A stretch of 64,000 bases of DNA from Methanomicrobiaceae archaeon (GTDB taxonomy: Archaea > Halobacteriota > Methanomicrobia > Methanomicrobiales > Methanomicrobiaceae). The notes under the pieces are model-generated. The model was given only the letters and a program-made list of their open reading frames with translations, was not told the origin of the DNA and did not search any database. The stretch covers positions 213,990 to 277,989 of the forward strand of contig JAFGNT010000018.1 in assembly GCA_016926855.1 (NCBI GenBank). The letters run 5' to 3'. Positions 1-64,000 of this stretch are shown one piece after another; position 1 is the first letter of the stretch, and each line of letters begins with the position of its first letter. The translations under genes and the position numbers were made by a program.

Positions 1-4
1 AACT

Positions 5-1330
5 ATGGTACATGATGAGATCACCAGAACTCTCGACCGGCTTGAAAGCGACGAGGTGCGTTTCATCCGCCTCCAGTTCTCAGATATCCAGGGAATGCCC
101 AAAAATGTTGCAATCCCCATAAAACAGGCGGAAAAAGCATTAACAGACGGAATCGGATTTGATGGTTCATCCATTGAAGGGTTTGCCCGCATTGAGGAGT
201 CGGACATGGTACTCCGGCCCGATACCTCGACATACAGCCTCCTGCCGTGGCGAAAGGGTACCGATACCGTTGCGCGGTTTATCTGTGACGTGCACACGCC
301 GGACGGGAGGCCTTTTGACGGCGACCCCCGCTATGTCCTGAAGAAAACCCTCGCCGAGGCTGAAAAGATGGGTTATGTTTTCAACACGGGACCGGAGCTC
401 GAATTTTTCATCTTTAAAATGCTGGACGGGAAGCCGAGCCTCGAGTTCCAGGACACGGGAGGGTATTTTGATCTCGCCCCGACCGATCTCGCGGAGAATG
501 TCCGGCGTGACATCGTCCTTGCCCTGACCGAGATGGGATTCGACATCGAAGCGTCCCACCATGAAGTTGCGGAGAGTCAGCATGAGATTGATTTCAAGTA
601 CAGTGACGCGCTGACTACCGCCGACAATGTCATTACCTTTAAATTTGCGACGAAAACCATCGCGCTTTTAAACGGTCTGCATGCCTCGTTCATGGCGAAG
701 CCGATATACGGGATCAACGGGAGCGGTATGCATACGAACGCCTCTCTCGCACGAAACGGGAAGAACGCATTCTTCGATCCCGACACATCCATGCAGCTCT
801 CGCCAATCGCGCTCCAATTCATCGCCGGCGTGCTCGCCCATGTCAAGGGCATCACACGGCTCGCAAACCCGACAATCAACTCTTACAAACGGCTGGTGCC
901 GGGGTACGAGGCCCCGGTCTACATCTCGTGGAGCGCTTCGAACCGCACCGCCCTCGTCCGCGTTCCTGCGCCACGGGGAAACAGCACCCGCATCGAGCTC
1001 CGGAGCCCGGATCCGACATGCAATCCGTACCTGACCTTCGCGGCTATCCTCGCGGCTGGGCTTGACGGTATTAAAAACGAGATGGAAGCGCCGCCCAGCA
1101 CCGACACGAACATCTTTAAAATGTCCGCAGCCGGGCGCGAAGCGGCAGGCATTGAAACTCTGCCGGAGGATCTCAAAACCGCTAACAGCCACCTGCTACA
1201 AGACGAGGTGCTCTGTGCCACGCTCGGCCCGCATGTGATAGAGGGGCTTGCCAGCATTACGGAGCTGGAATGGGACAGGTTCCGCACCGTGGTTCATCCC
1301 TGGGAAGTCGGGCAGTATTTAAATTATTAA
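5..1330 (+). CDS. glnA: Glutamine synthetase, type I
   Basis: 441 aa ORF with GS motifs (GFDGSSIEGF, NGSGMHTN, APRGNSTRIELRSPDPTCNPYL); next to amt/glnK genes. Confidence 0.97.
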   Translation: MVHDEITRTLDRLESDEVRFIRLQFSDIQGMPKNVAIPIKQAEKALTDGIGFDGSSIEGFARIEESDMVLRPDTSTYSLLPWRKGTDTVARFICDVHTPDGRPFDGDPRYVLKKTLAEAEKMGYVFNTGPELEFFIFKMLDGKPSLEFQDTGGYFDLAPTDLAENVRRDIVLALTEMGFDIEASHHEVAESQHEIDFKYSDALTTADNVITFKFATKTIALLNGLHASFMAKPIYGINGSGMHTNASLARNGKNAFFDPDTSMQLSPIALQFIAGVLAHVKGITRLANPTINSYKRLVPGYEAPVYISWSASNRTALVRVPAPRGNSTRIELRSPDPTCNPYLTFAAILAAGLDGIKNEMEAPPSTDTNIFKMSAAGREAAGIETLPEDLKTANSHLLQDEVLCATLGPHVIEGLASITELEWDRFRTVVHPWEVGQYLNY

Positions 1331-1366
1331 AAGAAATTTTTTTCTTGAGTTAATTATATATGTGGT

Positions 1367-1380
1367 GGAAACAAACTTCC
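1367..1380. promoter_or_regulatory. Candidate NrpR operator GGAA-N6-TTCC (GGAAACAAACTTCC) upstream of amt1
   Basis: Exact match to the GGAA-N6-TTCC operator known for the methanogen repressor NrpR; just downstream of an AT-rich TATA-like stretch (aattatatat). Confidence 0.75.
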
Positions 1381-1447
1381 TTCTGTCAAAAGTTAAAAGA
1401 CCCTGTCTTTCCTACAGAGTCTGCAACAGACAAAAAGGTGAGTTTAA

Positions 1448-2644
1448 ATGCCAATTGACAGCGGGGATACCGCGTTCATCCTGATTTGCACCGCACTGGT
1501 GATGCTCATGACACCCGGCGTCGGGTTGTTCTACGGGGGCATGGTCCGTAAAAAGAACCTGATATCCATGATCGCACTGGCGTTCATCGCTTTTGCACTG
1601 GTAACAATTCAGTGGACGTTTGTCGGCTATAGTCTTGCGTTCGGATCAGACATCGGCGGTTTCATCGGCGGACTGGATTTCCTCGGCCTTAACGGCGTGG
1701 GGATGGAGGGTGACGGAATTCCCGATCTGCTCTTCATGGTCTTCCAGCTCGTCTTTGCAGGCCTTACCCTTGCCATCCTGACATCAGGTATCGCCGAACG
1801 TATTAAACTCAGTTCGTTCATCATCTTCGGATTGCTCTGGACGACGCTGGTGTACGACCCCCTTGCCCACTGGGCATGGGGCGGCGGGTGGGCGGCAAGC
1901 CTCGGAGCGCTTGACTTCGCAGGCGGAACGGTCGTTCACATCAGTTCCGGGTTCGGGGCGCTTGCGCTCGCTCTCGTGATTGGAAAGCGGGCCGGCTTCG
2001 GACAGTATAGCATGGAGCCCCACAACATACCGATGACGCTCCTCGGCGGAGCACTTCTCTGGTTCGGGTGGTTCGGGTTCAATGCAGGAAGTGCGCTCGC
2101 AGCTAACGGGCTCGCTGCAAGTGCCTTTGTCGTCACGAACATCTCGGCCGCAGCAGGCGCCCTCGCCTGGATGGGGGCCTCGTGGATCAACGGCAAACCG
2201 AGTTCGCTCGGCATGATCAGTGGCGGTATAGCAGGACTCGTGGCAATCACCCCCGCCGCAGGATTTGTCAATCCCATGGCGGCAATTGTAATCGGCGTGG
2301 TTGCCGGACTGCTCTGTTATGCGGCACTGCTCTTCCGCGTCCGGAAAGGGCTTGACGAGAGCCTTGATGCATGGGCTATCCACGGGATGGGAGGCCTTTG
2401 GGGTGCGCTCGCAACAGGCATCTTCGCAACTGCTGCAATCGGGGGTGTTGACGGCCTTATCTACGGCAATCCCGGACAGTTCGTCATACAGGCAATCGAC
2501 GCGTTCGTCGCTATGGGCTACGCGTTCGGGGTGACGTTCATCCTCGCCAAACTGGTTGATATGACCATCGGACTGCGTGTCACCGAAGAGGAAGAATATG
2601 TCGGCCTGGATATCTCCCAGCACGGTGAATCTATCAGAGCATGA
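1448..2644 (+). CDS. amt: Ammonium transporter, Amt family
   Basis: 398 aa polytopic protein with Amt signatures ([23 protein letters not shown]); followed by glnK. Confidence 0.96.
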
Positions 2645-2986
<342 letters not shown>

Positions 2987-3034
2987 GCGAGGTACCAACC
3001 GACACCACGTAGTCAAAACCAATCTTATAAATAT

Positions 3035-3056
3035 AGAAGGAAGAAAACTTCCTTCT
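3035..3056. promoter_or_regulatory. Candidate NrpR operator, perfect 8-bp inverted repeat AGAAGGAA-GAAAAC-TTCCTTCT upstream of amt2
   Basis: Core GGAA-N6-TTCC at 3039-3052; arms extend to 8 bp; follows TATA-like ataaatata. Confidence 0.8.
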
Positions 3057-3077
3057 ATCGATTAGTGAGCAACCCTT

Positions 3078-4274
3078 ATGGTACTGGATAGTGGTGATAC
3101 AGCCTTCATAATCATCTGCACGGCTCTCGTTCTGCTGATGGCACCCGGCGTAGGACTCTTCTACGGCGGCCTTGTACGGCGTAAGAATCTTATCTCAATG
3201 TTTGCACTCTCTTTTGCCGCACTTGCTATCGTGAGCGTCCAGTGGATATTGTTTGGATACAGCCTCGCATTCGGGCCGGATATCGGAGGCCTGATCGGCA
3301 GCCTGGAGTATGCGGGGCTGCAGGGTGTCGGGCTCTCGGGAGACGGCATCCCGGATCTCCTGTTTATGGTATTCCAGATGATGTTTGCAGCCGTGACCCT
3401 TGCGATTATCACGTCCGCGGTTGCGGAACGGATCAAACTCAGCTCATTCATCGTCTTCGGGCTGCTCTGGACAACGCTCGTCTACGATCCCCTTGCCCAC
3501 TGGGTCTGGGGAGGCGGATGGATGGCGGGATCAGGCATCCTTGATTTTGCAGGAGGTATCGTAGTCCATATCAGCGCCGGATGGGGTGCCCTGGCACTGG
3601 CACTGGTTATCGGGAAGCGTGCTGGTTTCGGGCAGTACAGCATGGAGCCGCATAACATTCCCCTGACACTGCTCGGGGGTGCACTTCTCTGGTTCGGGTG
3701 GTTCGGATTCAATGCGGGGAGTGCGCTTGCCGCAAACGGCCTCGCAGTAAATGCCCTCATCGTGACAAATACTGCAGCTGCAGCAGGCACCCTTGCGTGG
3801 ATGGCAGCATCCTGGATAAACGGCAAGCCGAGTTCGATCGGGATGATCAGCGGATCGATAGCCGGGCTGGGTGCCGTTACTCCTGCAGCAGGTTTCATCG
3901 ATCCGATCGGTGCGTTGATCATCGGTGCCGTCTCCGGAATCATCTGCTACTATGCCCTCCTCTGGCGCCTCAACCGGAGCCTTGATGAAAGCCTCGATGC
4001 ATGGGCAATTCACGGCGTCGGCGGCGTGTGGGGAACGGTGGCACTCGGAATCTTTGCACTATCCGGCATCGGCGGGATCACCGGGCTCATCGGGGGCTCC
4101 TCCGCCCAGCTGGCCCTTCAGGCAGTGGGTGCGGTGGCAGCGGTCGCCTACGCCTTTGCCGTCACATTCATGATTGCGAAGGCTGTTGACCTGACCATGG
4201 GACTCAGAGTAACGGAAGATGAGGAATATGTGGGGCTTGACATCTCACAGCATGGTGAATCGATCTATGTGTGA
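3078..4274 (+). CDS. amt: Ammonium transporter, Amt family (second copy)
   Basis: 398 aa, closely similar to the 1448-2644 product. Confidence 0.96.
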
Positions 4275-4280
4275 GGAACC

Positions 4281-4613
4281 ATGAAAAAAATTGAAGCGAT
4301 ATTTCGCCCTGAAAAACGTGATAAAGTAAAAACAGCCCTTGCAGAGAACGGGTTTTTCGCAATGACTGTATCGGATGTGCGGGGGAGGGGTGCACAGAAG
4401 GGAATCCAGCTGCAGTACCGCGGTAAAAGGATGAAAGTCGACCTGATCCCGAAGATAAAGATCGAGATGGTCATCCGTGATGACGATGTTCCGAAAGTAA
4501 TCGGAACCATCAGAGCGGCAGCACGAACCGGCAAATACGGGGATGGGCGGAAATTCGTCCTCCCCGTAGACCAATCCGCCATGGTGCGGACCGACGAATT
4601 CGTGTCTGATTAA
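4281..4613 (+). CDS. glnK: P-II family nitrogen regulatory protein (second copy)
   Basis: 110 aa, paralog of 2654-2986. Confidence 0.95.
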   Translation: MKKIEAIFRPEKRDKVKTALAENGFFAMTVSDVRGRGAQKGIQLQYRGKRMKVDLIPKIKIEMVIRDDDVPKVIGTIRAAARTGKYGDGRKFVLPVDQSAMVRTDEFVSD

Positions 4614-4623
4614 CCGGGACGAC

Positions 4624-4661
4624 TTTCCGGCAGGATGATGTGGCTGTCTGCCTGCCGGAAA
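4624..4661. repeat. Perfect 11-bp inverted repeat (TTTCCGGCAGG / CCTGCCGGAAA, 16-nt loop) after glnK2
   Basis: Read directly; possible transcript 3'-end hairpin. Confidence 0.6.
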
Positions 4662-4748
4662 TCTCTCCTCACCAACCCATGCACCGGGGCAGGTGTGCCC
4701 CATCGATTTCACCGGGATTGAGAAAACGCCGGTAGAGAGGATACTGAT

Positions 4749-5420
4749 ATGGACACGTGTGATGAAATTTTCCGCGATCTGAACGATAAGCACTGGCGCC
4801 TCCGAGGCGAGGCGGTTGCACGGATCGGAAGGATCCGGAATCCCGAAGATATCCTGCAATTGATCGCCCGTACACGGTATGAAAAATGGTATATTCGTGA
4901 GGCCGTCGCTCACGGACTCGGTGGACACATGCATCCTGCCGCAGGTGTTGCACTCGTGCGTTCTCTGCACGAATACCGCTGGTTTATCAGGGAAGCGGTA
5001 TCTGCACTTATGCGGGGAGGAAGGCGGCCGCCGGTAGCTCCTCTTGCCGAAGCTCTCGCTGATGACGATTCGTCAATTCGTGCGATGGCTGCAGCCGCAC
5101 TCGGCATGGCGGGCGGGCATGACGCCGTCGCCGCACTGGCAGGGGCACTGTCGGATCCGGATACAGCTGTTCGGCGCCAGGCCGCCCGGGCGCTCGGGAA
5201 GACAGGTGAGCCTGAGGCTATGGATATCCTGATCGGGGCTCTCGCGGATCCGGAACCTGAAATACGCAACGCTGCGGCCCATGCACTCGGTATTCTCGGG
5301 TGTGCGGATGCCTGCGGGCCCCTCCAGCAGGCACTCGCCGACGAAGACGGGCGCGTAAGACGAACATGTGACATCGCACTTGAAAAACTCCGGAACACGA
5401 CAAAACATCATCATTCTTAA
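4749..5420 (+). CDS. HEAT-repeat (PBS-lyase-like) protein
   Basis: 223 aa with repeated AxxALG/AVxxLxxALxDPD units. Confidence 0.85.
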   Translation: MDTCDEIFRDLNDKHWRLRGEAVARIGRIRNPEDILQLIARTRYEKWYIREAVAHGLGGHMHPAAGVALVRSLHEYRWFIREAVSALMRGGRRPPVAPLAEALADDDSSIRAMAAAALGMAGGHDAVAALAGALSDPDTAVRRQAARALGKTGEPEAMDILIGALADPEPEIRNAAAHALGILGCADACGPLQQALADEDGRVRRTCDIALEKLRNTTKHHHS

Positions 5421-5447
5421 ACGCACATACCACACGCAGGAGCAATC

Positions 5448-6218
5448 ATGACACCCATTCGCGGAATACTCCTCGACATCGATGGTGTGCTGCAGGTCGG
5501 GGGAAAACCCGTCCCCGGAGCCTCCGGGACACTCGATACCCTGCGTGCACGGAAAATCCCGTTCCGGTGCCTCTCCAACACAACGCGGAAATGCCGCGCA
5601 GCAATCGCCGCCACGCTTCGCGACATGGGGCTTTTTGTCCCGGAAAGCCATATCGTCACCCCTGCTGCCGCAGCAGCGGCTCTTCTTGCCGAACGAGGGC
5701 AGAAACGGTGTCTTCTGCTCACAACAGGGGATGCAGTCCGTGATTTTTCAGCAGAGGGAATCATCGACACCCGCGACAATCCCGATGCGGTAGTGATCGG
5801 TGATGCCGGGGACGTCTTTACCTATGCATCCATGAACAGGGCATTCCGTGCCGTGCTGGACGGCGCAGCCTTCATCGCACTTGAAAAGGATCGTTACTGG
5901 ATGGATTCGGACGGATTGTCTCTCTCGGCCGGCCCGTTCGTCCGTGGCATCGAGTATGCGGCAGGGCGTGAGGCAGAACTGGTGGGAAAACCCTCGCCGG
6001 CATTTTTCGCCCGGGCGCTGGAGACACTCGGCACAGCGCCGGAGGAAACACTGATGGTCGGCGACGACGTCGTGACCGATATCGGAGGCGCACACCGTGC
6101 CGGAATGCGAGGATTTCTGGTCCGAACCGGCAAATTCCGGAAAGAGCAGGCTGTAGCCGCAGTGCCCGCCCCGGACCGGATCATCGAATCGATTGCCGCC
6201 CTTCCGGATTTCGTCTGA
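5448..6218 (+). CDS. HAD superfamily (class IIA) hydrolase
   Basis: GILLDIDGVLQVGG; LSNTTRKCR; VGKPSPAFFARALE; MVGDDVVTDIGGAHRAGM. Confidence 0.88.
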   Translation: MTPIRGILLDIDGVLQVGGKPVPGASGTLDTLRARKIPFRCLSNTTRKCRAAIAATLRDMGLFVPESHIVTPAAAAAALLAERGQKRCLLLTTGDAVRDFSAEGIIDTRDNPDAVVIGDAGDVFTYASMNRAFRAVLDGAAFIALEKDRYWMDSDGLSLSAGPFVRGIEYAAGREAELVGKPSPAFFARALETLGTAPEETLMVGDDVVTDIGGAHRAGMRGFLVRTGKFRKEQAVAAVPAPDRIIESIAALPDFV

Positions 6219-6229
6219 CTCATCCGGAA

Positions 6230-7915
6230 TCAGCGCCGGATGAGCTGTTTTTTCCTCTCCTCAAGTACCGGAATCCTTTTCTCGACAGGCAGGGGAGTCC
6301 CGGTGCACGGATCATAACCGAGATACCAGCATGCCGTCGCGCAGGTCAGCGGCGAGGGAGTGAAGATCTGGAACTGGTTCCCCGTAAGTTTGCAATCGCG
6401 GATAAAACGGACTGTCTCCTTCGCCTCCTTCTCTCCTTCTCCGGGATGCCCCACGATGATATAGGGAATGAGATATTTCCTTATACCCTCTCTGTGGGCA
6501 AGCCGGTCAAATCGTTCTTTAAACGCATAAAAAACGCTTTTTTCAGGCTTATTCATGGCAGCAAGCACGAAATCGGATCCTGATTCGGGCGCCACCTTCA
6601 TCTGCCCGGGGATATGGTGCCGGAGCAGGCGGAGAAGCAGTACATCGTCAAGGAGCACCGGATCAAACCGGACTCCTGAAGAAACCAGTACGTGCCGGAC
6701 ACCCGCCACTTCGCTAACCGCGCCGAGGAGGGCACCGTATTCAGCCGTTCCGGGCACCAGGTTTTCGCAGGCGTCACCGCGCCGGAGACAGTCCGGATGG
6801 TCGCATCCCCCGATGCGGCACCGGGAGGCATACATGTTTGCCGTGGGGCCGCCCACATCCGAGATGGTGCCGGAAAAATCCTTCATCGCGGCAATCGCTG
6901 CCGCTTCGCGAAGAACTGATGCCGGACTGCGGGAGACGATTTCAGCCCCCTGATGGGCACCAATGGCGCAAAAGGCGCATCCCCCGAAACAGCCACGGTG
7001 CGCTGTAATCGAATCGCGGATCATGGTGTATGCCGGGATCTCATGCGCATATCGTGGATGAGGGAGGCGCATAAACGGAAGATCATAGACAGCGTCGAGT
7101 TCGGCGGTCGTCAGGCGCCGGCGCGGGAACTGCACGAGAAAACGGTTGTTCTGTTGCTGTGTCAGAAGCCGCCGGTCGTTATTCCGGTAAAATGTGCAGA
7201 ATGCACGCGCAAATGCCGCCGTATCTGATGAGACGTCAGAATAGGAAGGAAGAATGATCGGATCGTCAGGAACATCTGCTTCCTTCCGGACAACGGCGGT
7301 TCCGGAAAGGGAACATTCTTCCGGAGCATCTCCTGCCTCCAGCGCCCGCACCGCGTCGCGAAGGGCATATTCGCCCGGTCCGTAAACGAGCAGGTGCGCC
7401 TTTGCATCGAAGAGAAGACTGCGCCTCACCGAATCGCTCCAGTAATCGTAATGGGCGATGCGCCGGAGCGACGCCTCGATGCCTCCGATAATGAGCGGTA
7501 CCTCCCGGCACACCGAGCGTATCTGGCTGCAGTAAACTGTCACCGTCCGGTCCGGTCGAATCCGGTATTTCTTTCCGTCTCCCGGTTTCGAGAAGAACGG
7601 ATTTCCGTTTTCAGAGAACAGGTCCTCACGCCGCGGTTTTTTATTTGCCGTGTAATTCAGAACCAGAGAGTCCATATTGCCGCCCGAAACGGCAAAAGCA
7701 AGACGCGGGACGCCGAGCTCGAGGAAACTCTCCGGATCGCGCCACCGGGGCTGGGCGAGAATCCCTACCCGGTAGCCGTCCGCCTCAAGAAACCGCCCGA
7801 GGATTGCCATTGCAAACGACGGGTGGTCCACGTACGCATCCGGAGTAACGATGATCACGTCGCACCGGTCCCAGCCCCGGCGGGCGATCTCCGCGCTGCT
7901 CGTTGGTAGAAACAT
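6230..7915 (-). CDS. YgiQ-family radical SAM protein
   Basis: 561 aa; CFGGCAFCAIGAHQG radical SAM motif plus YgiQ-type N-terminus (CDVIIVTPDAYVDHPSFAMAILGRFLE). Confidence 0.92.
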   Translation of the reverse strand: MFLPTSSAEIARRGWDRCDVIIVTPDAYVDHPSFAMAILGRFLEADGYRVGILAQPRWRDPESFLELGVPRLAFAVSGGNMDSLVLNYTANKKPRREDLFSENGNPFFSKPGDGKKYRIRPDRTVTVYCSQIRSVCREVPLIIGGIEASLRRIAHYDYWSDSVRRSLLFDAKAHLLVYGPGEYALRDAVRALEAGDAPEECSLSGTAVVRKEADVPDDPIILPSYSDVSSDTAAFARAFCTFYRNNDRRLLTQQQNNRFLVQFPRRRLTTAELDAVYDLPFMRLPHPRYAHEIPAYTMIRDSITAHRGCFGGCAFCAIGAHQGAEIVSRSPASVLREAAAIAAMKDFSGTISDVGGPTANMYASRCRIGGCDHPDCLRRGDACENLVPGTAEYGALLGAVSEVAGVRHVLVSSGVRFDPVLLDDVLLLRLLRHHIPGQMKVAPESGSDFVLAAMNKPEKSVFYAFKERFDRLAHREGIRKYLIPYIIVGHPGEGEKEAKETVRFIRDCKLTGNQFQIFTPSPLTCATACWYLGYDPCTGTPLPVEKRIPVLEERKKQLIRR

Positions 7916-7981
7916 GCTGGTCTTTCCTGAATACGGTAGGGCAGGCCGGGGGAAAAAAGAATGTTTTAACGACGGGTGAGG

Positions 7982-9586
7982 TCACCCGTCGAGAATTTCG
8001 AGCGCTTCGTTTCGGTATGCATTCATCACGTAGGGGATACCCGATATCTCCGAAGCTTCCTCCGTCAGTGCCATCACGTCGCCGCGTGACACGGACTTGA
8101 GGCTCCAGTTGCGGCTGCCCGCCATGATCTGCTGAAGGCCGGTCTTGAACCGCTGCGAATAGGTATACAGGCCGATAGCGCCGAGCGGAATTTCCTTCAG
8201 CCTCTCGCCGTATTTCTCCTTTACCTCTTCGTAGGCGACGAAGATCTCCTCCACCGTCGAGCCGTACTTCGAGACCGTCTTCGGGAGTTCGCCCGCTTCG
8301 AGCCACTTCCCGATGTTCTTGCCGACCATGCCGGGGATCATCAGTCCGCGGCCCATGCAAACCGCTTTCACGTACGGTGCGCCCATCGCAAGCGCCTTGA
8401 AGATGTTTGCCTCGTCGGCAAACCCGCCGGCAATCGCGATGTCCGGGACACGCATGCCCTTCTGCTTCAGGATCTCGCAGAACTGGTACGTGAGCGACTG
8501 GATGTAGAAGGTAGGGATACCCCATTCGTTCATCATCGGCCACGGGCTCATGCCGGTGCCGCCCGGTGCGCCGTCGATCGTGAGCAGATCAATCTTTGCC
8601 TCCGAGCTGTAGCGAAGCGCCATGGCAAGTTCTTTCATGGAGTATGCGCCGGTCTTCAGCGTCACGCGCTTGAAACCGATATCACGCAGGCGGTCGACCT
8701 CCTCGAGGAATCCTTCCTTCGTGACGAAGCCCAGCCGGGAGTGCCGCTCGAACTCCTTTATCGCACCGTCCTCAAACGCTTTCTGGATGTCGGGACGTGT
8801 AGGATCCGGGAGTACGATATACCCGCGGTTCTTGAGTTCGGTTGCACGCGAGAGTGAACCGACCTTGATTTCGCCTCCGATACATTTCGCTCCCTGACCC
8901 CATTTCAGCTCAATGGTCTGGAGATTGTGCTTGTGGGAGACGTATTCCGCGGTTCCAAGCCGGGTGTCCTCCACATTCATCTGCACGAGAATTTCACCGT
9001 ATCCCTCGTGGAACCGGCGATATGTATCGATACGGCGATCCATCTCGGGCGATTCGGTGACCTTGTGATTGTGGTCGAGCTTGAGGCCGGGGTCGATGCC
9101 GCAGACGTTCTCTCCGCACACAAGCGTGATGCCGGAGATGGCGGCGCCTATGGCGAACTCCTCCCAGTTCTTCCGTGCAATTTCGGTCGAGCCGAGCGCT
9201 CCGGTAAAGATCGGAAGACGCATCGGCACTTTCAGATCCCATCCATACGATGTCTCGGTGTTAACATCGTCAAAGACTGCCGTATCGGGCCCAATCTCAA
9301 CGCCGTCGGGAAGGCCGCGTGCTCCCACGGCGTACCCCTGGATATTGATGTGAGAGTAGTCGACCGGATAGTTCTTGTCGGCACCTGCGGTTATGTCGCC
9401 GAATGGGCCCGGATAGAGCACTTCACGGCCACGGAACGACGATAACCAGATTTCGCAGCTACCCTTGCACCCGTCGACGCACCGGGTACAGATACCCGAG
9501 ACAGGGGCGACATTCCGGGACCTGTTTGATGTCCCTATCGCTTCATTTGCATTTGGCTGTCTAAGATTCATTGAATCTCTCCTCAT
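7982..9586 (-). CDS. FMN-binding glutamate synthase-family protein (archaeal GltB-like)
   Basis: 534 aa; LLTIDGAPGGTGMSPWPMMNEWG and IAGGFADEANIFKALAMGA; N-terminal Cys cluster CTRCVDGCKGSC; start may be 9571. Confidence 0.85.
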   Translation of the reverse strand: MRRDSMNLRQPNANEAIGTSNRSRNVAPVSGICTRCVDGCKGSCEIWLSSFRGREVLYPGPFGDITAGADKNYPVDYSHINIQGYAVGARGLPDGVEIGPDTAVFDDVNTETSYGWDLKVPMRLPIFTGALGSTEIARKNWEEFAIGAAISGITLVCGENVCGIDPGLKLDHNHKVTESPEMDRRIDTYRRFHEGYGEILVQMNVEDTRLGTAEYVSHKHNLQTIELKWGQGAKCIGGEIKVGSLSRATELKNRGYIVLPDPTRPDIQKAFEDGAIKEFERHSRLGFVTKEGFLEEVDRLRDIGFKRVTLKTGAYSMKELAMALRYSSEAKIDLLTIDGAPGGTGMSPWPMMNEWGIPTFYIQSLTYQFCEILKQKGMRVPDIAIAGGFADEANIFKALAMGAPYVKAVCMGRGLMIPGMVGKNIGKWLEAGELPKTVSKYGSTVEEIFVAYEEVKEKYGERLKEIPLGAIGLYTYSQRFKTGLQQIMAGSRNWSLKSVSRGDVMALTEEASEISGIPYVMNAYRNEALEILDG

Positions 9587-9839
9587 TTCATTGAATAGTA
9601 CCTGACGATCAGGAAAAATGTTTGCAGGCCGGATAAGTGAACATCCAGACCATACTATTTCTTATAAAAATGAAGATTTATAAGCCCTTTCCTTCTATCA
9701 ATATAAAAAGCTTGTTGAAATCCTCTCCGATTTTGCCGGATAACCGGTGCATAGGGGGAAATAATACCGGAAAACACCCAGAGGGAGCTGCTTATTGCCC
9801 GGCGAGCCCGGATGACTGTGCGCGGGTGGACTGTATCGG

Positions 9840-10148
9840 TTACTCGCCGTTTTCGGGCTGCTGTTCGAGCATCAGGCCACCGAAAATGACCTTTTCAAGA
9901 ACCTGCCCGACATATTTTATCTTCTGGGTCTGCTCCATGTCCTCGTACCGGTGGATATCCGCATACACCTGCAGGCGCACCAGGGCAAACCGGAGGCGGT
10001 CGGGACCATCGTCGCCAAGGGAAAGCGACTGGCGATATACCGGCTCGATAAAAAAGGGAAATGCCTGGAAATTCTCAAGACAACGCACAATATCGGCGTA
10101 AATGCTCATCGGCTCCCCGCTGCCCTTGAGAATGTCCATATACTCCAT
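9840..10148 (-). CDS. Conserved hypothetical protein directly downstream of Mrp/NBP35
   Basis: 102 aa ORF abutting the Mrp ORF, same strand. Confidence 0.65.
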   Translation of the reverse strand: MEYMDILKGSGEPMSIYADIVRCLENFQAFPFFIEPVYRQSLSLGDDGPDRLRFALVRLQVYADIHRYEDMEQTQKIKYVGQVLEKVIFGGLMLEQQPENGE

Positions 10149-10149
10149 A

Positions 10150-11043
10150 TTAGTTCTGTATCTGCTTGAGCAGGGTATTTAAGACTTCGTCCACGTGTTT
10201 CCAGGTGGGATTCGACTCGTCCATGCCCGGACGGCGGATAATGAAGGGACGGCCCTCGTCACCCGCTTTTCGCATTTCGGGGTCCATTGGAATTCTGCCA
10301 AGATAAGAAACGCCAAGCTCCTCCGCAGCCTTTTTCCCGCCACCCATTCCGAAGAGGTCGATCTCTTCTCCACAGTGCGGACAGATCATACCGCTCATGT
10401 TCTCGATGATGCCGAGCACCCGGAGACCGATCTTTTCGATAAACCGGACGGCCTTCCCGGAGTCGAGGATTGCCACATCCTGCGGCGTGGTCACAATCAC
10501 CGCACCGGCAATATTCGGTGCGAGCTGGGCCACAGAAAGCACCTCGTCGCCCGTACCGGGCGGGAGGTCGACAACAAGATAATCGAGGGAGCCCCATGCA
10601 ACATCCTCGAGAAACTGCCGGATTGCTGTCATTTTCATCGGTCCGCGCCAGATGACGGGTGTACTTCGATCGGGCAGCAGAAATGCCATGGATACGACAC
10701 CGAGCGTGCCGGTGATCCGCACGGGATCGATATGCTTTCCGTCAAGGGAAGAGAGTTTTTTATCCTCGATCCCGAGCATGATCGGGATGCTCGGCCCGTG
10801 GATGTCGAGGTCGACAAGCCCGGTATTATACCCGCGGTTTGACAGGGACATGGCAAGGTTTGCCGCGACCGTACTCTTCCCGACGCCTCCCTTGCCACTC
10901 AGGACAAGGATGACGTGTTTGACATCTATTTTCACCTTCTCGGGCAGTCCGGTCTGGGTGTTGCGCGGATCATCGCAGGCATTTGCAGACGCGCAGGTCT
11001 TGCAGTTTCCGGTACAGGGCTCTTGAGTCGTATTTTCTGCCAT
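10150..11043 (-). CDS. Mrp/NBP35-family P-loop ATPase (Fe-S cluster carrier)
   Basis: GKGGVGKSTVAANLA, CPHCGEEIDLFG; N-terminal CTGNCKTC motif. Confidence 0.93.
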   Translation of the reverse strand: MAENTTQEPCTGNCKTCASANACDDPRNTQTGLPEKVKIDVKHVILVLSGKGGVGKSTVAANLAMSLSNRGYNTGLVDLDIHGPSIPIMLGIEDKKLSSLDGKHIDPVRITGTLGVVSMAFLLPDRSTPVIWRGPMKMTAIRQFLEDVAWGSLDYLVVDLPPGTGDEVLSVAQLAPNIAGAVIVTTPQDVAILDSGKAVRFIEKIGLRVLGIIENMSGMICPHCGEEIDLFGMGGGKKAAEELGVSYLGRIPMDPEMRKAGDEGRPFIIRRPGMDESNPTWKHVDEVLNTLLKQIQN

Positions 11044-11150
11044 ATTTAATATTCTCCTGATAATACATCGGATTTAGCATATATGTTTCATTCGGGCATC
11101 ATTAAAAGTATAGATGTTTGCACTGAGTGCCATGCAGGCATCCGCTTTGT

Positions 11151-12017
11151 TCACCCGCTTTCCGTACTGTCAATGCCGGGAGAGTACGGCTTGATATCGA
11201 TGACCGGTGTTCCGTCAAGCGCATCGACTCCACGCACCTTCAGCACGTTTCCCCGCCGTTCGATCAGCTCGACGAGTTCGATGCCCACGGGATTCGGGCG
11301 ATCGGGTGACCGGGTGGAAAAGACGCCGCGGGAAACCCCGGTTCCCGGCGGCGTGGCAGTGAGTGCCGCCCTGTCGGAACGGTCAAACCACACAAGGACG
11401 ATAAGGTGGCGGTATGCTTCGATACCATCGAGGCCGGGAGCATTGGCTTCGTCGATATGAATCTCACCGATCGCACGTGTCTCACGTCCCTGTCGGGGGG
11501 CATCGCCACGTGCCCGGAAGGGTGTCCGCATCCTGCCGATAGGAATCAGGGAAAAAGGCGTGGGGGAAACCTCCCCGGTTTTGCGGGAGTGCCCCCGCGA
11601 TCGCCCGTGTGCATCGAGTGTCTCATTGCACATCCGGTCCGCGATTATAATAGAGCTGTCCCCCCGGGGAATAGCATGATATGAAATGCTACGAAACGTC
11701 CGCTCCAGTTCCCTGACACGCCCGAGGAGCGGTACAAGTGAGGGCGCCTTTACCCGGTATTCACCCCGGGCCTGTCGTATAACAAGTTCGCTGTCAGAAT
11801 ACAGCGAAACGTCAAAATAGCCTGCCGCAGCGGCGGCTTCCAGAGCCTTAATCACTGCATGGTATTCCGCCTGATTGTTCGTGGATGTCCCGATAAATCC
11901 CGTATCCCTGCCGATAACCGAACCTCTTCGAATGAAGAGGTATGCCCAGGCCGCATTTCCGGGATTGCCACGGGAGGCGCCGTCGGTATAAATCTGAACA
12001 GGACCGTCACCGCTCAT
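11151..12017 (-). CDS. RNase HI domain fused to TrmO/TsaA-like tRNA methyltransferase domain
   Basis: N-terminal YTDGASRGNPG, NQAEYHA, YSDSELVIRQ, IIIADRMCNE (RNase H acidic residues); C-terminal PIGRMRTPF...GVFSTRSPDRPNPVGI...LDGTPVIDIKPY (TrmO). Start placed at ATG 12017. Confidence 0.85.
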   Translation of the reverse strand: MSGDGPVQIYTDGASRGNPGNAAWAYLFIRRGSVIGRDTGFIGTSTNNQAEYHAVIKALEAAAAAGYFDVSLYSDSELVIRQARGEYRVKAPSLVPLLGRVRELERTFRSISYHAIPRGDSSIIIADRMCNETLDAHGRSRGHSRKTGEVSPTPFSLIPIGRMRTPFRARGDAPRQGRETRAIGEIHIDEANAPGLDGIEAYRHLIVLVWFDRSDRAALTATPPGTGVSRGVFSTRSPDRPNPVGIELVELIERRGNVLKVRGVDALDGTPVIDIKPYSPGIDSTESG

Positions 12018-12240
12018 GCCGGAAAAGTAGGGGCTGGTATGAGAAAAGTGTCCCGTTTCATGCGGCTGACCGCCCGAAATCACACCGGGGCGAAGGATTA
12101 TACGGGGGGGAGGAGATAGGCACAGGTGATGGGGGTTACGTCCGGAGGTGCTGCCTGCCGTAATCATTTCGGAAAAGTCCACCATACACATAGTTGAATA
12201 ATTTTTCTGTAATTCCATTTGTATCGAAGGGTCTGCGATA

Positions 12241-12693
12241 ATGGAACGACTCGGTGTAAAACTGACCGTGGAAAAACTGCTCTGGAATTACACCTGCGAC
12301 CGTGACGACATCTCACCGAATATCGAAATTCAGGGTGCCGGATTCATACGGCTCGCACTGATGATGCTTGATCAGGATTCACCGGGAGGAGGCGGATTTG
12401 TGTACTGGATAATGTAAAATATCGAAGCGGTATCAATAATCCCGGAAAAGATCCCAAAGGGATCCGTAGTGCCATTTCCAGTCAGTGCGGTGCAGGGTAC
12501 AAACAATTTCTGGCGCATCGGCTACAGCGGTCCCTGTCCGCCGGCAGGAGAACAGCACCGCTACGACATTAAAATATACGGGATCGATGCAGACCTTGAT
12601 CTCCCTGCAGGCGCCACACCAAAAGAGCTCGCGAAGGCGAGGGAGGGGCATATTACCCATTATGGTGAAACATTCGTGCTCTATGGCCGATGA
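12241..12693 (+). pseudogene. YbhB/YbcL-type PEBP-family protein interrupted by one in-frame TAA (12415-12417)
   Basis: MERLGVKLTVEKLLWNYTCDRDDISPNIEIQG...FVYWIM*NIEAVSIIPEKIPKGSVVPFPVSAVQGTNNFWRIGYSGPCPPAGEQHRYDIKIYGIDADLDLPAGATPKELAKAREGHITHYGETFVLYGR; both halves in the same frame, the stop sits where Trp is expected (WxxWNI). Confidence 0.85.
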
Positions 12694-12833
12694 TTTCGGT
12701 TGATTCAGGGCCAAAGGGCACAAATCCGGAAAAACCCCATCCCTTTTCTACCTTGTAAACAGGTGCTATTAAGTTCGATCAGGTAAAGGATTCTACAGAC
12801 GAACCGGAGATGAAATCACCGAGGTATCAACCC

Positions 12834-14723
12834 ATGAAAAATGTCAACACAATGCTGGTAAGTGTACTTATTCTTATACTTTTTATCCTCCCGGTATCGG
12901 CCGCGGAACCCATATGGACCCTGCGTTCAGGCAACGATGTCATATCCGTTGATATATCATCCGATGGCCTCTACGGTGCTGCAGGTAGCCTCGACGATAC
13001 AGTTACCGTATTTACGACGGATGGGAAGGTCCTCTGGACTTACCTGGCTGGCGGGGATGTGCTCACTCTGGAATTCTCACCCAAAACAGCATACCTGGCG
13101 GTCGGCAGTGCGGACAATACCATCTCGCTGTTTAGCCTTAACGGAACGAAATTATGGTCGGATACAAAGGCAGATGACGTCGTTACACTCTCCTTCGCCT
13201 CGAACGGAGAGTATCTTGCTATCGGTAGCTGGGACAACACGGTCACCCTGTATAATGTCGCCGGGAATACTCTCTGGACCGTGAAGCGCGAGGATGATAT
13301 CCTGAGCGTGGACGCAACCGACAACGGCGATTATGTTGCCGCCGGCTCGAGCGACGGTAAGGTGGCACTTATCGACAGGGAGGGAACGGTACGGTGGGCA
13401 TACGACACCGGGGATGCAGTGACTTCGGTGGCAACATCCATGAACGGCGGGTACGTGGCGGCAGGAAGCCAGGACAATGCCGTGTACCTCTTCGACAGGA
13501 ACGGTGTCCTCAACTGGAAATACAACTCGGGCGATGATATCCTGTCGGTCGCAATCGCAAAAGACGGCACCATGGTCGCCGCGGGAAGCAGCAACGACAA
13601 CATCTACCTCTTCACCCGGGACAAAACCCTCGCGTGGAAATACGCGGCCGACAGCGATGTGTTTAAAGTCAGGTTTCTGGCAGAAGACCAGTACATAAGT
13701 GCAGGCATCACAAACAAATCGGTGATGCTCTTTGAAACGGATGGCAGAATTGCCTGGCAGCAGACAGTCCCCGCCGATGTCCTGGCATTTGCCATCGCGG
13801 ATAACCGGAGGTTCATGCTTGCCGCCCTTTCCGACGCTCTCACCTATGTATATCCCGTAGTCCTTCCCACGACTTCACCGGCCGTCACGCCGACGAGTGA
13901 ACCGGAAGCAGAGGTGACTGTTGCCGACACAGCTACTGCTACACCTCCCGTCACATCTCAGGACACGCCTGCGTCCCCGGGATCAAGCGGAGATTCGTTC
14001 CCGCTCCTGCCGGTTCTTGTTCTCATCCTTGCTGTCGGTGGCGGTGCGGTATATATCCTTTCCCGTAAACGCGAGGAGTCCACCCGTCTAACCGAAGAAC
14101 CTTCATTCCTCGAGGTGAACCTGGGAGAAGACGAGATAGAAGCCGAGGAAAGACAGGCACCTTCCCTGCCCGTGCAGGAATCAGAGGAAGAGCCGGTTGC
14201 GGCAGAGGAACCACGCGAAGAGCCCGCGGCCGTAGAGGAACAAATCCGCGAGGAGGCGAACCTCAACGGTGAAACCGCAGAGGAATGGTACAATAAAGGA
14301 AGGCGGCTTAGCACGGAGGAAAAGTACGAGGAGGCGATCAGTGCGTATGACAAGGCCCTCGTACTCAAGGATAGTGATGCCGACACCTGGTACAACAAGG
14401 GGTATGCCCTCGACAGTATCGGCCGGTATAAAGAGGCGGTAAACGCCTATGACAGGGCGCTGAAAATCAATCCCAATGATATCGACAGCTGGAATAACAG
14501 GGGAACGGCACTGATGGAGCTTAACCGGTACGAGGAGGGTATCGGGTCATTTTATAAAGCATTAAAGATAAATCCCCGGTTCGCAGTCGCCTGGGATAAC
14601 AAGGGCACGGCGCTTCTTGCACTCGGTCGTGTGGAGGAGGCGAAGGAATGTTTCGAAAAAGCGCTCGGCATTGACCCGAAAAACGATGTGTTCCGGGCCC
14701 ACCTGCACCTCACGGAAAAATGA
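12834..14723 (+). CDS. Membrane protein: signal peptide, eight ~40-aa beta-propeller repeats, TM helix, C-terminal TPRs
   Basis: Repeats of the type LW.y..gDdVlsv..s.dG.yvaaGS.Dn.vylfd..G; TM LPVLVLILAVGGGAVYIL; TPR units EEWYNKGRRL..., DTWYNKGYAL..., DSWNNRGTAL..., AVAWDNKGTALL. Confidence 0.85.
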   Translation: MKNVNTMLVSVLILILFILPVSAAEPIWTLRSGNDVISVDISSDGLYGAAGSLDDTVTVFTTDGKVLWTYLAGGDVLTLEFSPKTAYLAVGSADNTISLFSLNGTKLWSDTKADDVVTLSFASNGEYLAIGSWDNTVTLYNVAGNTLWTVKREDDILSVDATDNGDYVAAGSSDGKVALIDREGTVRWAYDTGDAVTSVATSMNGGYVAAGSQDNAVYLFDRNGVLNWKYNSGDDILSVAIAKDGTMVAAGSSNDNIYLFTRDKTLAWKYAADSDVFKVRFLAEDQYISAGITNKSVMLFETDGRIAWQQTVPADVLAFAIADNRRFMLAALSDALTYVYPVVLPTTSPAVTPTSEPEAEVTVADTATATPPVTSQDTPASPGSSGDSFPLLPVLVLILAVGGGAVYILSRKREESTRLTEEPSFLEVNLGEDEIEAEERQAPSLPVQESEEEPVAAEEPREEPAAVEEQIREEANLNGETAEEWYNKGRRLSTEEKYEEAISAYDKALVLKDSDADTWYNKGYALDSIGRYKEAVNAYDRALKINPNDIDSWNNRGTALMELNRYEEGIGSFYKALKINPRFAVAWDNKGTALLALGRVEEAKECFEKALGIDPKNDVFRAHLHLTEK

Positions 14724-14738
14724 GGTCAGCCTCTTTTT

Positions 14739-15947
14739 TCAGGTGAGGGGAAACGCTCCTTCAATTTTCCGGGGCATTGTATTCTCTTCAAAACGTTTTT
14801 CAAAATACCGGTCTGTCATACCTGCGATATAGTCCCTGACCATTTCTGCAGGGCGGGCATCCTTCCGGTACCGCGGCGATACCCAATCCTGCCCGATGAA
14901 CTCTTTAAAGATTCGCGAATCCGTATTTTCACGGAGAACGTCATCGAGATAGGTCTCGAACAGTGTCCGGTACATCCGTTCTATCTTGACCCGTTCTGCC
15001 GTGAGTTTCGGATTTTCATAGATATTTTGGGTGCTAAACCGGCGCAGATCGGCGAGAGCCCCTGAAACCTCATCCGAAAAACGGATATGCGGGCTCCCTT
15101 CCGAATCGCTGTTCACGAGGAGATCCCAGATCAGGGTGTCGACTATTGTGCGGTTGTCGGTCCCTAAGACGCCCGTCCATTGCCAGTCCTCTTCGTCATT
15201 ACCGCGTATCAACCCGACTTCGCGGGCATCCTCAAGATCCCTTCCGATATAGGCGATTGTATCGGCGATTCGCACCACACAGCCTTCAAGGGTCATCGGA
15301 TGAGGGTCCTCCCCCGCGGCCACACGCTCGCGTCGACGATCGAACGCTTCAAATCCACCGCAGAAGTCAGGAACCAGTACAGTATCTCCGGATTCACCGT
15401 TATGACAGAGGATGCCGTCAAGCACCTGAAGCGTAAGATCCTGATCTTCGATGCGATCCAGAAACGCCACACTCTGGGCATTGTGGAAAAACCTTCCGAT
15501 GCCCTGATCCCTGCAAAGACCGGAGAGGCATTGTTCACCGATATGCCCGTACGGAGCGTGACCGATGTCATGCCCGAGAGCGATCGCCTCGATCAGATCC
15601 TCGTTCAGGCGCAGCACACGCCCAATCGTTCGGGCGATCTTTGATACGAGCTGGACGTGCAGCACCCGGTGAGTGATGTGATCATTCTGCACGAGATAGA
15701 ATACCTGGGTTTTATCGATATACCGCGTGTAGGCTTTGCTGTTAAGAATGCGATCGGCATCCCGCGAATAGGCGGAGCGAACGTCAGGCTCCTTCCGGTT
15801 AAAACGCCTGACAGCGCCGCCGCTTGTCTGGGCAAAGGACGACAGGAGAGATTCCGTTTTTGTAAGCTGACGATCCGCCTGTTCCCTGATCCTCTGCCGT
15901 GCACTCGTACGGTCCGGTTCCATTGTACCAGAATCTCGTAGGGACAC
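14739..15947 (-). CDS. HD-domain dGTPase-like phosphohydrolase
   Basis: SRDADRILNSKAYTRYIDKTQVF; HRVLHVQLVSKIAR; GHDIGHAPYGHIGE; start may be 15923. Confidence 0.87.
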   Translation of the reverse strand: MSLRDSGTMEPDRTSARQRIREQADRQLTKTESLLSSFAQTSGGAVRRFNRKEPDVRSAYSRDADRILNSKAYTRYIDKTQVFYLVQNDHITHRVLHVQLVSKIARTIGRVLRLNEDLIEAIALGHDIGHAPYGHIGEQCLSGLCRDQGIGRFFHNAQSVAFLDRIEDQDLTLQVLDGILCHNGESGDTVLVPDFCGGFEAFDRRRERVAAGEDPHPMTLEGCVVRIADTIAYIGRDLEDAREVGLIRGNDEEDWQWTGVLGTDNRTIVDTLIWDLLVNSDSEGSPHIRFSDEVSGALADLRRFSTQNIYENPKLTAERVKIERMYRTLFETYLDDVLRENTDSRIFKEFIGQDWVSPRYRKDARPAEMVRDYIAGMTDRYFEKRFEENTMPRKIEGAFPLT

Positions 15948-15990
15948 AATTAAAAGTGTGTCGGCAGAGGCGGTCGGAAAAACCGAACTT

Positions 15991-16266
15991 TCAGGTGCCG
16001 ACTATGGCAGAATCATCTGCTGCCGGAGGGACGTGCTTAATCTGGTACAGGATCTGCCGTGCATCACGGAAATTAAATTTTTCGACGATCAGGCCGTGGT
16101 CTTTCAGCCGCCGGATCGCAAACCGCACCGTACGGGGAGCGATATCTGCCTGCTCTGCGACCTCCTTGAATGTCTTACAGCGACCATCTTCGAGGAGGCC
16201 GAGAACAGCCTGTGCGGATGGCGGGATGGAACCCGGAACATCGTTCACGGCGTTAACGAGAGGCAT
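15991..16266 (-). CDS. Winged-helix transcriptional regulator
   Basis: 91 aa; TFKEVAEQADIAPRTVRFAIRRLKDHGLI. Confidence 0.8.
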   Translation of the reverse strand: MPLVNAVNDVPGSIPPSAQAVLGLLEDGRCKTFKEVAEQADIAPRTVRFAIRRLKDHGLIVEKFNFRDARQILYQIKHVPPAADDSAIVGT

Positions 16267-16289
16267 GGGAGATAGTTCACGGGGTTAAC
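16243..16289. promoter_or_regulatory. Two GTTCACGGSGTTAAC imperfect-palindrome repeats (16243-16257, 16275-16289) at the start of the wHTH gene
   Basis: 15-bp repeats with one mismatch, start-to-start 32 bp. Confidence 0.6.
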
Positions 16290-16325
16290 TATTAAGGTGT
16301 CGGTTTTCTCCCGGAGCGATTCGGC

Positions 16326-17216
16326 ATGACAGCGAACAAACGATTATCATATTGCCGCATAAAATCCTCACGTACTATGCGCTACACTGTCCTTTGTGAT
16401 AACACCACGCTGATTGACCGGTATTTCCGCGCGGAACCGGGATTTTCACTCTGGATCGAAGAACAGGGTACTAAAATTCTCTTTGATACCGGATATTCCG
16501 ATGTTTTCATCGGGAATGCATACAGGATGGCCATCCCACTCCGGGATACCGATTATATCGTTCTCTCTCACGGGCACATCGACCATACGGGCGGCATGGG
16601 CCCGCTCCTCCGCCTCCTCGCGGAAAACGAATGGGAAGGGGGTGCCGCCCGGCGACCGGCCGTGGTCGCACATCCGGATGTCTTCAGCCGTCGGGTAAAG
16701 GGAGATGCGGGTGATACCGGATGCGATATTTCTGCAGATATCATTTCCGGGCGCACCAATCTTACCCTCTCGGCAGCCCCGGTCTGGATCACGGAATCGT
16801 GCGTGTTTCTCGGTGAAATACCGCGCACCTTTTCATTCGAGGCCTGGGAACCACGGGGAAAACTCCTGACTCCGGGGGGCTGGGTGGATGACCGGATTCC
16901 GGATGACAGTGCGCTCGCCCTCCTTACTCCGGAGGGTCTCGTGATTGTGACCGGATGCTCACATGCCGGGATCTGTTCGATGATCGACTATGCGATACAG
17001 GTCACCGGCGAGAACCGGATTGCGGATATCATCGGGGGGCTGCATCTCTACCGGGCAACTCCTGATCGAATCCTTAAAACAGCGGAATATCTCGAGGATA
17101 TTGCTCCCGGGGAAGTCCATGCCTGCCACTGTACCGGGCTGCGTGCGCAGGTTGCATTTGCAAATTATGTCAACCTTCAGGAAACGGGTGTGGGGCTGCA
17201 CTGCAGCTTTCCGTGA
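16326..17216 (+). CDS. MBL-fold metallo-hydrolase (dihydropterin-type)
   Basis: LSHGHIDHTGGMG; VTGCSHAGICSMI; start may be ATG 16377. Confidence 0.85.
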   Translation: MTANKRLSYCRIKSSRTMRYTVLCDNTTLIDRYFRAEPGFSLWIEEQGTKILFDTGYSDVFIGNAYRMAIPLRDTDYIVLSHGHIDHTGGMGPLLRLLAENEWEGGAARRPAVVAHPDVFSRRVKGDAGDTGCDISADIISGRTNLTLSAAPVWITESCVFLGEIPRTFSFEAWEPRGKLLTPGGWVDDRIPDDSALALLTPEGLVIVTGCSHAGICSMIDYAIQVTGENRIADIIGGLHLYRATPDRILKTAEYLEDIAPGEVHACHCTGLRAQVAFANYVNLQETGVGLHCSFP

Positions 17217-17354
17217 TGAACACCGAAATGGGGTCGCAATTTTTTATATAACCCCGCGATGAGTCTCCCTCCACGACAGGATCCCGGGCCTTCGCAGGCA
17301 GCGCCGGCACGGCATGCCCGCGAAATTGAGGATTTTCGTGCAGGAGGGAGTGTC

Positions 17355-17726
17355 ATGCCACGGGTAATACATTTTGAACTTGCGACCGATGACCCGGAAC
17401 AGACGGTGGAATTCTACCGTAATGTGTTCGGGTGGCGGATTGAGAAATGGGACGGGCCACGCGACTACTGGCTTCTCACGACCGGACCGGAGAGCGAACC
17501 GGGCATCAACGGCGCCATTCTCAGAAAAGAGGATACGGTAAGCAACGCGGGCGTCTGCCCCACCATCAATGTCGCTTCCGTCGATGCATTCATTGAAGCG
17601 GTTGCGGCACATGGGGGGAAAGTCGTCATGCCACGGACAACGGTGCCGGGTATCGGGCATCTCGCATACTGCGCCGATCCCGGCGGCATCGTATTCGGTA
17701 TCATGGAACAGGACGAATCGGCGTAG
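17355..17726 (+). CDS. VOC-family glyoxalase-like protein
   Basis: MPRVIHFELATDDPEQTVEFYRNVFGWRIEKW...YCADPGGIVFGIME; start chosen after aggag. Confidence 0.87.
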   Translation: MPRVIHFELATDDPEQTVEFYRNVFGWRIEKWDGPRDYWLLTTGPESEPGINGAILRKEDTVSNAGVCPTINVASVDAFIEAVAAHGGKVVMPRTTVPGIGHLAYCADPGGIVFGIMEQDESA

Positions 17727-17772
17727 AACAGCCGGATAGAGATTTATCCCCGGGGGCCGGATACTACGGTAG

Positions 17773-18387
17773 ATGCATCCGCTTCCCGAGATCTTTCTCC
17801 TCGGATTCGCAATCGGCCTGACCGGTGCGCTTGCCCCCGGCCCGACGCTGGTTGCGACGATCGGGGCCGCCCTCCGCGGCGGGTGGCGTGCAGGCCCGCG
17901 GGTGAGTGCCGGGCACATCGCCGTCGAGGCAGTCATCTTCCTGCTCATCCTCGCCGGCGCGCGAACCGGGATGGCGCAGCATACCGGTGTGATCTCCATT
18001 GCGGGCGGCATCGCGCTTGTCGGATTCGGGCTCCTGACGCTGAACGAGAGCCGTGCTGCAGCGATTGAATCGCGATCGGTAGTTTTTGCGGGGAGCCCCT
18101 GTGCCGCCGGCGCGGTGACCAGCGCATCAAATCCGTATTTCTGGCTGTGGTGGATGACAATCGGAGGCGCTTTTCTACTGGATGCTTTTTCTGGCGGTAT
18201 CGTCGCTGTCGTTGCCTTCATGGCAGGACACTGGTCAGCCGATCTCGGCTGGTTTACGTTTGTTTCCACTGCGATAAGCAGAGGCGGGCGTGTCGTCTCC
18301 CCGTCTGCATACCGGATGATCCTCACTGCCTGTGGGGTGTTTCTGATACTATTCGGGGTCTCTTATTTACGTTCCGCCATCCTCTAG
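17773..18387 (+). CDS. LysE-family transporter
   Basis: 204 aa; GFAIGLTGALAPGPTLVATIGAALRGGWRAGPRVSAGH; NPYFWLWW. Confidence 0.85.
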   Translation: MHPLPEIFLLGFAIGLTGALAPGPTLVATIGAALRGGWRAGPRVSAGHIAVEAVIFLLILAGARTGMAQHTGVISIAGGIALVGFGLLTLNESRAAAIESRSVVFAGSPCAAGAVTSASNPYFWLWWMTIGGAFLLDAFSGGIVAVVAFMAGHWSADLGWFTFVSTAISRGGRVVSPSAYRMILTACGVFLILFGVSYLRSAIL

Positions 18388-18402
18388 GGGGGCAGCACTC
18401 TC

Positions 18403-19521
18403 TCAGGGGATTACTTCGCATCCCTGAAATTTTTCATGCTTAAAATCGGAAGGTGCAATGCGCCCTTCGTCAAGAAGTGCGCATATTTCCGGCAGCGCTT
18501 CGGTTATCGCCTCAAACAGGTTCTCAACCGTACATCTGACAAGCTCCCGTCCCTCATCGGGCCATGGCCGGAGGATATTTGAATACAGACACCGGCCGCC
18601 GCAGAATCCGAGCAGGTCACACCCGGTGCAGTCACCGCCAACCGGCACAGTCGGAAGGGCACGCGGATCGGCAGTGGCAATATGCCCGAGATAATAGTCC
18701 CGCATCCCGATCATGCACGGACAGGGTATGATGGTGCCGTCGGTCATGATCGTATAGTTCGCGTGGCCTGATCCGCATCGGAGCTCACTCTGTTTCCTAT
18801 GCAGAAGATCCGCGGTCGTCACGAGGAAAGGATACCATCTCGACACCCTGCCTTCGGACCGCATCATATCCAGCCATGCACGGACGAGCCGCCTGATGCC
18901 CGGGTTATAGGAGTCATGGACCCAGGGTTCAAAGGAACGCGATCCAAAATCATCCCAGAAATTCGCATCAATCTGCCAGTGGATAGATGAGAATGAACAC
19001 AGGTCGTTTCCGGCAAGATACAGGACCACCGCTTCGATATCGGTTGTCTCGGCAACGGTCATCCGTGCAATCAGCTCACCGGAGAACCCGGTTTCCCGAA
19101 CATAACGGACACCGTCCATGACACGGTGAAAGGTTCCCTGCCCCCGGTACAGGTCAGTCAGTTCTTCGGGCCCGTCGATTGAGACGAAGATGGTATCAAA
19201 CCTCCGTACCAGTGCGGGATCGAGGGAGGGAAGGCATAGCCCGTTTGTATGGAGAAGGAACTGCTTCACCGGAGCCTCCTCGACAATTGTCTCCACCAGA
19301 TCAGGGCGCAGCAGCGGTTCTCCACCGTAAAACATCAGCGTAGCATCGGGATCACGCGCCAGAAAATCGTACAGGACCGGGAGATCGACACTCAGATCGA
19401 GAGGCGGTGTTTCGTCGAGTGCAATGCCGGGGTCAGTACACTGGCAGGTTCCGTACATTTTCCCGCGGCAGTAGGTGCAGCAGAGGTTGCAGCTGTCGGT
19501 AAGGATCAGGTTCCAGTTCAC
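18403..19521 (-). CDS. Radical SAM/SPASM protein, putative peptide-modifying (AF1577-family-like)
   Basis: CNLCCTYC motif; MFYGGEPLL; C-terminal CDLLGFCGGRCLY SPASM-type cysteines. Confidence 0.82.
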   Translation of the reverse strand: MNWNLILTDSCNLCCTYCRGKMYGTCQCTDPGIALDETPPLDLSVDLPVLYDFLARDPDATLMFYGGEPLLRPDLVETIVEEAPVKQFLLHTNGLCLPSLDPALVRRFDTIFVSIDGPEELTDLYRGQGTFHRVMDGVRYVRETGFSGELIARMTVAETTDIEAVVLYLAGNDLCSFSSIHWQIDANFWDDFGSRSFEPWVHDSYNPGIRRLVRAWLDMMRSEGRVSRWYPFLVTTADLLHRKQSELRCGSGHANYTIMTDGTIIPCPCMIGMRDYYLGHIATADPRALPTVPVGGDCTGCDLLGFCGGRCLYSNILRPWPDEGRELVRCTVENLFEAITEALPEICALLDEGRIAPSDFKHEKFQGCEVIP

Positions 19522-19685
19522 GCGAGATCTCTACAGTACTCTGGTGAGATGGCGATTAAAGAATGCGGTACCGCCCATGTCACAATCCGGAGATGTGCCG
19601 TCATCTCTCCCCTTCACGGGGCGCTCCCCGCAGGCAGATGGAAATTGTTATAGGATGGCGCGCATACGGGAGAGGAGGAAGGAGC

Positions 19686-21134
19686 ATGGAGCTATGGTCG
19701 TCACGTTTCGGTTTTATTCTCGCCGCAATCGGATCTGCGGTTGGTATCGGCAATATCTGGCGCTTTTCAGCGGTTCTCGGCCAGAACGGTGGCGGAGCAT
19801 ATCTCATACCGTACCTGATTGCGGTGTTCCTCTTTGCCATGCCGCTGATGATGCTGGAACTCTCCATGGGCAGGCACTTTCGGGCAACCGTCGTGTCCGC
19901 GTTTAAAAATGTCCAGCCACGTTTCAACGTCATTGGATGGTTGCTCTGTGCTACGGTCTTTCTCATTCTCAGTTATTACCTGGTCATCACCGGCTGGACG
20001 CTTGGCTATATCGTCTCCTCCGCCACGGGGCAGATGGAGTCCTTTGCCCGCTTCACCGGCAGCTACGAACCGGTGCTCTATTTCATCATTACGGCTGCGA
20101 TTACAGGCATCGTTGTGTCGGCAGGGGTGCAGAAAGGAATCGAAAAGATATCCACAGTCATGATTCCCTTTTGTGTCGGTATTCTTGCGCTGATGGCAGT
20201 TTACGTCACGACTTTGCCGGGATTCGTTGAGGGAATCACCTTTTTCCTCTCACCGGATTTTTCCGTCCTCTCTAATCCCCTCATCTGGAGTGCGGCTTTT
20301 GGACAGGCGTTCTTTTCACTCTCCGTCGGGGAAGGAATCCTGATCACCTACGGGGCGTATATGAACACGGAGACGATGATTCCCCATTCGGCGATCATCA
20401 TCACTATTGCCGACCTCGCCGTCGCACTGATGGCAGGGGCTGTGATTTTCCCAATCGTCTTTACATTCGGGCTTGAACCGACAATCGGAGCAGAACTGGC
20501 ATTTTCGACGCTCCCAAAGGCCTTCGCCCTGATGCCGGGTGGATATCTGCTCGGGATCGCTTTTTTCCTTGTCCTCTTTTTCGCAGGCCTGACTTCGGCG
20601 GTATCGATGCTGGAAGTGACTGTCGCGGCAATCCGTGAAGCTACAGGGCTTTCCCGGCGCATCACCGCAGCGCTTTTCACCGGTCTTGTTATCATTGCGG
20701 GCATGCCGTCGGCACTCAGCTACAGCGCTGCCGGACTCATGATCGGCGATGTCCGGATTCTCGATTTCATGGATGAAACGGTGGGTGAGCTCGGTCTGCC
20801 GGTTTCGGCATTCCTTATTGCCGTCATCTTCACGTGGTTCATCCCCCGCACGGCACTCGAGGCCCAGATCGGCGGGGGAGGCATGTGGCTGCGGCTGGTC
20901 TGGCCCCTGTGCCGCTATCTTATCCCTGCCGTCCTCATCCTCACGACAGCAGCACGGCTCCTCGCCGGCGTTGATTTCCCCGGATGGCGTTTTATCCCCG
21001 GAACGGAGTTCGTCGGGACCCTGCCGCAGAGCGCGGGTGCTTTCATCATATTGGCCGTACTTACTCTGATTATTCTCGCCATCTGCCGCCTGAAGGGGTG
21101 CGGGATTCCCGCCCGTCTCCGGGGATGGCTGTAA
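19686..21134 (+). CDS. Sodium:neurotransmitter symporter (NSS) family transporter
   Basis: SRFGFILAAIGSAVGIGNIWRF, GGGAYLIPYLIAVFLFAMPLMMLELSMG. Confidence 0.93.
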   Translation: MELWSSRFGFILAAIGSAVGIGNIWRFSAVLGQNGGGAYLIPYLIAVFLFAMPLMMLELSMGRHFRATVVSAFKNVQPRFNVIGWLLCATVFLILSYYLVITGWTLGYIVSSATGQMESFARFTGSYEPVLYFIITAAITGIVVSAGVQKGIEKISTVMIPFCVGILALMAVYVTTLPGFVEGITFFLSPDFSVLSNPLIWSAAFGQAFFSLSVGEGILITYGAYMNTETMIPHSAIIITIADLAVALMAGAVIFPIVFTFGLEPTIGAELAFSTLPKAFALMPGGYLLGIAFFLVLFFAGLTSAVSMLEVTVAAIREATGLSRRITAALFTGLVIIAGMPSALSYSAAGLMIGDVRILDFMDETVGELGLPVSAFLIAVIFTWFIPRTALEAQIGGGGMWLRLVWPLCRYLIPAVLILTTAARLLAGVDFPGWRFIPGTEFVGTLPQSAGAFIILAVLTLIILAICRLKGCGIPARLRGWL

Positions 21135-21176
21135 TGCCAGTACCTCCCTGGCGGGCAGGGCCCACCCACCTTTTTT

Positions 21177-21737
21177 ATGCCGCTTCACTCCATACTGGTC
21201 ATGCACCGGCGGGAGAGGGATCCGCGTGCCCGGCTGATGGCGGACCGGACGAAACGTCAGGAAGAAAATTTCCGGATACTGGTGGCACAGCTCACACATG
21301 AATCCATTTCGTACCGTGTAAAGGCTGCGGAGGCACTCGGACGTATCGGTGATCCGGAGGCCCTGGAGCCGCTCCTCGCCTGCCTTGACGATCCCGAGAC
21401 TGACGTCCAGTGGGTGGCGGCACGGGCACTCGGTACCCTGAAGGATACGCGGGCAGGGCCCGCCCTGATCTCCCTGCTCGGGCGACGGGATCGATGGGTC
21501 CGGCAGGGATCGGCATGGGCTCTCGGCGAGCTTGAAGATCCGTGTGCTATCGAACCGCTCGGGACACTTCTCTCGGATCCGAAAAAGGATGTGCGCATCA
21601 CTGTTGCCGAAGCCCTCGGTAAAATCGGGAATGTCCGGGCCGAACCCGCCCTCCGGATTGCACTGCAGGACGAAGAACCGGATGTCAGGGCTGCGGTCCG
21701 GGCCGCCCTGCGGCGTATCGGGATTTCACCCGAGTGA
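21177..21737 (+). CDS. HEAT-repeat protein
   Basis: 186 aa; RVKAAEALGRIGDPEALEPLLACLDDPETDVQWVAARALG repeats; alternative start 21201. Confidence 0.82.
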   Translation: MPLHSILVMHRRERDPRARLMADRTKRQEENFRILVAQLTHESISYRVKAAEALGRIGDPEALEPLLACLDDPETDVQWVAARALGTLKDTRAGPALISLLGRRDRWVRQGSAWALGELEDPCAIEPLGTLLSDPKKDVRITVAEALGKIGNVRAEPALRIALQDEEPDVRAAVRAALRRIGISPE

Positions 21738-21951
21738 ATCGTTTCATTCTCCCGGCCTCGCGGCATCCTTGTCGGGGCACTCAGGATTGCACGGGACGGC
21801 CCTCACAGGCCGCCCTGAGGCAATTTTCGATCATCTTTTTATAGGAAACGCCGATCAGGTATACTCATTGAGTGAAATACGGTGATATTCCGGTGTATTG
21901 TCAGGAGAGAAACGATAATACCGATTTTCGGAAATAACGGGGTGAGATGCC

Positions 21952-23436
21952 ATGGTACACTATCGATGTGATATCTGCAATGTATTTGAATACGATTCCG
22001 AACGGGGGAATTCCCTTACGGACATACTTCCCGGCACAGAACCGGATCGGTTCCCCGACTCATGGGCATGCCCGATCTGCGCATCCGATAAAACGCACCT
22101 GAAACCGGTGAGTGAGATGCACCGGGCAAGCTCCGAACAGGAGATCACCTGCCCCGTCTGCGGTGCCAAGCACACGATCACGATCTCATATGCAGAGAAA
22201 AAGGATCTCGCCGGGTACCTGGGCACGTGGGCGCGTAAATCTGATGAACTTGAGACGGACATGACAGCGATTCATGCCATATCAGCAACGGGAGCTGCGG
22301 TCAGTGAGCCGATGCGAACCAGAAAACCCGTCATTTCCTGGGATGACATCCTGATAAAAGGTGCCCAGCTGGCAAAAATTCCGCTCAACGCCGACGAACC
22401 CGTTACCACCCGGACCGTCATCGGCCCCGCTGCGGCGCGGCCGCTCGTGATCGAGACGCCGATTTATATCACCCACATGTCCTTCGGTGCACTTTCCCGG
22501 GAAGTCAAAATCGCACTGGCAGGCGGGAGCGCATCGGTACAAACGGCAATCGGATCGGGAGAGGGAGGAATTCTTGAGGAGGAGCGGGAAGCTGCGTACC
22601 GCTATATTTTTGAATACGTCCCGAATCGCTATTCCGTCACACCGGAAAATCTCGTATCAGCCGATGCCGTCGAAATCAAGATTGGCCAGTCCAGCAAACC
22701 GGGCATGGGAGGGCATCTCCCGGCCGAGAAGGTTACGCCGGAGATAGCCGCCCTCAGGGGATTTCCGGAAGGCCACGACATTGTCAGCCCCGCACACTTT
22801 GAGGACATCCTCACCCCGGACGACCTGAAGAAAAAAGTGGCGTGGCTGCGGGAGATGTCGGGTGGCAGGCCAATCGGGATCAAGTTCGCCGCAGGGAATA
22901 TCGAGCAGGATATGGAGGTCGCGGTCTTCGCCGAGCCCGATTTCATCACGATCGACGGGCGGCCCGGCGGTACGGGAGCCTCCCCGAGGTTTGTCAAGGA
23001 TGCCACCGGAATACCCACCCTCTTTGCACTCCACAGGGCACGGCGATTCCTTGATGACCGTGGACGTGCGAATATATCGCTCGTTATCACCGGCGGTCTC
23101 CGGGTATCCTCCGATTTTGCCAAAGCGCTCGCCCTCGGTGCGGATGCGATCGCCATCGGCACCGCCGCTCTGATGGCCTGCGCCTGCCAGCAGTACCGCC
23201 TCTGCAACACCGGCACATGCCCCGTCGGGGTGACCACCCATAATCCGGAGCTCAGGAAACGCCTTGATGTTGCCATATCGGCCCGGAAACTCGAGCATTT
23301 TCTCCGGGTTTCAACCGAGGACCTGAAGGACTTCGCACGCCTGACCGGCAACCGCGACGTCCACGGGCTTACTGTATCGGATCTCTGCACCGTGAACTCG
23401 GAGATCTCAGGGCATACGACAATCAAACACGTGTGA
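21952..23436 (+). CDS. Rubredoxin-glutamate synthase (FMN domain) fusion protein
   Basis: N-terminal YRCDICNVFEYD...WACPICASDKTHLKP rubredoxin-like; FITIDGRPGGTGASPRFVKD; CQQYRLCNTGTCPVGVTTHNP. Confidence 0.87.
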   Translation: MVHYRCDICNVFEYDSERGNSLTDILPGTEPDRFPDSWACPICASDKTHLKPVSEMHRASSEQEITCPVCGAKHTITISYAEKKDLAGYLGTWARKSDELETDMTAIHAISATGAAVSEPMRTRKPVISWDDILIKGAQLAKIPLNADEPVTTRTVIGPAAARPLVIETPIYITHMSFGALSREVKIALAGGSASVQTAIGSGEGGILEEEREAAYRYIFEYVPNRYSVTPENLVSADAVEIKIGQSSKPGMGGHLPAEKVTPEIAALRGFPEGHDIVSPAHFEDILTPDDLKKKVAWLREMSGGRPIGIKFAAGNIEQDMEVAVFAEPDFITIDGRPGGTGASPRFVKDATGIPTLFALHRARRFLDDRGRANISLVITGGLRVSSDFAKALALGADAIAIGTAALMACACQQYRLCNTGTCPVGVTTHNPELRKRLDVAISARKLEHFLRVSTEDLKDFARLTGNRDVHGLTVSDLCTVNSEISGHTTIKHV

Positions 23437-23521
23437 GAAGAGCCTCCCGGGAAGCCCGGGCATCCTGCCCGCCTGCTTCACCCGGATATAATATTTTTGG
23501 CCGCCCGCTTGGATCCCCTGA

Positions 23522-23947
23522 TCAGGGTGCGTGCCCTTCGACCCAGCGCGTGCCGTCGGAGCGGTGCTCTTTCTTCCAGATAGGGACAAATTCCTTGATC
23601 CGGTCAATAATGAACTCGCAGCCGAGGAATGATTCTTTACGGTGGGCGGCAGCGGCGACGATAACCACAATCGTTTCACCAAGGGCAAGTTTCCCGAAAC
23701 GGTGCATGATGTCCACCGAGGAGAGCCCGAACTTCGTTTTCGCCTCCTCAGCAATCTGCAGAAGATCGGACTGCGCTGCTTCTTCAAATACCTCCAGTTC
23801 AAGGGACTCTATGCCGTCGTCCCGGACCGTGCCGACAAAAGCGACAATTCCTCCGACATTTTGCCGTTTTGCGGCCTCGATCATCCTACCCGCATCAATC
23901 GGTTCCGTGGTAAGCCCTATCATTGCTGTATACTCCTGCTTTTTCAT
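23522..23947 (-). CDS. moaE: Molybdopterin synthase catalytic subunit
   Basis: GGIVAFVGTVRD; IMHRFGKLALGETIVVIVAAAAHRKESFLGCEFIIDRIKEFVPIWKKE. Confidence 0.93.
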   Translation of the reverse strand: MKKQEYTAMIGLTTEPIDAGRMIEAAKRQNVGGIVAFVGTVRDDGIESLELEVFEEAAQSDLLQIAEEAKTKFGLSSVDIMHRFGKLALGETIVVIVAAAAHRKESFLGCEFIIDRIKEFVPIWKKEHRSDGTRWVEGHAP

Positions 23948-24222
23948 CCGCCCGCAACCGGCGGATAGACAACGACCTCGTCTCCCTCCCGGAGGACTTC
24001 CCCGTCTGCTGACGCATGGCCGATGCGTGAGCCGTTTTTCATCAGGACAACATAGCGGTGCAGGACTCCGCCCTGTTCATAGAGGGCGCCCGGCCCTTCC
24101 GGCGACAGGGCTGCAAACTCTGCCAGCGCCCCCGCAAGCGTCGTGCCGTCCGGAACCGAAAGCTCGGTTTCTTCCCCGAATATTTCCCGAAACCGTGCAA
24201 ACGCCCGAATCCGTATTTTCAT
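23944..24222 (-). CDS. moaD: MoaD/ubiquitin-like small sulfur carrier
   Basis: MKIRIRAFARFREIFGEETELSVPDGTTL...VVVYPPVAGG; C-terminal GG. Confidence 0.88.
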   Translation of the reverse strand: MKIRIRAFARFREIFGEETELSVPDGTTLAGALAEFAALSPEGPGALYEQGGVLHRYVVLMKNGSRIGHASADGEVLREGDEVVVYPPVAGG

Positions 24223-24238
24223 CGTATCGTATTCTCCG

Positions 24239-24970
24239 TTAAATCCTTCCTGCTTCGCCGCAGTCCCTGCACGCCGCATCGCGGGTGAGGGGTATCTCGT
24301 ACAGCGTCGTCGACAGCCCGTTCCAGAGCATGAGCCGGTTTTCAAGAAGGGGGCCGGCACCGGTGAGGTACTTTGCCACCTCATTCGCCTGGATCGTGCC
24401 GATGATCCCCGCCGTCGTTCCGAAAACCGGCGTGGCCTCTTCCGGAGGCGGTTTTGGGAAGATGCACCGGAGACAGGCGGTCTTTCCGGGAATAATTGTC
24501 GTCACCTGCCCGTCGAACCCGCGTAGTGCACCATGGACAAGAGGGATTTTCTGGTCGCATGCGGCACGGTTGAGAGCGTACCTGACAGTAAAATTATCTG
24601 TGGCATCCACAATGATGTCAGCTCCCCTGACGAGATCGGCTGCATTTTCCGCATCGATGGAGAGGTGGTGGGAGTCAATGCGGATTGCAGGATTCATCGC
24701 GATGAGTTTTTCCTCAGCCGAAACGGTTTTGCTCCTCCCGATGTCCCGCTCCCAGTGAATTACCTGCCGGTTGAGGTTCGTGCGGTCGACGACGTCGCGA
24801 TCAATGATGCGGAGGCAGCCGATACCGGCAGCGGTGAGATACATCGCAACCGGAGACCCGAGTCCGCCTGCACCAGCAATGACCACCAGCGCCTCTGAGA
24901 GGCGTTTTTGTCCATCCTCGCCGATCACAGGCGCCTGCCGCAGATACCGTTCCCCGTCAGTCACTATCAT
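24239..24970 (-). CDS. ThiF/MoeB/HesA-type E1-like adenylyltransferase
   Basis: ERYLRQAPVIGEDGQKRL, GAGGLGSPVAMYL, DATDNFTVRYALNRAA; start at ATG 24970. Confidence 0.92.
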   Translation of the reverse strand: MIVTDGERYLRQAPVIGEDGQKRLSEALVVIAGAGGLGSPVAMYLTAAGIGCLRIIDRDVVDRTNLNRQVIHWERDIGRSKTVSAEEKLIAMNPAIRIDSHHLSIDAENAADLVRGADIIVDATDNFTVRYALNRAACDQKIPLVHGALRGFDGQVTTIIPGKTACLRCIFPKPPPEEATPVFGTTAGIIGTIQANEVAKYLTGAGPLLENRLMLWNGLSTTLYEIPLTRDAACRDCGEAGRI

Positions 24971-25122
24971 ACCCACCAGGAGTCTCCCTGCCGGCGCTGG
25001 TATCCGGGCAGCACACCGCACCGCAGGAGCTGAATAAGAGTGATTTTTGGCATGAGTTAAGGATTGTGATAGGGCATGCCATCGGTCGTGGATGTCATTA
25101 TTCAGGATTTTTTCCTTCCCGG

Positions 25123-25797
25123 TCAATCGTGCGGATCGGCATCGATTCCCTGTTCCCGCGCGATTTCCCGTATCCGGAGGAGTGCCTTCCTGGCATCTTT
25201 CCGCTTCAGGTCCACGGCACCCGAACCGGCAAATGCAAGAAATCGCGCAATCACCTCGGGAGAAAGCGAACTCCGGGCCTGATCGCACACAGCCTTATAG
25301 GTACGGTCAGGGAAATACAGGGACTGTGCTGCCGACAGAAGCACACCAGCGGCGTGATGGTCGATAAACCCTTGCGTTTCGGCCTCCGCAATGGTGCTCC
25401 TGATATTAACGAGGGGTTCGGAGAGGGGCACGTAACTCTCAGGGTCGAAGATCAGCGCCACTTCGTCATCCGAGACCAGTTCGCCGCTCCGAAACGCTTC
25501 ATATACCGCACCAGTCCCCTCCATGCCGAGAGTGTCGAGCTCCGCTGCACGGAGCGCACCCATGCTCGATGCACCGACAACGAGAACACCCGCCCGCAGC
25601 GCGGCAAGGATCTCGCGATGGCCGACCGAACAGTCCTGAAAGAAAACGCCGTCAATAATCCCGATTATCCGGGCGCCCTTCGTCACCGCGTGCGTGACAT
25701 CGCCGCGTTTCACGGGAGGACAGTAGCGGGCGCGGAGTATCGTACGCGCACGGGCAGGATCAAGGCTCGGGCCGAGAAATACAACGACGTCGTGCAT
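25123..25797 (-). CDS. tfuA: TfuA-related thioamidation protein (McrA thioglycine type)
   Basis: VVVFLGPSLDPARARTIL, IGIIDGVFFQ, GASSMGALRAAEL; overlaps the YcaO gene. Confidence 0.9.
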   Translation of the reverse strand: MHDVVVFLGPSLDPARARTILRARYCPPVKRGDVTHAVTKGARIIGIIDGVFFQDCSVGHREILAALRAGVLVVGASSMGALRAAELDTLGMEGTGAVYEAFRSGELVSDDEVALIFDPESYVPLSEPLVNIRSTIAEAETQGFIDHHAAGVLLSAAQSLYFPDRTYKAVCDQARSSLSPEVIARFLAFAGSGAVDLKRKDARKALLRIREIAREQGIDADPHD

Positions 25798-27013
25798 TCC
25801 TGCACCGCTCCCCCATCCGGTCCCGGTCAACAGCATAAACTTCGAGCCCGGGGACGATAACGCGGACTACCGGGATGCCGATCTCTTTTCGCGTCAGGTC
25901 GACCACGATGACCCGGTGAAGCCCCGCACGGCCGAGTGCACTGACAACGTGCCGGATGTCGGTGAGAAAGTCGTCGCTGTCAAAGGACGAGATCTCCTGA
26001 AACCGGACTTCACCCTGGCCATTGAACCAGTATCGGTTCATCCGTTTCGTGCGTTCGTATCCGAGCTGTTTCCTGAAGCCGGCGTCAGTAGTATCCTCCC
26101 GGGCGCCGTGAATCTGCGTAAGCCTGCTCTGCGCCACCTCCGTAAGGGCCCGGAGGAGGGCGATGCCCGCATTTGTATGGCTCCCCATCCCGATGGTCAG
26201 GAGAGAGGGGTCCCTGAGAAGAACGTCGTCCGCCACCGCAGCGATTGTCGGGATGCCGATATCGCTCGTGATATCCTTGATGACAACATCGACCGACGCA
26301 TCGGTGAAACGGTGCAGCAGGTCGGCCCCGATACCATCGGAAATCCCCTTTACAAGCGGTCCGGTATTCCGGGTCGCTTCGACAAGTGACCATGCGTCTC
26401 GCTCGATCACTTCCATGAGTGCGTGAAAGACCGCCTCTTCCCGGGTATTCCCGGACGCGAGTCCGTTTGTATTGGTGCGGAACAGCCGGTTTTCATGATT
26501 CATGGGATGGAAAACAGCGTGGGCGGGCACGAGTATCTCCTCGTCCAGAACGATATCCCAGCCTGTGACCCACGGCAGACTCCGGTGCGGATCTGCGCCG
26601 GGAGGGAGAATGAGATCCCCGGGATCGAGTGCATGCCTCTCCCGGCTAATCTCCCCGTATGCCGCGTGAATGACCGCATGATCGTGCAGTTCCCCCGAGA
26701 AACGCTCGATGCCCTCCATCACGGCCGAGACACGTGCTTCGACGGGTGTTGCCCCTTTTCCGTTGTAGACCGAAATAGCGCCGTCCTCTGCGGTCGGGCG
26801 GATGCTGGAAAAGACCGGAATCCCGATCCTGTCCAGGTTCGTGATGTCCGCGACACGCGTAATTCCCGCACGCGGCAACACCGCCTCCGCCCGGGCGAGG
26901 GTATCCTCGGGGGCGACCGCCCGCTGGGTTTCCACGCAGTAGTGCTTTTTGCATTCGGACAGCTTCATCTTCATCATCCCCGGACCGCTATCACTATTTT
27001 CTTTTCTTTCCAA
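25760..27013 (-). CDS. ycaO: YcaO-domain protein (McrA thioglycine type)
   Basis: GKGATPVEARVSAVMEGIERFSGE; TNTNGLASGNTREEAVFHALMEVIERDAWSL; GIALLRALTEVAQSRLTQIHGARED. Confidence 0.92.
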   Translation of the reverse strand: MERKENSDSGPGMMKMKLSECKKHYCVETQRAVAPEDTLARAEAVLPRAGITRVADITNLDRIGIPVFSSIRPTAEDGAISVYNGKGATPVEARVSAVMEGIERFSGELHDHAVIHAAYGEISRERHALDPGDLILPPGADPHRSLPWVTGWDIVLDEEILVPAHAVFHPMNHENRLFRTNTNGLASGNTREEAVFHALMEVIERDAWSLVEATRNTGPLVKGISDGIGADLLHRFTDASVDVVIKDITSDIGIPTIAAVADDVLLRDPSLLTIGMGSHTNAGIALLRALTEVAQSRLTQIHGAREDTTDAGFRKQLGYERTKRMNRYWFNGQGEVRFQEISSFDSDDFLTDIRHVVSALGRAGLHRVIVVDLTRKEIGIPVVRVIVPGLEVYAVDRDRMGERCRNARRRCISRPEP

Positions 27014-27049
27014 TGGGTAATTAATCTTTCACGGATTACGAATCCGCAC

Positions 27050-27457
27050 TCATTTATTGCGAATTTTAAACCCTGTTCCGTGAAATACCGCAATAAGCCG
27101 CGACCCCTCCAGGACCTCGACGCGAAAGAGCGAGGTGCCCGGCGTATCCTCCACTTTCACGGCAACCGCCGTAAGTGTCCCCGTTGCCGGTGCCAGATAC
27201 TGGATCGAGGCAGACACGGCGACTTCCGGTACGGACTCGAGATTGGCGGCTATCCCGAAAGCCTGGTCGGCAAGGGAGAATATTGCGCCTCCATGGATCG
27301 TGCCGTTCGGGTTGAGCTTTCCGGAGGGGTCCATGGTAACCCTGATCACGCCCTCCCCTGCGCTTTCGATTCGCATACCGTTCATAACAGCGAATTCACA
27401 CGAGTTGAAGACATCAATTTTTTCCTCGAGTGTCATGGACGGGTGGAAGAGAGTCAT
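27050..27457 (-). CDS. PaaI-family hotdog thioesterase
   Basis: GTIHGGAIFSLADQAFGIAAN. Confidence 0.85.
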   Translation of the reverse strand: MTLFHPSMTLEEKIDVFNSCEFAVMNGMRIESAGEGVIRVTMDPSGKLNPNGTIHGGAIFSLADQAFGIAANLESVPEVAVSASIQYLAPATGTLTAVAVKVEDTPGTSLFRVEVLEGSRLIAVFHGTGFKIRNK

Positions 27458-27571
27458 GAGCGTATCTCACATAACTATCTGCCTGATTGGACGTCATCTC
27501 CCAAATAAAGATCCCGGACCCGGGTGCCCGCCGCGGATTCTTTAAACGTGAAGCAACAACCGGTGACATAT

Positions 27572-28024
27572 ATGCAGTATGCAGAGTGCAGGGCAGGCAG
27601 GGTGTTTGTCCTGAGAATCGACGACGGAGAAGATATACTGGAAGTGCTCCGCGATTTCCTTATCGAAACGGGGGTTTCAGCAGCCGTGATCCAGATCATC
27701 GGTGCGCTCCGGGGCGGGATGATGGTCACCGGCCCGCGCGAGCCGGTGCTGCCTCCCGTGCCGGTGCGGGAAGAGATCGCCGGAGGATCGGAGCTGCTCG
27801 GGTTCGGAACCGTGTATCCCGGCGTGCAGGGGCCGGCCATTCACCTTCACGCCGCGACAGGCCGGGGCAGGGAGACCCGCACCGGGTGCGTCAGGGAAAC
27901 GGCACGCACCTATCTCGTCGTGGAGGCGATCATCACCGAACTCGTGGGTATCAACGCCGTCCGGGAACTCGATGAACGGACGGGGGTCACCCTTCCCGTC
28001 TTCCGCGAAGAAAAAGTGTTGTGA
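27572..28024 (+). CDS. PPC/DUF296-domain protein
   Basis: RVFVLRIDDGEDILEVLRDFLIETGVSAAVIQIIGAL...HLHAATGR. Confidence 0.8.
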   Translation: MQYAECRAGRVFVLRIDDGEDILEVLRDFLIETGVSAAVIQIIGALRGGMMVTGPREPVLPPVPVREEIAGGSELLGFGTVYPGVQGPAIHLHAATGRGRETRTGCVRETARTYLVVEAIITELVGINAVRELDERTGVTLPVFREEKVL

Positions 28025-28031
28025 GGGACGT

Positions 28032-28892
28032 TTGCGTATCATATGCCTCGGTGCCGAGTCCCTCGGGGCACGGTCGGCGGCCTGTTTGGTGGAGAGCGGA
28101 AGTCGGCGTATTCTTATTGATCCCGGCGTCGCTCTCGGGCCGCGCCGGTGCGGCCTGCCACCGCATCCCCGCGAACAGGAGGCGTCCCGGAGCATCAGGT
28201 CGGATATTTGCGACGCGGCAGCCCGCGCTACGGACATTGTTGTCAGCCATTACCACGGAGACCATGTCCCGCTCGCGCACCCCGATCCCTCCCAGATTGC
28301 AATTGCCGACATCCCTCTCCGGACGGGTGTGCACTTCTGGTGCAAGGGTCCGGACGGCCTCTCCCGGCAGTCACAGGCGCGGCGTGATGACCTCGTACGC
28401 TGCTGGGGACCTGCAGCCGCACAGCCGGCGGAGGGTCGCGGCGATCACATCCTCTGCTGCTCGCCTCCCGTCCCCCACGGCATCCCGTATGGACGGGGCG
28501 GTGCCGTCATGATGACGTGCATCACGGATGAAAACGAGCGGTTTGTCCATGCCTCGGACATCCAGCTGTTAAACGACGAGGCGATCGACCAGATCTGCCG
28601 GTGGCGCCCGACAGTCGTGTTTGCATCAGGTCCGCCCCTCTCCATAACCGCCATACATCAGGAGGAACGCGAGAGTGCGGCCGCACGTGCACGGACGGTG
28701 CTCCGCTTCGCCCACACGCTCATCCTCGACCACCATCTTCTGCGCTCCGCCGAAGGTCGGTTCTGGCTCCGGGATACCGCGGAGGGTAAAGGGGGCAGAA
28801 TTGTCTCAGCGGCTGAATTCATGGGCCGAATACCGCTCCTACTCGAAGCATCGCGTGCCCGTCTGTATCAGGAAGAACCGGCAGGCTCCTGA
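28032..28892 (+). CDS. UPF0282-like MBL-fold hydrolase
   Basis: RIICLGAESLGARSAACLVE...IDPGVALGPRRCGLPPHP; VVSHYHGDHVPL; probable TTG start at 28032. Confidence 0.78.
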   Translation: MRIICLGAESLGARSAACLVESGSRRILIDPGVALGPRRCGLPPHPREQEASRSIRSDICDAAARATDIVVSHYHGDHVPLAHPDPSQIAIADIPLRTGVHFWCKGPDGLSRQSQARRDDLVRCWGPAAAQPAEGRGDHILCCSPPVPHGIPYGRGGAVMMTCITDENERFVHASDIQLLNDEAIDQICRWRPTVVFASGPPLSITAIHQEERESAAARARTVLRFAHTLILDHHLLRSAEGRFWLRDTAEGKGGRIVSAAEFMGRIPLLLEASRARLYQEEPAGS

Positions 28893-28904
28893 CCGCATTC
28901 CGGC

Positions 28905-29570
28905 TCAAAGCCAGCCCATGCTGCTCCAGTGTTCGTAGTCATGCGCCCACTCGTCCTTCCGGGACGTGACAAGCTGCCGGAAATGCTCGCGCATAGCTTC
29001 ATGGGCGACATCCTGTTCGGGATCTTTCATCTTTGTGCGGATTGCCTGACCCAGTATGCCGCCAAGATGCTTTGCCTCGGCAACCGTATCATCAGGCACG
29101 TCCGGCTGCCCCATCATGAGCTCGCCGAGACCCCCGACAATCGTGGCGCCCATTAAAAAGAGCGTCTCGTTCATATAGGTGGTGACCTCGTCGGCATGCG
29201 ATCCGCCTGCAGTGCAGACGGAGCACCCGTATTTTCCCGTCAGTAGCTGGCAGTGAATGCCATCGGCGAGCCGGTCGAAGAATGTCTTCATCTGGGCCGT
29301 TACCGAGTTAATATAATTGGGAGAACCCAGCACGATGCCGTCAGCGCCGGCAATTCGATCGAGCATATCCACCATATCGTCGATATGCGGGCATTCCCCT
29401 GTTGCATAACATGCTCCGCATGCGTCGCAGTAGTCGATGTCCAGCGCACAGAGATCCACGAATTCCACGTCAGCGCCCGCGTCCCCGGCACCCTCAAGGA
29501 CCGCTTCCACCAGTTTCCCCGTGTTGCTCGCATCGCCCCGCGGGCTCGCATTTATTCCAAGAACCTTCAT
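28905..29570 (-). CDS. Flavodoxin-fold NADPH-dependent FMN reductase / iron-sulfur flavoprotein
   Basis: MKVLGINASPRGDASNTGKLVEAVLEGA; CDACGACYATGECPHIDDM; GSPNYINSVTAQMKTFFDR. Confidence 0.9.
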   Translation of the reverse strand: MKVLGINASPRGDASNTGKLVEAVLEGAGDAGADVEFVDLCALDIDYCDACGACYATGECPHIDDMVDMLDRIAGADGIVLGSPNYINSVTAQMKTFFDRLADGIHCQLLTGKYGCSVCTAGGSHADEVTTYMNETLFLMGATIVGGLGELMMGQPDVPDDTVAEAKHLGGILGQAIRTKMKDPEQDVAHEAMREHFRQLVTSRKDEWAHDYEHWSSMGWL

Positions 29571-29624
29571 AGTAATCCTCACCTCTCTGTAGGGTTGGAA
29601 TTTCCCGTTTAAGCAGATTCGCAT

Positions 29625-30338
29625 TTATTCCGATAAATGCTCACTAATCCGGTCCGGCCCCCCCCGTGGCCGCAGGAGACGGGCGGCCTCCCCCACACGC
29701 TTCAATCCCCCCTCGAGAAAAATAATGCCGAGTACCGATTCGACCAGCGTGCCCTTCAGGTGATCGCGATCCGCTTCGGATTCCTCATCCCCAAAACGGA
29801 TGCAGTGATGGTACAGACCCCATCGGTCGGAAAGGCGTGCCATGTTGGCATTACTCTCGTACCGCTGCCTTTCTTTCGTCAGGGAACCGGCTTTCCGGAT
29901 ATCCTGACTCCAGATCTCCGGAAGAACGCCAATCTTCAGTGCTGCATCGCCAATCCAGGCAAGTGTTGCCGCTGCATCGGAAAGCCCGGCCATCTGCTCG
30001 AGCTCCTCCGTTGTCAGCGTGCATTCCCCTGTTTCCCGGAAATGGACCTCGATTTCTGCAAACAGGTTGCGCGTGCTGGGTTGAAACATCGCAAGAACGA
30101 CAAGGTCGTTGTGGGTCAGCGGATACCCGATATCCGCCTCAATAGCAGGGATCACCGCGGACCTGACGGCAGCAATCGAAGACGCGATATAATCAAGCAT
30201 ACTGAGCCACCGGGCTGCCTTGCCGCGATCATGTGACCGGTTTTCGGGGAGAGATGACAGATACCGGGCAATCCCCTGCTGCAACGACAGGATGCGTCCC
30301 CCGATGTCAATAGGCTCCCATGCGAGCGTCCTGTGCAT
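29625..30338 (-). CDS. RNase III-fold protein (Mini-III-like)
   Basis: LAWIGDAALKIGVLPEIW...LTKERQRYESNANMARL...HLKGTLVESVLGIIFLEGG. Confidence 0.7.
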   Translation of the reverse strand: MHRTLAWEPIDIGGRILSLQQGIARYLSSLPENRSHDRGKAARWLSMLDYIASSIAAVRSAVIPAIEADIGYPLTHNDLVVLAMFQPSTRNLFAEIEVHFRETGECTLTTEELEQMAGLSDAAATLAWIGDAALKIGVLPEIWSQDIRKAGSLTKERQRYESNANMARLSDRWGLYHHCIRFGDEESEADRDHLKGTLVESVLGIIFLEGGLKRVGEAARLLRPRGGPDRISEHLSE

Positions 30339-31003
30339 GCATCAACCTCCCCTCCGGGTCGTGGTACTATGCCAGACCAACCGATACCCGAGCAGTACGA
30401 AATCATATGCGCGCAGGTGATATTTAACTCGATGTGTGCGGATTTATAAAGGAAATTTACAAGAAAATTATTTATAGTATTAGTGCATAGGGGGGTATGC
30501 CTCGGGAGGGAAATCCTTCGACGGATATGGCCATGAAAGCTGGGAGTCAAAGGCACCACCGGCGAGAGGCCTTGACACCGCAATCATGGCATACACATGT
30601 TCAATGTACATATCAGCCATGACACAACGGGTGCACGGGACATAAACGGTATACCCGTGGACGACATAGACGTCGACTCATGGCTTCGAAATGAAATGTA
30701 CAACAAACATGCTGCCACGATGCATAACACTCCTCCGGTTGAAGCGGCATACAACCGGCGGCATTGCAGGTGATGCGTCTTGGTGCCGAAAATAGTATGT
30801 CGGACGGAGAGTATTCTTCCGGGGTACAGCTGTTTTCATACGATGGATGTTTGGATCTCCATAGAACGTTCCCACTGATTCGGACTCCGCCACGATCCCG
30901 GAGCCGTACCGGAAGGAGAAGGAGAAGCGGGCGCGATAAGGAATCACCCTGCCGCCGCGGGGATACGAATTCAGGTATTCGGATAAAACGGCGGGGGAGG
31001 GGA

Positions 31004-32896
31004 TCACTCCTCGAGGGTGGAGATATCCCCGGGATCGATACCCATCTCCTGCGCTTTGAGGACCCGCCGCATGATCTTCCCGCTTCGTGTTTTCGGGAGC
31101 GATGGTACGAAGTCAATCTCCGAAGGCATGGCAATCGGCCCGAGGCTCATTCGTACGTGATACGTTAGGTCAGACTTTAATTTTTCTGAGGCCGTATAGC
31201 CAAGTTTCAGGATAACGAACGCCTTGACAGCCTGTCCTTTCACAACGTCGGGCTTGCCGATGACTGCCGCCTCCGCGACCGCTTCATGGGAAACGAGAGC
31301 GCTTTCGACTTCAGCCGTGCCGAGGTTGTGGCCCGCGACGATGATGATGTCATCCGCCCTCCCGAGCACCATGATGTAGCCGTCTTCATCTTTCACCGCC
31401 AGATCGCCGGCAGTGTAGTAGGTATTGATGGTGTTCCAGTACTCCCGGTACCGTTCGTCGTTGTTATAGACGGTCCGCATCATGGCGGGCCAGGGTTCCT
31501 TGATTACAAGCAGCCCCCCGATTTTCGGGGGCACAGGGTTGCCCTCTTTGTCGACGACATCCGTAACAACACCCGGAATGGGTTTTCCCGCGAACCCGGG
31601 CTTCATGGTATCCCCGACAAGCGTCGTCACCATCACCATGCCCGTCTCGGTCTGCCACCACGTATCAATCACCGGGCAGGTGGATTTGCCGATCAGCCGG
31701 TAGTACCACTCGAACGCTTCGGGATTGAGTGGTTCGCCGACCGATCCGATAATGCGGAGCGAATCGAGCTTGTACCGGGACGGCCACTCGTCACCGAATT
31801 TCATGAACATCCGGATAGCAGTCGGTGCCGTGTAGAAGATGGTCACGCCGAAATCCTCGATAATACGCCACCAGACACCCGGATCGGGATAGTCAAGAAC
31901 CGACTCGGTGATAAGAACAGTCGCGCCGGCCGCGAGCGGGCCATAGACGATATAGCTGTGGCCGGTGATCCACCCGGGATCCGCCGTACACCAGAGCACG
32001 TCATGCTCCTTGACATCGAAGACATATTTTGTCGTGTAGTAGGTCCCGACCATGTAGCCACCGCAGGTGTGCACGATGCCCTTCGGAGGGCCTGTCGTGC
32101 CGCTGGTATACAGGATGAACAGGGGATCCTCGGCATCCATGACCTCCGGTTCGCACACGGGTTCGACGTTCTCCATAATTTCATGGAAATCGAGTTCCAT
32201 CTCCGAGTACAGCTCAAGTTGCGGCTTCGTCCGCCGGAGGACGATTATACGCTCGACCGACGGTGCATTCACAACGGCCTCATCCACGATCGATTTCAGG
32301 GGAACTCTCTTTCCGCGCCGGTTGCCCACGTCTGCCGTGATGACGATCTTCGCCTTCGCGTCACGAATCCTGGCATTGAGTGCCGAGGCGCCGAATCCCC
32401 CATACACTATGCTGTGTATTGCACCGATGCGGGCACAGGCAAGGATGGCAATGACTTGCTCCGGCACAAGCGGCATATAGAGGCAGATAGTATCTCCTTT
32501 CTTCACACCGAGCTTTTTAAGTGCGTTTCCAAAGCGCAGCACCGCACGGTACAACTGCCGGTAGGTGATGACCCGTTCGTCGCCCTCTTCTTCGCCGCGC
32601 CAGATGAGGGCCACCTTGTTCCTGTTCGCACTGGTAACATGCCGATCGAGGCAGTTGTGGGTAATATTGAGTTTTCCGTTCACGAACCACTGTGCGTAGG
32701 GGTGTTTCCAGTCCTTCACGCGATCCCAGGGACGGAACCACTCCAGTTCTCCGGCGATATCCGCCCAGAAAGCGTCTGGATCGTCCAAAAATCTCTGATA
32801 AGCGGTTTGGTAGTCCCCTATCCAAGATTCTTTCAGGTACGAGGAATCGGGTGTGTATTCGGTGTCTTCCAGTTTCACATCAAACGATTCTGCCAT
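31004..32896 (-). CDS. acs: Acetyl-CoA synthetase (AMP-forming)
   Basis: 630 aa; LFILYTSGTTGPPKGIVHTCGGY; WWQTETGM; LPKTRSGKIMRRVLK. Confidence 0.96.
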   Translation of the reverse strand: MAESFDVKLEDTEYTPDSSYLKESWIGDYQTAYQRFLDDPDAFWADIAGELEWFRPWDRVKDWKHPYAQWFVNGKLNITHNCLDRHVTSANRNKVALIWRGEEEGDERVITYRQLYRAVLRFGNALKKLGVKKGDTICLYMPLVPEQVIAILACARIGAIHSIVYGGFGASALNARIRDAKAKIVITADVGNRRGKRVPLKSIVDEAVVNAPSVERIIVLRRTKPQLELYSEMELDFHEIMENVEPVCEPEVMDAEDPLFILYTSGTTGPPKGIVHTCGGYMVGTYYTTKYVFDVKEHDVLWCTADPGWITGHSYIVYGPLAAGATVLITESVLDYPDPGVWWRIIEDFGVTIFYTAPTAIRMFMKFGDEWPSRYKLDSLRIIGSVGEPLNPEAFEWYYRLIGKSTCPVIDTWWQTETGMVMVTTLVGDTMKPGFAGKPIPGVVTDVVDKEGNPVPPKIGGLLVIKEPWPAMMRTVYNNDERYREYWNTINTYYTAGDLAVKDEDGYIMVLGRADDIIIVAGHNLGTAEVESALVSHEAVAEAAVIGKPDVVKGQAVKAFVILKLGYTASEKLKSDLTYHVRMSLGPIAMPSEIDFVPSLPKTRSGKIMRRVLKAQEMGIDPGDISTLEE

Positions 32897-32940
32897 GGGT
32901 ATTCTCCACTATGATTCATCACGTTAATTTTTGCCGGTGA

Positions 32941-32957
32941 TGCACATTTGCTGTGCA
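32941..32957. promoter_or_regulatory. Inverted repeat TGCACA-TTTGC-TGTGCA in the acs / HTH-PAS divergent region
   Basis: Perfect 6-bp arms; another TGCACA at 33001-33006. Confidence 0.5.
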
Positions 32958-32990
32958 TTTACAGATAAACATCATGATAAATAATGATAA

Positions 32991-34418
32991 ATGTTCCCTC
33001 TGCACAACACATATGCAGTGCATATGATCGGGAACGTACATCCTCTCGCAGAAATCAGGGAGCTGCTCCGGAAATACCCAAAGGGGCTGAGCATTTCAGA
33101 AATCGCCCGGATGCTCGGCCAGCACCGCAACACCACCGCAAAATACCTCGACATCCTGCAGTTCCGCGGGGACGTGGACCAGAAGCAGATCGGGACCGCG
33201 AAGAACTATTTCCCTGCCCACCGGATAGCAGTATCCTCCCTGCTGCACTTCTCCCCGTTTCCCGTTGTCATCCTGAATGGGAGGACCGAAGTTGTAATGG
33301 TCAATGGCGCCACCCTCGCCCTTTTCGGCTGCACCCTCGACGTCCTCTACGGTGAGCCAGCCGGAAACCTTCCCATCCCGCTTTTCAAGGACAGGGCTCT
33401 TCTGGACCGGTACCATGACACCCTTCACGGGGCGAAAGGATCAGTACGGCTCCATACCGTTCTCGCAGGAGGAGAGTGCGATCTGCTTGTCCATCTTATC
33501 CCGGTCGTCTTCGACACGGGAAGGGAGGGATGCGCCCTTGTCCTCCTGAACGAGACTCCGGCACGTGATCTGGCTGAGCGGGCGGCACGGTGGCAGCAGC
33601 GGTATGAGGCGCTTCTCGCCGACACGACCGAATGGGTCATCCACCTCCGACCCGACATGACGATCTCCTATGCTGGCGACGCATTCTGCAGACGGGCCGG
33701 AAAGACACATGAAGAACTCACCGGATTCCGGTTTACTCCGATACTCTCACCCGCAGACCAGACACGGGTGCGCGAGGCCCTTTTCGCAGTCACCCCGGAA
33801 GCGCCCCTGCAGACCCTCGAAGTGAGAACAATAAGGAGCGACGGCGAAGTCTGCCGCGAACAATGGAGCTTCCGGGGGATATTCACGGCAAACAGCACAC
33901 CTGCCGAATATCATTGCATCGGGCGGGACACGACAGCATTCCGGCAGATGGAGGCCGAACTTTCCCGGTACCGGGCAGATCTTGAGTCCCTTGTCAGCGA
34001 AAGGACACAGGAGATGCAGGAAGCGAACCAGAACCTCCTGCAGGTCATTGCAGAAAAGGATGAGGTGGAGCGTGAGCTCATCTTTACCCGGTTCGCATTC
34101 AACCATGCATCTGATTCGATCCTTCTCTTCGACCGTCAGGGAGTGGTGTACAGGGCGAACATGACAGCCGGCGAACTGCTCGGGTACACACCCGGTGAGC
34201 TTCATGAGACGACTGTGTTTACCATCAATCCCTCAATATCGCGAGCCGCGTGGGACCGCATGTGGAAGGAAGCACTGCCCGGCAGAAAAGAACGGACCCG
34301 TTCCGTGCACAGAAAGAAGGACGGACACATTTTTGACGTGGAAGTGTCACGCACCTTCGTCGAGTTCGGAGAGAAAATGTATTTCTGTTCGATTGCACGG
34401 GAAATAACGCCAGAATAG
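32991..34418 (+). CDS. HTH-PAS sensory transcriptional regulator
   Basis: N-terminal LSISEIARMLGQHRNTTAKYLDILQFRGDV (wHTH), PAS-like domains, no kinase domain; start may be at the ATG of MIGNVHP. Confidence 0.82.
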   Translation: MFPLHNTYAVHMIGNVHPLAEIRELLRKYPKGLSISEIARMLGQHRNTTAKYLDILQFRGDVDQKQIGTAKNYFPAHRIAVSSLLHFSPFPVVILNGRTEVVMVNGATLALFGCTLDVLYGEPAGNLPIPLFKDRALLDRYHDTLHGAKGSVRLHTVLAGGECDLLVHLIPVVFDTGREGCALVLLNETPARDLAERAARWQQRYEALLADTTEWVIHLRPDMTISYAGDAFCRRAGKTHEELTGFRFTPILSPADQTRVREALFAVTPEAPLQTLEVRTIRSDGEVCREQWSFRGIFTANSTPAEYHCIGRDTTAFRQMEAELSRYRADLESLVSERTQEMQEANQNLLQVIAEKDEVERELIFTRFAFNHASDSILLFDRQGVVYRANMTAGELLGYTPGELHETTVFTINPSISRAAWDRMWKEALPGRKERTRSVHRKKDGHIFDVEVSRTFVEFGEKMYFCSIAREITPE

Positions 34419-34420
34419 CG

Positions 34421-35101
34421 TCAGTCTTCCGGCCCGCCCGGAGGCAGGATCGCCAGCAGGCATCCCGTCGCGGTTCGCTCCGCTTTACCGGATTCTACCA
34501 GTTCAGACAGGATTGCCCCGAGATCACCGTCACTGACGGCAATACCAAAGCGTGCGAGGAGGGCTTTTCGAACCTCCGCGCCCGAGAGGGGAACGGACGA
34601 GAGTACCCGCCCGACAAACCCGCTCACATCCTCGAACGCCGCCCAGGGGTATATGATCCACCGCCACTCACCTACCCGTTCCGCATAATAATCAGGAATA
34701 TATGCAGATGTGTCCTTGTGCTGAAGCACAGCGGTCCGAATTTCTGCGGGATGACATGTGTCCAGGTACCGGACAGCCGCATCGAGCGTCTCCCCCGTAT
34801 CGGTCACATCATCGACGACGAGCAGTCGCAAGCCCCGAACAGTAATGGAAAGCGGAAACATGACCTTCGCGCTCTCTTTTTTCTGTGCGGCACTGCCCCA
34901 GTGCTCAATTTTTATACTGGTCAGCTTTTCATGGAGCAGAAAATCGCATACGACCCGGGCCGGGACGAAACCGCCACGGCCGATGGCAATCACCAGATCC
35001 GGACGGTATCCGGACTCTTTAATGAGGGCGGCAAGTATTCTTGCGAGTTTATAGGAGGAGTCCCAGGAAATCAGTTCGCACGGAAACGAATCGGGCAGCA
35101 T
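34421..35101 (-). CDS. Phosphoribosyltransferase
   Basis: DLVIAIGRGGFVPARVVCDFL; RLLVVDDVTDTGETLDAA. Confidence 0.88.
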   Translation of the reverse strand: MLPDSFPCELISWDSSYKLARILAALIKESGYRPDLVIAIGRGGFVPARVVCDFLLHEKLTSIKIEHWGSAAQKKESAKVMFPLSITVRGLRLLVVDDVTDTGETLDAAVRYLDTCHPAEIRTAVLQHKDTSAYIPDYYAERVGEWRWIIYPWAAFEDVSGFVGRVLSSVPLSGAEVRKALLARFGIAVSDGDLGAILSELVESGKAERTATGCLLAILPPGGPED

Positions 35102-35180
35102 CGATGAGAAATGGAGCGTACCATCATTTAAGGAATCCGGCAGGGGGGTGCGGGCATGCCCGGACATGAGGCAAAACTCA

Positions 35181-35936
35181 ATGCCGATCCGCATCCTACT
35201 CATCCCTGTGCGAGCCATTATCATTAAAAATGCAATCCGGGAAGGAGCGGGCCTCATTGAAAATGTGCTCACGGACGAGGGGATAGCGTGGGACGCAATC
35301 GATCTCGATGCCGGAGATCCGTTCCCCGCCCCGGAGAAGTACGATATGATCTTCCTCCTCGGCGGACCGGACAGCGCTACCGATGATACTGCCAAAATGC
35401 AATGGGAACGGGAAGCAGTTGCCGGTATACTCCGGGAGGAAATCCCGTTCTTCGGGATCTGTCTCGGAATGCAGGTCCTCGGACTGACTGCCGGGGGGAG
35501 CCTTGCGAAAAGCCCGTATCCCGAGATCGGCGTGCGCGACCCGGTGGGAAGATTATTCTGTATCACTCTGACCACCGAGGGCGGGACGGACCCACTCTGC
35601 GCCGGCCTCCCCGCATCAGTCCCCGTGTTCCAGCTCCACGGTGAGACGGTCGTTCCGGCCCGTGGCATCACCGTTCTTGCAACCGGTGACCTCTGCAGGG
35701 TTCAGCTGATAAAAACGGGCACATACGCATACGGCATTCAGGGGCACCTCGAAGCAACCCATGACATGATTATCCGCTGGGCGGACGAGGACCCGGATCT
35801 CGCGACCCTTGATCGTGACAGGCTTATAGCCGATTTCGCACAATATGAAGGGGAATATGCCAAAAATGCCCGAATTATCCTGAAAAACTTCATCGCCATC
35901 GCACGGGAGAGGGCACAACGGGCCCACGGACGGTGA
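35181..35936 (+). CDS. Class I glutamine amidotransferase domain protein
   Basis: FLLGGPDSA; IPFFGICLGMQVLGLTAGG; YGIQGHLEAT. Confidence 0.87.
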   Translation: MPIRILLIPVRAIIIKNAIREGAGLIENVLTDEGIAWDAIDLDAGDPFPAPEKYDMIFLLGGPDSATDDTAKMQWEREAVAGILREEIPFFGICLGMQVLGLTAGGSLAKSPYPEIGVRDPVGRLFCITLTTEGGTDPLCAGLPASVPVFQLHGETVVPARGITVLATGDLCRVQLIKTGTYAYGIQGHLEATHDMIIRWADEDPDLATLDRDRLIADFAQYEGEYAKNARIILKNFIAIARERAQRAHGR

Positions 35937-35965
35937 CCGCCCTCGTCTCATAAGGAAATGCGCAC

Positions 35966-36646
35966 ATGAAACTTGGTGTCCTGTGTTCCGGGGGAAAGGA
36001 TTCGCTGTTTGCATGCTGGAAGGCAATGCAGAAGGAGGAGGTTGCATGCCTGATCACGATCATCTCTCGAAACGACGATAGCTACATGTTCCATACGCCA
36101 AACATCCGCCGGACCGCACTGCAGGCCGAGGCGGCGGGACTGCCCCTCGTGGAGGTTGAAACAGAAGGCGAGGAGGAGGCCGAACTCGGGGATCTCACGA
36201 CAGCAATCCGGTATGCTGTAGAGCACTTCGGGATCGAGGGGATTGTCACCGGCGCTATCCTCTCTGTCTACCAGGCGACACGAGTCCAGCGGATCTGCCA
36301 CGAGCTTGGCCTCTGGTGCTTCAATCCCCTCTGGCACGCCGACCAGGAAACCTACATGGAGGAGCTCATCGGGGCCGGATTTGAAGTGATCATCGCCGGC
36401 GTTTTCTCAGCGCCCTTCGACGAGACATGGCTGGGCCGGACAATCGATCGGGAAATGCTCTGTGAACTGAAGTCAATCGCCGGCCGGTGGCGCATCACGC
36501 TGACCGGAGAAGGAGGTGAACTGGAGACATTCGTGCTTGATGCACCGTTTTTCCATTCGCGCATCGAGGTATCCCGGGCACATACGGCATACAAAAATCA
36601 CCACGGGCGATACCTGATCGACGAGGCGGTGCTGGTGGCAAAATGA
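35966..36646 (+). CDS. dph6: Diphthine--ammonia ligase family ATP-pyrophosphatase
   Basis: LGVLCSGGKDSLFACWKA; GAILSVYQATRVQRICHELGLWCFNPLWH. Confidence 0.92.
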   Translation: MKLGVLCSGGKDSLFACWKAMQKEEVACLITIISRNDDSYMFHTPNIRRTALQAEAAGLPLVEVETEGEEEAELGDLTTAIRYAVEHFGIEGIVTGAILSVYQATRVQRICHELGLWCFNPLWHADQETYMEELIGAGFEVIIAGVFSAPFDETWLGRTIDREMLCELKSIAGRWRITLTGEGGELETFVLDAPFFHSRIEVSRAHTAYKNHHGRYLIDEAVLVAK

Positions 36647-37224
36647 TCCTCCTCGTCGATCTCTGTCATACGCCGGAATCTCTCAGCAGGGACGAGTTCG
36701 TAGGCCCCATTGAACGGATTGTTACCGGAACAGGGGAGACTGTGCGGGTGCTTCATTACACCCGGTTAACAAATCCGGAACAGGCCGCTCGCGCCGATGC
36801 GGTGATTCTCTGCGGAACGGCACTCGCCGATAATAATTTCCTGAACGCTGAAGGTGCCTTTTCATGGATTCCTGCCTGTCCCTGCCCTGTGCTCGGCATC
36901 TGCGCCGGCATGCAGGTGATCGCCCGCAGTTTCGGCGGGACTGTCACCTCCCGGTGCGAGATCGGCATGACCGATATCCGTATTGTAGCGGCGAACGGAC
37001 TCCTGGGAAAGCCCCGTACTTTCCCGGCTTATGAGTTGCACGGGTTCACCGTCGGCTCTCCCGGACCTCTCACCGTCCTTGCCGAATCGGAATGCTGCAT
37101 CCAGGCTGTCCGTCACCCTTCCCGGCCCGTATACGGGGTCATGTTTCACCCGGAAGTTCGCAACGACTGGGTGGTCGAACGCTTTCTCCGGCTGGCAGGT
37201 GCGCAGGGCGCCATCTCACCCTGA
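36643..37224 (+). CDS. Glutamine amidotransferase (class I)
   Basis: PVLGICAGMQVIARSFGG; YGVMFHPEVRN; start overlaps the dph6 stop. Confidence 0.85.
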   Translation: MILLVDLCHTPESLSRDEFVGPIERIVTGTGETVRVLHYTRLTNPEQAARADAVILCGTALADNNFLNAEGAFSWIPACPCPVLGICAGMQVIARSFGGTVTSRCEIGMTDIRIVAANGLLGKPRTFPAYELHGFTVGSPGPLTVLAESECCIQAVRHPSRPVYGVMFHPEVRNDWVVERFLRLAGAQGAISP

Positions 37225-37283
37225 CGACGAACGGGGACGGGATTTTGATCCATGATGCACATTTATTTTTACTGCAGCCCAAC

Positions 37284-39881
37284 ATGGCTGACAGAACCCT
37301 TATGATAACCGTGCTCATGGTCGACGATGACATGTCCCTGCTTGATGACGCTCACCGGTATCTTGGAAGGGATCCTGAAATCAGGCTTGAAACGGCGCTT
37401 TCCGGCGAGGAAGCACTGCGTCTTTTTCAGGGGGGGAAACCAGATGTCATTGTCTCCGGTTTTGACCTGCCCGGCATGAACGGTATCGAGCTATTTCGCA
37501 CAGTAAGGGAGCGTAATAGTGAGATCCCGTTCATCATCGTCACCGAGGGTGGGCATGAGGACGTCGTCATCGATGCGTTGAACGCCGGTGTCGATTTCTA
37601 TCTCCGGAAAGGCGGAGAGCCAACAGCACTCTTTGCCGAACTCAGCAAATTTATCAGGCAGATTATGAACTGTTGCCTAACAGAGCGATCACTGCGGCAG
37701 AGCGAGAACCTGCTCCGCACTATCATCGATCACCTGCCGGATGCGACATTCGCTATCGACACCAACGGCAGAGTTGTTGCCTGGAACCATGCCATTGAGA
37801 CAATGACGGGCGTCCCCTCCGGAGAGATGATCGGGAAGGGGGATTATGAATATGCCATTCCCTTTTACGGCACCCGCCGTCCGGTTCTCATCGACATGGT
37901 CACAAAGCCCGAAGAAGGAATCGCGCTGTATAATGAGATTAAGCATAACGGGCATTTTATCGAAGCAGAAACCATGATCTCCCGGCCAGGAGGAAAAGAG
38001 AGGATTCTCTGGGTAAAGGCAACCCTGCTGGTCGATGACAACGGCAATCCCGAAGGCGCTATCGAATCGATCAGGGACATCTCCGAAAACCGGCTTCAGA
38101 CTATTCTGCGGGAGGGCGAGGCTAAATACCGGCAGCTTGTCGACCATGCCAGAATCGCCATCGTTGTCGCTCAGGAGGGCAAAATCAGATTTATGAACCC
38201 GTTCGGTCTTGAGGTGTTCGGCCTCACGCCGGAATCGGTTGCCGGTATGCCGATGGAGCAGCTGATTCATCCGGACGACCGGTCGATGGTGCTCACGCGG
38301 CATGAACAGCGCCTTGCCGGAAAAACGGTGCCGAGCAGTTACACGTTCCGCATCATCGACCGCAACGGCTCGGTGCGCTCTATAGAGATCAATGTCATCA
38401 TGTTCTCGTGGGAAGGTAAACCGGCCACTCTGAATCTGCTTTTCGATATCACGGAGCGGAGGAATGCCGAAGCTCTTCTGCGCGAGCGGGAAGCGGTACT
38501 GCGGTCCATTTTCACGGCTTCCCCGGTAGGAATCGCAATGATTGCCGAGAGCACCATTCTTGAAGTGAATGATACATTCTGCGTGATGACCGGCTATGCA
38601 CCCGGAGAACTCATTAACCAGAGAACGCGTGTGCTCTATGACGATGATACAGAATACACAGCCGTCGTAAATACGATTGCCGACGGCATCCGCACAACCG
38701 GCACGGGAAGCGTGGAAACGCACTGGCGGCGGAAAGACGGCTCCATCGTCGATATACTCCTTCAGTCGACACTCATTGATCCGGCCTCCCCTGAGTCCGC
38801 CCAGAGTTCTGTTGCCATGGACATTACCGAACAGAATAAGGCGGCGGCAGAATTGGGGGCAAGTGAGCAGCGGTTCAAGGATATGGCTGAGATGCTGCCT
38901 CAAACGATATTTGAAGCAGATACCAGCGGAAACCTGACATATGTCAACAGGCAGACTTTTCCGTCATTCGGCTTCACGCCGGAGGATTACAGGCGCGGCA
39001 TAAACATTCTCGATGCACTGATACCCGAAGACAGGGACCGCGCACGGGAAAATATCGGGCGGATAATGGAAGAGGGCAGGCATCCGGGTTCGCAATACAC
39101 CGCCCAGAGAAAGGACGGGACGACGTTTCCGGTCATGATCTCCTCCGCACCAATCATGAAAGACGGAAAGACGACCGGACTGCGGGGATTCGTCATCGAC
39201 ATCAGTGAAATAAAAAAGGCGGAAATGGCGCTCAAACGGGCGAACGAACGCCTCAACCTGATGAACAGCATCACCCGCCATGATATTCTCAACCAGATTA
39301 CTGTCCTGCAGGGTTTCCTTGCACTGGGTAAAGAGAAAACATTCGCCGCGGACATGCTGTCCCTGATCTCCAAACTGGAGATGGCAACGGAGACTATCCG
39401 GCGACAGATCGGTTTCACCCGTGACTATCAGGATATCGGCGCCCAGTCGCCGGGATGGTTCTCCGTCGAAGCACTGATCCGTACTGCCGCATCAATGCTC
39501 CCGATGGCTGGTGTTGCCCTCACGATCGACGTCGAAGGGATTGCAATCTTTGCCGATCCTCTCGTCGAGAAGGTCTTTTATAACCTTCTGGAGAATGCAC
39601 TCCGGTACGGCGAGACACTGACAACCATATCAATCAGTGCCCGCCCGGACCAGGACGACCTCATTATCATGATCGGCGATGACGGCATTGGCATCCCTGT
39701 TTCTGAGAAGAAGCGCGTTTTTAACCGTGGTTATGGTAAAAACACGGGATACGGACTTTTCCTCGCACGGGAAATCCTGTCAATCACCGGCATGACCATT
39801 CAGGAGACCGGCGCACCGGAATCGGGGGCGTGCTTTTCCATACGGGTGCCGGCCGGGGAGTTCCGCCACGAAATCCCGTGA
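37284..39881 (+). CDS. Receiver-like/multi-PAS histidine kinase
   Basis: N-terminal VLMVDDDMSLLDDA receiver fold, several PAS domains, SITRHDILNQITVLQGFLAL H-box, HATPase (GYGKNTGYGLFLAREIL). Confidence 0.9.
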   Translation: MADRTLMITVLMVDDDMSLLDDAHRYLGRDPEIRLETALSGEEALRLFQGGKPDVIVSGFDLPGMNGIELFRTVRERNSEIPFIIVTEGGHEDVVIDALNAGVDFYLRKGGEPTALFAELSKFIRQIMNCCLTERSLRQSENLLRTIIDHLPDATFAIDTNGRVVAWNHAIETMTGVPSGEMIGKGDYEYAIPFYGTRRPVLIDMVTKPEEGIALYNEIKHNGHFIEAETMISRPGGKERILWVKATLLVDDNGNPEGAIESIRDISENRLQTILREGEAKYRQLVDHARIAIVVAQEGKIRFMNPFGLEVFGLTPESVAGMPMEQLIHPDDRSMVLTRHEQRLAGKTVPSSYTFRIIDRNGSVRSIEINVIMFSWEGKPATLNLLFDITERRNAEALLREREAVLRSIFTASPVGIAMIAESTILEVNDTFCVMTGYAPGELINQRTRVLYDDDTEYTAVVNTIADGIRTTGTGSVETHWRRKDGSIVDILLQSTLIDPASPESAQSSVAMDITEQNKAAAELGASEQRFKDMAEMLPQTIFEADTSGNLTYVNRQTFPSFGFTPEDYRRGINILDALIPEDRDRARENIGRIMEEGRHPGSQYTAQRKDGTTFPVMISSAPIMKDGKTTGLRGFVIDISEIKKAEMALKRANERLNLMNSITRHDILNQITVLQGFLALGKEKTFAADMLSLISKLEMATETIRRQIGFTRDYQDIGAQSPGWFSVEALIRTAASMLPMAGVALTIDVEGIAIFADPLVEKVFYNLLENALRYGETLTTISISARPDQDDLIIMIGDDGIGIPVSEKKRVFNRGYGKNTGYGLFLAREILSITGMTIQETGAPESGACFSIRVPAGEFRHEIP

Positions 39882-40074
39882 CAGGAGATAGTCCTGATCC
39901 GCGACACCGCCTCACACCTTCCCGAAAGGAGAGGATTACCCCCTCCGTCAGCATCGGAGAGTTCGAAAAGCGCACGATCGGGATCTTGCGCTGCCACGTC
40001 AGAAGCTCACGGATCGGCACAACGGAACAGGGACCCAATGCCTTTATACAGGGTGGTGACCTCTCATACTCGTA

Positions 40075-42771
40075 GTGAAATCATTGAAGCCTTCCCAAAT
40101 TGCAGCCATCATCCTGGTTGCACTCTTTCTCTCGCTAACGACCATTATTCGGCTCCTCGGAGACTGGTTCTGGTTTTCTGCCGTTGGATACGAGAGCGTT
40201 TTTTCAACCGTGCTCATCACATCGGTGGTTCTTGGGCTGATCTCGTTTATCGTCTTCTTCGGTTTTGCCTACGGAAACGCCGTCTTCGCGGCGCGTACAG
40301 CGGTGCGGGGGCAGGGGATGCCCCGGGCGCGGCTCATCGAAGTAGCCCTCATCGCCGGTATTGCGGGTTTCTTTGCGGCCCTTTCCGCAGCAGGATCGTG
40401 GGAAACCATCCTGAAATTTATTCACCAGACGTCCTTTTCGACAGCCGAGCCCCTTTTCAACCTTGACGTCGGCTTTTACCTCTTTTCCCTCCCCTTTTTC
40501 TCCTTTCTTGTTAGCTTTTTCCTCGGACTGTTCATATTCACGACACTGCTGTCGGCGCTGTCATTCCTGATTCAGGCGATGAAAATCAGGATCCGCGAAG
40601 GCCGTACCCCGTACGTGGTCGTAGACGGGGGTGAAGATTTCGACTGGATGGGATTTTTAAAGCAGTTCCTCCCCCACTTAAACGCCCTGCTGTTCCTTAT
40701 CTTCACCGCGCTCGCCGCGCGGCTGTGGCTGGCACGTTTTGATCTGCTCTTTTCACCCACCGGAGCGGTATACGGGGCGGGGTATACGGACGTGCATGTG
40801 ACACTCACGGTTCTCTCGATCCTGACGTTCGTTGCGTTCGTCATCGGCATCGGATTTCTGGTCAACGAGAAGTTCAAACGCGTGGATCTCATCAAATACG
40901 GAATCCTTTCGTTCGTGGGAATCGCTTTTGTGGGTCTCCTTGCCACCGGTGTCATGCAGAGCCTCGTGGTCGAACCGGATGAATCCAATCTCGAGAGGCC
41001 GTACCTCGAATATAATATCCAGAGCACGCTGGCGGCATACGGGCTTGATGAGGCTGATGAACGGCTTTTCCCCGTCAGTTACTCCCTCACGGGCGATGAC
41101 ATCCGCGCCAACAACGCGACCGTTAAAAATATCCGGCTGTGGGACTGGAGGCCGCTAAAAACGACATACGAGCAGCTGCAGCTCTTCCGGACCTATTACA
41201 CCTTCTATGACGTCGATGTGGACCGCTACATGCTGGACGGCATGTACAAGCAGGTGCTGGTATCTCCGCGGGAGATGAACAGCAGAAACCTGCCTGCACA
41301 GGCGCAATCGTGGGTGAATCGCCACCTCGTCTATACCCACGGCTACGGGGCCGTGATGAATCCCGTCGATGTCGTATCTGCCGGCGGTCTCCCGAGCTTC
41401 TACCTCAAGGATATCCCCCCGTCCTCGGATTATATCCAGCTGGATGAGCCGCGTATCTATTTCGGCGAGGTCACCACGGATTACGCCGTGACCGGCACAA
41501 GCACGGACGAACTCGACTACCCGGCCGGGGAGCAGAACATCTATACCACCTACGCGGGGACCGGAGGAGTCGCTCTCTCCGACATTGTTCGTAAACTCGT
41601 ATATGCCTCCCGTTTCGGTTCGATCGAGCTTCTCGTATCGGGCTCACTGGAACCGGACAGCCGCATCCTCCTGCACCGGAGCATCAAGGACAGGGTCGGA
41701 ACTATCGCCCCATTCATGTCGTATGATCCCGATCCCTACATTGTCATTGCCGACAACAGGCTCTTCTGGATTCTCGACGCCTATGTCACCTCTGACCGGT
41801 ACCCCTATTCGGCACCGGTACAGGTGCAGGCCATCAGTCCCCGGCCGCTGAATTATATCAGGAACAGTGTCAAAGTGGTCATCGATGCATACAACGGCGA
41901 TGTCACGTACTATGTCGTCGAACCCGGTGATCCGCTGACTCAGACGTACCAGAAGATGTTCCCCGATCTCTTCAGGGACTTTGACGAGATGCCTGCGGAG
42001 CTTCGGGAACATATCCGTTACCCGCAGGGCATATTCGAGATCCAGGCCTTTCTCTACACGACATATCACATGAAGGACCCGCGGGTTTTCTACAACAGAG
42101 AAGACCAATGGGTGTTTCCCGATGAGGTGTACCGCGGTTCCCGGCAGCCCATGGAGCCGTATTACATCATCATGAAAATTCCCGGCGAGCAAACAGAGGA
42201 ATTCATCCTGATGCTGCCTTTCACCCCGCGGGGCAAGGAGAACATGATCGGCTGGATGGCCGCACGGTCGGACCCGGCCAACTACGGGGAGCTGATTGTG
42301 TACCAGTTTTCCAAACAGGAGCTGACCTACGGCCCCATGCAGATCGAAGCGAGGATCGACCAGGATACCGAGATTTCGCAGGATATCACGCTCTGGTCCC
42401 AGTCGGGATCGTCCGTTCTGAGGGGGAACACGCTCATCATCCCGATAGAGAATTCGATCATCTATGTCGAGCCGCTGTACCTTGAGGCAACCGAGAAGGG
42501 GACGCTGCCCCAGCTCCAGCGGGTTATTGTCGCATACAACGACCGCCTGACGATGCAGGAGACCCTCTCCGATGCCCTTGATGTCATCTTCGGGGAAGGC
42601 ACAGGCACAGGAACGGGTGAAGAACCCGCTCTCCCGATCTCAGAAGGCGATGCGGAAAAACTCGCGAAGATTGCCGAGCTCTATGACAGAGCACAGCAGG
42701 CGCTCGCAAAAGGCGACCTCGGCCTCTACCAGCGGTATATCAACGAGATCGGATCACTCGTATCGGGATGA
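40075..42771 (+). CDS. UPF0182 family large membrane protein
   Basis: 898 aa; N-terminal TM helices then YLEYNIQSTLAAYGLDEAD, RQPMEPYYIIMKIPGEQTEEFILMLPFTPRGKENMIGWMAARSD. Confidence 0.92.
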   Translation: MKSLKPSQIAAIILVALFLSLTTIIRLLGDWFWFSAVGYESVFSTVLITSVVLGLISFIVFFGFAYGNAVFAARTAVRGQGMPRARLIEVALIAGIAGFFAALSAAGSWETILKFIHQTSFSTAEPLFNLDVGFYLFSLPFFSFLVSFFLGLFIFTTLLSALSFLIQAMKIRIREGRTPYVVVDGGEDFDWMGFLKQFLPHLNALLFLIFTALAARLWLARFDLLFSPTGAVYGAGYTDVHVTLTVLSILTFVAFVIGIGFLVNEKFKRVDLIKYGILSFVGIAFVGLLATGVMQSLVVEPDESNLERPYLEYNIQSTLAAYGLDEADERLFPVSYSLTGDDIRANNATVKNIRLWDWRPLKTTYEQLQLFRTYYTFYDVDVDRYMLDGMYKQVLVSPREMNSRNLPAQAQSWVNRHLVYTHGYGAVMNPVDVVSAGGLPSFYLKDIPPSSDYIQLDEPRIYFGEVTTDYAVTGTSTDELDYPAGEQNIYTTYAGTGGVALSDIVRKLVYASRFGSIELLVSGSLEPDSRILLHRSIKDRVGTIAPFMSYDPDPYIVIADNRLFWILDAYVTSDRYPYSAPVQVQAISPRPLNYIRNSVKVVIDAYNGDVTYYVVEPGDPLTQTYQKMFPDLFRDFDEMPAELREHIRYPQGIFEIQAFLYTTYHMKDPRVFYNREDQWVFPDEVYRGSRQPMEPYYIIMKIPGEQTEEFILMLPFTPRGKENMIGWMAARSDPANYGELIVYQFSKQELTYGPMQIEARIDQDTEISQDITLWSQSGSSVLRGNTLIIPIENSIIYVEPLYLEATEKGTLPQLQRVIVAYNDRLTMQETLSDALDVIFGEGTGTGTGEEPALPISEGDAEKLAKIAELYDRAQQALAKGDLGLYQRYINEIGSLVSG

Positions 42772-42788
42772 TGGCTCCCCATCATCCC
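42765..42788 (+). terminator. Hairpin GGGATGATGG-CTCC-CCATCATCCC followed by TCTTTT
   Basis: 10-bp perfect stem at the UPF0182 stop, T-rich tail, convergent with the rhodanese gene. Confidence 0.65.
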
Positions 42789-42823
42789 TCTTTTCGCCCG
42801 CTTTCCGGGGTATTTGTCACTGT

Positions 42824-43294
42824 CTAGGTCTCAACCGGGTATCCCGCATCCACCCATGCGCCGTAGTTCCCTTCGAGCCGGTAGACATTGATAAATCCTG
42901 CATCGACCAGTTTCTGTGCCCCCGCGATTGCGACACTGTCGACGTGGCAGTATACCAGATAGATCCCTTCTTTGTCCAGTGTCGGGATGGCCGCGTCGAG
43001 CGATCCGTCGCCCAGGTAATAATGCACGGCACCGGGCAGATGCCCGGCATCATAGTGGGGGGAGACATCGATAATCACGAGATCGGGTGTCGTATCGATC
43101 AGATCCTTCGCCTCCGAAGGCGGGAGATCCGTATAAGACGGCACCGGTGTTTCCGTTGCTGCCGGTGTTTCACCCGTTGTGGGAACGGCGGTTGGTGTTG
43201 GTGTTGGTGTCGCCTGATCTCCGCCGGTCGTGCAGCCTGCCGCGAGAAGAGCGACAAGGAGGATTAAACCCACTATTTTTTTCATTCCAATCAT
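42824..43294 (-). CDS. Rhodanese-domain lipoprotein
   Basis: Lipobox-like LVALLAAGCTTG; rhodanese fold (VIIDVSPHYDAGHLPGAVHYYLGD; active-site-region YCHVDSVAIAGAQKL). Confidence 0.85.
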   Translation of the reverse strand: MIGMKKIVGLILLVALLAAGCTTGGDQATPTPTPTAVPTTGETPAATETPVPSYTDLPPSEAKDLIDTTPDLVIIDVSPHYDAGHLPGAVHYYLGDGSLDAAIPTLDKEGIYLVYCHVDSVAIAGAQKLVDAGFINVYRLEGNYGAWVDAGYPVET

Positions 43295-43562
43295 CTCTCA
43301 ATAATTCCCTGAACACCCCCGTTAGGGAAGCACTCCACGAAAAAGATATCTCCGAAAGCGTTTCGCTGTCGGGGAGGAAAAATGGGTCCGGATACCGGCC
43401 AACCGCCCCTTTCAGTTTCGGAGCGGGGACGAAACCGGCATCACCCGGGAGTGGTACGCACGCGGAGCAGTAAAATACCGGGGGGCTGTATGTCACAGAA
43501 AGCCCCAAGGATTATAAAAATCAACGGTGATTGACTCCTGTATCAGGCCGGAGAGAGACATG

Positions 43563-46229
43563 ATGGTGAACCTGCGTATCGTAACTTTCCTGAGCATTGC
43601 CATTTTCCTCTTTTTCCTCGTTTGTACCGGAACCGTGGGTGCGGAGTGCCCGAAGGGCTGCGAGTGCATGACGCCGGAGACAGCACTGAAAAATGGTTAT
43701 ACCCCCTGCAGCGGGCAGCAGATCCTCTGCGGATATGATACATTCCAGAATCCGATGTATTGCTACCAGATACCGGTTACGACCAAAACTCCCACGCCGA
43801 CGCCGACAACCGCACCGCCCACGACCACTCCGACACCGACTCCGCCGCCCACCACACCGGTACCTGCCACATGCCCGTCCCCCTGCACATGCACGGGCAC
43901 TGCGGAAGCACAGAACGCCGGACTGGACCTCTGCGGGGGCAAGCAGATCCTCTGCGGCTACGATCAGGTGCAGAATCCGATGTACTGCTGGCAGATTCCG
44001 GCGACGACCGTCCCGACCACATCGGCAACGCCGACGGAATCACCGACACCCACGACAGTCCCCCCGACAACCGTCACTCCGACGGCATCGCCGGTACCTG
44101 CCGCCACGACCGTACCTCCGGCAACCGCAACGCCGACACCAACGCCAGCCGCATACAGCTCCGCATTCCTCGACACCCGGACGATTCCGGAAAAACCCGC
44201 TCTCGGGGACCGTGTACGCTATATCGTCACCGCAGCCGATCCCGATGCCACGCGGGTGATCGACATCTGGATGGACGGGCGCCATGTCACCACCTGCCAT
44301 GACGCCGCCTGCGAATACATCTCCCCGCCGGTCGCGTCCGATCCTTTCTTCGGCGCAGTCGCCGCAGACCGCTCCGGCGTCCTGCACGCCGAAGGGTCGG
44401 TGCCCCCCGATGAATACGCCCGTCTCGCACCGGGAGACACGGATCGCGACGGTGTGGACGATCTCTGGGACACCTGCCCGGACATTTCCAATCCCGACCA
44501 GGCCGATACCGACGGCGACGGCGTCGGGGACGCCTGCGATGCCTGCTGCCCGGCATGCGGCGCGGACGGCACGTCCCTCCTGGATCCTGATTACTGCTGT
44601 GCGGATCTCGACCGACTGTACTACCCCTCCTCCGAATCGGCATACACCTGCCGGGACGCGTTATCGGAGTATGACGACGATACGGGACGGGTCAGCTACT
44701 ACTGGGAGGACCTCTACGGCGCCGTGACCCGGAACGGCTGCGGATGCACCGATACGGACGGTGGTGCAGAAACATTCACCTCAGGTAGCGTCTACATCGA
44801 GCGCCAGACTGAGGAGAGCTGCACTGATATCTGGAACGAGATGCGGGGAACGTTCGTGCGCCCCTGCACGCCCGCCCGGACGACCTGCGAGGAGTATGCC
44901 GACCGGTGCGTGAACGCAACCCATATCGAGGAATTTTCCTGCGGGACCGACGGCCTCGTGAGCACCATCACCGCCTGCCCCTACGGCACGTGCGAGCACG
45001 GTGCCTGCACCTGCCCGGATACGGACGGGGGGAACAATCCTTACGTGCAGGGAACAGTGGCAGGACAGACTGATTACTGCTGGAATGCGTTAAGCCTCGT
45101 GGAATACACCTGCGGGCTCGACTATGCGGGCCATTTTGCTGCGCACAGCAGCCTGATTACCTGCCCGTTCGGCTGCGATTCGGGCGCCTGCGTCTGCGAG
45201 GACTCGGACGGCGGGCTCAATTACGACAGAAGGGGGCGTATCGGCACGAACGAGGATTACTGCACCGACTCCCGGACGCTTGTCGAATATTACCCGGACC
45301 GCTCGGGCGGCGGATGTGCGGCTGCGACCGTGACCCACACCTGCGACGGGCTCTGCAGTTTCGGGGCGTGCCAGGCAGCCACGTGCGACGACCGCATCCA
45401 GAACCAGGGCGAAGAAGACGTGGACTGCGGCGGGCCCTGCGACACCGCCTGCGACCTCTGCCATGCGGATGATCTCCCCGACGTCTTTGACTGGCGCGAC
45501 TGGCTGGGTGTGAACTGGATCACGGAGGTGAAAAACCAGGGCAATTGCGGCTCATGCTACGCCTTCGCCACTCTCGCGGCAATGGAGGCGACCTACAATA
45601 TCGAGAACGCCGCTGCGTTCCGGGCGGGAACGCTCGATTTCGGCCTCTACCCCCGCATCAACGCGCGGGGCTTTCCGGAGCTCGACCTCTCCGAGCAGGC
45701 GATCGTCTCCTGCTGGGGTGCCGCGGGAGCGGGCAGCGGCCATTGCTGCGGCGGATGGCCGGGGCCATACCTCTTCGACTACATCCAGGATGACGGCGTA
45801 CCCGACGAGACCTGCTTCCCGTACAGCGACGAAAGCACCTCATGCGGCGAGATCGAAACCCCCGGGTGCTTCCGCCGCTGCAGCGACTGGGGCTCACGGG
45901 TGTGGACGATCTCCCGGGAGCGGGACGTCGGCGACAGTGCGGCGGACGGGATCGAGGAGAGTCGCGTGAAGCGGGCGCTGGTCTGCTACGGGCCGGTGAT
46001 CTCCTGCGACTACAACGCAGGCGACCCCGGCGCCTCCCACTGCATTCTCATCATCGGCTGGAACGAGATCACCCGGGAATGGATCATCAAAAACAGCTGG
46101 GGTGACCTCTGGTCGCGGGGGAGCGAATCCGGAGGATTCGGGTCGATCCCTTATGACCACCGCTGGACCTCCACCTCATGGTGGGAAGTGAACGAAAAAT
46201 GGAACGTCAGGGGGGTGAGGCAGGGATGA
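43563..46229 (+). CDS. Secreted cysteine-rich papain-like (C1A) protease with two six-Cys modules and TSP3-like repeat
   Basis: Signal peptide; CPKGCEC...CGY...YCY and CPSPCTC...CGY...YCW; DTDRDGVDDLWDTCPDISNPDQADTDGDGVGDACD; catalytic NQGNCGSCYAF, SHCILIIGW, IIKNSWG. Confidence 0.92.
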   Translation: MVNLRIVTFLSIAIFLFFLVCTGTVGAECPKGCECMTPETALKNGYTPCSGQQILCGYDTFQNPMYCYQIPVTTKTPTPTPTTAPPTTTPTPTPPPTTPVPATCPSPCTCTGTAEAQNAGLDLCGGKQILCGYDQVQNPMYCWQIPATTVPTTSATPTESPTPTTVPPTTVTPTASPVPAATTVPPATATPTPTPAAYSSAFLDTRTIPEKPALGDRVRYIVTAADPDATRVIDIWMDGRHVTTCHDAACEYISPPVASDPFFGAVAADRSGVLHAEGSVPPDEYARLAPGDTDRDGVDDLWDTCPDISNPDQADTDGDGVGDACDACCPACGADGTSLLDPDYCCADLDRLYYPSSESAYTCRDALSEYDDDTGRVSYYWEDLYGAVTRNGCGCTDTDGGAETFTSGSVYIERQTEESCTDIWNEMRGTFVRPCTPARTTCEEYADRCVNATHIEEFSCGTDGLVSTITACPYGTCEHGACTCPDTDGGNNPYVQGTVAGQTDYCWNALSLVEYTCGLDYAGHFAAHSSLITCPFGCDSGACVCEDSDGGLNYDRRGRIGTNEDYCTDSRTLVEYYPDRSGGGCAAATVTHTCDGLCSFGACQAATCDDRIQNQGEEDVDCGGPCDTACDLCHADDLPDVFDWRDWLGVNWITEVKNQGNCGSCYAFATLAAMEATYNIENAAAFRAGTLDFGLYPRINARGFPELDLSEQAIVSCWGAAGAGSGHCCGGWPGPYLFDYIQDDGVPDETCFPYSDESTSCGEIETPGCFRRCSDWGSRVWTISRERDVGDSAADGIEESRVKRALVCYGPVISCDYNAGDPGASHCILIIGWNEITREWIIKNSWGDLWSRGSESGGFGSIPYDHRWTSTSWWEVNEKWNVRGVRQG
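43785..44150 (+). repeat. Low-complexity Thr/Pro-rich linker-coding repeats
   Basis: Degenerate ccgacgccgacaaccgca-type repeats flanking the second Cys module. Confidence 0.75.
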
Positions 46230-46861
46230 CCCGACCTTCCCTGTACCTGCTCCTCGCCCTGCTCCTTATCGCCGCACCGGCAGGAGCGCTTCGCGATCCC
46301 GCGATGGTGTACTGCACGGAGCTCGGGTACGAGTATGTCCCGGTCATGACCGATACGGGGCAGGTCGACGCCTGCAGACTCCCCGACGGCCGCTATATCA
46401 GGACATGGGATTTCCTCGCGGGGATATCGGCTCCCGAGACGGGCTACTGCGCACGGCAGGGCTATGAAACGAAGACCATCCGTGACTGCGACCGGTGCTC
46501 GCCGGTGTATTCCTGCACCTGCGCCGTCTGCATGCTCCCGGACGGGTCCGAGGTGGAGGTAACCACTCTCATGGCACTTGATTTCAGGGAATTCAGCCCT
46601 GTTTCAGCCACATGCGGCGACGGGGTCTGCACCGTCGGCCCCGAGAACCACACTGCCTGCCCGGCCGACTGCTCCTCGGGCGGCGGCGACATCTGCTGCG
46701 ACGGGGTGCAGGATGGTATCTGCGATCCGGACTGCCGCCCCGAGCAGGATCCCGACTGCCCGGTGGAGACGGTGGAGCCGACAGGACAGGCCGTCCCCGG
46801 ATTTGCCGTGATAGCAGCGGCAGGGGCACTCGCTTTTACCGCCTGCGTGAGAAAACGGTAA
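46226..46861 (+). CDS. Secreted DUF333-like protein with PGF-CTERM-like sorting tail
   Basis: Signal peptide; two MVYCTELGYEY.../TGYCARQGYET... repeats; C-terminal VPGFAVIAAAGALAFTACVRKR; ATGA overlap with protease stop. Confidence 0.83.
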   Translation: MTRPSLYLLLALLLIAAPAGALRDPAMVYCTELGYEYVPVMTDTGQVDACRLPDGRYIRTWDFLAGISAPETGYCARQGYETKTIRDCDRCSPVYSCTCAVCMLPDGSEVEVTTLMALDFREFSPVSATCGDGVCTVGPENHTACPADCSSGGGDICCDGVQDGICDPDCRPEQDPDCPVETVEPTGQAVPGFAVIAAAGALAFTACVRKR

Positions 46862-46904
46862 TTTTTTTCAGGAAATACGCGAGCGCTCCTGCGATTGAAA
46901 GGTA

Positions 46905-47603
46905 TCACTCCTTCGGCCGCGTTGTCTCCTCCGTATGCGATCCTGCACCAAGCACTTCTCCAAGCCCGGCAATCGCCCGTTCCGTCCTCGGGCATGTGAA
47001 CTGATAAACGCCCGAATAACTCGCCATATCCGCTGCAAGTCTCCGCACATCCTCTATTGTGTCAAGATCATACCAGACCGGCAGCAGATACCCTGAGAGA
47101 CCTTTTCCCCGTGTCCTTTCAAGCGTCATGCTGCAAACCCGTGATGTGCTCCACGGCATGTCGGAAAACAGAGCAGGGAGGTGCTGACGGCTCCCAATGA
47201 GATAATACCCGCCGTCGTCACAAGGGCCCAGCACGACATCCCTAAAATCGAGCCGCCGGAGCGCCTTCGTGAGACACTCCGCGGGCAGGTGTGGAGTGTC
47301 GCTTCCCATGAGGATCACCTTCCCGTATCCCATGGAGAACAGTCTCTCTGAGATCCCGGAGAGTTTTCCACCCAGATCTCCATCACCCTGCGCAATGCAC
47401 CGGACCCTCTCCGGTGCCATCCGGGAAAAGAAATCCCCCGCTGTCTCCGGGTCATATGCGACGAAACAATCAGCATCCCGGATTCCTGATACGTTTAAGA
47501 CAGTATCACGGAGAAACGCACCATACAATTCTGCAGCTGCCAGCGGTGTGAGCGGCGGGCAGAGGCGTGTCTTGACGGTGCCCGGCACCGGTTGTTTTGC
47601 CAT
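46905..47603 (-). CDS. GT-A/NTP-transferase-like protein (TIGR04282-like, rSAM/selenodomain-associated transferase 1 type)
   Basis: AIVIMAKQPVPGTVKTRLCPPLTPLAAAELYGAFLRDT; LMGSDTPHLPAECLTKAL; VLGPCDDGGYYLIG; exact start uncertain. Confidence 0.82.
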   Translation of the reverse strand: MAKQPVPGTVKTRLCPPLTPLAAAELYGAFLRDTVLNVSGIRDADCFVAYDPETAGDFFSRMAPERVRCIAQGDGDLGGKLSGISERLFSMGYGKVILMGSDTPHLPAECLTKALRRLDFRDVVLGPCDDGGYYLIGSRQHLPALFSDMPWSTSRVCSMTLERTRGKGLSGYLLPVWYDLDTIEDVRRLAADMASYSGVYQFTCPRTERAIAGLGEVLGAGSHTEETTRPKE

Positions 47604-47629
47604 GATCACAATGGCATTCCGGGGACTGT

Positions 47630-48445
47630 TCAGATTTCTCTCCTCCGCCCGATCCAGAGACCCCGTCCCACTTTTCCGGCATCTGCGGCGTCTGCCCAGA
47701 GTGCGACTCCGCGAACGACCGCCTGATAGAGATCCGACCCGAACCGGTTCATGATCGGTACCCGGAGATCTCCTTCGAGCGTGTCCCGGTACGCCTGGCA
47801 ATGGTCGGCAAAGTCCCTGCTTAAATCGTCTGCGGCTGATACGAGAAACCCATTCTCCCGGAGGAGCCCCGCATACCCTTCAAGCGTTCCGAGCGAGGGA
47901 AAGATCATGAAGGAGACGAGATGCTCCCACTCGCTTTCGGACATAACTCCCGTCTGGATCCAGTCGGTAAAAGCAATCACACCTCCGGGTCTGATCACGC
48001 GTGCGGCCTCGGAAATCAGCCTCTCTTTATCAGTCACATAGCACCAGGCATCCTGCCCCCAGATAATATCGAATGTCGATGCCCGAAACGGTATATCAAG
48101 CGCATTTCCACATTTAAAGGCAACACGCCCCGACAGGCCTGCCAACTCCGTTCTTCTGGCCGCCTCCGCCACCATTTCCGGTGTTGCATCGAGGCCGGTA
48201 ACCCGGCATCCATACGTCCGGGCGAGGTGCCGTGCCGGACCCCCAAGCGCACTGCAGATATCAAGGACGTGGACGTCTGCGGTCACACCGGCCCTCTGTG
48301 CGAGTTCATCTGTCGAATGTCCGCCCCCGACGTGGATTTCTTCTCCCATTACCATTTCCCAGATTTCGCCAACCGCTCCGGCGTATGCCCCGGTCACGTC
48401 AGCGATCGTGACATCCTGTCTTCTCTCAATCATGTGTATCACCAC
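47630..48445 (-). CDS. SAM-dependent methyltransferase (sarcosine/dimethylglycine MT-like)
   Basis: VLDICSALGGPARHLARTYGCRVTGLDATPEMV; AARVIRPGGVIAFTDW. Confidence 0.85.
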   Translation of the reverse strand: MVIHMIERRQDVTIADVTGAYAGAVGEIWEMVMGEEIHVGGGHSTDELAQRAGVTADVHVLDICSALGGPARHLARTYGCRVTGLDATPEMVAEAARRTELAGLSGRVAFKCGNALDIPFRASTFDIIWGQDAWCYVTDKERLISEAARVIRPGGVIAFTDWIQTGVMSESEWEHLVSFMIFPSLGTLEGYAGLLRENGFLVSAADDLSRDFADHCQAYRDTLEGDLRVPIMNRFGSDLYQAVVRGVALWADAADAGKVGRGLWIGRRREI

Positions 48446-49490
48446 CTGTTGTGTAGGGGCAGTTCGGATCCTCCCCCATCATATCCCCGGACGTATAATA
48501 TGCCGTCGCCCGGCACCCCCAGCAGACAGGCTTGTTCTGGCAGGTCGTGCATTTATTGGGCGTTTCTCCGTTCCGGAGCGGTGCAAACGTCAGCTCTCGC
48601 CGGTTTTTGTTGATGATCTCCCGAAACGGCATCTCGCCGATATTTCCAAAACTCTTTCTGATAACAGAACAGGGTGTCACATCCCCGTCAACCGTTACAC
48701 AAACAATCCCGCTGCAGTAGAACTTGTTCACATCCATCGTGCTCATCGAAAGAGGTGATCCGGGATAATTCACCCGGTCCCGGACATCGATGGCATGCCG
48801 GATCTCATCAGGTGTCGGGACCCATTCCGGGTGCTCCGCCCCGAGCCCGGCCATGCAGATCTGTGTCAGGCACGTCCGGATCCCTTTGGAAGCGAAGAAT
48901 CGTATCGTTCTTTCGACATCTTCTCCTGCGAGCGGCCGGGTAAATGTGATGCAGTTAATGATCTCGTCCGGATTCTTGCCACACCTGAGGAGATGCTCCA
49001 CCCCCTCGAGAATCGCACGGATCTTCCCCGCGGGATTTCCCGTGTGGAGGGCTCCATAGATCGTCTCATCGAGGGTGTCGAGATGAACGCTGATAAAACC
49101 GCCATCTGAGGCTTTCACAACCTGTTCTGCAACCAGAGGATCGGAGAGAGGCATGCCGCTCGTCCAGATGTTGTTTTTCAGGCCACGACCCTGTGCTGCC
49201 TCTATCAGTTCGTACCAGTCGCTTCTCATGAGGGGATCTCCGCCCAGCCAGTCGATAGCACGCACATCCAGTGCCACCGCCTCGTCAAGAAGCCGGATTA
49301 TACTCGCCTTTGGCAGTTCCGCAGAGGGTGCGTCTTCCGCTGCCGCGTAGCAGTACCGGCAGCCCTGCGGACAGGAAAGACACGACTCGATCTGGACCGA
49401 GTACACCTTTGATTCCTCAAAAAAACGGGTGACTTCCGACGAATCGGGGTGAAGGCACCCTCCGCTGACCACGGAATCGGGTTCAGCCAT
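48426..49490 (-). CDS. Radical SAM/SPASM protein
   Basis: SCPQGCRYCYAA radical SAM motif; C-terminal CTTCQNKPVCWGCRATAYY SPASM-like cysteines. Confidence 0.85.
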   Translation of the reverse strand: MAEPDSVVSGGCLHPDSSEVTRFFEESKVYSVQIESCLSCPQGCRYCYAAAEDAPSAELPKASIIRLLDEAVALDVRAIDWLGGDPLMRSDWYELIEAAQGRGLKNNIWTSGMPLSDPLVAEQVVKASDGGFISVHLDTLDETIYGALHTGNPAGKIRAILEGVEHLLRCGKNPDEIINCITFTRPLAGEDVERTIRFFASKGIRTCLTQICMAGLGAEHPEWVPTPDEIRHAIDVRDRVNYPGSPLSMSTMDVNKFYCSGIVCVTVDGDVTPCSVIRKSFGNIGEMPFREIINKNRRELTFAPLRNGETPNKCTTCQNKPVCWGCRATAYYTSGDMMGEDPNCPYTTGGDTHD

Positions 49491-49575
49491 CTTACCGACG
49501 CCCCCCCCTGCCGATGTCAGTACGGGCCTGATTACTATACAGGAAATGTGTGAAATACAATATAGACATTCGTGA

Positions 49576-50239
49576 TCATTCTCCGAAGATTCCAATAGAT
49601 GCAAGCGGGAGGAGGAGCATCAGCACCGCCCAGTAAAAGCCGGCCCGGGACACCCGGAATCTCCCGATGGTTTTCACGTATCGTTCCATGATGGCGAGGA
49701 TGACGAGGATGACGAGCATTGCGTTGAAGATCGACGTCGAGGGTTCGTGTTCGACGGAGAGAGAGAAGGAACGGATCAGCGGCGTACCGGCGGACGAGGA
49801 AGGAGATGAACGGCATATGGGCAATTCCTATGTATGCAAGGGTGAGGAGGTGAATCCTGAGCCAGGCATTCAGCCGCGGGGGTGGTCGGACGAGGTCCTT
49901 CCCCGTCTGCCGCTCAATCACAATGACAGCAAGCATTAACGCAAAAAATACACCGGCAATCCCGGTTGCCGTCTCGCCCGAAAAAAAGGCGAGTTCGGCC
50001 GGGACCATAAGAAAAGATGCGATGACGGCGATAATGCCAGAGGACACTGATCGTTTCCATGAAGCAAGCCCGACGATGATGAATATAAGCGCAAACGCGA
50101 AGTTATGAGCCCAGCGCACATCACCCTCGTAGAGAGGGAAGGCAGGGCCCAGCCAGAAGACCAGCCAGGCAACTCCGAGGATCAGCACGCCGAATCCTGC
50201 TGTCATTACCCGTTCGTAATCGATCCTCATAACCGCCAA
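49576..50239 (-). pseudogene. Integral membrane protein, apparently frameshifted
   Basis: N-terminal frame has four or more TM helices then degrades after SFLVRRYAADP; continuation PLIRSFSLSVEHEPSTSIFNAMLVILVILAIMERYVKTIGRFRVSRAGFYWAVLMLLLPLASIGIFGE is in another frame (ORF 49576-49824); junction near a (GA)5 tract at 49757-49766. Confidence 0.75.
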
Positions 50240-50290
50240 TTCTGCATGTCAACTAATAAATGTGACGAGCGCTTCCGCTATTCAGATGAT

Positions 50291-51007
50291 ATGTTGGAGG
50301 GAGCAATCCCGATGCCCCTGATCTCGATCATCACGCCGGTCCTGAATGAAGAGGCAGTCATCGGGCCGTTTCTTGACAATCTTGCCCACATGCAGGGAGA
50401 TTTCGAACTGATCGTCGCAGACGGCGGGAGTTCGGACGGGACGGTTGCGGCAATCGAGCAGTGCCGCCCGGAATTCCCGGCACCCCTGACACTCCTCACG
50501 GCTCCGACGGGCAGGGGTATCCAGATGAATGCAGGAGCGGCAGTCGCCCGCGGGGATATCCTCCTTTTTTTGCATGTCGACTGCACGATACCGGATGATG
50601 CCCTGTTCGTCATAAAAAAGACGTGCGAAACGGATGGCGTTGTGGGCGGTGCGTTTCGGCAGTCGTTTCCGGACCCTGATCTCTTCTTTGTCCTATCGAG
50701 CGGGATTGTTAATCTGCTCGCGAAATATACGGGAATTTTCTTCGGAGATTTCGGGATATTTATTAAAAAAGAGTTTTTTTCACAGTCCGGCGGTTATGAG
50801 CCGATTCATTACATGGAGGATGTGGAATTCTGCCGGTCAGCACAGCGGCACGGGCGTCTGGTGCAGGTCGACCGGGTTATTCTGAGCTCACCGCGCCGGT
50901 TTTTGAAGGTGGGGAGGGTGAGGCTGGTTGTAGTTTATGCACTTGCGTGTGTGTTGAACGGATTTGGGATTCGGCCGGTTTTTTTGAGGAGAATCATCTC
51001 AGACTAA
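50291..51007 (+). CDS. Family 2 glycosyltransferase (TIGR04283-like, rSAM/selenodomain-associated transferase 2 type)
   Basis: PLISIITPVLNEEAVIGPFLDNL; VADGGSSDGTVAAIEQ; GRGIQMNAGAAVARGDILLFLHVDC; alternative start 50312. Confidence 0.85.
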   Translation: MLEGAIPMPLISIITPVLNEEAVIGPFLDNLAHMQGDFELIVADGGSSDGTVAAIEQCRPEFPAPLTLLTAPTGRGIQMNAGAAVARGDILLFLHVDCTIPDDALFVIKKTCETDGVVGGAFRQSFPDPDLFFVLSSGIVNLLAKYTGIFFGDFGIFIKKEFFSQSGGYEPIHYMEDVEFCRSAQRHGRLVQVDRVILSSPRRFLKVGRVRLVVVYALACVLNGFGIRPVFLRRIISD

Positions 51008-51175
51008 AAAATCCGAAAGATTTCAGAAACCGATAATCTCCTTTGAGATCAGGATCGTTTCATTAGACTCTGTAAAAGAGAGGCGTGTTTGAGGATCGGG
51101 TGCGGCAGAGGTATTGATCAGTGATTATATTTATCATTCCTATGCACATTCCCTTATTATTCTGAGGAGAATATG

Positions 51176-51913
51176 ATGAACTGCTCCCAAAAATTTTTCA
51201 CGATCCTGTTCATTGCGGCCGCATCCATAGTACTGCTCTGCGGGGCAGCCAATGCCGTTTGTCCCTGCATGATTCCGGATGAGGCACCAGCCTCAGGATC
51301 CCTGCCCTGTGACGCGGAACAGATACCCCGTGGCTATGCCACGGAACAACAGCCAAAGTATTCCTTCCAATCGCCTTCCGTTTCTCCGACGGCTGATCCG
51401 GATTATGTCGACAACACCCCCCCGTCAATAACAATCCGTAAACAGCAGGAGACCTGGGCCCCCGGCGACCGGGTGGAGTACAGGGTAACGGCATCTGACG
51501 AGAGCGGGATTTCATATATAGAATTATGGGCAAACGGCGGCCGGCTCAGGGTATGTTTTGCCGATACCTGCGATTACGTCACCCCCCCGTTGACGTACGA
51601 GATAGAATTCGGCGTGATTGCGGCTGACCGGCACGGGAATCTCTGCCGGGAGGGAAACGTCCCCCCCGATGCAAGAGGTTTTTTCGAGTCCTCAGATGAA
51701 CAGACCGGGGGGGACGTGTGCACAACCTGCACAGCGGCGTCTACTCCGCAAAAAACGGACGACTGGCGTGAAAGTCTTTTCCTGCCCTGCCGCATCCTTT
51801 CCACGTATAAAATCGCCCTCGGGGCCACCATTCACTGGGAGGCATTTCCTGATGCCGCACCGGAGAGCGAGTGCACCACCTGCAACAGTATCCAATACCT
51901 AAAGGGGGCCTGA
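51176..51913 (+). CDS. Secreted protein, divergent paralog of the N-terminal region of the 43.5 kb protease
   Basis: Signal peptide; CPCMIPDEAPASGSLPCDAEQIPRGYATEQQPKYSF vs protease module; GDRVEYRVTASDESGISYIELWANGGRLRVCFADTCDYVTPPLTYEIEFGVIAADRHGNLCREGNVPPD vs GDRVRYIVTAADPDATRVIDIWMDGRHVTTCHDAACEYISPPVASDPFFGAVAADRSGVLHAEGSVPPD. Confidence 0.82.
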   Translation: MNCSQKFFTILFIAAASIVLLCGAANAVCPCMIPDEAPASGSLPCDAEQIPRGYATEQQPKYSFQSPSVSPTADPDYVDNTPPSITIRKQQETWAPGDRVEYRVTASDESGISYIELWANGGRLRVCFADTCDYVTPPLTYEIEFGVIAADRHGNLCREGNVPPDARGFFESSDEQTGGDVCTTCTAASTPQKTDDWRESLFLPCRILSTYKIALGATIHWEAFPDAAPESECTTCNSIQYLKGA

Positions 51914-51917
51914 TTCC

Positions 51918-52388
51918 CTACATTCCCTGCAGCCAGCCAATCACTTCCCCGATGTCGGGCACCGAATGAACGGGATAGATCTTCACCCGGGCAACCTTTC
52001 CGTCTTCGCCGATGAGGATATTCGCCCTTTCGGAAAAGCCGTTCGCTGCCCGGAAGATGCCGTACTGCCGGGCAACCTCGCCATGAGGCCAGAAATCACA
52101 CAGGAGCGGGGTCCGGGTGATTCGAAGCGTTTCTGCCCATGCCCGTTTGCAGGGAAGGGAATCAACGCTGATGCCAAAAGCGACGGCATTCGCCGATTCG
52201 AAAGTCTCCCGGTTATCTTCGAGCGATGTCACCTGGGCGGCGCAGTAATCCGTCCATGCAAGGGGGTGAAATGAAAGGAGCACCCGTTTGCCTGCATATT
52301 CATAGAGATCAACGGTTTTATCCCGCTGATCCTTGAGTGAGAAATTCTTTGCCGGATCCCCCGGACGAATGAGCCGTGCCTGTTTCAT
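51918..52388 (-). CDS. Peroxiredoxin (AhpC/TSA-like)
   Basis: PGDPAKNFSLKDQRDKTVDLYEYAGKRVLLSFHPLAWTDYCAAQVTSLEDN. Confidence 0.88.
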   Translation of the reverse strand: MKQARLIRPGDPAKNFSLKDQRDKTVDLYEYAGKRVLLSFHPLAWTDYCAAQVTSLEDNRETFESANAVAFGISVDSLPCKRAWAETLRITRTPLLCDFWPHGEVARQYGIFRAANGFSERANILIGEDGKVARVKIYPVHSVPDIGEVIGWLQGM

Positions 52389-52559
52389 GATATCACCTTT
52401 CTGTTCACTACTCCATGCTTCTATTTCAGTCCTGTGGCAGGGCACTCCGGCATCGCCGGGATCACCGGCGGTGTGGAGGCGGCGGCCGGATCTCACCTTT
52501 CCGGTGACACAAGGATTGAAGAGGCCGGAGGATGATACCTCCGTGATACGAATCCTGTC

Positions 52560-54227
52560 ATGAACCCGATGCCCGCACTCCTTCTCGCTGATGGCGATCA
52601 CCATTCTCTTTCTGCAGTGGAGACGTTTCTGCACTCTCTACGGGAGGTTGCCTCCACCTCTGTCAGTTCAGGACAGGATGCCCTTGATGAGCTCAGAACA
52701 CACCAGTATGACCTGATTATTACAGGATCACAGCTTACGGATATGAACGCCATCCGGTTCCTCGGCCAGATCCGGGATCATGGCATCGAGACACCGGCAC
52801 TGCTTCTGGATGACAGGAAGGATCCTGCCCTGCCGGGAAAGGCCCTGGCCTCCGGTGCACAGTCCGTGGTTACCGTACACAGAGACGGCAAGCACCTGAA
52901 TCAGGATTTTTTCTCCGGATGCCTCGCCCTCATAGAGCGACACCGGACTTTAGAGCGCCTCAGGATAGATAACCGGATCATGCAGGCGGTTATAGCCTCA
53001 TCGCCGATCCCGACGTGTGTGGTGCGAAATCGTCGGATCGTCTGGATCAATGAGATTATGGCCAAAACGCTCGGGTACGACGAGCATGAACTGATTAATG
53101 CGGATCCCCTGATGCTGCTTCCGGAGAGCGGAGAAAATCCGCGTATCGACGAGCTTATCGCGGGAGTCAGTGATGAGACGGGATGGAACACCGCAGCTAC
53201 AGCAATTAAAAAGAAAGACGGCTCGGTGTTCGACGCCCTCCTCCGTTCCCGCTCCATCGACCCGGAACATCCGTCTCTGGGCACGATCGTGACCGGTCAG
53301 GACATCTCCGAATATTCCCGCATGAAGGATCTCTTACGAAAAAGCGAACTGCGCTGTTACGATCTTGTCAACAATGCAAAAAGCATCGTTCTCCGGATTG
53401 ATCCGCACGGGAAGCTCAGGTTCATCAACCGGTTTGGGGAGACATTTTTCGGGTACGCACCGGATGAACTTACCGGTAAGGCAGTTGTAGGAAGCATTCT
53501 TCCCAAAAAATCCCGAAGCGGAAGGGATCTGGATTCGATGCTTTTGCAGGTGATGGAAAATCCCGAGCAGTACGAATTCAATGTCAATGAAAACATGAAA
53601 AAGAGCGGTGAAAGGGTCTGGATAGCATGGAGCAATCACGCAATCCGCGATGAGCATGGCGATCTGGTGGAGATGCTGTCAATCGGCAATGATATTACTG
53701 ACCGGGAAAGTGATCCGGATGATCCTCTCTCAACCGTCGCGTGGATGAGTACTATCATCGAGGATACCGATATCTCCTATGATATCTTCGAGGCGGTATA
53801 TTCAATCGCCGCTGAGATCTCGCGGGACGGGCGTGAAGGCAGGGTGATCGGCACAGCATTCCTGATCGGTGATGCAGATCAGGTGCTCGCCCATTCCGTC
53901 CAGCTGATCCTGAACCCGTTCGAAGGCCATGATCCGGCCACACGGGCCGTTTCACGGTCGGATATCCGCGAAACCATCAAGGAGTTAGCCCAGCTCGACG
54001 GGGCGTTTGTCATCAGGGGCAACGGTCTCGTCGAGGCAGCGGCACGCTATATCTCGGTTGATGCCCATGATATTGCCATCCCGAAAGGATTCGGTACCCG
54101 CCATGCATCCATTGCGGCGATTACGGAAATCACTCGTGCTGTCGGAATTGTTGTTTCACAGAGCGGCGGCAGGATCTCGATTTTCCGCCACGGCAGGATT
54201 GTGCGGATCATTCCCATCGAAAAATGA
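52560..54227 (+). CDS. Pseudo-receiver-PAS-PAS-diadenylate cyclase (DacZ/DisA_N-like) fusion
   Basis: C-terminus GREGRVIGTAFLIGDADQVLAHSVQLILNPFEGHD...ETIKELAQLDGAFVIRGNGLVEAAARYI...IPKGFGTRHASIAAITEITRAVGIVVSQSGGRISIFRHGRIV matches archaeal DacZ layout with DGA and GTRH motifs. Confidence 0.85.
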   Translation: MNPMPALLLADGDHHSLSAVETFLHSLREVASTSVSSGQDALDELRTHQYDLIITGSQLTDMNAIRFLGQIRDHGIETPALLLDDRKDPALPGKALASGAQSVVTVHRDGKHLNQDFFSGCLALIERHRTLERLRIDNRIMQAVIASSPIPTCVVRNRRIVWINEIMAKTLGYDEHELINADPLMLLPESGENPRIDELIAGVSDETGWNTAATAIKKKDGSVFDALLRSRSIDPEHPSLGTIVTGQDISEYSRMKDLLRKSELRCYDLVNNAKSIVLRIDPHGKLRFINRFGETFFGYAPDELTGKAVVGSILPKKSRSGRDLDSMLLQVMENPEQYEFNVNENMKKSGERVWIAWSNHAIRDEHGDLVEMLSIGNDITDRESDPDDPLSTVAWMSTIIEDTDISYDIFEAVYSIAAEISRDGREGRVIGTAFLIGDADQVLAHSVQLILNPFEGHDPATRAVSRSDIRETIKELAQLDGAFVIRGNGLVEAAARYISVDAHDIAIPKGFGTRHASIAAITEITRAVGIVVSQSGGRISIFRHGRIVRIIPIEK

Positions 54228-54299
54228 AAGGATGTCCAAGGGAGTAACCCCGGGAGCACTTTCCAAAGGTCTGCGTCAACCGGTTCCGGATGATTATAG

Positions 54300-57200
54300 T
54301 CACCCGGTTTCTTTTTCCTGCTCGTCGCAGAGCGGCGTGTAATCACAGAAGCGGCAGGCCGAATACGACGGAGTTGCCGGAAACTCACCCGCACAGATGG
54401 CGCCGATCATCCCGGCGAGCTTGTGCCTAAAAAGCTCAATGCTCTCGTCGTCCGGGAAGTAATCCACACATTTATTGTCATTTAAAAAGAGGAACGAAGC
54501 CCGGCGGGGCAGTTTACCGTACCGGTCCCGGACGGCAAGGCAGTAGAGATTGAGCTGGATGTTCTCTTTCACGGAATTGCGGGTGAGAGAGCCCGGCTTC
54601 GATCCGGTTTTGAAGTCGATGACAACCATATCGCCGTCAGGTGTCCGTTCGATACGATCGATATAGCCCTTCATGGTGCGGCCTTCACAGGCAAACAGGA
54701 ATTTTTCCTCGATGCCTGCAAGGGAATTGCCGTTCATGAGGTGCCAGCCAAGAAAAGTATCAAGGAGAATTTCCGCCTTTGCGCGGTCTTCCGCCTCGTG
54801 CTTCCGGGACTGGTAGCCTTTCGGTGACCAGAACCGATCGAGCATCTCACGGGCACGCTCCCGGGTGGGTGCGATCCCTTTCATCTCATCAGCGGAGAGT
54901 TTTTCGATGACCGTGTGCACGACCGATCCCAGTCCGAAGTAGGACTTCGGCTCTGTGGGGATGAACAGCACGTGCCTGAACCTGTACTGCAGGGGGCAGG
55001 TCTCGTAGGTCTGCAGGGCCGATGCGGAGAAACCGTGGTCCGGGCCGATCCCGCACGCATTCCCTCCTGCAGGGGGAGGAGTGAACGGTGCCTCCGGGAC
55101 GGAAAGGAACACGTTCCTGTCAAATGCAGAAATATCCTCCCCTTCTTCCAGCAGCCGTATCTTTTCAAGGTCCATCATCCGTTGCAGGGCGGTGCCGAGC
55201 CGCATGTCGACAACAGCCCGGATGGCCTGGGTCTGCAGGGCATGTTTTGCGACTTCCAGTTCATTTTTTGCCCGAAGGGGGATTTCCTGCGTCTCTGCCG
55301 GCACGTCGATGACCGTGATGAGCGGGTTCTGTGTATACTCCAGTTCCTCTAAAAAGACCGAGGGTTTGGATTCGCGCTTGTTGTCACCGTATATCTTTGC
55401 CCGGGTGAAATAGAGACGCTCCTCTGCACGGGTCATGCCCACATAGCAGAGCCGGCGCTCTTCCTGCAGGTGGAGGGTTTTCTCGTCCACCTCCGAAACC
55501 AGCCCGCGGGTGAGATCCCGGGGGACAAAGAACGGCTTTTCCTGGTACCGGAGGGGAAATTTCCGTTCCGAAAGATCCGCCAGAAAGACGACGGGAAATT
55601 CCTTGCCCTTGCTCTTATGCAGGGTCAGGATCTGCACCGCATCGGTATCGGCTGGTTCGGACACATCCACGTCCATATCAGAGAGCAACGATAGGTACTC
55701 CAGAAAGTCATCCACACTGGCATCCTTCGTAATCGACTCGTAATCCCCGGAAAGTGTATAGAACCTGTTGAGCACCTGCCGGTGCCTGCCGTCGTCGTCA
55801 CCGAGCGCTTCCCGGTACAGGGCACCCGTCCGCATCATCACCTCGTAGACGAGCCCTGAGAGCGTTTCCCTGTCCTTTTTTTCGATGAGCCGACCGACAG
55901 ACTGAGCAAGCTCCCGGACAACGGGCTGGTATTCCGGAGCCACCTCGTCTGCTGTCTGCATGGCCTCAAAGACGCCGTCGGAATGACCGACACCCCACGC
56001 CGCCTCCCGGGCAGTGGCATTGATGGTCTGTACGACTGCCTCCGGAACACCGCCCGCCTTCATGATCCTGTTTAAGGAGATGCCGGCTGCAAGGGGATTT
56101 GTAACAGCCCTGAGCCATGCCATCATATCCCGCACCTCAGGCATGGAGAAGAAGGCAATCTCACCGGAAAATTCACAGGGGATGCCGTGGCTCTTCAGCA
56201 ACTGAGAGAACTTCACCCCTTCGGCACGCCGCCTGCAGAGAATGGCGAAATCGCGATACCGGAACTGCCGCTTGTGCCCCTCCTCCCGGTCAAATACTTC
56301 CGTTTCCAGAAGGCGCCGGATCTCCTGAAGGACATAATGAGCCTCGGCATCTTCATTCTCGCACTCGGCGACGATGATCGTCTCGCCCACAGGATTCGCG
56401 GTTGCGAGCGCTTTTTCCTCCCGTCCGGGAACATGCGCCATCAGCTGCAATGCGGCCGCCAGGATGGTTCCGGAATTCCTGTAATTCTCATCGAGGAGCG
56501 TCTCGCAGTGATCCGGATAGGACTGGCTGAAATCGTCGAAATTCCCGAAATACGCGCCGCGAAAGCGGTATATTGTCTGGTCGTCGTCCCCCACCACACA
56601 GAGCTGATCGCCTGCGAGCTGTTTGATGAGGGCAAGCTGGGCGTAGTTTGTGTCCTGAAACTCATCGACGAGAATATAGCGGTACCGGTGTTTATAGAGA
56701 GCAAGAATGTGCGGTTTTCGCGTAAAGAGATGTACCGTTTCGTGGATCATATCATCGAAGTCAAGGAGCATCGCCGATCGTTTGAAACGCTCATATGCCT
56801 CGTATACACGCAGGAGATCGCGGAGCCTGCCAAAAAAGAGGCGTTCTTCCCTGTCACAATCCTCATCTCTGCGGCATTCCTTTTCGCGAAGATAGGCACC
56901 CAGCTCCGCGGGCGTGATCAGCTCATCCCGGAGGCGGGATATCCCGTCGATAACCGACTCGATAATCCGGGGTGCATTGTTACCCACCTCGATGTTCTCA
57001 AACCCGAATGTGTCGATGTTTTGCAGGCCCCAGACCAGCTGGTTCGTCCTGTTGATAATGCCGGAGGAGAAGCTGATCCCGGAATCGAGCACGTTGTCCT
57101 CAAGCACCTGACGGCAGAAGGAGTGGAACGTATGGACGGCAATCTCACTGCCCCCCGTTCCGAGCGATTTTTCGAGACGCTCCGCCATTTCCCGGGCGGC

Positions 57201-57398
57201 CTTGTTGGAGAAGGTAAGAGCCAGAATTTCTTCCGGGGCTGCACCCTGTTCGATGAGGTGGACGATCTTTTCCGTGATAACCCGTGTCTTGCCCGATCCC
57301 GGTCCGGCAAGAATGCACTGGATGCCCGTGGTGGTGACCGCTTCCTGCTGTCTGGAATTGAGCTGCATAACGACTCCCGGCTGGCTTTGAGTACTCAT
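54300..57398 (-). CDS. SF1 UvrD-like helicase fused to C-terminal PD-(D/E)XK nuclease (AddB/Cas4-like Fe-S type)
   Basis: LAGPGSGKTRVITEKI; VVGDDDQTIYRFRGA; VQILTLHKSKGKEFPVVFL; MVVIDFKTG; C-terminal CRFCDYTPLC with upstream ETCPLQYRF. Confidence 0.9.
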   Translation of the reverse strand: MSTQSQPGVVMQLNSRQQEAVTTTGIQCILAGPGSGKTRVITEKIVHLIEQGAAPEEILALTFSNKAAREMAERLEKSLGTGGSEIAVHTFHSFCRQVLEDNVLDSGISFSSGIINRTNQLVWGLQNIDTFGFENIEVGNNAPRIIESVIDGISRLRDELITPAELGAYLREKECRRDEDCDREERLFFGRLRDLLRVYEAYERFKRSAMLLDFDDMIHETVHLFTRKPHILALYKHRYRYILVDEFQDTNYAQLALIKQLAGDQLCVVGDDDQTIYRFRGAYFGNFDDFSQSYPDHCETLLDENYRNSGTILAAALQLMAHVPGREEKALATANPVGETIIVAECENEDAEAHYVLQEIRRLLETEVFDREEGHKRQFRYRDFAILCRRRAEGVKFSQLLKSHGIPCEFSGEIAFFSMPEVRDMMAWLRAVTNPLAAGISLNRIMKAGGVPEAVVQTINATAREAAWGVGHSDGVFEAMQTADEVAPEYQPVVRELAQSVGRLIEKKDRETLSGLVYEVMMRTGALYREALGDDDGRHRQVLNRFYTLSGDYESITKDASVDDFLEYLSLLSDMDVDVSEPADTDAVQILTLHKSKGKEFPVVFLADLSERKFPLRYQEKPFFVPRDLTRGLVSEVDEKTLHLQEERRLCYVGMTRAEERLYFTRAKIYGDNKRESKPSVFLEELEYTQNPLITVIDVPAETQEIPLRAKNELEVAKHALQTQAIRAVVDMRLGTALQRMMDLEKIRLLEEGEDISAFDRNVFLSVPEAPFTPPPAGGNACGIGPDHGFSASALQTYETCPLQYRFRHVLFIPTEPKSYFGLGSVVHTVIEKLSADEMKGIAPTRERAREMLDRFWSPKGYQSRKHEAEDRAKAEILLDTFLGWHLMNGNSLAGIEEKFLFACEGRTMKGYIDRIERTPDGDMVVIDFKTGSKPGSLTRNSVKENIQLNLYCLAVRDRYGKLPRRASFLFLNDNKCVDYFPDDESIELFRHKLAGMIGAICAGEFPATPSYSACRFCDYTPLCDEQEKETG

Positions 57399-57567
57399 GA
57401 GTACTTCAGACAGGAAATATCTAAGAGTATGGATTTCATCACCCGGGAATTTCTCACGTCACTCTCGTCTCCGAATCACACGGGGACCCTCCCTGCATTC
57501 ACACGTCTGCCCTGCCGCCGATCACTTTATCAGGACGCATGGGTAAGTGAGCAGACGGTGACTGTCT

Positions 57568-57999
57568 ATGAAACTCGAAGAGAAGATCCTGCAGGTAATG
57601 GGAGGGGTTCACGTGGCCGCCGTGGCCACGGTCGATGAAGGCATGCCGGCGGTGCGGTTCATGTCGCTCGAAGGCTACGACGATATGAGGCTCGTCGGTG
57701 CGACCATGAAAAGCTCGCGAAAAGTCGGCCAGATCCGGGAAAATCCGAATGTCGCCCTCTCCATCTGGTCGTGCGGAGAATATACGGACCCCTACGTGGT
57801 CATCCGTGCGACAGCGGCGGTGCAGGACGATCCGGCGACGAAGAAGAAGTACTGGAATCCGATGAAAGAGGCGTACTTCCAGACGCCGGACAACCCGGAG
57901 TATGTGGTCGTGACGTTCACACCGAAAACGATCGAGTATACGGATATGAACGGCATGGAAGTCTGGGAAAGAAAACCGGCAATACCTGTCGCCCGGTGA
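57568..57999 (+). CDS. Pyridoxamine 5'-phosphate oxidase-fold protein
   Basis: VHVAAVATVDEGMPAVRFMSLEGYDDMRLVGATMKSSRKVGQIRENPNVALSIW. Confidence 0.85.
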   Translation: MKLEEKILQVMGGVHVAAVATVDEGMPAVRFMSLEGYDDMRLVGATMKSSRKVGQIRENPNVALSIWSCGEYTDPYVVIRATAAVQDDPATKKKYWNPMKEAYFQTPDNPEYVVVTFTPKTIEYTDMNGMEVWERKPAIPVAR

Positions 58000-58090
58000 T
58001 GCGTAGTCCTGAGACAGGCTTTTTTTGGATGCGGATTCCCTCACGCGGTAAAAAGGGAGACCGGGGGATATCCGGTTTTTCCGGATATCC

Positions 58091-59659
58091 TTATCCCGTG
58101 TCGTATCGCGGCAGGCAGAATGCACACCCGTTGTACCCGTCAGCAATGGCATCCTCAAGAGTGCAGTAATAGACGCGGTTTCGGAGAGCAATCCGGTGGG
58201 CCCATTCGCATTCCCGCACGTGGACCTCTCCGGTGTTTTCGTTCGCGATATACGGCGCATAGGTATCCGCTCCCGAGGTTGAGATATTCAGGGATACGAG
58301 TGCCTCCGTCTCATTGATTTCCAGTGTTTCACCGGCAACGGAAACCGATACCGAGGTGCCGGGAAGCGTCTGTTCGATCATCGCCGGGAAGAGCACGATC
58401 GGGGGCATCTCAGAAACGATGCTGTTTACGGCCCAGTCCACGATGTAGTCGAGGATGAATTCCGGTACATCCCAGGGAAGTGGGATGTCGATATCAAGGG
58501 CCGTGAGATCGACCATGAGCCGGCGGGACGGATCAAGGGTGACAACGCCCTCGGCATTATCGATCACGACGGTGATCCCGTTGGCCTCCAGATCAAAGAG
58601 CTTCACGGTGCTCGTGGTCTGGTCAACCTCCCAGAGCCCCCAGAAGAGTTCGGTGGTGGTGGTGATCTGCATATAGACTTCCGCCCATATATCGAGCGTT
58701 ACCGACCCGGAAAGCCGGACGGTGTTGCCCGGAAGCAGATCGAAGGTGAACTTGGAGAAACCGATTGCGGCGCCGGCGTCGATCCAGATTCGATCCAGGT
58801 CGACATCCGTGTCTACCAGACCGAGGGTCAGCACCGCGGTACCCCAGTCAAGGAGAGAATCTATAAAATCGACGAAATCAGGCGGATCATAATCATAGGA
58901 GCCCATGACGGTGACAGTCTTGGGATGCGTGGTGTGCGCCCACCAGAAATCATAGACGCGATGCATGGCAGCCTCGTTCACCCCGATGGCGATGTGATTT
59001 CCTTTGGTAAAGTCGGTCACGGACGCCGCACTCCCCCCGGTATATCCCAGCAGGTTCACCGCTCCGCTCGTGACGGAGGGCGGAAATACCCGGGTCGCAC
59101 CGAGGCTGATGGGCAGTTTATATGCCTCCCCCGCCGGCATGAAGGGGAGATCCGCCGAGAAAATGACGGGCGAGAGCTCGATCGTGGTGACCTCCCCGGT
59201 GAGGAAGGCCTCCATGCCAATGGCCAGGATCTGGTTCAGTTTTTCAAGCACGGGGGCGGGCAGGTGGTACTGGTTGTCCAGTTCCACGTCCTCGACGGCT
59301 GCCATCGCGCATTCCACCCTGAACTGGCGCGTTGCCTGATCAAATGCCGGTATGGCGGCTATCCGGAACTGGGCTTCGAGATCAAACGTAATCGCCCCGA
59401 GCACGGTGAAAATGGTCTCCCCGCGAACCGTTATCTGCAGTTCTCCGGCATCCGTGACCTCAAAGGACGGTTCTTTCGCAAGGGAGACCCGGTACCCGAT
59501 CTCCATGAATTCTTCGAGATCCGGAGGGACATCGGGGACGGGAAGGGTATATACCCCCTCGAACACGGGGAATTTCCCGAGGCAGTAGGCGACTTTTAGA
59601 AATGTGTTGAGAAGGTCCTCGTGAAGTTCCACGACGACATCATAGCCGCCGGTGTTCAT
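58091..59659 (-). CDS. 522-aa uncharacterised protein: possible TULIP/BPI-like lipid-binding fold plus C-terminal Cys-rich Ada-like metal-binding domain
   Basis: N-terminus YDVVVELHEDLLNTFLKVAYCLGKFP lacks a signal peptide; amphipathic beta-rich body; C-terminus GEVHVRECEWAHRIALRNRVYYCTLEDAIADGYNGCAFCLPRY. Confidence 0.6.
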   Translation of the reverse strand: MNTGGYDVVVELHEDLLNTFLKVAYCLGKFPVFEGVYTLPVPDVPPDLEEFMEIGYRVSLAKEPSFEVTDAGELQITVRGETIFTVLGAITFDLEAQFRIAAIPAFDQATRQFRVECAMAAVEDVELDNQYHLPAPVLEKLNQILAIGMEAFLTGEVTTIELSPVIFSADLPFMPAGEAYKLPISLGATRVFPPSVTSGAVNLLGYTGGSAASVTDFTKGNHIAIGVNEAAMHRVYDFWWAHTTHPKTVTVMGSYDYDPPDFVDFIDSLLDWGTAVLTLGLVDTDVDLDRIWIDAGAAIGFSKFTFDLLPGNTVRLSGSVTLDIWAEVYMQITTTTELFWGLWEVDQTTSTVKLFDLEANGITVVIDNAEGVVTLDPSRRLMVDLTALDIDIPLPWDVPEFILDYIVDWAVNSIVSEMPPIVLFPAMIEQTLPGTSVSVSVAGETLEINETEALVSLNISTSGADTYAPYIANENTGEVHVRECEWAHRIALRNRVYYCTLEDAIADGYNGCAFCLPRYDTG

Positions 59660-60012
59660 GGCTCTCCCTCACGGGGTATTGTGGTAATTGCACCGGTTTC
59701 CCGGTCGATGGTCACCCTGACCTTCACCGGCTGTCCATCCCGGATCATGCGGTAATAGGGCTTTCTGCTGTTCGGGATTCCGTCCATAACCGAGCGGGTG
59801 TCGGCTGTGATCCGGGCGTGCCACTGGTCGCTGACCTTCCGCAGGAAGGCGTCGTCGATGACAATACCCTCTTCCTCAAGCGTTCCGAGCAGGTCTTCCT
59901 CCAGCCTTCGTTTCAGGTCCGGGCTCGCTTTCAGGCGGGCCCTGATGTCTTTCACGGGTTCAAATTCAAAACGTTTCAGACGTTCTGCATCAATGCGGAA
60001 TTTCCTATTCAT
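59656..60012 (-). CDS. Small uncharacterised protein translationally coupled to the 522-aa gene
   Basis: 118 aa from ATG 60012; stop overlaps the next start (59656-59659). Confidence 0.7.
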   Translation of the reverse strand: MNRKFRIDAERLKRFEFEPVKDIRARLKASPDLKRRLEEDLLGTLEEEGIVIDDAFLRKVSDQWHARITADTRSVMDGIPNSRKPYYRMIRDGQPVKVRVTIDRETGAITTIPREGEP

Positions 60013-60208
60013 GGGTCTCGGACCTCCAGATGATATACGCCGTGACTTCCCCTGTAGACTGATAAAGATATGCCTGACAGCTGTGGGAATTTCGGGATAT
60101 GGGGCGCCTCCATCCGGGACGCTCCCCATCAGGAGGCGGTGGTTTTTCACCCTGCAAACATCACCATTAATGCCTTCCGGGGAAAATCATCACTCCCTGG
60201 TGTCATTC

Positions 60209-60919
60209 ATGCATTCCGAGATTATCACCCGGATCCGGCAGGATCTGGCCGTGAACGCCGATGAAGAGACGAAAAAAAGCTCCCGACGCTTTTTTAAGGA
60301 GAATGTGCAGCTCCACGGCGTCAGGAGCTCCCCGGTCAGGAAAATTTCGCAGCAGTACTTCCGTGAGATCCGGGGCGGGGACAAGAAATGGATCTTCGCT
60401 CTCTGCGAGGAGCTCCTGCAGTCCGGGTACTTCGAGGAGGCAGTCATAGCGTACGACTGGGCACACCGGATCCACGCACGCTTCGAACCCGGTGATTTTT
60501 CTGTGCTCGAAGGCTGGCTCTCTCACTATGTTTCGAACTGGGCGGAATGCGACACCCTCTGCAACCACGCCGTCGGCTCTTTTATCGAGCAGTACCCGGA
60601 GTTTCTTTCCCGGCTGAAGAGCTGGGCCCGATCCGGGAACAGGTGGATCCGGCGGGGAGCGGCGGTATCCCTTGTGCTGCCCGCACGGAAAGGTAAATTT
60701 CTCGAGGAGATTTTCGGGATTGCGGATATTTTGCTGAAGGATCCCGAGGATATGGTGCAAAAGGGTTACGGCTGGATGCTCAAGGAAGCAAGCAAGAGCC
60801 ACCGCGACGAGATCTTCGCATACGTCATGCGGCACAAGCACGAGATGCCCCGGACGGCACTCCGGTATGCCATTGAGAAGATGCCTGTGGAGATGCGAAA
60901 ACAGGCGATGGAGAAATGA
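60209..60919 (+). CDS. DNA alkylation repair (AlkD-like HEAT) family protein
   Basis: GVRSSPVRKISQQYFREI; YDWAHRIHARFEPGDFSVLEGWLSHYVSNWAECDTLCNHAVG; RGAAVSLVLPARKG. Confidence 0.88.
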   Translation: MHSEIITRIRQDLAVNADEETKKSSRRFFKENVQLHGVRSSPVRKISQQYFREIRGGDKKWIFALCEELLQSGYFEEAVIAYDWAHRIHARFEPGDFSVLEGWLSHYVSNWAECDTLCNHAVGSFIEQYPEFLSRLKSWARSGNRWIRRGAAVSLVLPARKGKFLEEIFGIADILLKDPEDMVQKGYGWMLKEASKSHRDEIFAYVMRHKHEMPRTALRYAIEKMPVEMRKQAMEK

Positions 60920-61001
60920 AGTGGGCGTCACACCCGGTGAAGGGCTTTTCCACAACGGTTATCAGATAGTGCCGGGTACAGAAAGGATACGGGAGATCTG
61001 C

Positions 61002-62258
61002 ATGCAGAACAGTCCGGCAGGCAATTCGTTCGGAACCGGAGAGGAGGCTGACGCGGCCATCCGGAGGGTTGCCTGGTACTCGCTTGCCGTGAATGCCGCA
61101 CTTGTCATTATTAAACTGGTTCTTTCACGAATCTCAGGAAGCCTTGCACTCGAAGCCGATGCGATTCATTCGTTCCTCGACGTGCTTGCTTCCGTCGCTC
61201 TCCTTGCAGGCATCTGGCTGTCATCACGGAAGAGTAAAGAATTTCCGTACGGCCTCTACAAGGTCGAAAACATCGTTTCTGTCATCATCGCCTTTCTGGT
61301 TTTTTTCACGGCGTGGGAGATCGTGGTCGAGGCCTTCACCGGAGAAGGGATGGGGCAGCCCTTCGGAGGATGGGTCCTGTTTGCCGTTGCTGCACTTGTA
61401 TCTGTCCCTTATCTGCTCGGAACCTACGAGGTGCGGGTGGGAACCACCCACAACTCCCCCAGCCTTGTTGCAGACGGGAAACAGCACCGGGTGGATGTCC
61501 TCTCGACATCGGTCGTGTTTGTTGCCGTCCTCGCCCAGTATTTCGGCATTCCTGTTGACAGTTATGCGGCCGTCATCGTGGCCGGATTCATTGCATTCTC
61601 AGGCTGGGGCATCCTGAAAGACAGCATGCGCACCCTCCTCGACGCATCGATCGACCATACAACACGGGATGCCATCAGGGCTGCGATTATGTCGGATCCC
61701 ATCGTGACCGGCATCAAAGGACTTACCGGCAGGAATTCGGGCAGGTATATCTTTGTCGAGGCCCGTGTGGTGATGAAAAAAACCGACCTTGAAGAGGCAA
61801 ATCTGGCAAGCGAAAGGATTGCAACAAGCGTCCGGGATCTTGTCCCCAACGTGGAGCGAATGGTCATTCATTACGAACCGGAGGAGCGGCTGTCCCTGCG
61901 GTATGCCGTACCACTCAGTGACCCGGAAGGCACGATAAGCCCTCATTTCGGTGAGGCGGCCTGGTTTGCCCTTCTTGATTTTAGCGTGAAGGACGGGGCA
62001 CTTCAGCGCACGGAGCTCCTTGCAAACCCTGCCAGCGAGATGGAGAAGCAAAAAGGGCTCCGTGCGGCCGAACTGCTCCTCCGGCATAAAACCGATGTGG
62101 TCTTCTCCCGGCAGCCGCTCACCGGGAAATCGCCAGAATATGTTTTTGAATCGGCCAAAGTCATCGTCAGGAGAACCGATGTGGCGACTCTCGCACATCT
62201 CATAGGGCAGATCAAGCATGAACTGCAGCAGGAACAGGCTGACCGTGAGGATGTATGA
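61002..62258 (+). CDS. Cation diffusion facilitator with C-terminal NifX/NifB-like (dinitrogenase Fe-Mo cofactor) domain
   Basis: CDF core SGSLALEADAIHSFLDVLAS, HRVDVLSTSVVF; C-terminal YAVPLSDPEGTISPHFGEAAWFALLDF...VIVRRTDVATLAHLI. Confidence 0.85.
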   Translation: MQNSPAGNSFGTGEEADAAIRRVAWYSLAVNAALVIIKLVLSRISGSLALEADAIHSFLDVLASVALLAGIWLSSRKSKEFPYGLYKVENIVSVIIAFLVFFTAWEIVVEAFTGEGMGQPFGGWVLFAVAALVSVPYLLGTYEVRVGTTHNSPSLVADGKQHRVDVLSTSVVFVAVLAQYFGIPVDSYAAVIVAGFIAFSGWGILKDSMRTLLDASIDHTTRDAIRAAIMSDPIVTGIKGLTGRNSGRYIFVEARVVMKKTDLEEANLASERIATSVRDLVPNVERMVIHYEPEERLSLRYAVPLSDPEGTISPHFGEAAWFALLDFSVKDGALQRTELLANPASEMEKQKGLRAAELLLRHKTDVVFSRQPLTGKSPEYVFESAKVIVRRTDVATLAHLIGQIKHELQQEQADREDV

Positions 62259-62467
62259 GCGGGCCGGAACGATGCTGGTGACGACCACCCGGAGATTCTG
62301 AGGAATTCCTTCAAACGCAGGATTATTTTCGAAGGGGAAGCCGGGTGTATGGAATTTTCTGTCCGGGAAATCAGGGACTATTGCAGCAGCCATACGACAC
62401 TGAATCAGACCCTCTGAGACGTCTCGTGCCTCACGTTTCCGCTACCGGGCAACACATAAATAGTCCT

Positions 62468-62493
62468 CCGTGGATAGGTGAACAGCTCCACGG
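62468..62493 (+). promoter_or_regulatory. Leader inverted repeat CCGTGGA-N12-TCCACGG, copy 1
   Basis: 7-bp arms conserved in both duplicated leaders. Confidence 0.6.
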
Positions 62494-62532
62494 AACCAGA
62501 ACGTGACGCCGCGGTGCAGGAGGGGGTGAATG

Positions 62533-63012
62533 ATGCTTCGGGTAAAGGATTTCCCGATCGATACACGGTGGCAGATTGCCACCCGTGCATTTTCCAGAAT
62601 GATCATTGCCGAAGGAAAGCAGGCTCAGGACCGGACAACAATTCCGGATACGTTTTATGAATTGGCAGATGAGATCCGGTGGATCGCCCAGGACTACGAC
62701 ATGCCCCGGGGGGATGCTTCGGGAATCGTCCAGACACTGGGGATCATCTCGAACGTACTCTTCGGTCCTAGATTTGAAACGCCATATATCCAGGGATTTT
62801 CCGATGAGGCTGTCATCCGGATAACCCGCTGCCCGCTGTACAGTGAGGAGTTCTGGGCGTCGGCCAGCCCCGATATCATCCACGCGGCATGCAGTGCCTA
62901 TCTGGAATCCATCATTAATTCTTTAAATCCTGAGTTCACCCTTACACAACCGCGCTCCCGCTGTTCAGGCGATAAATTCTGCGAGATGGTCATCAAACGG
63001 AAGATGGAGTAG
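62533..63012 (+). CDS. ATC-hydrolase/V4R-like small cysteine-containing protein, copy 1
   Basis: TRCPLYSEEF...AACSAYLESIINSLNPEFTLTQPRSRCSGDKFCEMVI. Confidence 0.75.
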   Translation: MLRVKDFPIDTRWQIATRAFSRMIIAEGKQAQDRTTIPDTFYELADEIRWIAQDYDMPRGDASGIVQTLGIISNVLFGPRFETPYIQGFSDEAVIRITRCPLYSEEFWASASPDIIHAACSAYLESIINSLNPEFTLTQPRSRCSGDKFCEMVIKRKME

Positions 63013-63129
63013 ATAACGCGGGCAACCGGAGTCCGCGTCTCTCTGCAGGTAAAATAGAGCGCAGGCTCGCGCAGACCGGACGGGGCTATCGACACCAATC
63101 ACCGGACCAGAGAACACATAAATAGTCAT

Positions 63130-63155
63130 CCGTGGATAGGTGTGCAACTCCACGG
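63130..63155 (+). promoter_or_regulatory. Leader inverted repeat CCGTGGA-N12-TCCACGG, copy 2
   Basis: Same arms as copy 1, loop differs. Confidence 0.6.
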
Positions 63156-63191
63156 CACCAGGACGTACCCCCGTGGTGCAGGAGGGGGTGA

Positions 63192-63680
63192 ATGATGCTT
63201 CGCATGAAGGATTTCCCGATCGAGGCCCGGTGGCAGATTGCGACACGTGCGCTTTCCAGAATGATCATCGCTGTGGGCAAGCAGGTTCAGATTCAGGACC
63301 AGACACCAATTCCCAATGCGTTTTATGCATTGGCAAACGAAATCAGCCGCATCGCCAGCGATCACAGCATGCCGAGGGAGGATGCGGGGGAAATTATCCA
63401 GACACTCGGGGTGATCTCGGTCATGCTCTTCGGCCCGGAGTTTGAGACCCCGTATATCGAAGGATTTTCAGAAGAGGCCATCATCCGGCTTACCCGCTGC
63501 CCGCTGTACAGCGAGGAGTTTCAGGAGCTCGCGGCCCCCGAGACCATCCGTGCAGCATGCTGTGCATATCTTGTAACCACCATCGAGGCTTTAAACCCTG
63601 AATTCGGTCTTTCCGTGCCGTTTTCACGCTGTGCAGGTGATGAGTTCTGCGAGATGGTCATCGAGCGGAAAAAGGGGTGA
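63192..63680 (+). CDS. ATC-hydrolase/V4R-like small cysteine-containing protein, copy 2
   Basis: TRCPLYSEEF...AACCAYLVTTIEALNPEFGLSVPFSRCAGDEFCEMVI. Confidence 0.75.
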   Translation: MMLRMKDFPIEARWQIATRALSRMIIAVGKQVQIQDQTPIPNAFYALANEISRIASDHSMPREDAGEIIQTLGVISVMLFGPEFETPYIEGFSEEAIIRLTRCPLYSEEFQELAAPETIRAACCAYLVTTIEALNPEFGLSVPFSRCAGDEFCEMVIERKKG

Positions 63681-63687
63681 CCCCCAC

Positions 63688-64000
63688 CTACTCCGCACTC
63701 CGGTAGCAGTACTTCGGCACCGGATCACCCCGGGCGGGGGTAAAATAGCCGCAGGGATTGTCCAGGCACAGCACGAAGTTCATGAATTTGGCGTCGGCCT
63801 CGGCCTCGGTGAGGCACTCACAGCCCCGGGGGCAGACATCTTCTATGGCGGTATGCCGGCAGCCAATCTCCGGATCGCACCAGTCCTCCGTTGAGGGGTT
63901 GCCGTCGTTGCAGTCCACCGGCTCTCCGCCCTCGCAGACACCTCCCATCACCACGTCGTTGACCGTGCAGGCGTTCCCGTCGTCGCAACGGGTGCCGTCA
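63688..64000 (-). CDS. 3' end of a large secreted cysteine-rich protein (partial)
   Basis: Open frame to window edge: DGTRCDDGNACTVNDVVMGGVCEGGEPVDCNDGNPSTEDWCDPEIGCRH repeats plus C-terminal six-Cys module CPRGCECLTEAEA...CGY...YCY. Confidence 0.8.
   Translation of the reverse strand, partial: DGTRCDDGNACTVNDVVMGGVCEGGEPVDCNDGNPSTEDWCDPEIGCRHTAIEDVCPRGCECLTEAEADAKFMNFVLCLDNPCGYFTPARGDPVPKYCYRSAE

Follow-up and report, generated by a model that had tools for sequence, protein, structure and literature searches.

A conserved radical SAM/SPASM enzyme and methyltransferase gene pair with linked TIGR04282 and TIGR04283 transferases in a Methanomicrobiaceae archaeon and other phyla

Genes at the locus

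The window considered here is a stretch of 64,000 nucleotides from contig JAFGNT010000018.1 of a Methanomicrobiaceae archaeon. When the gene calls were re-examined, five adjoining genes were found at positions 46905-51007 (Table 1), each of them where the original prediction had placed it. The two outer genes had been described as TIGR04282-like and TIGR04283-like (the latter a GT2 enzyme), and both score above the NCBIfam cut-offs for these families. The start codon of the TIGR04282 gene is uncertain, as the open reading frame reaches 47801 and the domain begins at about 47612. Neither the radical SAM/SPASM enzyme (rSAM) nor the methyltransferase fits a curated family.

Table 1. Features of the five-gene cassette (positions are those of the window)
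Feature	Position	Strand	Basis of assignment
TIGR04282 transferase (DUF2064, CofC-like)	46905..47609	-	NCBIfam 190.1 bits vs cut-off 134; Pfam DUF2064
Class I SAM methyltransferase with QDAWCYVTDK motif	47630..48433	-	Pfam Methyltransf_11/25
Radical SAM/SPASM enzyme, 354 aa	48426..49490	-	Pfam Radical_SAM and SPASM domains
Membrane protein gene (7-helix family, ~220 aa), frameshifted	49576..50230 (ORF 49535-50239)	-	Homology to intact family
TIGR04283 GT2 glycosyltransferase, divergent from membrane gene	50312..51007	+	NCBIfam 192.7 bits vs cut-off 182; Pfam Glycos_transf_2

The remaining gene belongs to a membrane protein family, as had been proposed, but it is not a single intact gene in this assembly. 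A frameshift lies near 49762-49779 within a CT-rich tract: the first two thirds of the open reading frame are homologous to the intact family, whose C-terminal third is matched in a different frame. The frameshift may reflect either a mistake in the assembly or a genuine mutation; a 31-base pattern spanning it had no match in viral contigs, which is uninformative on this point. The protein has no Pfam family, and modelling of an intact homologue gave a structure (pLDDT 87) with no fold match in the PDB at E<=0.001.

Sequence and fold of the rSAM and the methyltransferase

The motif CPQGCRYC (C40-x3-C44-x2-C47) that had been noted in the rSAM occupies residues 40-47, and the classification of the enzyme as SPASM-type is upheld by its domains. 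Its SPASM motif is C259-x9-G-x4-C274, C314-x2-C317-x5-C323-x2-C326 and C344, and the seven cysteines are invariant in 68 sequences. The motif differs from the usual one in that CX3C is replaced by CX2C. Two cysteines outside it, C180 and C207, are likewise invariant and lie in barrel strands. An AlphaFold2 model of the rSAM (pLDDT 92) matches the folds of SkfB, BlsE, SuiB, MoaA and PqqE in the PDB, and PqqE is also the best PDB match by sequence. A plasmid search with the rSAM returned only distant matches of less than 60% identity, the best being of the PqqE and MftC type. The closest curated families are AhbD, NirJ and PqqE, although the cassette enzyme scores only about 60-100 bits against cut-offs of 381-650.

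The relatives of the methyltransferase are phosphoethanolamine and sarcosine/dimethylglycine N-methyltransferases, which, together with RebM-like sugar O-methyltransferases, share its fold and align over nearly its full length. It reaches 97.6 bits against the sarcosine/dimethylglycine methyltransferase model NF041675, for which the cut-off is 550. The relatives have an active-site histidine (QDAFLHSPDK in SDMT, RDTILHIQDK in PMT and LESLHHMPDR in RebM-like enzymes), whereas the cassette enzyme has an invariant tyrosine, Tyr131, in QDAWCYVTDK. Relatives of known structure have small-molecule substrates (phosphoethanolamine and D-glucose; MitM), which favors a small molecule as the substrate here. 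Identity to the window copy is 54-59% across Chlorobi, Gemmatimonadota and Chloroflexota, suggesting from sequence comparison that the methyltransferase has one conserved substrate.

Distribution and gene linkage

Across 84,980 species genomes, a scan recovered 68 relatives of the rSAM, whose hosts are Methanomicrobiales, Methanoperedens/ANME-2, Thermoplasmatota, Bathyarchaeota, Chlorobi, Myxococcota, Gemmatimonadota and Chloroflexota. The rSAM and methyltransferase genes form an inseparable pair: the methyltransferase gene follows the rSAM gene directly and in the same orientation in all 65 loci where both could be read (median gap 9 bp). Divergence of the two proteins is correlated (r = 0.84 overall and 0.94 in archaea), and none of 2000 permutations gave a value as high. 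Within the class to which the source organism belongs, the rSAM is present in 18 of 149 genomes, all 18 of which have a TIGR04282 gene over the cut-off within about 2 kb; only one further genome of the 149 has TIGR04282 without the rSAM. TIGR04282 and TIGR04283 exceed their cut-offs in an identical set of six genomes among 60 relatives, and five of these six possess the rSAM. The order of all five genes in the window is found again in seven archaeal loci, and one or both transferase genes adjoin the pair in Chlorobi (two loci), Gemmatimonadota (one), Myxococcota (two) and Chloroflexota (one).

The locus had been put forward as a candidate uncharacterised modification cluster, and the neighborhood surveys bear this out. 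Both transferases belong to the named families, and the block is conserved in related as well as distant genomes, the opposite of the two findings that were to refute the proposal. As the same block recurs in many genera and phyla, it is more than a chance arrangement.

Proposed pathway

We somewhat favor a reading in which the cassette encodes a patchily distributed accessory biosynthetic pathway whose product is a methylated, glycosylated small molecule. The core of this pathway would be the rSAM and its dedicated class I methyltransferase. A small polar metabolite would be the substrate for 5'-deoxyadenosyl radical chemistry by the rSAM, in which C180, C207 or both might donate a hydrogen atom or bind the substrate, and the methyltransferase (N- or O-, and of the phosphobase/sarcosine-methyltransferase lineage) would methylate the same molecule on which the rSAM acts. 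The TIGR04282/TIGR04283 pair, which is added in most archaea and some bacteria, may activate a sugar and then transfer it onto the product. The 7-helix membrane protein, which is added in many archaea, may position the product at the membrane or move it there.

Several observations count against this reading. The rSAM/methyltransferase pair stands alone, without linked transferases, in 23 loci, 22 of which are from Chlorobi and make up most of the Chlorobi loci. Four cluster-bearing genomes, two of them Methanoculleus-type, lack the membrane gene. In addition, rSAM/SPASM enzymes of known function mostly act on peptides or tetrapyrroles. The original prediction had suggested a variant pathway leading to an arsenosugar-like compound, another glycoside or a peptide; the variant pathway to another glycoside survives, while the arsenosugar and the peptide are probably not the product.

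Alternative readings

It is conceivable, though improbable, that the rSAM, as a relative of AhbD and NirJ, has a tetrapyrrole or another cofactor as its substrate, with the methyltransferase and transferases finishing a modified cofactor. In all 33 members scanned the closest NCBIfam relatives of the rSAM are NirJ2 and AhbD, but the scores of the window copy against the heme b and heme d1 enzymes AhbD and NirJ (100.6 and 98.4 bits) fall far below the equivalog cut-off of 500. Most of the hosts are tetrapyrrole-rich anaerobes and the bathyarchaeal homologues of the membrane protein are fused to a ferritin domain; the methyltransferase, on the other hand, lies outside the tetrapyrrole families. 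The rSAM is patchily distributed, being present in 18 of 149 genomes in the class, as given above, and in 16 of the 41 genomes of Chlorobiaceae, a pattern that speaks for an accessory product.

Alternatively, the rSAM could modify a peptide or protein that is subsequently methylated and glycosylated, as in the biosynthesis of RiPPs. The invariant SPASM cysteines are in keeping with this, and SkfB, SuiB, a sactipeptide maturase and PqqE are among the nearest fold matches of the rSAM in the PDB. Mycofactocin biosynthesis likewise combines a SPASM rSAM (MftC) with a GT2 (MftF) related to TIGR04283 and with a SAM methyltransferase, MftM. The cassette rSAM, however, scores 55.9 bits against the MftC model TIGR03962 (cut-off 265), and no precursor or chaperone gene was found in the operon. 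Median gaps within the operons are no more than 70 bp, too small for a precursor gene, and no conserved peptide gene was found in a screen confined to neighboring open reading frames of at least 70 aa. In the model of the 354-aa rSAM only about 30 residues, forming two short helices, precede the barrel, and no RRE (peptide recognition) domain was found at the N-terminus in either sequence or model. Since the operons leave no space for a precursor and the rSAM lacks such a domain, a peptide product is disfavored and seems unlikely.

A third possibility is an organoarsenical pathway in which the methyltransferase and rSAM replace ArsM and ArsS, so that arsenic is methylated and receives a 5'-deoxyadenosyl group before TIGR04282 and TIGR04283 process and glycosylate the product. 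The arsenosugar module has the same four parts (SAM methyltransferase, radical SAM enzyme and both transferase families). In Synechocystis, arsenosugar synthesis begins with steps catalyzed by SsArsM and SsArsS (cited in PMC8552651). In one Chlorobium genome (G067), ArsS is followed directly by its own TIGR04282/TIGR04283 pair about 13 kb from a cassette-type rSAM. Against such a pathway, the cassette enzymes belong to neither the ArsM nor the ArsS family: the rSAM reaches 21.5 bits with the ArsS model TIGR04167 (cut-off 300) and is instead of the SPASM type, with motifs for two auxiliary clusters, and the methyltransferase, which has a single invariant cysteine (C130), scores 50 bits against ArsM NF008823 (cut-off 263). 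The arsenosugar ArsM model NF038099 matched the cassette methyltransferases at 2e-7 at best, in 17 of 23 members. In the source genome, which is 89% complete, no ArsS exceeded the cut-off (best 41.9 bits) and nothing came near the cut-off for ArsM; ArsS is above its cut-off in only 2 of 32 cluster-bearing genomes, G067 being one of the two. The designation 'arsenosugar' is thus unsupported, no arsenic link having been found. On these searches the canonical arsenosugar pathway is rejected, and an arsenosugar-like one has little likelihood. The possibility that unrelated genes are neighbors by chance in the source genome can be dismissed, since order and co-occurrence are conserved across phyla, even though the folds encoded by the outer genes are common among enzymes and the window's membrane gene is disrupted.

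There is also a slim chance that the cassette follows the logic of arsenosugar synthesis with no arsenic involved, as a second pathway of this design in nature. In that case a heteroatom (N, S or Se) would be methylated by the methyltransferase, and the rSAM would couple a SAM-derived 5'-deoxyadenosyl or ribosyl group to it or remodel it via C180/C207, before TIGR04282 and TIGR04283 convert the product to a glycoside. Such a pathway would imply a novel class of metabolite common to methanogens, ANME archaea and green sulfur bacteria.

Wider occurrence of the transferases and the pair

The cassette contains both TIGR04282 and TIGR04283, as does the arsenosugar module, yet neither family is confined to the neighborhood of ArsS. 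They are found without the rSAM/methyltransferase pair in one genome (G033), beside ArsS at one locus (L122) and beside a carotenoid-desaturase-like gene at another (L124). Their occurrence without the pair also counts against the favored reading, as the two transferases may form a portable unit that has a separate role; literature searches covering the two families and clusters of arsenosugar genes turned up no functional information. The two families are now tied to a strict rSAM/methyltransferase pair that has no curated family, and the database name 'arsenosugar biosynthesis' is too narrow for them.

NmbA (N-methyl-bacillithiol synthase, CT1040) and Chlorobaculum CT1213 are reported from all Chlorobiaceae (PMC6282198). 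As the rSAM is present in only 16 of 41 genomes of this family, the paired methyltransferase is, on distribution alone, probably neither of these. The cassette is present in cultured Methanoculleus sediminis S3Fa and, as the pair only, in cultured Chlorobaculum thiosulfatiphilum, so that the product is open to direct search. C180 and C207 of the rSAM, together with Tyr131 of the methyltransferase, provide an invariant signature for tests of the chemistry.

Organization and distribution of the cluster

The outermost genes of the cluster encode transferases which, in agreement with the original prediction, belong to TIGR04282 and TIGR04283, as both exceed the curated NCBIfam cut-offs. No NCBIfam equivalog scored over its cut-off for the radical SAM/SPASM enzyme (rSAM; top match NirJ2/AhbD, ~100 bits vs 500) or the methyltransferase (top match sarcosine/dimethylglycine methyltransferase, 98 vs 550 bits). 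The closest relatives of the rSAM are found in Methanoregulaceae.

Genes of the cluster and neighbouring features in the window
Feature	Position	Strand	Remark
Membrane gene	49576-50230	-	first of minus-strand run, read from 50.2 kb
Radical SAM/SPASM enzyme	48426-49490	-	
Class I methyltransferase	47630-48433	-	
TIGR04282 transferase	46905 to ~47609	-	
TIGR04283 GT2	50312-51007	+	divergent from membrane gene
Papain-family protease	43527-46229		large, secreted; thrombospondin type 3 repeat
Small secreted protein	51173-51913		

A scan of genome contigs yielded 68 rSAM relatives, a distribution which is a lower bound because the scan relies on two short peptide patterns as the query. The rSAM and methyltransferase genes form an obligate pair, the latter lying directly 3' of the former in 65/65 loci where both are readable (median gap, 9 bp). 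In most archaea the pair is linked with TIGR04282 and TIGR04283, often together with the membrane protein. The five-gene order recurs in seven other archaeal loci, whose hosts are Methanoregulaceae, Methanoperedens, other Methanosarcinales including ANME-2, Thermoplasmatota and Bathyarchaeota (where the locus has an extra membrane homologue), and 14 loci have this order minus the membrane gene. The pair stands alone at 22 Chlorobi loci and one myxococcal locus; among bacteria, a transferase is linked to it at L087 and L088 (Chlorobi), L098 (Gemmatimonadota), L099 and L101 (Myxococcota) and L100 (Chloroflexota).

Conservation of the neighbours, on which the original prediction depended, is borne out by these archaeal loci, by the 65 adjacent pairs and by four of 60 relatives searched, each of which has an rSAM orthologue (54-58% identity) in the arrangement divergent TIGR04283/rSAM-methyltransferase-TIGR04282. 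TIGR04282 and TIGR04283 exceed their cut-offs in an identical set of 6 of the 60 genomes, the sixth being G033, which lacks the rSAM and carries the two transferase genes back to back (L121:6495-8089) near a trehalose-phosphate synthase-like gene. Across a wider sample of 149 genomes from the class, which are related and hence not independent, the pattern is nevertheless sharp: TIGR04282 is close to the rSAM in all 18 rSAM-bearing genomes, which span six genera, and G033 is the only rSAM-less genome to have it. Since the rSAM occurs in only 18 of these 149 genomes and in 16 of 41 Chlorobiaceae genomes, the cluster is an accessory pathway rather than core metabolism. One Chlorobiaceae rSAM copy (G107, C51:35435-36496) contains an in-frame TAA and is possibly decaying.

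Distances among rSAM and methyltransferase sequences are correlated (Mantel r 0.84; archaea 0.94; Chlorobi 0.89), and none of 2000 permutations gave a value as high. The rSAM tree places archaea and bacteria on separate sides, with most phyla as single groups. Methyltransferase identity to the window is 54-59% in Chlorobi, Gemmatimonadota and Chloroflexota and 40-43% in Myxococcota, whereas rSAM identity drops to 39-46%.

Candidate substrate and the associated transferases

In the most likely function, the rSAM and methyltransferase would share a single small-molecule substrate, to be glycosylated by the two transferases and handled at the membrane by the membrane protein. A peptide, another of the products first suggested, is probably not the rSAM substrate, because the operon gaps are too small to house a precursor gene, the part of the enzyme ahead of the barrel is, in both sequence and model, short and devoid of a recognition domain, and a screen of ORFs ≥70 aa near the clusters revealed none conserved in a precursor role. 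The names of the TIGR04282 and TIGR04283 families derive from association with ArsS (TIGR04167), but the arsenosugar reading is not supported, as profile searches of the window's own genome (G000, contig C27; 2.0 Mb, 89% complete) found neither ArsS nor ArsM over cut-off and, among 32 cluster-bearing genomes, TIGR04282 exceeds its cut-off in 25 and ArsS in only 2.

One of these two, the Chlorobium genome G067, has ArsS, TIGR04282 and TIGR04283 in succession at ~134 kb of a contig (L122:2738-5242), directly after a carotenoid-desaturase-like gene, and an rSAM of the cluster type at ~148 kb. A second Chlorobi locus (L124:2571-5527) has the transferase pair after the same carotenoid-desaturase-like gene but lacks ArsS. 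The transferase pair thus appears to be a portable module serving at least two different rSAM systems.

Features of the encoded proteins

The rSAM has a CX3CX2C motif (C40, C44, C47) and a SPASM motif (C259-x9-G-x4-C274, C314-x2-C317-x5-C323-x2-C326, C344) from which two auxiliary clusters would be expected. C180 and C207, outside both motifs, are invariant in 68/68 sequences, and each sits in a predicted strand of the barrel (177-183 and 205-210, respectively). Such a cysteine acts as a hydrogen-atom donor in some rSAM enzymes. By analogy with Cys223 of EpeE, a proposed donor (PMC8326336), C180, C207 or both may have this role.

Most of the methyltransferase sequence can be aligned with phosphoethanolamine and sarcosine/dimethylglycine methyltransferases and with a D-glucose O-methyltransferase, but the enzyme differs from them in having an invariant Tyr in place of their shared His (motif QDAWCYVTDK).

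No Pfam family covers the membrane protein. Archaeal clusters contain intact homologues of ~220 aa, with which the initial part of the window gene aligns in one frame and the final third in another; the frame switches near 49762-49779, inside a short CT-rich tract. All other family members in the alignment are intact, and the frameshift may be either a mutation or an artefact of sequencing. For an intact homologue, AlphaFold2 predicts about seven long helices (pLDDT 87), and a PDB fold search with this model gave no match at E≤0.001. Bathyarchaeal homologues (L042:7468-8631 and L046:9599-10762) have a ferritin-like domain fused at the N-terminus (Pfam Ferritin, 3e-19 for L042). In a Thermoplasmatales locus (L066:9581-11697), the membrane gene lies between two TIGR04283-like genes, of which one is highly divergent. 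Beside the window's cluster, the small secreted protein appears to resemble parts of the N-terminal region of the papain-family protease.

Follow-up and report, generated by a model that had tools for sequence, protein, structure and literature searches.

The diadenylate cyclase gene and its neighbours

The window (the whole stretch of 64,000 nucleotides analysed, from a Methanomicrobiaceae archaeon) carries a gene for a pseudo-receiver-PAS-PAS-diadenylate cyclase (pseudoREC-PAS-PAS-DAC) on its plus strand at 52560..54227. The gene is identified from a 555 aa open reading frame, running from an ATG at 52560 to a stop codon ending at 54227, from Pfam matches and from collinear homologues. The encoded domains are arranged in the order receiver-like, PAS, PAS and C-terminal DAC, and all three domain types are matched above their Pfam cut-offs, in agreement with the first-pass annotation of this DNA. 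A collinear homologue with 82% identity is found in a second species of the same genus, so the domain pattern of the window protein is not a product of chance, and further collinear homologues are found in families f2, f4 and f6.

Divergent from the DAC gene is a gene for an AhpC/TSA peroxiredoxin (51918..52391, -; PF00578, 105 bits), the longest open reading frame of which extends to 52634, with a probable start near 52391. On the other side lies a convergent gene for a UvrD-type helicase with a PD-(D/E)XK nuclease domain, assigned with Pfam (54300..57398, -), and this gene adjoins the fused DAC gene in the sister species too. Clustering of neighbours across loci found no operon partner that is conserved with the fused DAC, and synteny is seen at the genus level only. 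In G154, L055:804-1754 (+) encodes a protein predicted to lie in the membrane, in which one sequence resembles a potassium channel filter; in genus g32, three loci have such a channel-filter-like gene close to that of the pseudoREC-PAS-PAS-DAC.

The DAC domain and its active site

The DAC domain covers residues 423-546 (53826..54197, +), where PF02457 matches with 63 bits (E 2.5e-17, cut-off 27), and is preceded by a helix from about residue 407. A structure model of the DAC domain by itself, built with three sequences (mean pLDDT 73.7), matches the solved CdaA, CdaM, DacA and DisA structures in Foldseek (E ~3e-6, probability 1.00). The full-length model has a pLDDT of 44, and is too poor for domain packing or dimer geometry to be read from it.

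Catalytic and receiver columns were scored in an alignment of 57 pseudoREC-PAS-PAS-DACs. In the DGA motif (residues 480-482; 53997..54005, +), D and G are found in 57/57 homologues and A in 56/57, and in the GTRH motif (residues 512-515; 54093..54104, +) G512, R514 and H515 are invariant (57/57). Full invariance is also seen for T432, F434, S446, N452, D480, G481, G510, S533 and S535. The earlier reading of the C-terminus as a DAC with intact DGA and GTRH motifs is therefore borne out: the window protein has the PF02457 match above cut-off, DGA, GxRH and the conserved Ser533. Two features that are typical of DACs, although not strictly defining, are absent. The third residue of the RHR motif is Ala in the window protein and Ala, Ser or Asn in most class members; the list of active-site residues for the Listeria CdaA, LmCdaA (PMC7288161), does not include this position. 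Additionally, (V/I)SEE is replaced by SQS (residues 533-535; 54156..54164, +), at a site where other DACs carry SEE or SES.

SQS is found in nearly all of the pseudoREC-PAS, PKD and TrkH fusions, and SES in DacZ and most TPR fusions. In the SEE motif of LmCdaA, the first Glu touches ATP via its main chain only, and the second Glu coordinates metal (PMC7288161), so the rate, metal use or product of SQS enzymes may differ. SES proteins are also without the second Glu, and thus SQS alone does not predict a loss of activity. The motif raises a real doubt about the predicted activity of the window DAC.

Relation to DacZ and phylogeny of the fused DACs

Two DACs are encoded in the genome of the window organism. 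The other (L002, 268 aa), in which DAC is joined to DacZ_A, is a genuine stand-alone DacZ; the window DAC is 49% identical to it over 138 residues. DacZ_A (PF21754, about 270 aa) is present in L002 and absent from the window protein, and the NCBIfam DacZ model NF041371 matches the window protein over residues 407-548 only, scoring 102 bits where the cut-off is 430. In a careful tree of 90 DAC domains, stand-alone DacZ is separated from 47 fused Methanomicrobiales DACs with strong support (100/98), and the window DAC falls in the fused clade, outside the DacZ clade. The domain had been labelled DacZ-like, which calls for correction: the DAC domain is homologous, but the protein is not DacZ, a label that is rejected by its N-terminal domain, the NF041371 cut-off and the tree, with a separate DacZ in the same genome. 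Judged by domain content and tree position, the window DAC is a DacZ paralogue rather than DacZ itself, in a clade that is specific to Methanomicrobiales.

The organism's own dacZ (L135:4421-5227 (-), G000:C17) has a 4-base overlap with a sucD-like gene, in an apparent string of 2-oxoacid oxidoreductase genes, sucC, sucD and dacZ. In 8 loci from different families, dacZ is accompanied by a sucD-like gene.

N-terminal partners within the fused clade are pseudoREC-PAS-PAS, TPR and PKD, with TrkH in family f2. Little of the deeper branching order within the clade is resolved by the tree; in a quick tree, the window protein groups with f2 and f4 members with modest support (84). The tree gives no support to the idea that the fusion came from bacteria, as the Nitrospirae sequence L034 groups, on long branches, with short DACs of family f10, outside the fused clade. 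These f10 proteins (L140-L143, L145, L148, L150 and L154) are ~190-215 aa long, with almost nothing N-terminal of the DAC. Two other members of the fused clade, L050:2516-3313 (-) in G195 and L081:2634-3968 (-) in G011, group together (100/98), and their N-terminal parts (~130 and ~300 residues, respectively) have no Pfam family match.

TPR-DAC fusions (L040, L038 and L015) and PKD-DAC fusions (L043, L072, L073 and L090) are found in the same DAC clade, the TPR repeats and PKD domains lying behind hydrophobic N-termini of membrane-anchored or exported appearance. A TrkH potassium transporter with a C-terminal DAC is encoded at L131:3193-5256 (+) of G001:C6, with further cases in L083 (G007), L133 (G009) and L116 (G008). 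These fusions are 687-741 aa long and come from two genera of f2, a family related to that of the window organism; one copy lies on a 568-kb contig of a genome that is 98% complete. The four DAC domains form one clade (support 97), and that of L131 has DGV in place of DGA. No report of a TrkH-DAC fusion was found in the open-access literature, several likely sources lying outside its reach. The fusion, a side finding here, is more novel than the architecture of the window protein.

Distribution and replacement of DacZ

DAC genes are near-universal in the phylum sample (366/397 genomes); unlike in nearly all others, none is found in near-complete genomes of family f21 (G268, G282, G290, G310 and others). 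The architecture of the window protein was sought elsewhere in the order Methanomicrobiales and is widespread there, including in families f2, f4 and f6. In the window's own family, f1, DacZ is present in 28/28 genomes, and a fused DAC is found besides it only in the two genomes of the window's genus. Most genomes of family f2 carry both DacZ and a fused DAC.

Family f6, which we take to include Methanoregula boonei, Methanospirillum hungatei and Methanosphaerula palustris, has a DAC in 59/59 near-complete genomes. DacZ_A is found above cut-off among f6 genomes only in G196, with two weak matches in genus g38, and two g38 DACs group with DacZ in the tree. Exactly one DAC is present in 29 of the 59 near-complete genomes, and for 26 of these 29 it is a full-length pseudoREC-PAS-PAS-DAC. 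Of the other three sole DACs, one is fused to TPR, one is a PAS-DAC whose frame is shortened, and one is cut off where its contig ends. L175, on G180:C5, is the only DAC of its genome and has a PAS part in a frame of only 286 aa; the gene has perhaps been split or shortened, or the assembly may be wrong there.

Since DacZ is an essential protein of Haloferax volcanii (PMC6741144), its loss in f6 suggests that the fused enzyme works. By the gene content of these genomes, the fused enzyme most likely took over c-di-AMP synthesis in f6; this sole-DAC status, although indirect, is the best evidence for activity of the class. In the window organism, where DacZ is also present, the fused protein could be dispensable or inactive. 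The usual c-di-AMP partner families are present in its genome, where six open frames carry TrkA_C and three carry DHHA1.

The main alternative to an active synthase is that the DAC domain, with its SQS motif, no longer synthesises c-di-AMP and instead binds ATP or c-di-AMP, the protein acting to sense nucleotides or to regulate DacZ. This would fit with the change from Glu to Gln in nearly all pseudoREC-PAS members, and with the true DacZ of the window organism. However, a class member serves as the sole DAC in the 26 near-complete genomes, the DGA, GTRH and Ser columns are all invariant, the Glu replaced by Gln is one that in LmCdaA contacts ATP by its main chain only (PMC7288161), and the second Glu is missing from DacZ as well. 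An inactive DAC domain thus seems unlikely.

The pseudo-receiver and PAS domains

The receiver-like domain covers residues 8-105 (52581..52874, +) and matches Response_reg with 38.3 bits (cut-off 30.2). The position of the phosphoacceptor Asp, as placed in the alignment of homologues, is Gly56 in the window protein (52725..52727, +). In the 57 aligned sequences this column holds Tyr in 36, Cys in 5, Phe, His and Gly in 3 each, Arg and Pro in 2 each, Glu and Leu in 1 each, and a gap in 1; the acceptor Asp is found in 0/57. At the start of the domain, one acidic residue or both are often retained, but the other phosphorylation-site residues are not, and no counterpart of the conserved Lys can be made out near the domain's end in the alignment. 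The window protein thus has the receiver fold of a response regulator without its phosphoacceptor, as the term pseudo-receiver had implied. From these residues, the receiver is predicted not to be phosphorylatable, and this is a property of the whole class, not of the window protein alone.

PF00989 matches two stretches of the window protein (69 bits, cut-off 22.6), confirming that two PAS domains are present. PAS domain 1 (about residues 137-255, with limits taken from the family alignment; 52968..53324, +) is the second Pfam PAS stretch, and PAS domain 2 lies at residues 269-383 (53364..53708, +; PF00989 69 bits, PF08448 55.6 bits). In the class alignment PAS 2 is the better conserved of the two, and PAS 1 is poorly conserved.

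A constitutive DAC, with the pseudo-receiver-PAS-PAS part serving only to hold the enzyme at its place within the cell or within a complex of proteins, would be in keeping with the dead receiver and with the free exchange of N-terminal partners in the clade (PAS, TPR, PKD and TrkH), which fits scaffolding. PAS pairs adjoining a dimeric enzyme are, however, usually regulatory, and PAS domains are retained in more than 50 homologues, with PAS 2 well conserved; mere positioning is accordingly rated as quite improbable. Sensor-style control, as first proposed for this protein, is supported as its likeliest function on the basis of domain make-up. Two-component control, in which a histidine kinase would phosphorylate the receiver and phosphorylation would switch the DAC, can appeal to the Response_reg match above cut-off and to how common REC-PAS proteins are in archaea (main text of PMC5847659), but is rejected as very improbable and close to excluded, since the acceptor Asp occurs in no homologue (Tyr in most, Gly in the window) and the Lys expected toward the domain's end cannot be recognised.

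Proposed mechanism

The window protein is probably a soluble, dimeric, one-component c-di-AMP synthase that is gated by cytosolic PAS signals and not by phosphorylation. The C-terminal DAC domains of two protomers would face each other and convert two ATP into c-di-AMP, with the pseudo-receiver-PAS-PAS part setting the geometry of the DAC dimer. A cytosolic cue (redox, ligand or energy), bound by one or both PAS domains, would switch DAC activity, and the receiver-like domain would act as a dimerisation or docking module rather than a phosphorylation switch. The window organism would thereby have, in addition to its stand-alone DacZ, a regulated route of c-di-AMP input.

More broadly, it is tentatively proposed, at somewhat less than even confidence, that Methanomicrobiales have, apart from DacZ, another lineage of c-di-AMP synthases, one that is prone to fusion, and that in one family the pseudoREC-PAS-PAS form replaced DacZ, placing the whole c-di-AMP pool under cytosolic PAS control without phosphorylation, with an SQS-altered motif near the metal site. 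The PAS-fused DAC addresses the question of which signals govern archaeal c-di-AMP synthesis, and as the fusion puts input and output in one soluble protein, the question is directly testable. The genomes without DacZ offer a natural setting in which to test whether fused enzymes are active and whether they are essential.

Comparison with known systems

The DAC domain of the window protein is homologous to that of DacZ/CdaZ (Haloferax volcanii HVO_1660; Methanocaldococcus jannaschii), and DGA/DGV and GxRH are shared. However, DacZ carries a DacZ_A (or PK_C-like) N-terminal domain and SES, where the window protein has pseudoREC-PAS-PAS and SQS. Bacterial CdaA/DacA, CdaM and DisA share the DAC fold and the main catalytic motifs with the window protein, but differ in their regulatory parts, with transmembrane helices in CdaA and CdaM and a DNA-binding domain in DisA. 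In vivo data on archaeal DACs were found in the open-access literature for the DacZ type only, and no functional study of a DacX-type or pseudoREC-PAS-PAS-DAC protein was found there, several likely sources lying outside its reach.

The N-terminal domain order is shared with archaeal REC-PAS proteins and REC-PAS histidine kinases, which are common in Methanomicrobia according to the main text of the 2018 archaeal two-component census (Galperin et al. 2018, PMC5847659). The window protein differs from these in its DAC output, which is not named in that main text, and in its apparently non-phosphorylatable receiver. That a dead receiver is retained across the class is also of relevance to the REC-PAS proteins of methanogens, many of which are unexplained.

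The genome G157 (2,542,943 bases), which we take to be that of Methanoregula boonei, encodes a Response_reg-PAS-PAS-DAC as its sole DAC. This protein is collinear with the window protein from end to end (559 aligned positions, 36% identity), and SQS is shared. Archaeal DACs were divided into DacV to DacZ by their attached domains by Corrigan & Grundling 2013, as related by Braun et al. 2019 (PMC6741144), where M. palustris represents DacV, M. hungatei DacW and M. boonei (A7I8S2) DacX. In so far as that account goes, the domain order of the putative DacX representative matches that of the window protein, and as the two align end to end, the class of the window protein is already catalogued. The suggestion that direct sensory control of c-di-AMP synthesis would be a new input architecture is therefore not upheld: fused archaeal DACs were classed as DacV, DacW and DacX in 2013 (via PMC6741144), and the architecture is widespread in the order. 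By its sequence, the window protein is a real, well-conserved and uncharacterised member of this class. What appears to be new is that the receiver is dead throughout the class, that SQS is its signature and that DacZ has probably been replaced in f6. The window protein differs from the G157 DAC in having Gly rather than Tyr at the acceptor site and is placed by the quick tree closer to members from f2 and f4, and, unlike G157, the window genome also retains DacZ.
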